DNA from: a bacterium
GTDB taxonomy: Bacteria; Myxococcota_A; UBA9042
Assembly: GCA_030425545.1 (NCBI GenBank)
Contig: JAUIAC010000033.1
Location: forward strand, 1-32,402
Length of the DNA stretch: 32,402 bases
Direction of reading: 5' to 3'
Shown piece by piece: positions 1 through 32,402 of this stretch. A model generated the notes under the pieces. It worked only from the letters and a program-made list of their open reading frames with translations, had not been told where the DNA came from and did no database searches. Every line of letters begins with the position of its first letter. Position 1 is the stretch's first letter. The position numbers and the translations under genes were made by a program.

Positions 1-1
1 G

Positions 2-1102
2 GTGCAGCCTGGCAAGCCTGCGCGGCGGGACCAGGAGCCGCCGGCGGCCGACCCTTGGGCGCTCCAGGCGGCGACGGCGGCGGTGGAGGCGACGGCACTC
101 GCCGGCGGCGATCCAAACCTGGACCACGCGCGGGTCGACTACATCGACGGCGACCATCAGGGCGCGGGTGTGCACCAGGTCATCGCCAGCGAGGCGCGCT
201 CCATGTCGCTCTTCGGTGGGCGGCGCGTCGTCACCGTGGTGCACGCCGGCGAGCTGGCGTGGGGCGGGGCGGCCAGCTCGGGGGCGCGCCGCAAGAAGAA
301 GTCCGCCGGCGACCCGCTCGAGACGCTGGTCGAGTCGCTGAGCCGGGACGACCGCGCCGACTTCGTGCTCATCCTGGTGGCGTCGCGCATCGACCGCCGC
401 AAGAAGGCGTGGAAGCAGGTGCTGAGCCGCGCGGTCGAGGTCGCGGTGGCGCCGCTGAGTCCGGCGCGTCTGCAGCGGTACATGGCGGAGTCGGCCAGCC
501 CCTTCGACATCCGCGTCGACCGTGACGTGGCCCAGAAGATCTGGGATCGCCTCGGCGGCTCCGACCCTGCGCGCCTGCGGCAGACCGCCGACCGCCTGCT
601 GCTCGACGTCGGGCCCGGTGGACACCTCACGCGGGCCCGGGTCGAAGAGGTGGTGCCCATCGACCGGGAGGCCGCGGTCTTCGCGATCACCGACGCGCTG
701 GCCAAGGGCGACATCCCGCGCGCGTTCGCAGTGGTGCACCTGCTCCTGCATCACGGGACCACGCCGCTGGCCATGGTCGGCTTCCTCGCCAGCCACTACC
801 GCGGCCTCATGAAGGTCGGCGCCGGGCTGGCGGCGGGGCAGGGCGAGCCCGACATCGCTCGGACGACCCGGCTGCACCCCTACCGCGTCAAGCTGATGTC
901 GGAGCAGCTGCGTCGGACCCGGCGGGGCCACATCGAGCGCGCGGTGGCCTCCCTCGCTGAGGCCGACCAGATCTTGAAGAGCTCCAAGCTCGGAGACCGC
1001 GAGGCCTCCTCCAGCCGATGGATGGAGCAGCTGGTGCTGGCGCTGGCGCGGGGGCAAGGGCTGCGCGTGCCGGCCTCCCCGACCGTCACGCGGGTGCTCT
1101 GA
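2..1102 (+). CDS. holA: DNA polymerase III delta subunit, 5' end cut off
   Basis: This is the clamp-loader delta subunit, which opens the beta sliding clamp during replication. The visible part runs from the end of the N-terminal P-loop-like fold (FGGRRVVTVVHAGE, about residues 70-83, the usual 'FFGGRRLVVV' strand after the first helices) through the DFVLI strand, then helical domains II and III (LGGSDPARLRQ, EAAVFAITDAL, LHPYRVKLMSEQ) to a normal C-terminus. Family members usually open with a strand reading like 'YLLHGEE', and that is missing. The in-frame GTG at base 2 is therefore probably internal and the true start lies upstream of the window. The next gene starts 228 bp downstream behind its own possible promoter. 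The family call is firm. Only the N-terminus is unknown. Confidence 0.9.
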   Translation: MQPGKPARRDQEPPAADPWALQAATAAVEATALAGGDPNLDHARVDYIDGDHQGAGVHQVIASEARSMSLFGGRRVVTVVHAGELAWGGAASSGARRKKKSAGDPLETLVESLSRDDRADFVLILVASRIDRRKKAWKQVLSRAVEVAVAPLSPARLQRYMAESASPFDIRVDRDVAQKIWDRLGGSDPARLRQTADRLLLDVGPGGHLTRARVEEVVPIDREAAVFAITDALAKGDIPRAFAVVHLLLHHGTTPLAMVGFLASHYRGLMKVGAGLAAGQGEPDIARTTRLHPYRVKLMSEQLRRTRRGHIERAVASLAEADQILKSSKLGDREASSSRWMEQLVLALARGQGLRVPASPTVTRVL

Positions 1103-1249
1103 GCCGGCGCGCTGGCACGCGCGGAGCGGCGGGTTCGCCAAGGCCGCGTTCTCGGGCGAAACGGTCCTCCGACGGGGCTAGCGTGGCGGCATCGTCTCGG
1201 TCCTCCCCAGGCTATCTTGCGCCCGTGGAATCTCTGCCACGTCCAAGGG

Positions 1250-1278
1250 TTGTTTGCCTGCCAGCGCGTCGCTAGACT
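1250..1278 (+). promoter_or_regulatory. possible sigma-70-type promoter for the double DsbA gene
   Basis: TTGTTT (1250-1255), a 17-bp spacer, then TAGACT (1273-1278). Transcription would start near 1285 and leave a leader of about 45 nt before the ATG at 1331. A 5-bp inverted repeat, CGTGG/CCACG (1224-1241), sits just upstream. The -35 match is only 3 of 6. The TAnnCT form of the -10 recurs at other gene fronts in this window, which is the main support. Confidence 0.35.
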
Positions 1279-1330
1279 CGCGCCCCCTTTCAGGCCCGGA
1301 GCGGCCGCACTTCGCAAGGAGCATCGCAAG

Positions 1331-2716
1331 ATGAAGAAAGAGCAAGCGTACTTGCTGTTCATCGGACTGTTCGTCGTCGGCTACGGCGCCGGACGCATGA
1401 CCTCACCTCAGGCAGGTGGTGCGGCCCCGGCCGCCGCTCCGCCGCCCGCGGCGGGTTCAGTGGCCACCGCCCCTGGCACGGCGACGTCAGCCCCCGCAGC
1501 GCCGACCACACCCCCGCCGCCCCCGCCTCCTCCACCGCCCCCGCCAGCGGCGGCGAAGGCCGCCCCCGCGGGCGACCAGGTGTGGCGCGTCGCCATCCAC
1601 GACACGGACCCCAAGAAGGGCCCGGACACCGCCCCGGTGAAGGTCGTGGTGCTCTCGGCCTTCGGTTGCCCCACGTGCTCCGAGTTCGCCAAGGCCATGG
1701 ACCAGGCCGCCACCAAGTACGGCGACAAGGTGCAGTTCCGCTTCAAGCACAAGATCATCCCGCCGCAGCACCCCGACAGCGTCATCGCCGCCGAGGCGTC
1801 CATGGCCGCCAACGCTCAGGGCAAGTTCTGGGAGTTCCACGACAAGCTCATGGCGAACACCTTCGCCATCGACCGCCCGAGCCTCGAGCGCTACGCCAAG
1901 GAGCTCGGCCTCAACATGCGCAAGTTCAAGAAGGCGCTCGACAAGCACACCTACCGCGGCATCTTGACCCGCGACAGCGTGCTCGCGAACGAGATCGGCG
2001 CGCACAGCTTCCCGAACATCCTGGCCAACGGCGTGCGCATCAAGAAGCCGAAGGACTTCGCCCAGCTGACCGCGCTCATCGACGGCCAGCTCAAGCGCGC
2101 CGAGGAGCTCAAGGCCAAGGGCGCCACCGACAAAAACCTGTACGAGAAGGCCATCGCCGGCGGCAAGTTCTTCCAGCAGTACGCCGGGCCGAAGCAGAAC
2201 TTCAACACGACCAACAGCCCCACGTTCGGCCCCAAGAACGCCAAGATCGAGGTCGTGGTGTTCGAGGACTTCCAGTGCCCCTTCTGCAGCAAGCTCGCGC
2301 CGAGCCTGAAGATCTTCCAGAAGAACAACCCCAAAGACGTGAAGATCGTCTACAAGCACATGCCGCTCACGAGCATCCACCCGGAGGCGCAGCTGGCGTC
2401 TGAGGCGTCCATGGCGGCGATGGCGCAGGGCAAGTTCTGGGAGTACCACGACAAGCTCTACGCCAATCAGCAGGCGCTCGCGCGCGCCAACCTCGAGGGC
2501 TACGCCAAGGAGATCGGCCTGAACATGGCCAAGTTCAAGGCCGCGCTCGACTCGGGCAAGTACAAGTCGGTGGTCCAGTCGGACGCGTCCGAGGGCCAGC
2601 GCGCTGGCATCTCCGGGACGCCGACCGTGTACATCAACGGCTACAAGTACCAGGGTCCCCGTGGCTACCCGCCCGACGGTCTCGAGGGTGTCGCCCGCAT
2701 GTACCTCGGTCTCTAG
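1331..2716 (+). CDS. exported protein with two DsbA-like thioredoxin folds
   Basis: Thiol-disulfide oxidoreductase-like protein of 461 residues, expected in the periplasm. It starts MKKEQAYLLFIGLFVVGYGAG, an uncleaved-looking membrane anchor or signal. An Ala/Pro-rich linker with a long proline run follows (about residues 30-80). Two DsbA-family folds come next. The first has C113-P-T-C116 and a later F-P-N that fits the cis-proline loop. The second has C316-P-F-C319 and a GTPTVYING cis-proline loop near the C-terminus. Both carry the 'QGKFWE(F/Y)HDKL' helix, so the gene arose by internal duplication. ATG 1331 is chosen because AAGGAG (1316-1321) lies 9 nt upstream and the anchor starts there. 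The open frame extends upstream to 1217 without such support. It could make or isomerise disulfides in the Cys-rich exported proteins nearby. No DsbB partner is visible. Confidence 0.88.
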   Translation: MKKEQAYLLFIGLFVVGYGAGRMTSPQAGGAAPAAAPPPAAGSVATAPGTATSAPAAPTTPPPPPPPPPPPPAAAKAAPAGDQVWRVAIHDTDPKKGPDTAPVKVVVLSAFGCPTCSEFAKAMDQAATKYGDKVQFRFKHKIIPPQHPDSVIAAEASMAANAQGKFWEFHDKLMANTFAIDRPSLERYAKELGLNMRKFKKALDKHTYRGILTRDSVLANEIGAHSFPNILANGVRIKKPKDFAQLTALIDGQLKRAEELKAKGATDKNLYEKAIAGGKFFQQYAGPKQNFNTTNSPTFGPKNAKIEVVVFEDFQCPFCSKLAPSLKIFQKNNPKDVKIVYKHMPLTSIHPEAQLASEASMAAMAQGKFWEYHDKLYANQQALARANLEGYAKEIGLNMAKFKAALDSGKYKSVVQSDASEGQRAGISGTPTVYINGYKYQGPRGYPPDGLEGVARMYLGL

Positions 2717-2721
2717 AGACC
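2708..2721. repeat. 14-bp perfect palindrome over a stop codon
   Basis: GGTCTCTAGAGACC is a perfect 7+7 palindrome containing the TAG stop (2714-2716) of the double DsbA gene. It ends directly before the TTG that opens the next reading frame. It may bind a dimeric regulator or simply be chance. Nothing else in the sequence decides. Confidence 0.6.
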
Positions 2722-3696
2722 TTGGCCCTGCCCAACGCACCGACGCCCCCGCCGCCTCGCGCGACGGGGGCGTCGTTCGTTTCGCCCCAGGCGTCGCCAC
2801 CGAGCGCTGGCTTGGCGAGCGCTGGTCTGTTGGTCGCGGTCGCCGCCATCAGCGTCGCGGCGCCGCTGTTTCGCCTGGCCGCGCCGACGCCGGCGCCGGT
2901 AGCGGCGGGGGTTCGCCTGGCCTTCGCGGCGGTGCTTCTGGCGCCTTGGGTGGTTCACGCGGCGCGCAGCGGGCAGCTCAGCCGACGCCACGGGCTCGCG
3001 GCGGCCGTCGGCGGCCTGCTCTACGGCGTGCACTTCGCCGCGTGGGTGGGCTCACTGGAGCGCATCAGCGTCGCGGCCTCTGTGTCGCTGGTGACCGCCA
3101 CGCCGCTGCTGCTGGCGGGGTGGAGCCTGATCACGGGTCGTGACCGCCCCAAGCCCGCGCTCTGGGGCGCGCTCGCGCTCGCGGCGGTGGGCGTGGGGTT
3201 CATCGCTGGCGCAGACCTCGGCCTGTCTCGCCCTGACGGGGTGAGCCTCGGCAGCGCCGCGTCACAGCGCTCCGCCCTCGTCGGCGACGCGCTGGCGCTG
3301 CTCGGCGCGGTGGCCATCGCCGGCTACATGTTGCTGGTGCGCCGGCTCGGACCGCAGCTGCCGGTGCTCGCGTTCATGGGGCTCGCGACGGCGGTGGCGG
3401 CCGCCGCGCTGCTCTCGGGCGCCGCGCTGGTCGGGCTCCCGCTGCGGCCGCCGCACGCCCAGGCGTGGTGGGCGCTGCTGGTGGCGGCGGTGGTCCCGCA
3501 GCTCGTTGGCCACGGGCTGCTCACCTGGAGCCTGCGCGCTGCCACTCCGACACAGGTGGGCGTGGCGACGGTCGGCGAGCCGGTGGGCGCGTCGCTGCTC
3601 GCGTGGTGGATCTTCGCTGAGGTGCCGGGGCCCTGGACCCTGGTGGGGTGCGCGTGCACGAGCTGCGCCGTGCTGATCGCCGCGCGGCTCCGTTGA
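2722..3696 (+). CDS. DMT-superfamily EamA-type membrane transporter
   Basis: Inner-membrane transporter of the drug/metabolite family, with two EamA halves of about five helices each. Recognisable parts are the first-half GVRLAFAAVLLAP and the LxxISVAASVSLVTATPLLLA stretch, then the second-half GDALALLGAVAIAGYMLLVRRL and the final VGEPVGASLLAWWIF helix pair typical of EamA proteins. The substrate cannot be told; exporters of metabolites or amino acids are common in the family. The longest frame starts at TTG 2722, only 5 nt after the upstream stop and with no Shine-Dalgarno sequence. A terminator-like hairpin (2741-2775) lies inside that N-terminus, whose first 30 residues are Pro/Ala/Ser-rich and unlike the family. 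TTG 2812 (M-A-S-A-G-L-L-V-A-V) is a better-looking start. The gene converges on the next with 9 bp between stops. Confidence 0.85.
   Translation: MALPNAPTPPPPRATGASFVSPQASPPSAGLASAGLLVAVAAISVAAPLFRLAAPTPAPVAAGVRLAFAAVLLAPWVVHAARSGQLSRRHGLAAAVGGLLYGVHFAAWVGSLERISVAASVSLVTATPLLLAGWSLITGRDRPKPALWGALALAAVGVGFIAGADLGLSRPDGVSLGSAASQRSALVGDALALLGAVAIAGYMLLVRRLGPQLPVLAFMGLATAVAAAALLSGAALVGLPLRPPHAQAWWALLVAAVVPQLVGHGLLTWSLRAATPTQVGVATVGEPVGASLLAWWIFAEVPGPWTLVGCACTSCAVLIAARLR
2741..2775 (+). terminator. strong hairpin, probable intrinsic terminator
   Basis: CGACGCCCCCG (2741-2751) pairs perfectly with CGGGGGCGTCG (2765-2775) around a 13-nt loop, followed by the T-rich TTCGTTTCG. It lies 25 bp after the stop of the double DsbA gene, as expected for its terminator. 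The T-tract is interrupted, so strength is uncertain. Confidence 0.6.
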
Positions 3697-3705
3697 GGAC
3701 GCCCG

Positions 3706-4797
3706 CTACTTCTTCTGCCGCCGCCGCAGCTCACGCGCCAGGCCGTCCATGTAGGCCTTGTGGGCCTTGGGGTGCAGCTCCGCGGTGTACGTGGGGTTCA
3801 ACCGCAGCCCGAAGCGCAGGTACTTGCGGTCGCCCTCGAGCACGGTGTTCACGGCGCTCGCAGACTTGACCGCGTTGCCGTAGAAGCGGGCGCGGTCCGC
3901 CTTCTGCGAGAAGGGGAACCCGTACAGCGCGAGGAAGAGCTTGCGGCACCGGTCCAGCTCCTTGTCGGAGCGCATGACCAGGATGCGCTTGAGCGCCGCG
4001 GCCGACTGCTTGTTCTTGTCCGCGTCGGAGACGGCGCGCACGTCGGGGCAGCGATGGGCCGCGCTGACCTCCTCGGCGGTCGCCAGGTGCAGCTCCAAGG
4101 GCTCTTGGATGCGCCAGCGCCGCATCTTGAAGCTCAGGTGCGTCGTGGCGAGCCCCTTCATCACACCCTCGGTGGGGATGTCGGCCGAGTAGCGCTGCAG
4201 CGCGAAGTGCCCCGGGTAGCCCACGGTCCAAGGCCGACCCGCCACCGCGACCTCGACGTGGGCCTTGACGATCGGGCCGTGCCAGAGCGTGCTCTCGCCC
4301 ATGCCGACGAACACGTTGACCCCCTCGCGGTCCGTGGTCGGCTCCAGCTCGTAGCGCTGCACCACCTCGACCCGCTTCTTGCCCTTGACCGGGATCTCGA
4401 AGCGCCACTGCCGCCCCGGCTTGGGGGCGCCCTCGGCGTGCAGCTTCGGCTTGGCCTCGACCCCAGCGACCGTGGTCTTCAGGTTGTGAAAGTGGCCGGC
4501 TGTCGGGCTGGTGCACGTGCGCTTGTCGGAGTTGCAGTGCAGCTCTGGGAGCAGCAGCCCGAGCGTGTAGTCCTTCGCCCCGCGGTTGTGGAGCACGTAG
4601 CGGGCCTCCACCTGCCACCGCCCGGTCTTGCTCGGCAGGGCCATGTGCAGGGTCAGCTCGCGCAGCTGCACGGGCGCCTTCTTCTCAGGCACCAGAATCG
4701 ACGCTTGCCCGCCGTAGGTCGACGCCTGAGCGACGCAAGGAACGAGCAGCACGAGCAGCGGGATGAATCGGGCGGAGCGCGTCAGTCGAGCGAACAT
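3706..4797 (-). CDS. exported protein resembling DUF4424 with a YARHG-like C-terminus
   Basis: 363 residues with a clean signal peptide (basic start, LLVLLVPCVAQAS, cleavage near residue 25), so it is periplasmic or outer-envelope. The middle is a beta-rich module (ELTLHMALPSKTGRWQVEARYVLHN, then RYELEPTTDREGVNVFVGMGEST), the layout I associate with DUF4424. A C-terminal helical part reads RKLFLALYGFPFSQKADRARFYG, which fits the register of YARHG domains (A-x-x-G-x-x-F then F-Y). I recall those two domains occurring together, but both assignments are from memory and the YARHG match is weak. Three cysteines (HCNSDKRTC, HRC) could form disulfides. Start ATG 4797 follows GAGG-CCCC. The function is unknown. 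Confidence 0.6.
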   Translation of the reverse strand: MFARLTRSARFIPLLVLLVPCVAQASTYGGQASILVPEKKAPVQLRELTLHMALPSKTGRWQVEARYVLHNRGAKDYTLGLLLPELHCNSDKRTCTSPTAGHFHNLKTTVAGVEAKPKLHAEGAPKPGRQWRFEIPVKGKKRVEVVQRYELEPTTDREGVNVFVGMGESTLWHGPIVKAHVEVAVAGRPWTVGYPGHFALQRYSADIPTEGVMKGLATTHLSFKMRRWRIQEPLELHLATAEEVSAAHRCPDVRAVSDADKNKQSAAALKRILVMRSDKELDRCRKLFLALYGFPFSQKADRARFYGNAVKSASAVNTVLEGDRKYLRFGLRLNPTYTAELHPKAHKAYMDGLARELRRRQKK

Positions 4798-5056
4798 GGG
4801 GCCTCATGGGTCCGGGAGATGGCGAGCGACGCGAGCGCAGCTGCTGCCGGGCGAGGTCGCGGGTCGGGCGCGTGGGGCGCGGGGGACGCTGGTGCGCACA
4901 GGGTGGTAGGCAGAGGCTACCTGTCTCGCCGGCGGAGGCCAGCAATTGGGCCCATAACGCTGCGCATCACGGTGGAATTCATGCGGAGCCGGTCGGTGAC
5001 GTGTCGGCGCGCGAGGGCGCAGGACAGCAGACCCGTGGCCGTGGTGCGTTGCGCCG

Positions 5057-5785
5057 CTAAAGCAGGTCTTTGGCGTCGCCCGAGCGCGCCGCAGGCACCA
5101 CCCGAATCGCGACGCGGACCGTGCGGCGCTCGGGGACCTCGCAGCCGTGCACGGTGCACACCTGAAAGTGCACCACGAAGGGCAGGCGCTGCTCGATGGC
5201 CCCCGTGTTGGCGTGCACCGTGAGCGGGATGCCCACGTGGGTCGTGTCCGCGTAGCTCAGCACCGGCTGGCGTTGCTTGGGCAGGTCGACCCGCACCCCC
5301 GGCGGATACGCGGCCACGCCGACGTCGAGGTAGGCGCGCGTAGGTGGCTCGACCCACAGCGCGAGCAGACCGGGGTTCGTCTCCGCGTGGGCCGGCAGGT
5401 AGAAGCCCGGCTTGACGCGGAGCTCCAGGATCACCGACCCGCGGACGCCGGCCTGGAGCGTCACCAAATCGGGCGCGACCACCTTCACGGCGCTGCGACG
5501 CAGGCGCTCCTTGGCGCGCGCGTTGTGGTCGAGGTGGTCGTACGTGGGGCCGCAGCCCTGCACGCCAGCCGCCAAGAGCACAGCGAGCCCCACGACGAGC
5601 GGAAGCACCAGGGCGGGCAGCGCCGCAGGCTGACCGTGGCGCGGCCGCTCCCCAGTCGGCGCGTCGCGTCGCTGCGACGCGTGAGGCCGCGCCCCAGGTC
5701 GCGCCGGCGCGGCCCGGACAGCTCGGCGGTGGGCCAGCCGTGGCCCCTGAGAACTAGGCGACGATGACACGACACAGCCCTCCAC
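5057..5785 (-). CDS. lipoprotein resembling the DsbD N-terminal (alpha) domain
   Basis: The mature part looks like the periplasmic alpha domain of DsbD-type thiol:disulfide interchange proteins: an immunoglobulin-like fold with VKPGFYLPAHAETNP near its start, the YPPGVRVDLPKQ strand, and a terminal VHFQVCTVHGCEVP that matches the Cys pair passing electrons in DsbD (family pattern like 'YQAC..xxCLPP'). No DsbD membrane or thioredoxin domain is attached. A lipobox (LLAAGVQGC, Cys78) indicates lipid anchoring. The GTG start at 5785 gives an odd, Arg/Pro-rich lead of about 50 residues before the hydrophobic stretch, so the real start may be internal; no clear Shine-Dalgarno sequence decides. Together with the double DsbA protein it suggests periplasmic thiol chemistry. 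Family assignment is moderate. Confidence 0.6.
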   Translation of the reverse strand: MEGCVVSSSPSSQGPRLAHRRAVRAAPARPGARPHASQRRDAPTGERPRHGQPAALPALVLPLVVGLAVLLAAGVQGCGPTYDHLDHNARAKERLRRSAVKVVAPDLVTLQAGVRGSVILELRVKPGFYLPAHAETNPGLLALWVEPPTRAYLDVGVAAYPPGVRVDLPKQRQPVLSYADTTHVGIPLTVHANTGAIEQRLPFVVHFQVCTVHGCEVPERRTVRVAIRVVPAARSGDAKDLL

Positions 5786-5984
5786 GCGGCCGCTCCTCGG
5801 TGACGCTCGGGGACAGGCCAGCGCGATGCCCGAGCGGCGCGCTCACATCTCGAGGTGAGCCGCAACAGACAACAGGGTGCCGCTGCTCGTGTGCCTGCGC
5901 GAGAAATCGACGGTCTCGCCGGCAAAGTGAGCCGCGTGGCGCACCGTCAGCCCACCAGGGCCGTGGCGCTGCCGCGTGCGGGGC

Positions 5985-6431
5985 CTACAGCGCTCGTGCC
6001 ATGTGGCGATGTGGCACGCCAACCTCGTCGAAGGGCTCGCCCTCCACCGCGTAGCCCAGCCGGCGGTAGAAGCCCACGGCAGCTTGGCGAGCGTGGAGGT
6101 GCACACGGGTGACGCCCAGGTCGCGCAGCCGGGACTCCAGGCGACGGACCAGCTCGCGCCCCACGCCGCGCCCCTGTAGGTCTGGCGCGACCGCCATCTG
6201 ATACAGGCGTCCGTCTGCGGGGGACTCGGGATGAAAGAGCACGCAGCCGACCACGGTGTCGTCCTGGAGGGCGAGCAGGTGAACGCTCTCGTCGTCGAAG
6301 TCGAAGCGCACGTCGGCGCGTGTGTAGCCCAGGGGCGCGCGCAGGACGCGGAAGCGAAGGTCGTGCTCCCCCGCCATCAGCGCCGCGTCGGAGGGCTTGG
6401 CGAAGCGATAGGTCAGCGTCTCTGCAACCAT
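5985..6431 (-). CDS. GNAT-family N-acetyltransferase
   Basis: 148 residues, the usual size for a single-domain GNAT. Acetyl-CoA-binding motif A is clear: YQMAVAPDLQGRGVGRELVRRLE, with the Q-x-x-G-x-G pyrophosphate loop at about residues 85-90. Motif B follows in AAVGFYRRLGYAVEGEPFDEVGVPHRHM, with the 'FYxxxGF/Y' tyrosine. The ending 'FDEVGVPHRHM' is like ElaA/YjcF-type small GNATs. The acceptor substrate cannot be predicted. ATG 6431 is preceded by TTGGAG-CCCC at good spacing. It stands 109 bp from the large lipoprotein upstream and may be transcribed alone. Confidence 0.9.
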   Translation of the reverse strand: MVAETLTYRFAKPSDAALMAGEHDLRFRVLRAPLGYTRADVRFDFDDESVHLLALQDDTVVGCVLFHPESPADGRLYQMAVAPDLQGRGVGRELVRRLESRLRDLGVTRVHLHARQAAVGFYRRLGYAVEGEPFDEVGVPHRHMARAL

Positions 6432-6540
6432 GGGGCTCCAAGGGCGTGTCGGCGGTCTCGCGTGCCTCGTGAAGGCGTCAGCAGTGTGGGCACGTTCAGG
6501 CCAGAGCTGAGGGTGACGGACCTGCGCAAGTTCCGGGCGG

Positions 6541-8886
6541 TCAGGGCGCGCAGGGCGGCGCGTGGTTGGTCGCTGGGGGGGAGGCAGGCAGGTAACACGG
6601 GGTCAGACAGGGAGCGCCGCTCGCAGCCCACATCTGGCCACAGGCCGGCGAAGCCTGCCAGCACGCCGCCAGCGTTGGCGTGGCCGGTGGCGCTCCGGCG
6701 GCGCCGGCTGGCTGCCCGGCCGCGTCGACCGCAAACCCGACCTTCGCCACGGTCCACAGGTCGAGCGGTTGCATGGCCTGGGGGCCAAAGGTCGCGGCCA
6801 ACGTGCCGTTGAGGTGCACGCGCACGCGCGCCTGGGCGACGCCGAAGCCGTGGTCGTTCCAGTAGTGCACGGCGATCTGATAGGGCGCGGCCAGCGGCTC
6901 GGGCGAGGGCAGGGCGACCACCTCGGGGCCGGCTCCGTCGGTGTCGTCGCGCAGCAGCGCAGGGTCGTCGTCGGCCTTGGGCGCGGCGGAGCCCCAGGAC
7001 GGCGCGTCGTTGGCCCAGTAGGTGTCGTGCACCTTGTGGAACCAGGGGTCGCCGGCGCCGTCGCAGTCCAGGTCGGGACCCGCGGCGAGCGGGTGCGCCA
7101 GGTGCAGGTCCAGGTCGCTGCCCGCGCCGGCCCCCACGTCGTTCTCGTTCGGGTCGCTCGGCGTGCTCCACACCAGCTCGACGTGCAGCGCGTCTTCGGG
7201 CACCGCGGTGACGCTGGCGCAGCTCGGCGTGCACGAGGGGTGGCCAGCGGCGTCGGTCACGGTCAAGCAGAGCGTGTGCACCCCGGCCAGGGCAGCGTGA
7301 AAGGTGGTCTTGGCGGTCTGGGTCGACCACGTGCGGCTCGACGGGCCCGTGGCCGTCCAGGTGTAGGACAGCGCCCCTGGCGTCGGCGCGTGCGAGGCGC
7401 TCGCGTCCAGATGCACGGTCTGCAAGGGCAGCACGTCGGAGCCCTCCGCGACGTCGAACGCGGCGACTGGGCACAGCGACGACACCGTCTCGGCCGTCAC
7501 CGGGATCGTCCGGGTGGGGAGGCCGTCGGCCGAGACCTGGACACGGCCCTTGAACGGCCCGGGCTTGTCGGGGCAGAAGCGCACGCGCAGCTTGCGCGCG
7601 CCGCCAGAGGCGATGAGCGCGGGCGCGCTGTGGGAGGGCAGGGAGACGCCGCCGCTGCTGGCGTTGGAGAGCGAGGCGGTCAGCCCGTCGCCCTCTGCGA
7701 CCACCGAGGTCACCGCGAGGACGCCTGAGCCGCAGCTGTGCACGTCGAGGCGTCGCTCGGCGCAGTCGCCGGGCTGGAGCAGGCCGAGCGCGAGCGGCTT
7801 GCTGGGCGAGACCATCATGCACGGCGCCGAGTCGTTGCCGATGAGGGCGGCTGACACCGTGGAGTCGTTGCTCCACACGGTCACCTTGGCGTGCTTCTTC
7901 GCGGAGTCGCCGGGGGTGAAGCGCACGGGCAGGTGCGCGGTCACGCCGGGCTGCACCACCCAAGGCGTGGCCAGCGGGGACAGGGACCTGAGCCACAGCT
8001 TGCTGCCTGGCGCGCGGAACACGAACGCGTCAGAGCCCTCGATGGCGACGCCGTAGATCTCCGCGGGGGCGTCGCCCGTGTTGGCGAGGTCGACCGTGGC
8101 GTGAGACGGCGTGGCCTGGCCCTGCCACGGCATCACCACCGTGCTCTGCACCACCGCGAGGTGGGGCGCGCCGGCGAGGGGCCGGGCGTGGCCGACCCAC
8201 GGTCCCGACGTGAGGGCGGGGTCGCCCGCGACGATGACGCGGACGACAGCCTCCTGCCCGGGCAGGGCATGCTCGGTCCGCGTGAGGTGGATGTCGTGGC
8301 GCCGCGCGCCCGGCAGCGAGGCGCTCTCGGGCACCAGCGCGATCTGCTGCGCCGCCGCGCAAGGCAGGTCTTTCGGGCCGCGGGTACACACAAAGCCGGG
8401 GGAACCCACGCACGGCTTGCCCTGGCAGCGCTCTTCCACCAGCACAGCGACGACGCGGAGCGCGGCGGCCAGCTCGGGCGGGGCGACGTTGCGGAGGGTG
8501 AGGCGAAGCGAGCTCGCTCCCGTGACAGGCAGCGAGAGGGTGGCGCCCGAGGGCAGCGGGGGCCCGTCGGCCCGCACCTCGAGGCGCGCGGTGCAGCTGC
8601 CGCCGCTGCCGTTGAGACAGGGCGCGGCACCCGGGCCCACAGCGCCCTGCGCCCGCGTGCGCACACAGGGCGCACCGACGCAGGTGGCCACCGCGCGGCT
8701 CGCCGCACGGCGGTGGACCTCGTAGCGATCCTGAATGCTCGCGCGCGCTTGGGTCTGCCCCAGCGAGACGTCACGACTGCACCCGGCCAAGGCCCACAGC
8801 GCGCACACGAGCCCGACGCTGAGCCACAGCCCGAGGGGCCGCGCCTCAGTCCAGGTGCGGTGAGGGTGGTGCGGTGGGGGCGTCAT
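6541..8886 (-). CDS. large lipoprotein with Ig-like and PKD-like domains
   Basis: 781 residues with a lipobox, LWALAGC (Cys36), so lipid-anchored, probably at the cell surface. Domains in order: a Cys-rich variable region (about 60-220); an anchor-type ASPM/HYDIN-like Ig fold (ATVDLANTGDAPAEIYGVAI through LPVRFTPGDSAKKHAKVTVWSND) and a second similar unit (ALGLLQPGDCAERRLDVHSCG to VRFCPDKPG); a PKD-like domain (PVAAFDVAEGSDVLPLQTV, LSYTWTATGP, HTLCLTVTDAAG); and a C-terminal beta module with DLDLHLAHP, DDDPALLRDD and YQIAVHYWNDHG, seen in many myxobacterial surface proteins and perhaps carbohydrate- or Ca-binding through its Asp clusters. ATG 8886 is preferred over GTG 8895 because GAGG (8897-8900) lies 10 nt from the ATG and only 1 nt from the GTG. 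No enzymatic motif is seen. Confidence 0.8.
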   Translation of the reverse strand: MTPPPHHPHRTWTEARPLGLWLSVGLVCALWALAGCSRDVSLGQTQARASIQDRYEVHRRAASRAVATCVGAPCVRTRAQGAVGPGAAPCLNGSGGSCTARLEVRADGPPLPSGATLSLPVTGASSLRLTLRNVAPPELAAALRVVAVLVEERCQGKPCVGSPGFVCTRGPKDLPCAAAQQIALVPESASLPGARRHDIHLTRTEHALPGQEAVVRVIVAGDPALTSGPWVGHARPLAGAPHLAVVQSTVVMPWQGQATPSHATVDLANTGDAPAEIYGVAIEGSDAFVFRAPGSKLWLRSLSPLATPWVVQPGVTAHLPVRFTPGDSAKKHAKVTVWSNDSTVSAALIGNDSAPCMMVSPSKPLALGLLQPGDCAERRLDVHSCGSGVLAVTSVVAEGDGLTASLSNASSGGVSLPSHSAPALIASGGARKLRVRFCPDKPGPFKGRVQVSADGLPTRTIPVTAETVSSLCPVAAFDVAEGSDVLPLQTVHLDASASHAPTPGALSYTWTATGPSSRTWSTQTAKTTFHAALAGVHTLCLTVTDAAGHPSCTPSCASVTAVPEDALHVELVWSTPSDPNENDVGAGAGSDLDLHLAHPLAAGPDLDCDGAGDPWFHKVHDTYWANDAPSWGSAAPKADDDPALLRDDTDGAGPEVVALPSPEPLAAPYQIAVHYWNDHGFGVAQARVRVHLNGTLAATFGPQAMQPLDLWTVAKVGFAVDAAGQPAGAAGAPPATPTLAACWQASPACGQMWAASGAPCLTPCYLPASPPATNHAPPCAP

Positions 8887-8915
8887 GGCATGCACACCTC
8901 GGGTCGAAGGGCCTG

Positions 8916-8945
8916 ATAGTACAACATCCTCAGCCTCTGTGTCGG
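8916..8945 (-). promoter_or_regulatory. possible promoter of the large lipoprotein gene
   Basis: On the minus strand, CCGACA (8945-8940), an 18-bp spacer, then TACTAT (8921-8916), with transcription starting near 8909 and a leader of about 23 nt carrying GAGG. The hexamers match the sigma-70 consensus 4 of 6 each. It would uncouple this gene from the anti-sigma gene 151 bp upstream. Confidence 0.35.
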
Positions 8946-9022
8946 GCCAGCTGGAGGGGCCGCGGTTCGCGGTGCGGCTCCGCCTGCGCGGTCGCGTCGC
9001 GAACGCTCGCGGCTGGCCCCCT

Positions 9023-9050
9023 GTCAGTGGGCCCCGGTCAGTGGGCCCCG
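9023..9050. repeat. 14-bp tandem duplication over the anti-sigma stop
   Basis: GTCAGTGGGCCCCG occurs twice back to back (9023-9036, 9037-9050). The second copy holds the TGA stop (9038-9040, minus strand) of the anti-sigma gene. Because 14 is not a multiple of three, the duplication shifts frame beyond the stop without changing the protein. Confidence 0.85.
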
Positions 9051-9967
9051 GCCAGCGCGGCGCGCACGACGCCGGTCTGGAGGCTCTCGGGGTATCGGCG
9101 CCGGAAGTCCCGCCCGGCGCGCTGGGCCTCGGCGAGGCGCCCGGCGCTCGCCAGGGCCACCACCCGCAGCGCGGCGCGCTCTTCCGTCAGCTCGCCCTGC
9201 GGGAATCGAGCGCCGTGCACAGCGAGCACACGCAGCGCCGCTGCCGGCTCTTTGCGGCCGAGCGCTGCCCGCGCCTGGCGCACGAGGGCCAGCTCCTGGC
9301 GCAGGGTCGACACAGGCGGGGCTTTGTCCACGGGCGGCGCCTGCGCTCGCTTGGCCCGTCGGCGGCGAGGCGCTGCCTTCGCCCGGTGAGGACGCTCGGG
9401 GCGCCGGCGATCTGCGTCGGGCTGCTGCGTGTCTGCCACCGCTGGACGCGCCCGCCGGGGCAGCGCCGCGGCTTCGCCAGCCGACGCTGTGGGCCCGTCC
9501 TCCCGCGCCAGCGATCCGGTAGCCGGCGCTTCGGGCGCGACCGGGCGAGCTCGGTGCTCGTGAGGCCGGCGCGCGATGTGTCCGTGGGCGCTCTCGATCC
9601 CTCGGCGTCCGCCGGAGGCAGCGGGCGCGCTTGCCGCGGAGGCCGATGACACCACGAGCTCCTCGGCTTGTTCCGCCGCGGCAGGGACTTCGCCCCCGGC
9701 CAGCTGGGCCACCGTGCCCATCATCAGCGCGCCGATGACCAGCGGGCCGGCCGACCAGAGGCCGATGCCCGGGGGCAGCTGCGGGGAGGGTGGCGCGGGG
9801 CGCCTGCGGGTGCCAAAGGCTTCGGTTCCGGTCGCGGGGGCCGCTGCGATGCTGGCCTGCAGCCGCGCCCACACGCGTGCCTGGGTCGCCGCGCTGGGCG
9901 CTGGCGCGTCGCGTTCGCTGTCGAGGAGCTCGTCGAGCCACGGATCGGGAGACGGGGGAGCGCTCAC
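9038..9967 (-). CDS. probable anti-sigma factor with TPR-like C-terminus
   Basis: 309 residues, translated right after the ECF sigma gene with a GTGA overlap (9964-9967), which is typical of a cognate anti-sigma. The N-terminal cytoplasmic part (PDPWLDELLDSERDAP, ATQARVWARLQASI) is followed by one membrane span (GLWSAGPLVIGALMMGTVAQL, about residues 67-88). Then comes a long Ala/Pro/Arg-rich region, and a helical C-terminus (LRQELALVRQARAALGRKEP, ERAALRVVALASAGRLAEAQ) with TPR-like helix pairs. I see no His-x3-Cys-x2-Cys zinc motif, so it is not a ZAS-type anti-sigma. The GTG start is fixed by a near-perfect ribosome site (9972-9981). The role is inferred from position and topology; a direct binding partner is not proven. 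Confidence 0.7.
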   Translation of the reverse strand: MSAPPSPDPWLDELLDSERDAPAPSAATQARVWARLQASIAAAPATGTEAFGTRRRPAPPSPQLPPGIGLWSAGPLVIGALMMGTVAQLAGGEVPAAAEQAEELVVSSASAASAPAASGGRRGIESAHGHIARRPHEHRARPVAPEAPATGSLAREDGPTASAGEAAALPRRARPAVADTQQPDADRRRPERPHRAKAAPRRRRAKRAQAPPVDKAPPVSTLRQELALVRQARAALGRKEPAAALRVLAVHGARFPQGELTEERAALRVVALASAGRLAEAQRAGRDFRRRYPESLQTGVVRAALAGAH

Positions 9968-10578
9968 GGCGTCACCTCCTTGGGGCCCCGCAAACGCAGG
10001 ACCTCCGACTTGAACTTCTTGCGCGCCAGGCGCAGGCGCGAATAGAGCGTGTTGAGGGGCGCGTCCACAGCCTCAGCGACCTCGGGCATCGACAGGCCGT
10101 CGAGCTCGTGCAGTACGAACACGTCGCGCTGCGGGTCGGGGAGACGGGCGAGGGCCTGGTGGACCAGGGCGCGCGCCTCGGCGGCCTCGGTCAGCGCCTG
10201 GGCGTCGAGCTGGTCGTGTGCGCCGGGCTCGTAGTCGAAGCCGAGCTTCACCATGCGGTTGCGGGCCCGGCGGCGCTCCCCTGCGGCGACTCGCCAGGCG
10301 ATACCCGCAAGCCAGGCGCGGCTCGACCGGGTCGCGTCGAAGGTGTCCCAGCGGCGGTGCGCGATGATGAACACCTCGTGCGCAGCGTCTTCGAGGTCAC
10401 GCGACTGCACGCCCAGGCGCCGCAGGGTGTGCCACACGTGGCGAAAGTGCGCCTCGTACATGCCCTGCAGGGTCACCGGCGTGCCGTTCATGTCGGTGGC
10501 CGGCGCGTCGGGCTCCGCTGCGTCGGGCTCGGCTGCGTCGGGCGCCGGGGCGAGGGGGCTGGCGGGGACAGTGGACAT
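9964..10578 (-). CDS. ECF-subfamily RNA polymerase sigma factor
   Basis: 204 residues. Region 2 reads MYEAHFRHVWHTLRRLGV, then RDLEDAAHEVFIIAHRRWDTFD (regions 2.1-2.2, core RNAP binding), then SRAWLAGIAWRVAAGERRR (2.3-2.4, -10 recognition). Region 4 is ALARLPDPQRDVFVLHELDG, then SMPEVAEAVDAPLNTLYSRLRLARKK, a helix-turn-helix for the -35. The first 45 residues are an Ala/Pro/Asp tail with three copies of a 'PDAAE'-like unit encoded by 12-bp repeats; this tail is not conserved in the family. ATG 10578 has no clear Shine-Dalgarno sequence, and a later ATG (M-N-G-T-P-V) is an alternative start. The gene is coupled to the anti-sigma gene. The exported protein gene 124 bp upstream, same strand, is a possible target. 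Confidence 0.9.
   Translation of the reverse strand: MSTVPASPLAPAPDAAEPDAAEPDAPATDMNGTPVTLQGMYEAHFRHVWHTLRRLGVQSRDLEDAAHEVFIIAHRRWDTFDATRSSRAWLAGIAWRVAAGERRRARNRMVKLGFDYEPGAHDQLDAQALTEAAEARALVHQALARLPDPQRDVFVLHELDGLSMPEVAEAVDAPLNTLYSRLRLARKKFKSEVLRLRGPKEVTP
9972..9981 (-). promoter_or_regulatory. near-perfect ribosome binding site of the anti-sigma gene
   Basis: On the minus strand, AAGGAGGTGA is complementary to the 3' end of 16S rRNA over ten bases and lies 4 nt before GTG 9967. It is inside the end of the sigma gene, so the anti-sigma can be made at high level from the same message. It is the strongest such site in the window. Confidence 0.85.
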
Positions 10579-10702
10579 GGCGCGGTCGCTTGCCTGGGTA
10601 CGAGGGGGACGGGTGGGGCCGTCGGAAGGGTGTTGTGTCCAAAGGAGTGCTTCTGTCACGGGTGCGGGCGCTTTTTTCCTGCGGTGGCGTGGGGCCACCT
10701 CA

Positions 10703-11875
10703 CTATCCCGGTGTCCACACCACCCCGAGCCCGACGAGCGCGCCCAGGCCCTCGCGGCGCCACGACGCGGCGCCGTCCACACGCAGCGTGGTCGGGACCA
10801 GCGACCACAGAGCCTCTGCCCAGAGCTCGAAGCCCACGTGGCGCCAGAGCGACCAGGTGCCGCTGACCCGGGCGCCGACGTCGCCGTCGACGGTCCACAC
10901 CGCGGTGTCCGAGGCCAGCCCGACCCCGGCGCTGTGGCGCAGCCCCAGGGCGATGACGGGGCACGCGTCGATCGGCCCAACGCGGACGCAGCCTGCGACA
11001 AAGGTCGACAGCTGCGACGAGGTCACGCCTGCCGTCGCGGCCGCTCCGTCGGCGACGGCCGCGACGGGCGCGAAGCCCGGCACCAGCGCGCGCCCCCCAA
11101 AGCGCAGGGACCAGCGTCCGCGCCCGCCGGACACCGCCAGGGAGACGCCGCCCGTGGTCGCGGGGGCCAGGGCGAACGCCGACACCCCCGACACGTGCGC
11201 GCGCCAGTCTGTGGTCGACACGAGCTCCCTGTCTGGCGCCACGACGGCTGGTGGGGCGACGGGGCCGCGTCGCGGACGTCTCTGGGCCGCCGCGCCTTGT
11301 CGCCGCAGCGCGCGGCGCCGCAGACCCGGCAGGGCGAGCGCCTGGTCCAAGGCCACGCACGTCGCGACCGCGGCCGCCTCCAGCAGCGGGCCGGGCGCCC
11401 GGGCGCGGAGCAGGCGCGCCCCGAGCACCGCCGCGCCCCACGTGACGTCGACGACGGCCTGGTGCCCCCGCGGCGTGCGCTGCCAGCGCAGGTGCAGCGC
11501 CACCGGGGCCACCGCGGCCGCGGGCGCCAGACACGCCCGCAGATGTCGGCTGGTGACCGCCGCGGCGTCCGCTGGCGCTGGCCCGCTGACGCGCACGCGG
11601 ATACTCCACGTGGGCCCGCTGGCTGCGGCAGACGCCGGCGGCTGTGCTGGTGCCGCGCCGCCCGTGGTGAGCGAGCCGCGGCCCTCAGACGCGCGCGGGA
11701 CCTGCGCGCGAGCGGGCGCAGGTCCGCTCGCGACGACGAACGCCACCATGAACGCGCCCACGCTCAGCGCCGCCCGGGCATGTCGGCGCGGCGCGGTGGA
11801 CGCCGTGCATCCCGCCGGCGGGCGACGGGGTGTGGGCTGACGGGGCTGGGTCAGGGCGCGCATGGGGTCGAGCAT
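10703..11875 (-). CDS. exported, probably outer-membrane barrel-like protein
   Basis: About 390 residues from ATG 11875, or 386 from ATG 11863; no ribosome site decides between them. A basic lead is followed by a hydrophobic stretch (AALSVGAFMVAFVVASGPAPARA) with an Ala-x-Ala cleavage site. The mature N-terminus is an alpha/beta segment (WSIRVRVSG, HLRACLAP, LLEAAAVATCVALDQAL). The C-terminal 170 residues alternate short hydrophobic strands with Gly/Ser turns (VSGVSAFALAP, GRWSLRFGGRALV, STFVAGCVRV, HVGFELWAEAL), as in a small beta-barrel, and end in a hydrophobic strand. I infer an outer-membrane site. It lies directly upstream of the ECF sigma gene on the same strand, an arrangement suggesting envelope-stress control. 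No specific family is recognised. Confidence 0.6.
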   Translation of the reverse strand: MLDPMRALTQPRQPTPRRPPAGCTASTAPRRHARAALSVGAFMVAFVVASGPAPARAQVPRASEGRGSLTTGGAAPAQPPASAAASGPTWSIRVRVSGPAPADAAAVTSRHLRACLAPAAAVAPVALHLRWQRTPRGHQAVVDVTWGAAVLGARLLRARAPGPLLEAAAVATCVALDQALALPGLRRRALRRQGAAAQRRPRRGPVAPPAVVAPDRELVSTTDWRAHVSGVSAFALAPATTGGVSLAVSGGRGRWSLRFGGRALVPGFAPVAAVADGAAATAGVTSSQLSTFVAGCVRVGPIDACPVIALGLRHSAGVGLASDTAVWTVDGDVGARVSGTWSLWRHVGFELWAEALWSLVPTTLRVDGAASWRREGLGALVGLGVVWTPG

Positions 11876-11957
11876 ACGACAGCTGAGGCCACATCTCGCA
11901 TCGCTCCGTGAAGGCGAGAGCGAGCCGCCGCGTGTCGCGCCACGGACCGCCGGCGCG

Positions 11958-11986
11958 TTGCGCAAAGCGCGGCGGGCTCCTACGCT
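11958..11986 (+). promoter_or_regulatory. possible promoter of the barrel-like protein / glyoxalase pair
   Basis: TTGCGC (11958-11963), a 17-bp spacer, TACGCT (11981-11986), placed 64 bp before the ATG at 12050. The same TACGCT hexamer stands before the three-gene module at 23386. The -10 match to the E. coli consensus is only 3 of 6. Confidence 0.35.
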
Positions 11987-12049
11987 CCCTGCACCACCTC
12001 ATGCCGGTCGCCCGGCGTCGTCCTAGCCGCGTCGCGGCCGGAGGCCCCT

Positions 12050-13048
12050 ATGTCCCACTGCTGTCGCGCTCGTCGACCACGGCATCATCGCAGCCGCGCC
12101 GCCTGGGTCGCCCTCGTCGCCGCCCTGTGCATGGCGCCGGGGCTGGCCTTCTCCGACTCCAGCGCCGACGGCTCGCGGGTGGTCGACGACACCAAGATGC
12201 CGGACGTCTCCGTGGTCTACAGCAACCTCACCGTCATCCGCTACAACCCGCTGGGGCTGCAGAACCGCTTTCGCATCGGCTGGCGCAAGCGGCTGAGCGA
12301 CAGCGACTCCGTGCTGCGCAAGAACACCTACTTCATGGCCTCGCTGACCGCCCTGATCACGCCCTCGCTGGAGCGCGTCGGCGTGCGCCTCGAGTTCCAG
12401 CCGCTCGCGATCCTCCAGCTCTACGCCGGCGCCGAGTGGGCCTGGTACCTGGGCAACTTCGACTACCTGACCAGCTACAAGGACGCGGCCCAGGACTACT
12501 CCGACACCGCGCTGGCAGCCGCGGCGGACCGGGGTGAGAACTACGCTGCGTCGGGGCTCCGCCTGACCGCCGGCGCCATGTTGCAGGCCAAGGTCGGCCC
12601 CATCGCGGTCCGCAGCAACACGCGCGCGCACTACCACCGCCTTAACTCACGCGCCTCGGACCCGGTGTGGTTCGACATCTTCGACGACCTGCTCACGCCG
12701 CGCCGCGGCCTGTCGTTCATCCAGAACAACGACCTGCTCTTCGTCAAAGGCCGCCTGGTCGCTGGCATCCGCCACACGTGGAGCCGGTCCATGCTCGACG
12801 ACGACGCGCTCGCCGCGGTGCCCAGCAACCTCTCGCCGCGAGACAGCACGCACCGGGTCGGCCCCTTCGTCGCCTACCGCCTGACCAAAGAGAACAAGTA
12901 CGCGTCGTCGCGCTTCCGCCGCCCCACGCTGGTGCTGCTGACGCAGTGGTGGGTTCAGCACCCCTGGCGCACCGGCCAGGACACGTCCCAGGCGCTCCCG
13001 TGGACCGTGCTGGCGTTCACGTTTGACGGGCAGCTCTCCGGCAGCTAG
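12050..13048 (+). CDS. exported protein, probable outer-membrane beta-barrel
   Basis: 332 residues with a signal peptide (Arg/His-rich start, AAWVALVAALCMAPGLAFS). The mature chain is a series of amphipathic strands: FRIGWRKRL, TYFMASLTALITP, RVGVRLEFQPLAILQLYAGAEWAWYLG, LTAGAMLQAKVG, LVAGIRHTWSRS, VGPFVAYRLT, PTLVLLTQWWV. It ends with LAFTFDGQLSGS. Aromatic residues at strand ends fit a barrel girdle. No named family is recognised. ATG 12050 follows GGAGG (12040-12044) and CCCCT at ideal spacing. It is divergent from the exported protein gene on the other strand and 36 bp before the glyoxalase, with which it may share a transcript. Confidence 0.65.
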   Translation: MSHCCRARRPRHHRSRAAWVALVAALCMAPGLAFSDSSADGSRVVDDTKMPDVSVVYSNLTVIRYNPLGLQNRFRIGWRKRLSDSDSVLRKNTYFMASLTALITPSLERVGVRLEFQPLAILQLYAGAEWAWYLGNFDYLTSYKDAAQDYSDTALAAAADRGENYAASGLRLTAGAMLQAKVGPIAVRSNTRAHYHRLNSRASDPVWFDIFDDLLTPRRGLSFIQNNDLLFVKGRLVAGIRHTWSRSMLDDDALAAVPSNLSPRDSTHRVGPFVAYRLTKENKYASSRFRRPTLVLLTQWWVQHPWRTGQDTSQALPWTVLAFTFDGQLSGS

Positions 13049-13084
13049 CACTCGAGCCGCACTCCTACCTCTACGGGGCACGCG

Positions 13085-13510
13085 ATGCGCTTTCTCCACG
13101 CCATGGTTCGGGTGCGCGACCTCGACGCCGCGCTCCACTTCTTCTGCGACCTGCTCGGCCTCAAGGAGGTGCGGCGCCGCGAGAGCGAGCGGGGCCGCTT
13201 CACCCTGGTGTTCCTGGAGACCGGCGCCGAGGGCGACAACGCGCAGCTGGAGCTGACCTGGAACTGGGACCAGACCGAGCCCTACACGGGCGGCCGGAAC
13301 TTCGGTCACGTGGCCTTCGCTGTCGACGACATCTACGCCACGTGCGAGCGGCTGCAGGCCGGCGGCGTGACCATCGCCCGCCCGCCGCGTGACGGGTACA
13401 TGGCCTTTGTGCGCTCGCCGGACAACATCAGCGTGGAGCTGCTGCAGCGGGGCGACAAGCTGGCGCCCGCCGAGCCATGGCTGTCGATGCCCAACACAGG
13501 GTCGTGGTAG
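13085..13510 (+). CDS. gloA: glyoxalase I-like metalloenzyme (VOC superfamily)
   Basis: Lactoylglutathione lyase-type protein that would turn the hemithioacetal of methylglyoxal and glutathione into S-lactoylglutathione in the cytosol. At 141 residues it matches the short bacterial, Ni-type GloA. The start [20 protein letters not shown] matches E. coli GloA in register (MRLLHTMLRVGDL). The four metal ligands can be placed: His5, the Glu of AQLELTWNW, the His of [11 protein letters not shown] and the Glu of SVELLQ. The usual 'DPDGY' turn before the last ligand reads SPDNI, which other VOC proteins also have, so a different thiol substrate is possible. It converges on the Sel1 gene with 3 bp between stops. 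Confidence 0.8.
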
Positions 13511-13513
13511 CGG

Positions 13514-14617
13514 CTACCGGCCGTCGTCTCTGGCGCCCGCGGAGTGCTGGTCAGGGCCCGACGGGCGTGCGGGGCTCTCTGCCGCCGAACACGCCTGCTT
13601 CACTCCTAGCTCGCAGGCTCTGGCAAACCAGGCTCGAGCGGCCTCCGGGCGGGGCTTCAGCGCGCCCTTGGCGCCCACGCGGTACCCGGTCGCGAGGTTG
13701 AAGCAGGCGGCGGCGTGGCCGCTCTCACACAGCGACCGCCACAGGTGCATCGCCTCGCGCGGCCGCGCCGGTACGCCGGGGGCGCCGACGAAGAGCAGCA
13801 GCGCCAGGCCGCTGCAGCCGTTGGCGTCGCCGAGCTTGCAGGCGCGCTGGTAGTAGATCCCCGCGGCGGAGGCGTCCTTGGCCCGGCCCTGACCTCGAGA
13901 GGCGCAGACGGCGAGCTGAACGCACGCGCTCGGCACCTTGGCGTCACACGCGCGCTGCAGGCGCGGCAACGCAGCGCCGTAGTCGCCACGCTTGGCCTCG
14001 ATGACCCCCACGTTGGCGCACGCGAGCGCGTTGCCCTTGGCGCAGGCGCGCCGAAAGGTCGCCTCTGCCGCCGCTGCGTCCGTGCCGCGTTGGGCGACGC
14101 CCAGATCGTTGCAAGCCCGGGCCAGGCCGCCGCGGCAGAGCGCCTGAAAACGGGCCACCGCCTTGGCCGTGGCCACGGGGCCGCCTTCGCCGCGCAGCTC
14201 CATGGTCGCCAGCAACAGGCAGCCCATGGGCTGGCCGCCGGTGCAGGCCTCTTGCGCCAGCGCGCGCGCCTTCTTGGCGTCCGCCTTCACGCCGTCGCCG
14301 TCCCGCAAGATGCGCGCCAGACGCCAGCACGCGTCCGCCGCCTCGGGCCCCTCGTGGGCGCAGCCCATGGCGTAAAATCGGCTCGCGCGACCCGGGTTCG
14401 GCAGGTCGTCGCCGCCGTCTTCGAGCGCGGCGCCGAGGCGCACGCACGCGCCCGCAGACCCCGCCTTGCACTGCGTGTCCAGCGCGGCGGGACGCGCACG
14501 CCCACCGCCGCACGCCGCGCAGGCCACCAGGGCCAGGGCGACGGCCCACGTCGCCGCGTTCGTCCGGCGCGACCACCCGAGCGGGCGCGTCTCAGCGGCG
14601 GTCGGCTCGACAAGCAT
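13514..14617 (-). CDS. lipoprotein of Cys-paired Sel1 repeats (Hcp-like)
   Basis: 367 residues: a lipobox (LVAC, Cys33) followed by about nine Sel1/TPR-like helical repeats to residue 350. Almost every repeat carries two cysteines spaced as in A-C-x(5-8)-A-C, for example ACAKGNALACANVG, ACDAKVPSACVQLA, ACKLGDANGCSGLA and LCESGHAAACFNLA. That pattern is the hallmark of the Helicobacter cysteine-rich proteins (HcpA/HcpC), where each pair makes a disulfide that staples a helical hairpin. So this is a disulfide-stiffened solenoid for protein binding at the outer envelope, which needs oxidative folding. ATG 14617 is chosen for the signal peptide and GGAG 10 nt upstream. The same frame stays open far upstream without coding character. 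The partner is unknown. Confidence 0.85.
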   Translation of the reverse strand: MLVEPTAAETRPLGWSRRTNAATWAVALALVACAACGGGRARPAALDTQCKAGSAGACVRLGAALEDGGDDLPNPGRASRFYAMGCAHEGPEAADACWRLARILRDGDGVKADAKKARALAQEACTGGQPMGCLLLATMELRGEGGPVATAKAVARFQALCRGGLARACNDLGVAQRGTDAAAAEATFRRACAKGNALACANVGVIEAKRGDYGAALPRLQRACDAKVPSACVQLAVCASRGQGRAKDASAAGIYYQRACKLGDANGCSGLALLLFVGAPGVPARPREAMHLWRSLCESGHAAACFNLATGYRVGAKGALKPRPEAARAWFARACELGVKQACSAAESPARPSGPDQHSAGARDDGR

Positions 14618-14682
14618 CAGCGGCGTTCTCCGGGCAGCGGCGCGCCACGCGACAAAGAGGTGGCGCCGCGTCGACGGGAAGA

Positions 14683-14710
14683 TTGCCCCCTGGCGCGGAG
14701 TTCGTACACT
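14683..14710 (+). promoter_or_regulatory. possible plus-strand promoter facing the hairpin cluster
   Basis: TTGCCC (14683-14688), a 16-bp spacer, TACACT (14705-14710). No coding gene lies downstream on this strand for 6 kb, so if active it would drive a non-coding transcript through 14899-15120. It has the same TAnnCT -10 form as other candidate promoters here. Confidence 0.3.
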
Positions 14711-14898
14711 GAGGACAGGCCACGGGGTCCTGGCGCGACCTCGGCCTCTCGGGCTCACCACCCGAGGCGGGCATGTGCCCGCACCACCCAGCGAGCGACC
14801 TGGCGCGGCACCGGGCGTTCGTGCGGAGGGAAACCGCGATGACCAACTGCCGATGGATAGTAAGGGGGTGATCACGTGTCTAGCTTTAGTACGACCGG

Positions 14899-15120
14899 TG
14901 AGGTGATGCCTCATTAGCGTGACCTGAACGCCCTGGACAGACAGCGTTTGTCTCACTCGCTGTTCCCAAGCGTTCATCGTCAGAGCCTGACGGCCCTGAT
15001 CGGTCGCCGACCACCAGGTCGACCGCTGATCATTCCCAGGCATCACCGCCCCCGCTTCGGTGCGCCATGGTCTGGCGCGATGCCCCCCAGGGGGCGACCG
15101 GAGCGGGGGTTGCCTGTTTT
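14899..15120 (+). ncRNA. candidate structured non-coding RNA
   Basis: Five structures follow each other. H1: TGAGG/CCTCA (14899-14913). H2: TGAACGC/GCGTTCA (14925-14931, 14970-14976) enclosing ACAGCG/CGCTGT (14941-14946, 14958-14963). H3: CGTCAG/CTGACG (14978-14992). H4: TGATC-GGTCG (14997-15006) with CGACC, a 3-nt bulge, GATCA (15020-15032). J5: a three-way junction whose 13-bp stem pairs 15049-15061 with 15097-15109 and encloses the hairpins GCGCCA/TGGCGC (15062-15078) and GCCCC/GGGGC (15082-15095). J5 has one T-G pair, which is a wobble on the plus strand and a mismatch on the minus strand, and it is followed by T-rich TTGCCTGTTTT. Both favour plus-strand RNA. It does not look like tmRNA, RNase P, SRP or 6S RNA to me. 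It could instead be a degraded mobile-element end. Confidence 0.4.
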
Positions 15121-15132
15121 GGCGCTCCCGAA

Positions 15133-16122
15133 TCAGCTCGTGGCCCACCAGCAGCGATGGATGCGGCGGTCGCGGTAGTCCGGCGGCACGGTGCGATCGC
15201 TGATCTCCTCGGCCAGCATCCCGGCGAAGGCGTCGTCGTCGAGCTTGAAGCGGCGGGCGTTGGTGGAGAAGACCACGAGCCCGCCCGGCGCCAGCACGTC
15301 GCGGATGGTTCGCAGCAACACGCCATGGTCGCGCTGGATGTCGAACACGTCTTGGGTGCGCTTGCTGTTGGAGAAGGTCGGCGGGTCGCAGACCACGAGA
15401 TCCCACGACTGTCCGCGGTTGCGCGCGTCCACCAGAAAGTCGGGCACGCTCGCTCGCGCAAAGCTGTGGTCGAGCCCGTCGAAGCCGTTGAGCCGCAGGT
15501 TGTCCTGCGCCCAGTCCAGGTAGGTCTGGCTGAGATCCACCGTGGTCGTCGTCTCGGCGCCGCCGGCCGCCGCGTAGGCCGAGAAGCTCCCCGTGTAGGC
15601 GAAGAGGTTGAGCATGCGCCGGCCCTGCGACGCGTCTCGCACCATGGCGCGCGTCTGTCGGTGGTCGAGGAAGAGCCCGGTGTCAAGGTAGTCCTTCAAG
15701 TTGACCAGGAACTGTAGCCCCCCCTCCGCCACGGCGAAGCGGCGGTCAGCGGCGCGAAATCGAGGGCCGCGCTTGGTGTACTGCTCGGTCCCGCGCTGAC
15801 GGCGCCGGTCCTTCAGGTGCACGTGCTTGGGATCACAGCCCAGCGCCTCGCCCACGTGGGTCACCAGCCACGCCGCCAGCGCCGCGGCCGCCTCCGGATC
15901 GTCCTGGTCCCGCTTCCGCGACCACGCCGCGGCGTGCAGCTGCCCTTCGTACCAGTCCAGCGTCAGCGGCAGCTCCGGGATGTCCCGGTCGTAGAGCCGG
16001 TAGCACGTCACCCCGGTCTTGCGGCGCCAGGCCGCCAGCTTGCGGCTGTTCTTCCGCACGCGGTTGACCAGCATCTCGCCCAGCGCGTCCCGTCGCGCCG
16101 CCTGGTCCGCGCCGCCGCTCAC
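15133..16122 (-). CDS. standalone RlmK-type 23S rRNA methyltransferase
   Basis: 329 residues matching the C-terminal (RlmK) half of E. coli RlmKL, which makes m7G2069 in 23S rRNA. Signature parts are GLFLDHRQTRAMVRDAS and MLNLFAYTGSFSAYAAAGGA (SAM motif I), DLSQTYLDWAQDNLRLNGF (motif II), and DLVVCDPPTFSNSKR with the DPPTFSNSKR motif that is near-identical in RlmK. The QRDH helix and the terminal RRIHRCW also match. The N-terminal THUMP/RlmL half is absent, so this is a split version. GTG 16122 overlaps the upstream glycosyltransferase stop as GTGA (16119-16122), so the two are translationally coupled. The longer open frame upstream of 16122 is only a shadow of that gene. The exact target guanine is inferred from homology. 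Confidence 0.88.
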   Translation of the reverse strand: MSGGADQAARRDALGEMLVNRVRKNSRKLAAWRRKTGVTCYRLYDRDIPELPLTLDWYEGQLHAAAWSRKRDQDDPEAAAALAAWLVTHVGEALGCDPKHVHLKDRRRQRGTEQYTKRGPRFRAADRRFAVAEGGLQFLVNLKDYLDTGLFLDHRQTRAMVRDASQGRRMLNLFAYTGSFSAYAAAGGAETTTTVDLSQTYLDWAQDNLRLNGFDGLDHSFARASVPDFLVDARNRGQSWDLVVCDPPTFSNSKRTQDVFDIQRDHGVLLRTIRDVLAPGGLVVFSTNARRFKLDDDAFAGMLAEEISDRTVPPDYRDRRIHRCWWATS

Positions 16123-16841
16123 TTGAGCACCACGCCCGTGCGCAGCTCGAGCCCGAGCTTGCCCAGGTCCTTGAGCACGCGGACCACCTTGCGTCCGTTG
16201 GCGACCTTGCTCTCGCCGGCCCGCCGCGGGCGAATGTGCATGGTGGCGGCGCCGTCTTGCACCCCCGCGCGGATCACCCGAATCGGCAGTTCGAAGTTGA
16301 GGAAGAAGGTGTCGCTTCGCATCGGAACATCTTGCATGTGTTTCCGTTTTAGCAGGTACACGCCGTCCAGCTTTCGCGACACACCGGTGGCCAGCCACAT
16401 CACCACACGAAGTCCACGTGAGAGCGCCTTTCTCTTGAGATTGTCAGCCTCTTTGAATCGATGTGGAAAGTGACACGTGACAAACTCGATGGCGCGGTTC
16501 CGCTCGACCACGTCCATCAGGTTGCGGATGCCCTCCGGCGGCACCTGTCCGTCGGCCGGCAGCAGCGAGACCCACTCCTTGCGGGCCACGGCGAAGCCGG
16601 CCTTCAGCGCGCCACCGATGCCCCGGTTCGGGCTGTAGGACACCACCTGCACATGGTCAGGATCGCGCGCCTCGACCACGCGGGCGGCGTCTGCGGTGCC
16701 GTCCGATGAGCCGTCGTCGACCAGGATCAGCTCATAGTCGTCCGTGTGGTCGCGCAGGAAGGCCAGGGCCTCGTCCATGCACGGCCCGACGTTCTCGGCC
16801 TCGTTGTAGGCGAACATCACGACGCTCAGGCTCCAGCGCAT
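16119..16841 (-). CDS. family 2 glycosyltransferase, polyprenyl-phosphate sugar type
   Basis: 240-residue GT-A enzyme like dolichol-phosphate mannose synthase, probably moving a sugar from a nucleotide carrier to a lipid phosphate on the inner membrane. Motifs: VVMFAYNEAENVGPCMDEAL at the N-terminus, ILVDDGSSDGTADAA (about residues 40-53), SPNRGIGGALKAGF (68-82), and LLPADGQVPPEGI as the DxD-type metal site. A later DTFFLNFELPIR segment is typical of DPM1-like enzymes. No C-terminal membrane helices are present, so it is the soluble, membrane-associated form. ATG 16841 follows CTGGAG-CCCCGG. It is coupled to the RlmK-type gene, which is functionally unrelated as far as I can see. Sugar and acceptor are unknown. 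Confidence 0.85.
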   Translation of the reverse strand: MRWSLSVVMFAYNEAENVGPCMDEALAFLRDHTDDYELILVDDGSSDGTADAARVVEARDPDHVQVVSYSPNRGIGGALKAGFAVARKEWVSLLPADGQVPPEGIRNLMDVVERNRAIEFVTCHFPHRFKEADNLKRKALSRGLRVVMWLATGVSRKLDGVYLLKRKHMQDVPMRSDTFFLNFELPIRVIRAGVQDGAATMHIRPRRAGESKVANGRKVVRVLKDLGKLGLELRTGVVLK

Positions 16842-16956
16842 CCGGGGCTCCAGGGTGTGGGGGCGCTGGCGTGGTCGAGAGGCGTCCGGCGAGCGCGACG
16901 CACGCAGTGTGGCCGGTCGGGTCCAGGTCGTCCACGGGCCGGACGCGTCATCGCGC

Positions 16957-16995
16957 GTCGTCGCCCTGTCGTCGCCGTGTCGTCGCCCCGTCGTC
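16957..16995. repeat. 11-bp tandem repeat, about 3.5 copies
   Basis: GTCGTCGCC plus two variable bases is repeated at 16957-16967, 16968-16978 and 16979-16989, with a partial GTCGTC at 16990-16995. The array ends on the TGA stop (16994-16996, minus strand) of the PGPGW-like gene. Such a short unit may vary in copy number between strains. Confidence 0.85.
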
Positions 16996-17491
16996 AGCGG
17001 ACGAAGGGCGCCACGTGCATCCGCCGGCGCACGGCGTTGAGGCCCCGAAAGACCCGGTCGTTGGCGATGAGACGCCGCTCCAAGGCCATCTTTCCGGGGA
17101 AGTCGAGCAGCAGCAGCGCCACCACCAGCGTCAGCAGGCCCTGGCCGGGGAGCACCAGCATCGCCAGCCCAGCGAGGAGCAGCAGCACCCCGACGACGTT
17201 GCGGGTCACGGCGGTGGCCAGCTGGGTCGGCGACCTTCGCAAGGGCGCACGCTCCCCCTCGGAGACGTCATCGCCCCCGCCTTCGGTCTCGTCGCTCGGC
17301 CGGCGGAAGTGGTCCGCGGGCAGACGCGCAAGCAGCCAGGGCAAGCCGAACACCGACGCCGCCAACATCAACACCGACGCGACGCCCAGGCCCCCCAGCA
17401 CCGCGGGCGAGAGCAGCCACGCGAGCGCGCTGGACAGGGGCTCGGGCAGGGACAGGACCCAGGCCGGCGTGGCGAGCAACGCGAGGTCCAT
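16994..17491 (-). CDS. PGPGW-like integral membrane protein
   Basis: 165 residues, three to four membrane helices. One helix pair is near residues 28-55 (VLGGLGVASVLMLAASVFGLPWLLA). A charged cytoplasmic loop follows (RRPSDETEGGGDDVSEGER). A second pair at about 95-130 contains NVVGVLLLLAGLAMLVLPGQGLLTLVVALLLLDFPGK. The LPGQG-x2-T-x-V-x2-LLLLDFPGK segment matches the core of the PGPGW transmembrane family, with Gln in place of the second Pro. The C-terminus is basic (ERRLIANDRVFRGLNAVRRRMHV). The function of the family is unknown. ATG 17491 follows GGGAG at 5 nt. It starts 15 bp after the stop of the IgGFc-like lipoprotein gene, so they are probably co-transcribed. Confidence 0.7.
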   Translation of the reverse strand: MDLALLATPAWVLSLPEPLSSALAWLLSPAVLGGLGVASVLMLAASVFGLPWLLARLPADHFRRPSDETEGGGDDVSEGERAPLRRSPTQLATAVTRNVVGVLLLLAGLAMLVLPGQGLLTLVVALLLLDFPGKMALERRLIANDRVFRGLNAVRRRMHVAPFVR

Positions 17492-17506
17492 GGCAGCTCC
17501 CGAGGG

Positions 17507-19498
17507 CTACTGCAGCACCATGCCGCCAGGGTAGCCGTACGCGGTGGCGCTGCCGTAGCCGTACACGCTCAGGCTGAACGTCACCTCGGCTTCGAAGCGC
17601 TGCTGCCCCGGGTTCACCTTGACCCAGGCCAGCTCCCACGTGCCGTCGCCCACGGGCTTGAACAACGTCGCGGCCAGCGCTGTTCCGTTGTGCTTCACCT
17701 CGACCCCCTTGGGCCGCACCACGCTGACCCAGTTCTTGGTGTAGCCGATGGGCGTGAGGATGAAGTAGTCGTTGCGCAGGTGCTCCACCGAGGGGTGCAC
17801 GATCATCGTCGGATCGCCGGTGAAGTCGTCGGTCTGCTGCTGGCTGACCAGGAACTGCGCGACCTGCACGGGTCCGTTGGTCTCCAAGAGAAAGCTCTGG
17901 GTCGTGAACACCTTGACCGACTGGCCAGGTCCCAAGGTGATCCCGTCGATGCCCTTGATGCTGGGCGTCGTCTTGAGCGTGGTCCCCGGGAGGTGCGCCA
18001 TGACCAGCCACTGATCGGGCTCGACGCCGCGGGGCGCGGTCTTGGGCAGCACGAACTTCTTGCCCCAGGCCTTGACCGGCAGCAGCTGCTCTTCGATGTG
18101 CTCTGCGCAGCAGGAGTCGTAGTCGCTGCTTTGGGTGTAGCCGATCACCGCCTCCTCATGCCCGCCCCATGCGGCCACCGGCTTGGTCGCGACGATGTGG
18201 CTGCCCGTGAGGTCAGCGATGCCAAAGAGCCCCTCACTCTTGCCCTCGAGGCTGAGCACCTCGTACTGCTTGAGCTTGAAGCTCACGGTCTGGGCCTTCT
18301 TGATCGGCAGGCCGGTCTGCGGCGCCTTCTCCACGTAGCCCTTGCCGGAGAGCGTCACGGTCACCGTGGTCTCCCCAGGCATCACCGCCGCGACGGTGAA
18401 GTAGCCGTTCTGCGTCGGCAGATCGAGCAGCGTCGCCGGTCCGGGCAGCTCGATGTGCGGCGTGCTGCCCAGGGTCACGGCGTAGTACTCCTTGCCCAGC
18501 GCGTTGTGCGGGATCAGCAGCGAGCCGTCGTTGGAGTAGGCCTTCTCGGCGTTGAAGGGGTTGAACTGGTAGGCGACCACCGGCTGGTCGGTGGTGAAGT
18601 GGATCGCCTTGGCCGCGATCATGTTCCCGTCCACGTTCATGACCGGCATCTTGAACTCACGGGACTTGCCGGCCGGCACCACGTTGTCTGCGAAGTTCAC
18701 GCTGTAAGGGGCGGGCAGGTCCCAGGTCACGACCGCGTCGAAGATGCCCGGGTTGGCCACCACCACGCTGTGCGGCGTGTCTTGCGGCGTGCTGCCGCCG
18801 AAGATGAGCCCCGACTTGTCGTTGGCGTTGTCGAGGTCGACGCTCCAGTACTCGCAGCCGACGTTGCTCGCCACCTTGAGGTTGGTCTCGCAGAGGCTGA
18901 CGCAGGTCCCGCCGAGGCAGTAGGCGCCGGTCTTGCAGTCCTTGGTCTCCTGCCAGCCCGAGCCGTCGAGCTTGCACTGCCGCACCTTGGTCTGGCCGAC
19001 ACACTCGATGGTCCCCGGGGCGCACTCGGTCTTCGTGCACACGCCCTCGATGCACAGCTCGCCGGTCGCGCACGGGATCGGCAGCCAGCCCTTGCCGTCG
19101 TCGCTGCACACCTTGCGCTCGGTGATGCCGATGCAGCCGTTGACCTTCTTGGGCTCGCACGCGCCGGGCTCTGCGCAGTAGCCCTGGATGCACGTGGTGG
19201 CCGCGCCGCACTGGTCGTTGAGCTCCCAAGCGCCGTCCTTGCAGATCTTGGCGACGTTCGGGTTCAGACAGCCCAGCTCTCCCTCCGTGCACGGGCCGGC
19301 CTTGGTGTCGGCGACGTCGCTGACGGTGTCGGTTGCGGCCACGTCACCCGGGTCGGCGGCGTCCTGGTCGCTGCCCGCGTCGGCGCTGCCGGAACCCTCG
19401 TCGGGGCTGCTGCAGGCGCTGGCCAACGCGGCGATGAGGAGCGCGGCGACCAGCGGCCGGTGGGCGGTCGCAGTGGCGGCAAGGTTGGTCAGGGTCAT
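17507..19498 (-). CDS. surface lipoprotein with Cys-rich repeats and an IgGFc-binding-like domain
   Basis: 663 residues from ATG 19498 (GGAG then CCCCCC upstream). Signal with Cys29 (ALASAC) and an acidic Asp/Ala/Ser linker follow. Three Cys-rich repeats of about 45-50 residues come next, each built as C-x-G-x(2)-C ... C-x-x-G ... C ... C-x-x-G-x-C (for example GPCTEGELGC, ACEPKKVNGC, ECAPGTIEC), to about residue 190. The long remainder resembles the N-terminal region of IgGFc-binding proteins, with SVVVANPGIFDAVVTWDLP, FTTDQPVVAYQFNPFN, DGSLLIPHNALGKEYYAV, VAAWGGHEEAV and QWLVMAHLPGTTLKTTP. That domain is common in myxobacterial surface proteins, and adhesion or matrix binding is the usual guess. 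The window's clearest example of a Cys-rich exported protein. It is 37 bp after the propeller lipoprotein gene. Confidence 0.8.
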   Translation of the reverse strand: MTLTNLAATATAHRPLVAALLIAALASACSSPDEGSGSADAGSDQDAADPGDVAATDTVSDVADTKAGPCTEGELGCLNPNVAKICKDGAWELNDQCGAATTCIQGYCAEPGACEPKKVNGCIGITERKVCSDDGKGWLPIPCATGELCIEGVCTKTECAPGTIECVGQTKVRQCKLDGSGWQETKDCKTGAYCLGGTCVSLCETNLKVASNVGCEYWSVDLDNANDKSGLIFGGSTPQDTPHSVVVANPGIFDAVVTWDLPAPYSVNFADNVVPAGKSREFKMPVMNVDGNMIAAKAIHFTTDQPVVAYQFNPFNAEKAYSNDGSLLIPHNALGKEYYAVTLGSTPHIELPGPATLLDLPTQNGYFTVAAVMPGETTVTVTLSGKGYVEKAPQTGLPIKKAQTVSFKLKQYEVLSLEGKSEGLFGIADLTGSHIVATKPVAAWGGHEEAVIGYTQSSDYDSCCAEHIEEQLLPVKAWGKKFVLPKTAPRGVEPDQWLVMAHLPGTTLKTTPSIKGIDGITLGPGQSVKVFTTQSFLLETNGPVQVAQFLVSQQQTDDFTGDPTMIVHPSVEHLRNDYFILTPIGYTKNWVSVVRPKGVEVKHNGTALAATLFKPVGDGTWELAWVKVNPGQQRFEAEVTFSLSVYGYGSATAYGYPGGMVLQ

Positions 19499-19535
19499 GG
19501 GGGGCTCCAGCGCGGGCAAGAAAGGGGGCGCTCGG

Positions 19536-20891
19536 CTAGGAGCCGGGCAGGGCGACGTGACCGAGTGGGTGCCCGGTGATCCCGACGCCAACACGCATCA
19601 CACCGCGCTTGTCGGCACCGGTGAAGGGCGGGACGGCCAGCAGCGCGACGAAGAGCTCCTTGTCGCCGAAGGCCGGCGTACCAAAGAGCACGTTGGCGAA
19701 CACGCGGTCGGTGGCGCGCAAGAAAGGCAGCAGCTTCGTCCCGCCGGCCGGGAGCACCTCGACGACCGACTCGGTGAGCTTGAAGTTCTCGACCCGGTCG
19801 ATGCAGACGTACAGGTTGCCCTCACTGTCGAAGGCGAGCCCGTCGGCGAAGAGCCCGACCTCGGTCGCCAGGGCGGTGCGCGCGCCGAAGGCCCCGTCGT
19901 CGAGGGCGATCTTGAACAGGCCGGCGACGTTCTTGTCGATGGCGACCTTGGCCGAGTGGTTGCACAGCAGCCCGGTGTTCTCGGTGGTGACGACCACCGC
20001 GTCTCCCTCGGGGCTCAGCGCGACCCCGTTCGGGCCGCCCTCCGTGGCGAGGTCGAATCCGTGGCGGGCCTTGACCTCGCCGGTCTTGCCGTCGATCCAC
20101 AGCAGCCGACCCAGGCAGGGGTCGCTCATGATCATGTCGCCTGAGGGCAGCACCGCCAGGTGGTTCGGGGCGCCGAGCGGCGCGCCCTGGTCCTCGGTCA
20201 CCACCGTGGTCACGACCCCGGCCGGGTCCATGCGCCGCAGCGACCGCCCCTTGGAGTCGCAGATCCACAGGGCGCCGTCGTCGGCAAAGGCGACCCCGAG
20301 CGGCGCGTCGAGCGGGTCGCCGGTCGTCTTCATCAGCGTCGTTTTCCCCTTGGGGTCCAGGCGCGCGATCCCCCCAGGAACCCCGAGAAAGAGCGCACCG
20401 CCGGTCGGGCTGAAGGCGAGGTCTTCGGTGCTGCCCTCGACCTTCGCCGCGGTGAGCACGGCGTGCACGTCGCCAAAGGGCTGCGCCTCCAGCGGCGTGT
20501 CGCGGGTGGCGTGGACCTGCGCGAAGGCGCCCGTGTCGGCGGACACGTCGGCCGACGCCTCGACGGACGCGTCGACGTCTTCGACCGTGGCCTGCACCTG
20601 CTGCGCCACGGGCGCCGGACCGAGGGTCCACGCCACAGACTGGGTGCCGCCCTCGTCAAAGGTCAGCTTGGACTCGGCCAGGCTCCCCCCGCCCTTGCGA
20701 ACGCGGAGGGTGACCACGGTGCCGGGCGACGCGCCGGTGACCCGGACCTCGAGAGCGACCTCGCTGCCCGCAGGGGCGCTCTCGACGCCGCCCGCCACGG
20801 CTACGGTGACCTTGCCGACCCCACCGGACACGCCGTCGCAGCCGCTGGCACACGCGAGCAAGACGACGAACAAGAGCGTGACGCGCGACAT
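19536..20891 (-). CDS. lipoprotein with SMP-30/NHL-like beta-propeller
   Basis: 451 residues, lipobox LLACASGC (Cys18). Residues 25-100 form an Ig-like lead (VTVAVAGGVESAPAGSEVALEV, GTQSVAWTLGPAPVAQQVQATV). The rest is a propeller of SMP-30/gluconolactonase or NHL type, with repeats such as EDLAFSPTGGALFLGVPGGIARLD, LGVAFADDGALWICDSKGRSLRRMD, NHLAVLPSGDMIMSDPCLGRLLWID, NGVALSPEGDAVVVTTENTG and DGLAFDSEGNLYVCIDRV. Each has the blade pattern 'G-(V/L)-A-x-x-x-x-G-x-L-(W/Y)-(V/I)-x-D'. The metal-binding residues of true SMP-30 cannot be assigned with certainty, so ligand binding rather than catalysis is possible. ATG 20891 follows GGAGG-CCCC. First gene of the probable unit with the IgGFc-like and PGPGW-like genes. 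Confidence 0.78.
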   Translation of the reverse strand: MSRVTLLFVVLLACASGCDGVSGGVGKVTVAVAGGVESAPAGSEVALEVRVTGASPGTVVTLRVRKGGGSLAESKLTFDEGGTQSVAWTLGPAPVAQQVQATVEDVDASVEASADVSADTGAFAQVHATRDTPLEAQPFGDVHAVLTAAKVEGSTEDLAFSPTGGALFLGVPGGIARLDPKGKTTLMKTTGDPLDAPLGVAFADDGALWICDSKGRSLRRMDPAGVVTTVVTEDQGAPLGAPNHLAVLPSGDMIMSDPCLGRLLWIDGKTGEVKARHGFDLATEGGPNGVALSPEGDAVVVTTENTGLLCNHSAKVAIDKNVAGLFKIALDDGAFGARTALATEVGLFADGLAFDSEGNLYVCIDRVENFKLTESVVEVLPAGGTKLLPFLRATDRVFANVLFGTPAFGDKELFVALLAVPPFTGADKRGVMRVGVGITGHPLGHVALPGS

Positions 20892-20911
20892 GGGGCCTCC
20901 GGAGCGCGCGG

Positions 20912-20940
20912 AGGGTAGCGGTCCCGCGTGGTTGCCTCAA
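20912..20940 (-). promoter_or_regulatory. possible promoter of the propeller lipoprotein operon
   Basis: On the minus strand, TTGAGG (20940-20935), a 17-bp spacer, TACCCT (20917-20912), with a start near 20905 and a very short leader that still includes GGAGG (20896-20900). The short leader makes the call tentative. Confidence 0.3.
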
Positions 20941-21003
20941 TGCCGGGGTGTGGCACGCCGCTCCGGGCACGATTCCTGTTGACCGCTCGCCCACGCGACG
21001 AGG

Positions 21004-21594
21004 ATGCTGCGCGGCATGACTGCGCGCCGCTCCCCAGCCCTCAGCCACCTCTCCGCGCTCCAGCGACGCGCGCTGGCCACCGCCCTCGTCTGCCTCGCGA
21101 GCGCGTGTGCGCCCCCAGCCGCGCCCGCGCAGCGCCCGCAGGTCCCAGGGCAGCGCGCGCCCCGCGGCGCGGCGCAGCAGCCCACCGCGCCAGCCGCCCT
21201 CCCGCCGCTGACCCAGCCCCAGCGGGCCGTCGTGGCGCGCACGCGCGTGCCGGCGTTGCTGCCGCGCCAACACATCCAGCGCGCCGTGCTCACCGGCGAG
21301 CCGACCTGGTTCGCGGCGCACATCCCCTTTGAAGACGTGGTGATCACCCTCGAGGGCAACCTCACCGCCGTCGAGGCGCCCGAGATCGCTGCCGCGTGGG
21401 GCCGTTATCCGGTCGGGACCCGGGCGGCGCCGCGCATCGCCCACAACGAGCTGGTCATCGAGGCGGCGTGGCTGGACGCCGGCATCGCCTGGAGCCTGGA
21501 GGTGTCCTGTCAGCAGCCCGACACCAACCCCCGCTGTGTGCACGACGGCTTTGTGCGCGCCATGGTGGCGGACCTGGTGCGGGTCCACCCATGA
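21004..21594 (+). CDS. small lipoprotein of unknown function
   Basis: 196 residues from ATG 21004; ATG 21016 is also possible. The lipobox is LVCLASAC (Cys35). A Pro/Ala/Gln-rich linker to about residue 72 would hold the globular part away from the membrane. The folded part (residues 75-196) contains VVARTRVPALLPRQHIQRAVL, FAAHIPFEDVVITLEGN, NELVIEAAWLDAGIAWSLEVSCQQP and CVHDGFVRAMVADLVRV, with two cysteines (SCQQPDTNPRC) likely bridged. I recognise no family. Its stop overlaps the start of the M23/TSP1 gene as ATGA (21591-21594), so the two are translationally coupled and may work together in cell-wall or surface remodelling. Confidence 0.7.
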   Translation: MLRGMTARRSPALSHLSALQRRALATALVCLASACAPPAAPAQRPQVPGQRAPRGAAQQPTAPAALPPLTQPQRAVVARTRVPALLPRQHIQRAVLTGEPTWFAAHIPFEDVVITLEGNLTAVEAPEIAAAWGRYPVGTRAAPRIAHNELVIEAAWLDAGIAWSLEVSCQQPDTNPRCVHDGFVRAMVADLVRVHP

Positions 21595-23366
21595 GCTGGC
21601 GAGCCCAAACCCTGCGGGGCACCCGCGGCGCGCGCCCACTCGCGGCGTGCGTCGGTCTGCTCCTGACCCTCGCCAGCGCACACGGGTCAGCGTTCACCTA
21701 CCAACCGCACGGCACGTTGAAGCCCGGCAGCGGCACCGGCCAGAAGTCGACCAAAGACTACGTCCCCGGCATGCGCTTCCCCATGCTCAAGGCGCCCGCC
21801 TACGCCAACAGCCAAGTCTACATGAACGGCGGCAGCCAAGGCGGCGGCGGCGGCCAGTGCGACAAGGTCAACTACAGCTACCCGTGGTGGGACAACTACT
21901 GCGAGAAGCGCTCGTGGACCATGCCGCTCTGCCCCTCGGGCAAGGGGCACCAGGGCCAGGACATCCGGCCGGGCAGCTGCAAGTTCAACACGCACTGGGT
22001 GGTGGCGACCGAGGCCGGGACCATCACGTCCATCGGCACGTACGTCGTCTACGAGAAGTCTGTCACCGGCGTGACCCACCGGTACATGCACATGAAGATG
22101 AACGCCCTGGCCGTGAAGGTGGGGCAGAAGGTCGCCAAGGGGCAGAAGCTGGGCCTGGTGGACAACGACTTCGGCGGCACGCCCACCTCGCTGCACCTGC
22201 ACTACGACCGCAGGATGTACGTGTCGGGCGTGGGCACGGTGTACGTGCCCACCTACGCGTCGCTCGTCAACAGCTACAAGGTCCTCATCGGGGGCGGGTG
22301 CGACGCCACCGCCTGTAGCGCGAAGAGCGGCTGCGGCAGCTGGGGCGCGTGCGGCGGCTTCACCAGCGTGTGTGACACCACCGGCTCCCGGAAGCGCTCG
22401 TGCACCACGTACGCGTGTGTCGGCGGCAGCTGCAAGGCGACGTCGAAGACCGAGACCCAGGCCTGCTCCAGGGTCACCGACGGCAAGGCGGTGTCCGGGT
22501 GGAGCGGCTGGTCGACCTGCGCTCCGCAGGGCGGCGTGTGCACGGTGACCGGCAGCCAGAAGCGCACCCGGAGCGTGTGCCAGGGCGGCAGTCCGAAGAC
22601 CCAGAGCGCCACCCAGGCCTGCGCGGTGAAGTCCGACGGCAAGGTGGTGCAGGGCTGGTCGGCATGGAGCGCGTGCGGCGGCTTCGAGAGCACCTGTGAC
22701 GAGGGCGGCACCCGCAGCCGCAGCCGCTCCGTGTGCAAGGCCGGCGCGGCGGTGCCGCAGACCGCCAAGGAGCCGTGCACCGAGAGCAAGGACGGCGTCG
22801 CGGTGAGCGCCTGGGGTCCGTGGGGGCCGTGCGCAGGCTTCGCCGGCCCGTGCGACGGCCAGGGCGTGCGCAAGCGCAGCCGCTTGGTGTGCGCGGCCGG
22901 CGCGTCCAAGCCCGAGGTGGCGACGCAGCCCTGTCAGGTGGACCGCGAGGGGGTCGCGCTGACGCCCTGGGGGCCGTGGACGGCGTGCGTGCCGGACTCG
23001 AAACCCTGCGCGCCGAGCGGGACCCGCCGGCGGACGCGGCAGGTGTGCGCGGCTGGCGCGCCCAAGGTCGACGCTCAGCTCGAGAGCTGCGTGCCCGCGT
23101 GCGCCGGCGGGCTCGGCGGCGACGCGTCCAGCGACGCTGGCGGCGTGGTGTCCGGCGACGCTCGTGGCGCTGACGGGGACGTGGTCGCAGGGCTGGCTCC
23201 TCGCTCTCCAAGCGGCGGTTGCAGCGCCGCGTTCGCGCGCGGTGGGGTCATCCGCGGCACCGCCACCGCGGCCGGTGGGGCGCGGCGCTCAGGCTCCGGC
23301 CCGGGGCCCTGGTGGATCCTGGTGGCCACCGTGGGCGTGGTGTGGGCGACCCGGCGGGTGACGTGA
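21591..23366 (+). CDS. M23 metallopeptidase with five TSP1-like repeats and MYXO-CTERM-like tail
   Basis: 591 residues, signal peptide to about residue 35. The peptidase domain is LytM/M23-like with an apparently complete site: GHQGQD gives zinc ligands His120 and Asp124, HLHYD gives catalytic His202 and ligand His204, and YMHM has the usual second catalytic His167. It should cut peptidoglycan cross-bridges or Gly-rich peptides. Residues 240-500 hold five tandem thrombospondin type-1-like repeats of about 50 residues, such as GWSGWSTC, GWSAWSAC and AWGPWGPC, each followed by C, then G-x-x-(K/R)-x-R-x-x-x-C, then C. The tail has GGCSAAF, a spacer, a PWWILVATVGVVW helix and TRRVT, like a MYXO-CTERM sorting signal cut at Cys. 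It is probably surface-anchored through a myxosortase. TSP1 repeats are rare in bacteria. Confidence 0.85.
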   Translation: MSWRAQTLRGTRGARPLAACVGLLLTLASAHGSAFTYQPHGTLKPGSGTGQKSTKDYVPGMRFPMLKAPAYANSQVYMNGGSQGGGGGQCDKVNYSYPWWDNYCEKRSWTMPLCPSGKGHQGQDIRPGSCKFNTHWVVATEAGTITSIGTYVVYEKSVTGVTHRYMHMKMNALAVKVGQKVAKGQKLGLVDNDFGGTPTSLHLHYDRRMYVSGVGTVYVPTYASLVNSYKVLIGGGCDATACSAKSGCGSWGACGGFTSVCDTTGSRKRSCTTYACVGGSCKATSKTETQACSRVTDGKAVSGWSGWSTCAPQGGVCTVTGSQKRTRSVCQGGSPKTQSATQACAVKSDGKVVQGWSAWSACGGFESTCDEGGTRSRSRSVCKAGAAVPQTAKEPCTESKDGVAVSAWGPWGPCAGFAGPCDGQGVRKRSRLVCAAGASKPEVATQPCQVDREGVALTPWGPWTACVPDSKPCAPSGTRRRTRQVCAAGAPKVDAQLESCVPACAGGLGGDASSDAGGVVSGDARGADGDVVAGLAPRSPSGGCSAAFARGGVIRGTATAAGGARRSGSGPGPWWILVATVGVVWATRRVT

Positions 23367-23391
23367 CCTGACCCAGGCGCCGCGCTACGCT
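23363..23391 (+). promoter_or_regulatory. possible promoter of the three-gene membrane module
   Basis: GTGACC (23363-23368), a 17-bp spacer, TACGCT (23386-23391). Transcription would begin near 23398, between the M23 stop and the first module gene. The -35 matches TTGAC at four positions. The -10 hexamer is identical to that at 11981. Confidence 0.35.
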
Positions 23392-23454
23392 CGCGCTCCC
23401 TCACGGCCACGGACCCAGCGCGTGACGCAGCTCCTCCTCGCTTCAGTGCGCCCC

Positions 23455-26445
23455 ATGCCGCGGTCGGCGGTGACGGGCCGTCGCGCCAGTCTGCTGCTCC
23501 CCGCTGCGGTGGTCGCGCTCGTGCTCGCGCCCGGCCCTGCGTCCGCCGGCGGAGGCGGCCCGGCGCCTGCTGGCGCCGCGACAGCGGCTGGCGTCGCGTC
23601 GGCGGCCCCCGCACCCACGGCGCGCCCGCTGCCGCGCCCGGCGACGCCGACTGTGGTCGGGTTGGCCGCGCGTGCCCTCGGCCTGCCGGCCCCGGCCACC
23701 GCCGCGCTGCCCCGGGCGGCCACACCGGCGCGCGCTGCCCCACCCACAGGCTCCGACTCCGACAAGCGTCGCCAGACCGAGCGCGCTGCGCTGGATCTCG
23801 AGGCCCGTCTGGCGGCCGACGCCCAAGCTGAGGCGTCCAGAGCAGCGGCGGCCGCGGCCGAGGCCCACAAGCGCGCGCTGAAGGCCGCGCGCGAGGCGCG
23901 CGACGCCCACGAGCGTGCGCTGGCCACCGAGCGCGCCCGCATCGAGAAGGCCAAGCTCGAGATCGCCAACGCCAAGCGAACCCAGGCCGCGGCGCGCGAG
24001 GCGGCGTCGACGCTGGCCCGCAAGCGCTACGAGCGCGTCGAGGGGCTGGCGGGCCGCGCCAAGGCAGCCGCGGGCAACCCGTCCAAGGCCGACGCGCTCT
24101 ACCTCGAGCTGGTCAAGGTGCTCGAGGCGGAGCGCCTGGTCTTCGTCCGCGACCTGAACGCCATGAGCGCCCCGCAGTCCGACTTCGCGCCGACCGCCAC
24201 CGAGAACGCGGCGCCGGCGCTGGCCGACGTGCCAGAGCCGCGCCGCCGTGAACTCGAGGTGGAGCTGGCCAAGGTGCGGGCCACACGGGGCAACGTCGTG
24301 GCCGACGAGCGCCGCCAGCGGCTCGCGGCGTGCGCGGCCACGGCGGGCTTCGTCCGCAGGCTCAACGACCTCCGCACGGGCCTCATCGACCACCTCTCTC
24401 CCGCGGCCCGCAGCGAGCTCTTCGGCCTCACCTCGGCCGGCCTGGCGCAGTTCCGCCGCGAGCTGCGCCACCTGCAGCTCCTCGCCCGGTGGTACCCGAC
24501 CTCGCGCCTGTCGGTCGTGCGCGTGCCCCACAGCATCGACGAGCTGATCCTCAAGTTCTCCGCGTTGACCATGAGCCTGCTCAAGGGGCTGCTGGTCTTC
24601 TTGATCTGGTGGCTGAGCCGTCGTCGCTGGCGGGGCTGGGTCGCCGAGCTGCGCAAGCTGCTGCAGGGCAGGACCGCGCGCAGCCTGGTGTGGCGGGTCA
24701 CCGACGGGCTGCTTCAGCTGACGCTGCTCCTGGGCAAGGAGATCGGCTGGCTGCTCGCCGTGGTCATCGCCTTCACCTGGGTGCTCGACGCCACCCTCGC
24801 GACCGAGCTGCACCTCATCTACGAGCTCCTGCTCATCTGGGCGATCTACCGGCTTGTGCTGGCAGCGACCCACCGCTTCTTCACCTCCGCCGCGCGTCTG
24901 CGACTGAAGACCCGCCATGTAGAGGTGTCCGAGCAGCTCAGCGCCCGAATTCTGGCGTCCGTGCGGCTGGTCTCGCGCTACGGCTTCAGCGTGTGGGCGC
25001 TGCTCTCGCTGGCCGAGCACACCGTGGGCCCGGGCTATCTCTACCTGCTCGTGGTGCGCTTCTCGTGGGTCGGCGCGCTCCCGATCGCGTTCCTGCTCGT
25101 CCAGCGCTGGCAGGCCGACATCAGCGAAGCCTACCTGCGGGCCTATCCGAGCGGCGGCCTCGCTTCGCTGGTCGAGCGCACGCAGAACAAGCCCGTCGGC
25201 CTCATCGTGGCCTTCGCCGCCTTTGCCTATGTCGCCCTGCGAGGCGTGGCGCTGTGGGCGGGCGACGTGGCCATGAGCTTCGACGAGACGCGCCGCGTCC
25301 TGGCGTATCTCTTTCGCCGGGAGCTGGAGCGGCGCGCGGAGCAGCTGCACGTCGCCGAGCCGGTCGTCGCGCTGCCGGGGACCGTGCAGGCGGCCTTTGC
25401 CGACGATCCCGCTGGCGCCGACGACCTGGTGGAGACGCTGCCGCAGCTGGACGTGGTCTCCGCCGCGCTGGACGCCTGGGTGGCCGGTGGTCCCGCCAAG
25501 GCCGTGCTGGTGACCGGCGCGTGGGGCAGCGGGAAGACGACGTGGCTCCACGCCCTGGCGCGCTACGTCTTGGCGACCCATGTCGACCAGGTCGAGCTGC
25601 TGGACCTGCGCGTCGACGACCGGCCCCGGGACGCGCTCGCGGCGGTGCGGTGGTTTGGCCAGCACATGGGGCACGCGGACTGCCAGAGCTCGACCGAGCT
25701 AATCGACGCGCTGCTCGCCGGCCCGCGCCGGGTGGTCATCGTCGACGACGTCGGACACCTGGTGCTGCGGGCCATGGGCGGGACGACGCCCTGGGTGGCG
25801 CTGAGCGATCTCATCGGCGCGACCCGCGGCCACATCTTCTGGGTGGTGGCCTCGTCTCGCCACGCGGCCTACCTGGCCGAGAAGCTGCTGCCTGGGCGTG
25901 ACACCTACGACCTGGCGGTCAAGCTGCCCCGCTGGACCGAGGAGCAGATCGGCAGCCTCATCGGGCAGCGCATGGAGAGCTGTGGGGCCGAGGCCGACTT
26001 CGACGACCTGTGGGTGACCCTCGACGACGGTCAGGACCGGCTGCTCGAGGACATGCGGGCCGGCGAGCGCTTCATCCGGCTGCTCTGGGACCACAGCGAC
26101 GGCAACCCGCGGGACGCGCTCTATTTCTGGCTCCGCAGCCTGGTGCCCGACGGCGGTGACCGGGTCCGGGTCCATCTCTTCCACGCGCACACGGCAGACG
26201 AGCTGGAGCACCTGCGCACGCTCTCGCGCTTCACGCTGCAGGCGGTGTTGGTCCACAACGGGCTCTCTGCCGCCGAGGTGGCGCGGGTGCTCTACGACGA
26301 CGTGACCGAGGTCCGGACCACGCTGCGCTGGCTGACAGAGCAGGGCATCATCGAACCCGCGGGCGAGCGTTGGCGGGTGGCGCCGGCCTGGTACCGCGCC
26401 GCTGTCCGCTACCTGCGGCGCAAGCACTTGCTCCCTGGCGAGTGA
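23455..26445 (+). CDS. MscK-like membrane front end fused to an AAA+/STAND-type ATPase
   Basis: 996 residues from ATG 23455, which begins a clean signal peptide (LLLPAAVVALVLAPGPASA). GTG 23422 is upstream in frame. Order: Ala/Pro linker (35-100); charged coiled coil (103-207) and more helices to 370, predicted periplasmic; about six membrane helices at 374-391, 419-446, 452-473, 506-552 (two) and 580-607. A cytoplasmic P-loop ATPase follows: Walker A GAWGSGKTT (688-696), Walker B VVIVDD (760-765), a sensor-like WVVASSRH, LPRWTEEQIGSLI, and GNPRDAL as an Arg-bearing sensor-2-like motif of ORC/STAND ATPases. The last 75 residues (LSAAEVARVLYDDVTEVRTT, LTEQGIIEP) form a winged helix. The front half is laid out like large MscS-family channels, but the channel core is missing and is encoded by the next gene. 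Function unknown; a signalling ATPase gating that channel is my inference. Confidence 0.75.
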   Translation: MPRSAVTGRRASLLLPAAVVALVLAPGPASAGGGGPAPAGAATAAGVASAAPAPTARPLPRPATPTVVGLAARALGLPAPATAALPRAATPARAAPPTGSDSDKRRQTERAALDLEARLAADAQAEASRAAAAAAEAHKRALKAAREARDAHERALATERARIEKAKLEIANAKRTQAAAREAASTLARKRYERVEGLAGRAKAAAGNPSKADALYLELVKVLEAERLVFVRDLNAMSAPQSDFAPTATENAAPALADVPEPRRRELEVELAKVRATRGNVVADERRQRLAACAATAGFVRRLNDLRTGLIDHLSPAARSELFGLTSAGLAQFRRELRHLQLLARWYPTSRLSVVRVPHSIDELILKFSALTMSLLKGLLVFLIWWLSRRRWRGWVAELRKLLQGRTARSLVWRVTDGLLQLTLLLGKEIGWLLAVVIAFTWVLDATLATELHLIYELLLIWAIYRLVLAATHRFFTSAARLRLKTRHVEVSEQLSARILASVRLVSRYGFSVWALLSLAEHTVGPGYLYLLVVRFSWVGALPIAFLLVQRWQADISEAYLRAYPSGGLASLVERTQNKPVGLIVAFAAFAYVALRGVALWAGDVAMSFDETRRVLAYLFRRELERRAEQLHVAEPVVALPGTVQAAFADDPAGADDLVETLPQLDVVSAALDAWVAGGPAKAVLVTGAWGSGKTTWLHALARYVLATHVDQVELLDLRVDDRPRDALAAVRWFGQHMGHADCQSSTELIDALLAGPRRVVIVDDVGHLVLRAMGGTTPWVALSDLIGATRGHIFWVVASSRHAAYLAEKLLPGRDTYDLAVKLPRWTEEQIGSLIGQRMESCGAEADFDDLWVTLDDGQDRLLEDMRAGERFIRLLWDHSDGNPRDALYFWLRSLVPDGGDRVRVHLFHAHTADELEHLRTLSRFTLQAVLVHNGLSAAEVARVLYDDVTEVRTTLRWLTEQGIIEPAGERWRVAPAWYRAAVRYLRRKHLLPGE

Positions 26446-26536
26446 CGGAAGAGCAGCGCGGCCGAGGTCGCCCGCAGGCTGGGTCGCGCCGCGGCTCAGG
26501 ACGACGGGGTCGCACAGGCGCCGGCCAAACACCGAG

Positions 26537-26542
26537 AGGAGG
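26537..26542 (+). promoter_or_regulatory. ribosome binding site fixing the MscS start
   Basis: AGGAGG lies 5 nt before ATG 26548. The alternative GTG at 26542 overlaps the site and cannot be used with it, so the protein starts M-N-G-D-D. Confidence 0.85.
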
Positions 26543-26547
26543 TGCGC

Positions 26548-27423
26548 ATGAACGGCGACGACGCAAGCAACATCCTCCAGTTCATCCGCTTCTCGGGCGT
26601 GCCCGCGGCGGTGCTCGTCGTGGGCGCGATGTGGTTCGTCGCGGGGCTGGTCGGTCGCTTCGTCGACCAGCTGGGCGACCGCTTCACCCAGTGGCGCTTG
26701 CTGATTCAGCAGGTCGGCACGCTCATCCGCTTCGGCCTCTACATCTTCGCCATCGCCGCGGCGGGGGCCCTCGCGCTCCGGCTCAGCGATCAGGCCATGC
26801 TCGCGCTCAGCGGCACCATCGCCTTCACCGCAGGCTTCGCGTTCAAGGACCTGGGCGCGTCGGTGCTCGCTGGCATCACGATCTTGCTCGACCGCCCCTT
26901 TCAGGTCGGCGACCGCGTCAGCTTTGGCGGCTACTACGGCGAGATCTCGGCCATCGGGCTGCGCTCTGTGCGCCTGGTCACCCTCGACGACAACCTCGTC
27001 ACCATCCCGAACAACAAGTTCCTCACCGAGGCGGTGTCCTGCGGCAACGCCGGCGCGCTCGACATGCTGATCCAGATGGACTTCTTCATCGGCGTGGACC
27101 AGGACGTCACCGCGGCCCGGCGCATCATCGCCGACGCCATCACCTCCAGCCGCTACGCCTTCCTCGACAAGCCCTGGGCGGTGCTGGTGAACCAGGTCGT
27201 CCACGAGGGCTATTTCGCCGTGCGCATGCGCGCCAAGGTCTACGTGCTCGACCTGCACTTCGAGAAGGCGCTCGAGTCCGACGTGACCCTGCGTGTGCTC
27301 GACGGGCTGCGAGCCGCGGGCGTGCGCCCTCCAGCGATGCTCGTGCGCAGCATGAACGGTGAAGAGGTGGCGACCGACGCGCTGCCCATGCACGAGATCG
27401 CCGCCCGGGTGAAGCCGTCGTGA
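26548..27423 (+). CDS. MscS-family mechanosensitive-type channel
   Basis: 291 residues, the compact three-helix MscS form: TM1 about 8-33 (GVPAAVLVVGAMWFVAGLVGRF), TM2 about 54-78, and the pore helix TM3 about 85-115 with IAFTAGFAFKDLGASVLAGITIL, whose Gly/Ala packing pattern is typical. The cytoplasmic beta domain starts RPFQVGDRVSFGGYYGEISAIGLRSVRL and LVTIPNNKF, both family signatures, and is followed by the alpha/beta cage. In ordinary cells such channels open under membrane tension and release solutes. It lies 102 bp after the ATPase-fusion gene and its stop overlaps the helicase start (27420-27423), so it is made together with a DNA/RNA helicase. That is odd for a housekeeping osmotic valve and suggests effector-like use. 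Confidence 0.92.
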   Translation: MNGDDASNILQFIRFSGVPAAVLVVGAMWFVAGLVGRFVDQLGDRFTQWRLLIQQVGTLIRFGLYIFAIAAAGALALRLSDQAMLALSGTIAFTAGFAFKDLGASVLAGITILLDRPFQVGDRVSFGGYYGEISAIGLRSVRLVTLDDNLVTIPNNKFLTEAVSCGNAGALDMLIQMDFFIGVDQDVTAARRIIADAITSSRYAFLDKPWAVLVNQVVHEGYFAVRMRAKVYVLDLHFEKALESDVTLRVLDGLRAAGVRPPAMLVRSMNGEEVATDALPMHEIAARVKPS

Positions 27424-30400
27424 GCGGATGCGGACCCGGGTCCGGCGACGACCCACGCCCTCCCCACCCCCTCGACCTCGCCCTGACCTGGCGGCGCTTT
27501 CAGGAGGTGGCCCTGGCGCAGCTGCTCAGCGCGGCCATGCGGGGAGATCAGCGGCTGCAGCTGGTGGCGCCGCCGGGGTCCGGCAAGACGCTCATGGGCC
27601 TCTACGTGGCCTTTCAGCTCGGGCGCCCCGTCGTGGTGTTGTGCAACACGCGCGCCATCGTCGCCCAGTGGCGCGCCGCGTTCCTGCGCTTCGGCATCTC
27701 GGAGCGGCCAGACTTCGACGACCTGACGGACCTGGTGGCCACCGACCTGCCGCGCGCCGACGAGCGCATGCCCTTGCTCACCGTGACGACCTACCAGGCG
27801 TTCACACGGCAACGCCCGGCCAAGCTGGCCCGGGGTGAGGACGTCAGCGAGCGCCTGGCGCCCACCGTGCTCGCACAACACGATCGCTATGGTCGCTCAG
27901 GGCCCTTGCTGGTGCTCGACGAGTGCCACCACCTGCGGGCGTGGTGGGGCGACGTGCTGGCGGACTTCGTTGCCCGGTGGCCGGACTCCGCTGTGCTCGG
28001 GTTGACCGCGACGCCACCGGTGGACGCGCCAGCCGACGAGCGCAGGCGCTTCGAGAAGCTGGTCACCGACGTGACCCATGAGATCCCCCTGGTGGGCGCC
28101 GTGCGTGAGGGGCTGCTGGTGCCCTTTCGCGACCTGGCCGTCTTCGTCCGGCCGGGCGAGGAGGAGGCCCAGGCGCTCGCGGGCTGCGAGGCCGGCCTGC
28201 AGGCCTGGCTCGAAGAGGCGCGCGAGGGCGTCGGTGACGCAACCCAACGGCCCGGCCACGCGGACGCCTGGGTCCCTGGGCTGCTGCACCACGTGCGCGA
28301 GCGCTGCGTGCGTCCGGGGCGGCGCACGCTGACCTGCACCGACTTCCTGGAGCTCATCGACCGGGACGCGGACTTCGCCATCGCCTTGGTGCGCTACCTC
28401 CACGCGTGTGGCGAGTCGTGGCCCGCGGAGGTCTATCCGATGCCCGAGATGGCCTTTCCGCTGACGCGCGCCGACGTGCTCGCCGTGGTGGACGACTACC
28501 TCGTGGCGGTGCTGGTCGACGCCGCGTCGCGGCACGCCAAGGCGCGCGTCGAGTCACTGCGGGCGGCGCTGAAGCCGCTCAACGTCCGGGTGCGCACAGA
28601 CGGGCTGCGCGGGCAGGGGGACGGCGTCGAGGACGTGTTCGGGCGCGCCCGGGCGCGCTTTGTCGCGGCCAGCCGGATCTTGCGGCGCGAGTGGGCGCTC
28701 CTGGGCACCGACGTGTGTGCGGCCGTCATCTGTGACTTCGAACGCACGGCCCTGGGTGGCCAGCGAGTCGAAGACACCGCCGGCTTCGTCCCCGGGGCCA
28801 TCGGCGCGTTTCGCGCTGTGGCGGCTGATCCCGAGCTGCAAGAGCTCTTGCCGATGCTCGCCACGGGCAGCGAGCGCTGGCTGCCCGCGGCCCTGGTGCC
28901 CGCGTTGTCTGAGCGGCTGGGCGCGCTGAGCGTGGGCCTGGTGCAGTCGCCTCTCGACCCGGCCACGGTCGGGACGACCCGGCAGACCTTTGTGCAGGTG
29001 CGCCTGCCGGGACACGAGGGCAAGCTGCTCGGCGCCATGACCGGGCTGCTGGAGCGCGATCACAGCCACTGCGTCGTCGGCACGCGCGCGCTGCTCGGCG
29101 AGGGCTGGGACTGCACCACGCTCAACACGCTCGTGGATCTCACGTCGAGCCGCAGCCACGTCGCGGTCAACCAGCTGCGCGGTCGCGTGCTGCGCCAGGA
29201 CCCCGAGCGCCCGGAGAAGGTCGCCCACATCTGGGACGTGGTCGCGGTGCCCAACCTCGCTGGCGGCGCCGGCGCGGCCAACGTCAGCTTCGCCATGGCT
29301 GACCTGGAGCGCTTCGCTCAGAAACACGCGCGCTTCTACGCGCCGGCCGAAGACGCGACCCTGGAGCGCGGGGCAGGGCATGTCCACCCAGCGCTGCGGG
29401 GCGCGCCCCAGCGCTGGCTCCCGCACATCGACGCTGTCGGCGCGGACCTGTGGCGCTCCGCCGAACAACGGGCGGCGGTGAGCCGCGCCGCGCTGCGCAA
29501 GCGCTGGCGGCTCGGCGAGCCGCTACAGGAGCGGGAGCGCTGCGAGGTCGCGGTGGAGATGCCGCCCGCGACGGACAGCGCCGAGCAGCCGGACGCGGGC
29601 GGCGCCGCTCGCGTGGCGGCGCTGGCGACGACGCCGCTGGTGGGCGAGGCGTCGGACGCGTGGCGCCTGGCCTGGACGCTGAACGAGGCGCGTCGAGACG
29701 CCCGGACGCGCTGGTGGGGCACGTCGACGGCGCTCGTCGGCTGTGGCGTCGCGCTCGGGGCGCTGGCCTCGCCGGTGGCCGGGGTCGCTGTGGGCGTCGT
29801 CGGGCTGGCGGTCGCGGCGGTCCACGCGTCGCGGCTCCGCGCCGCGGCCACGGCGCTGCAGCGCATCCGCACCGACCTCAGCGAGGCTGAGCGGACCCGC
29901 CGCGTCTTGCGCGTGTTGCTGCGCGCGCTGGCCAAAGCGTCGAAGAAGACCCAGGACGTCGACGTCGGCCTGGACGTTCGAGACGACGGCGACATCTGTG
30001 TGCAGCTCGCCGGCAGCGACGCCCGTGCACGGGAGCGCGTCGCCAGCGCGGTCGACCAGGCGCTGCGCGGCTGCCCTGCGCCCCACTACGCCGTGGAGGT
30101 CTTCTCCCCCCGCACCCCGGTCCTGGGGCTGCTCTCACCGACCCCGGACGTGGGACCCGCCACCGCAGAGGCCATCGCAGATACCGTCGCGGACGCGGCC
30201 GCAGACGCCACGGCGGTGCCGCCTGGCTTCGTCGCCGTCGGCTGGGTCCCCGTGCCCGCTGCCCTCGGCATCTCACGGCGGGTCGCCGAGGCCTGGGCCG
30301 AGGCCTGGCGGTCCGAGCTCGGGCCATGTCGTCTGGTGGCGGTGCGCAAGTCGCGCGCCACCGACGCGCTACCGTGGCGCGACCCGGCCACCCTGCGCTG

Positions 30401-30449
30401 GCTCCGCGCCACGCAGCGGCGTGGCGACGCGCGCCTCGTGCTGGAGTAG
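27420..30449 (+). CDS. SF2 helicase with a DECH box and a C-terminal membrane hairpin
   Basis: 1009 residues, GTG start overlapping the MscS stop (GTGA). RecA lobe 1: a Q-motif-like WRRFQEVAL, motif I APPGSGKT (50-57), a Ia-like VVLCNTRAIVAQW, motif II D167-E-C-H170, motif III LTATPP (195-200). Lobe 2: VVGTRALLGEGWDC near 548-560 as motif V and QLRGRVLRQ (585-593) as motif VI with its Arg fingers. Between the lobes is an insert of roughly 300 residues with no motif I know. After the helicase core comes TALVGCGVALGALASPVAGVAVGVVGLAVAAV (about 770-800), long enough for a two-helix membrane hairpin, then a 200-residue alpha/beta tail (VDVGLDVRDDGDICVQLAG, PPGFVAVGWVPVPAALG). Membrane-tethered SF2 helicases are unusual. 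Nucleic-acid sensing at the membrane is inference. Confidence 0.82.
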   Translation: MSGCGPGSGDDPRPPHPLDLALTWRRFQEVALAQLLSAAMRGDQRLQLVAPPGSGKTLMGLYVAFQLGRPVVVLCNTRAIVAQWRAAFLRFGISERPDFDDLTDLVATDLPRADERMPLLTVTTYQAFTRQRPAKLARGEDVSERLAPTVLAQHDRYGRSGPLLVLDECHHLRAWWGDVLADFVARWPDSAVLGLTATPPVDAPADERRRFEKLVTDVTHEIPLVGAVREGLLVPFRDLAVFVRPGEEEAQALAGCEAGLQAWLEEAREGVGDATQRPGHADAWVPGLLHHVRERCVRPGRRTLTCTDFLELIDRDADFAIALVRYLHACGESWPAEVYPMPEMAFPLTRADVLAVVDDYLVAVLVDAASRHAKARVESLRAALKPLNVRVRTDGLRGQGDGVEDVFGRARARFVAASRILRREWALLGTDVCAAVICDFERTALGGQRVEDTAGFVPGAIGAFRAVAADPELQELLPMLATGSERWLPAALVPALSERLGALSVGLVQSPLDPATVGTTRQTFVQVRLPGHEGKLLGAMTGLLERDHSHCVVGTRALLGEGWDCTTLNTLVDLTSSRSHVAVNQLRGRVLRQDPERPEKVAHIWDVVAVPNLAGGAGAANVSFAMADLERFAQKHARFYAPAEDATLERGAGHVHPALRGAPQRWLPHIDAVGADLWRSAEQRAAVSRAALRKRWRLGEPLQERERCEVAVEMPPATDSAEQPDAGGAARVAALATTPLVGEASDAWRLAWTLNEARRDARTRWWGTSTALVGCGVALGALASPVAGVAVGVVGLAVAAVHASRLRAAATALQRIRTDLSEAERTRRVLRVLLRALAKASKKTQDVDVGLDVRDDGDICVQLAGSDARARERVASAVDQALRGCPAPHYAVEVFSPRTPVLGLLSPTPDVGPATAEAIADTVADAAADATAVPPGFVAVGWVPVPAALGISRRVAEAWAEAWRSELGPCRLVAVRKSRATDALPWRDPATLRWLRATQRRGDARLVLE

Positions 30450-30511
30450 CATCGCCGACGTGCGCCGCGGCGCCGCGACGAACCCACGCGGCGGCGTTGG
30501 CCCTGCACCCC

Positions 30512-30515
30512 GGAG
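30512..30515 (+). promoter_or_regulatory. ribosome binding site supporting a CTG start for yccF
   Basis: GGAG is followed by six C and then CTG at 30522 (6-nt spacing). This is the same GGAG-CCCC-start layout as at least six other genes here. The next in-frame candidate, TTG 30531, would be 15 nt away. Confidence 0.65.
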
Positions 30516-30521
30516 CCCCCC

Positions 30522-30908
30522 CTGCGACTCTTGCTCAACATCCTGTGGATCGTGCTCGGCGGCGGCATCGCCGTCTGCCTGGAGTACGTCATCGGCGGGC
30601 TCCTGCTCTGCCTGACCATCGTCGGCATCCCCTTCGGGCTGCAGTGCATGAAGCTGGGCCAGCTCGCGCTGCTGCCCTTCGGTCATCACGCGGAGCGCGA
30701 TCCTGCGGCGGTGACCTCGGGCTGCCTGGGGCTCGGCCTCAACGTGCTCTGGGTGGTCGTCGCCGGGGTCTGGATCTTCCTCAGTCACCTCGCGCTGGCG
30801 CTGACCCTGGCGCTGACCGTCATCGGCATCCCCTTTGCGATTCAACATGTGAAGTTGGCTGCGCTGGCGCTCGCGCCCTTCGGCCGCAAGGTGGTGGTGA
30901 GCCCATGA
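30522..30908 (+). CDS. yccF: YccF-family small inner-membrane protein
   Basis: 128 residues with two copies of the YccF domain: first NILWIVLGGGIAVCLEYVIGGLLLCLTIVGIPFGLQ then KLGQLALLPFG, and again LNVLWVVVAGVWIFLSHLALALTLALTVIGIPFAIQ then KLAALALAPFGRKV. Each copy gives a long hydrophobic hairpin followed by the K-(L/I)-x-x-L-x-L-x-P-F-G box. The family is of unknown function. With CTG 30522 the protein starts M-R-L-L-L-N-I-L, which matches E. coli YccF (MRTVLNIL), whereas TTG 30531 would drop the conserved Arg. I therefore choose the rare CTG start. The stop overlaps the next start as ATGA (30905-30908). Confidence 0.88.
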   Translation: MRLLLNILWIVLGGGIAVCLEYVIGGLLLCLTIVGIPFGLQCMKLGQLALLPFGHHAERDPAAVTSGCLGLGLNVLWVVVAGVWIFLSHLALALTLALTVIGIPFAIQHVKLAALALAPFGRKVVVSP

Positions 30909-32275
30909 GCGACGTCGAGCTGCGCCGCGGCGCCCAGGTGACGCTCGCCATCACCTCTGTGGCGTTGGACGGGCGCGGGGTCGGCGAGCTCGCCGGTCGG
31001 CCAGTCCACGTGACCGGAGCGCTGCCGCCGGAGCGTGTCATCGCGCGCATCGACGCCGTCGACCGGCAGGGCGGGCGGGTGCACGCCACGTCGCAGCGCC
31101 TGCTGCCGGGGCCGGGGTCGCGGCGCCATGTGCCCTGCCCGCGGCACGCGGCGCGCACCCACCACGGCTGCACCGGCTGCCCGTGGATGCCGTGGACGCC
31201 TGCGCAGCAGCGGGACGCGCTGCGCGTGCTGCTCGCCGGCGCCGGGCTCGCGGTCGAGCGCGTGGTCCACGCTGACGAAGCGCCGGTCGGCCAGTCCACG
31301 GACGAAGCTGGCGCGCAGGGCTACCGCTGGTCGGCCAAGCGCGTCGCGTTCATGCAGCGCGGGCTGCGGCTCGGCAGCTTTCGCGCGCGCTCGCACCAGG
31401 GCGCGGACATGGCGGGCTGTCTGGTCGACCACCCCAGGATCACCGCGGCGGCAGACCAGGTCGCGGCCATGGCGCGCGCGCTCGACATGCGCGCCTTCGA
31501 GCCGGAGCGCGGTCACCGTCCGCCGCGCCCGGGGCTGCGCTACGTGTGGTTGAAGACCGACGGCGAGTCCGTGCTGGTGACGCTCATCACCGCCGGTCTC
31601 TCGCAGCATGAGGTGACGCCGCTGGCCAAGCGGCTGACCGAGGCGGCGGGCGTGGCGTGGAGCACGCACGAGGGCTCCGGCAACGCGATCCGCGGCGCCC
31701 CGCCGGTCCAGCTCGCCGGTGTGCCGACGCTCACCCTCTCCCTCGCGGGGGAGCCCGTGGACGTGGGGCCGCTCGGCTTTCTCCAGCCCAACCCAGCGAT
31801 CGCGGCGCGCTGCTATGACACGCTCGTGCGCGACGAAGACGGCGCGGCGCTGGAGGGGGCGCGGGCGCTCGACCTCTACGCCGGCGCCGGCGTGACCACG
31901 CGCTTGCTGCGGCGCCACTTCGTCAGCGTCACGCCCTGTGAGTCCTGGCCCGAGAGCGCGGCGCTGCTCGGTGTCGCCCCGCAGACCGCCGTCGAGGCGC
32001 TCGCCGCGCAGCTGGCGGGCGACGCGCCCGCGCCGGACCTCGTGGTCGCCAACCCGCCGCGGGCCGGTCTCGGGGCACAGGTCTGTCAGCAGCTGTCGGC
32101 GCTGCGTCCGCCGCGCCTGCACATCATGAGCTGCAGCCCGCGCTCACTGCGCAGCGACCTCGACATGTTGGGTGACACCTTCGAGCTCGTAGACCTGCAG
32201 GCCTTCGCCACGCTCCCGCAGACGCCCCACGTCGAGCTCGTGGCCAAGCTCAAGCGCGCCGCAGAGCCCGGCTAG
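30905..32275 (+). CDS. RlmD/TrmA-family RNA (uracil-C5) methyltransferase
   Basis: 456 residues. N-terminal TRAM domain (TSVALDGRGVGELAGRPVHVTGALPPERV). Iron-sulfur cysteines Cys78, Cys89, Cys92 and Cys172 fit the [4Fe-4S] site of RumA/RlmD, but the first spacing is ten residues instead of the usual five because of a short insert (HAARTHHG). The SAM domain has LQPN near residue 296, LDLYAGAGVTT (motif I), VVANPPRAGL (motif IV), and the catalytic Cys410 in MSCSP, with the general-base Glu in HVELVAKL. It should make m5U in rRNA or tRNA; which site cannot be told. The protein-level fit is good throughout, so it is probably active. It carries an exact 20-bp repeat at 30991 and 31281. Confidence 0.88.
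   Translation: MSDVELRRGAQVTLAITSVALDGRGVGELAGRPVHVTGALPPERVIARIDAVDRQGGRVHATSQRLLPGPGSRRHVPCPRHAARTHHGCTGCPWMPWTPAQQRDALRVLLAGAGLAVERVVHADEAPVGQSTDEAGAQGYRWSAKRVAFMQRGLRLGSFRARSHQGADMAGCLVDHPRITAAADQVAAMARALDMRAFEPERGHRPPRPGLRYVWLKTDGESVLVTLITAGLSQHEVTPLAKRLTEAAGVAWSTHEGSGNAIRGAPPVQLAGVPTLTLSLAGEPVDVGPLGFLQPNPAIAARCYDTLVRDEDGAALEGARALDLYAGAGVTTRLLRRHFVSVTPCESWPESAALLGVAPQTAVEALAAQLAGDAPAPDLVVANPPRAGLGAQVCQQLSALRPPRLHIMSCSPRSLRSDLDMLGDTFELVDLQAFATLPQTPHVELVAKLKRAAEPG
30991..31010. repeat. 20-bp direct repeat, copy 1
   Basis: The 20-mer beginning CGCCGGTCGG is repeated exactly at 31281-31300, 290 bp on in the same gene. Here it is read as A-G-R-P-V-H in the TRAM domain. Confidence 0.9.
31281..31300. 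repeat. 20-bp direct repeat, copy 2
   Basis: Exact copy of 30991-31010 but read in another frame as A-P-V-G-Q-S-T, in a loop-like stretch before YRWSAKRV. Protein constraint cannot explain the identity. Confidence 0.9.
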
Positions 32276-32335
32276 GAGTGTGTAGCGCATTGGAGCCTCG
32301 AGGGGCTTCGCGCGATGACCGAGCCCTGTGGCTTC

Positions 32336-32376
32336 CCAAGTGCGTAGGACTGGCCGTAGCCAATTCAAGCACTTGG
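32336..32376. repeat. nested inverted repeat downstream of the methyltransferase
   Basis: CCAAGTGC (32336-32343) pairs with GCACTTGG (32369-32376), enclosing a small hairpin TGGC-CGTA-GCCA (32351-32362). It is 60 bp after the last stop and has no T-tract, so it is not an ordinary intrinsic terminator. The rest of 32276-32402 shows nothing I can name. Confidence 0.6.
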
Positions 32377-32402
32377 CGGAGTCGCAGGGCGACGTGTCAG
32401 CG

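Follow-up and report, generated by a model that had tools for sequence, protein, structure and literature searches.

Results

Gene organization of the locus

The window, i.e., the whole stretch of 32,402 nucleotides analyzed here, holds two adjacent genes on the forward strand, one for a large membrane-anchored ATPase and, directly downstream, one for a channel protein of the MscS family (Table 1). The larger reading frame is a real gene, as its nearest orthologue (L001, 61% identity) was found in another Myxococcales genome, where the same pair is present with different flanking genes. The first-pass annotation, made from the sequence alone, had described a signal peptide, a coiled coil, membrane helices, an ATPase and a winged helix in this protein, and the reading frame, hydropathy, motifs and relatives bear out this order, with both Walker motifs located precisely at the residues claimed. 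The number of membrane helices, given there as about six, holds only in part. Six hydrophobic peaks are seen in the protein itself (residues 370, 426, 454, 506, 531, and 580) and in the hydropathy averaged over 40 relatives; however, the positive-inside pattern fits five spanning helices, and the sixth segment (580-598) is uncertain, since an even number of helices would place the ATPase outside the cytoplasm. Structure predictions, for which the input alignment contained two sequences, reached a mean pLDDT of 43.8 for the full protein and 42.2 for the ATPase domain, with the highest scores in the coiled-coil region; at this alignment depth both models were too poor for fold searches. With the whole protein as query, a sequence search of the PDB gave no match.

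That the MscS core is encoded by the very next gene, as also claimed initially, proved correct. This gene carries the PF00924 beta-domain with a preceding pore helix, and a search against the PDB matched MscS structures at ~1e-13.

Table 1. Coordinates of the features of the ATPase-MscS gene pair within the window
Feature	Position	Strand	Basis or remark
Membrane-anchored ATPase gene, 996 aa	23455..26445	+	ATG 23455, stop 26445, 997 codons
Signal peptide, residues 1-31, predicted cleavage after ASA	23455..23547	+	sequence reading, hydropathy
Periplasmic coiled-coil region, residues 101-311	23755..24387	+	long helices in low-confidence model
Membrane part, residues 370-598	24562..25248	+	hydropathy averaged over 40 relatives
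STAND/AAA-type P-loop ATPase domain, residues ~661-905	25435..26169	+	weak AAA_22/AAA_16/nSTAND matches
Walker A GAWGSGKTT, residues 688-696	25516..25542	+
Walker B VVIVDD, residues 760-765	25732..25749	+
GNP motif, residues 883-885, STAND/Cdc6-like	26101..26109	+	G kept in 108/111 aligned
C-terminal winged helix, residues ~915-990	26197..26424	+	MarR_2/HTH matches here in relatives
Shine-Dalgarno-like GAGAGGAGG ahead of the channel gene	26534..26542	+
Partner MscS channel, 291 aa, 3 TM + beta-domain + cytoplasmic domain	26548..27423	+	PF00924 E 1.2e-17

Downstream of the pair lies a helicase gene (27420-30449, ResIII E 4e-18) that resembles the PbeA and Dnd restriction helicases and, if it begins at its first possible start, overlaps the stop of the MscS gene. 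It was considered as a third member of the pair and rejected, given that it is not conserved at other loci. Upstream, the gene at 21396-23366 encodes a predicted M23 peptidase (PF01551 E 6e-9) that also contains three TSP1 stretches of the spondin-like kind, for which the PF19028 match (E 8e-10) falls slightly short of the cut-off, a combination uncommon for a bacterium.

The membrane part is related to the peripheral bundle of MscK

The first reading had likened the front of the large protein to that of MscK/MscM-type channels, and comparing residues 370-610 with the MscK membrane domains by profile-profile alignment (hhalign) gave a positive result. Forty aligned front ends were compared with seven proteins of the MscK/MscM type, two of them MscK and MscM of E. 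coli and the other five from Myxococcota, and the two families matched with 95% probability (E 3e-8, 167 columns), pairing residues ~376-549 of the large protein with residues 511-675 of MscK, a stretch that corresponds to TM1-5 by hydropathy. The probability was 96.6% with the roles of the two alignments swapped and 88-95% with random halves, while all controls, namely reversed alignments, ten block shuffles and the CPA2, SLC12-like, TrkH, and second-antiporter families, stayed at or below 3%. Against the Myxococcota MscK proteins alone the probability was 90%, versus 25% against E. coli MscK and MscM alone. No alignment to the MscK family was obtained for the periplasmic coiled coil in this comparison. 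At the level of Pfam models, PF12794 (MscS_TM) and PF12795 (MscS_porin) have no match in the window protein at E 0.5 and are absent from the 25 commonest families of the 40 relatives; no PF12794 was found in the window's own genome.

Of the eleven TM helices of MscK, the first six (TM1-6) build the peripheral bundle, and the channel core consists of TM7-11 (PMC9653487). On the partner side, MscK residues 850-1104 (TM9-11 and the cytoplasmic domain) align with the partner MscS family with a probability of 99.3%, and equivalents of TM7-8 were not found in the gene pair. The polypeptide with the MscK-like bundle contains no MscS core of its own. Thus, as judged from these alignments, the gene pair is a split MscK-like channel with the ATPase standing in the position of the core, since the membrane part aligns with TM1-5 and the partner with TM9-11 and the cytoplasmic domain. 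The initial proposal of a split and rewired channel therefore stands as far as the anatomy goes (MscK-like front, ATPase in place of the core, core in the next gene); its gating half is taken up in the Discussion.

The ATPase is found with an MscS gene in many Myxococcota genomes

Of 189 Myxococcota genomes searched with the ATPase-domain profile, 72 carry the family. From these 72 genomes, 96 loci were retrieved, and 113 ATPase reading frames were tabulated in all, 110 of which were evaluable, the other three being cut by contig ends. An MscS gene lies directly downstream on the same strand in 106 of the 110, with a median of 50 nt between the ATPase stop and the first MscS-like residue. From the nine MscS-type genes spread over the 7.4 Mb of the window's genome, chance adjacency can be estimated at ~0.1% per gene, and the observed adjacency is far above chance. 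Exceptions are L118 and L121, which have no downstream MscS, and L125, where it is 2.2 kb off. The reading frame at L177 (1753-4254) was considered as an ATPase-MscS fusion and rejected; it runs into just a C-terminal MscS remnant in a fragmented assembly, perhaps a deletion or an assembly artefact. Many of the tabulated loci come from fragmented assemblies. Some pairs are followed by an extra MscS gene of the stand-alone type (L002 9200-10138, L043 4680-5591, and L044 1351-2208).

Beyond Myxococcota, the family was seen on plasmids only. A tblastn search of plasmids recovered three alphaproteobacterial records, from Caulobacter and Novosphingobium, in each of which the ATPase is followed at once by MscS; a Caulobacter plasmid has an additional MscS gene. 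A scan of viral contigs returned no relative of the ATPase family. The window's own genome holds two ATPase-MscS pairs. The second, on contig C307 (L039, G000:C307:1-2644), is kin to the antiporter-fronted type described below, and its Walker A lysine is replaced by arginine (GEAGSGRT).

Front ends are interchangeable and the operon neighbors are transport genes

Based on domain assignments and the profile alignments above, the front end of the ATPase family is interchangeable, being an MscK-like bundle, a CPA2 antiporter or an SLC12/amino-acid-permease-like transporter. The bundle noted in the first reading is one front end among several. In about 37 ATPases, an antiporter domain of the CPA2 type (Na+/H+ or K+/H+) takes this place, and the members scanned match PF00999 with E values of 1e-20 to 1e-24. 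The permease domain PF00324 was detected at ~1e-40 to 1e-45 in the three proteins tested (L166, L170, and L173), with which L167 groups; the SLC12 match was marginal and occurred in one of these three. In another member (L134 2803-6918), the front end has 11 TM helices and no Pfam match.

Two gene orders are observed in the antiporter type: trkA, trkH, antiporter-ATPase, MscS at ~18 loci, and antiporter, antiporter-ATPase, MscS at ~16 loci (for TrkH, TrkA_N, and PF00999, one neighbor each was checked and confirmed with Pfam). The operons thus place the ATPase next to genes for the transport of K+ and cations.

ATPase and MscS partners diverge together

Pairwise distances of the ATPases and of their MscS partners correlate with r 0.74 overall and with 0.78 and 0.91 within types, the latter for the antiporter type (permutation null maxima 0.08-0.26), a correlation that partly reflects shared ancestry. 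For 93 of the 106 partners, the nearest MscS relative comes with the same type of front end, and identity between MscS partners is 19% between front-end types in one genome versus 35% for the same type across genomes. In the maximum-likelihood tree, the partners of the MscK-like ATPases form one clade (100/99); four rows labelled as MscK-front and placed elsewhere are truncated or differently fronted reading frames. The partner MscS proteins lie outside the clade that contains stand-alone MscS of the same genome and the MscK/MscM cores (99/94), in which the second MscS genes beside three pairs are also placed.

ATPase class and conservation of the P-loop

Pfam matches of the large protein are weak and centred on the P-loop (nSTAND_NTPase5, AAA_16, AAA_22, and NACHT). 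The window protein stays below the cut-offs for AAA_22 and AAA_16, which relatives do pass; of 40 relatives, 36 match AAA_22 (best E 2e-12), and MarR-type winged-helix matches are also present among the 40. The motifs by which STAND/AAA_22 proteins are recognized (Walker A, Walker B, a GxP-like motif, and a winged helix) are all present in the window protein. A PDB search with the ATPase profile recovered generic AAA P-loops only.

The Walker A signature GK[ST] is intact in 51 of 111 aligned relatives and its lysine is kept in 85; the lysine is substituted in about a quarter of the family, and the antiporter-type copies are mostly degenerate. Given these degenerate P-loops in many relatives, hydrolysis would not be a general requirement. 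The window protein retains both Walker motifs, and ATP as a direct trigger, as envisaged in the first-pass annotation, is therefore possible. It appears safer to read the ATPase as a switch that follows nucleotide state, or in certain branches as a scaffold, than as an ATP-driven motor.

Discussion

A proposed nucleotide-controlled valve

MscS-family channels are the textbook example of membrane-tension gating, and MscK (KefA) and MscM of E. coli are K+-dependent or large members of this family. We regard it as somewhat more probable than its contrary that the products of the two genes described here work as a single membrane machine, in which a cytosolic nucleotide switch controls a split MscK-like channel. 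The ATPase-MscS pair is probably a nucleotide-controlled osmotic or potassium valve, considering that the pairing recurs in more than 100 loci, often with potassium transporters, and coupling between ATPase and channel appears likely from the conserved pairing and the K+-transport neighbors. The large protein would provide an MscK-like periplasmic and peripheral membrane sensor, from which the STAND/AAA-type ATPase would project into the cytoplasm, and the neighboring MscS protein would form the heptameric pore. The ATPase could then touch the cytoplasmic cage of MscS and relay to the pore a signal that originates in the sensor or transporter half, so that its nucleotide or ligand state would move the gating threshold, and release of K+ or osmolytes would be set by ion content or energy state and not by tension alone. 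MscK requires external K+ besides tension (PMC9653487), which fits an ion-reading front end. The partner keeps three TM helices and may also gate by tension unaided. A broader generalization is held only tentatively, as we judge it rather less probable than not: the pairs would form a widespread class of nucleotide-switched osmotic valves, in which one STAND-like ATPase family would relay the state of interchangeable sensors or transporters to a dedicated MscS pore, with nucleotide or ligand replacing or overriding tension.

Alternative explanations

Several other readings of the same data have to be weighed. The ATPase might act solely on its own front end, with MscS as a separate safety valve that is not directly gated. 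The K+-transport context of the operons suits such an arrangement, as both components would serve K+ or osmotic homeostasis, and TrkA/KTN nucleotide-binding domains are known to control TrkH and Kef. However, MscS is the one constant partner while the front ends vary, it is distinct from stand-alone MscS and tracks the ATPase, and the MscK-like front end has no transporter to act upon and matches the missing half of the channel; we thus consider a separate valve unlikely, though not negligibly so. The resemblance to MscK could also be mere shared hydrophobicity, the membrane part being an unrelated anchor. The lack of a direct PF12794 or PF12795 match in the window protein or in the commonest families of the 40 relatives, and the low probability obtained with the two E. 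coli sequences as the only target, would agree with this, but the match to the wider MscK family is strong in both directions, collinear with TM1-5 and stable to random halving, and no control approached it, so that little weight is left for an unrelated anchor.

As STAND ATPases that act through membrane effectors are known from defence systems, the pair might instead detect phage and open the MscS pore, killing or arresting the cell. Copies on plasmids and, in the window, the adjoining helicase similar to restriction components would be in line with such a module. Yet PADLOC returned weak P-loop matches only, neither a defence model nor a defence neighborhood was recovered, conservation of the helicase does not extend to other loci, a C-terminal repeat sensor is missing, and the recurring neighbors are K+-transport genes, which makes a defence role very improbable. 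The tight operon pairing and the AAA-type fold could alternatively mean that the ATPase helps the MscS heptamer to assemble or controls its quality, and is no gating element. MscS heptamers normally assemble without helpers, however, and large transporter fusions and degenerate P-loops are unlike a chaperone; of the alternatives considered, this is the one we find least probable.

Comparison with known systems

The proposed split channel shares with E. coli MscK/MscM the signal peptide, the periplasmic helical domain, the TM1-5-related bundle and an MscS-type pore. It differs in being made of two polypeptides instead of one, in having no TM7-8 equivalents that we could find and an ATPase and winged helix after the bundle, and in the lack of a direct Pfam match to MscS_porin or MscS_TM. 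The partner itself is a canonical 3-TM MscS with the PF00924 beta-domain; nevertheless, it belongs to clades apart from stand-alone MscS of the same genome and from MscK cores, and its pairing with the ATPase looks obligate. Nucleotide-binding cytosolic control of K+ transport, as proposed here, is known from the TrkH-TrkA and Kef-KTN (RCK) systems, and CPA2, TrkH and TrkA are found in sister operons, although the predicted switch is a STAND/AAA P-loop ATPase and not a Rossmann RCK domain, and the constant partner is an MscS channel. Walker A, Walker B, the GNP motif and the C-terminal winged helix are shared with STAND/AAA_22 NTPases (NACHT, nSTAND, and ORC/Cdc6-like), whereas the N-terminus is a channel bundle or an ion transporter, there is no repeat sensor, and the P-loop has been lost in many members. 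A literature search of open-access papers returned no published description of an ATPase-MscS pairing.

A conserved split channel yoked to an ATPase, with sister operons that include K+ antiporters, SLC12-like carriers and Trk genes, suggests that in many bacteria osmotic release is joined to ion or energy status via one switch protein, and raises the testable question of whether an MscS pore can have its gating threshold set by nucleotide state. The pair would also be a natural dissection of MscK, with the peripheral bundle here detached from the pore.
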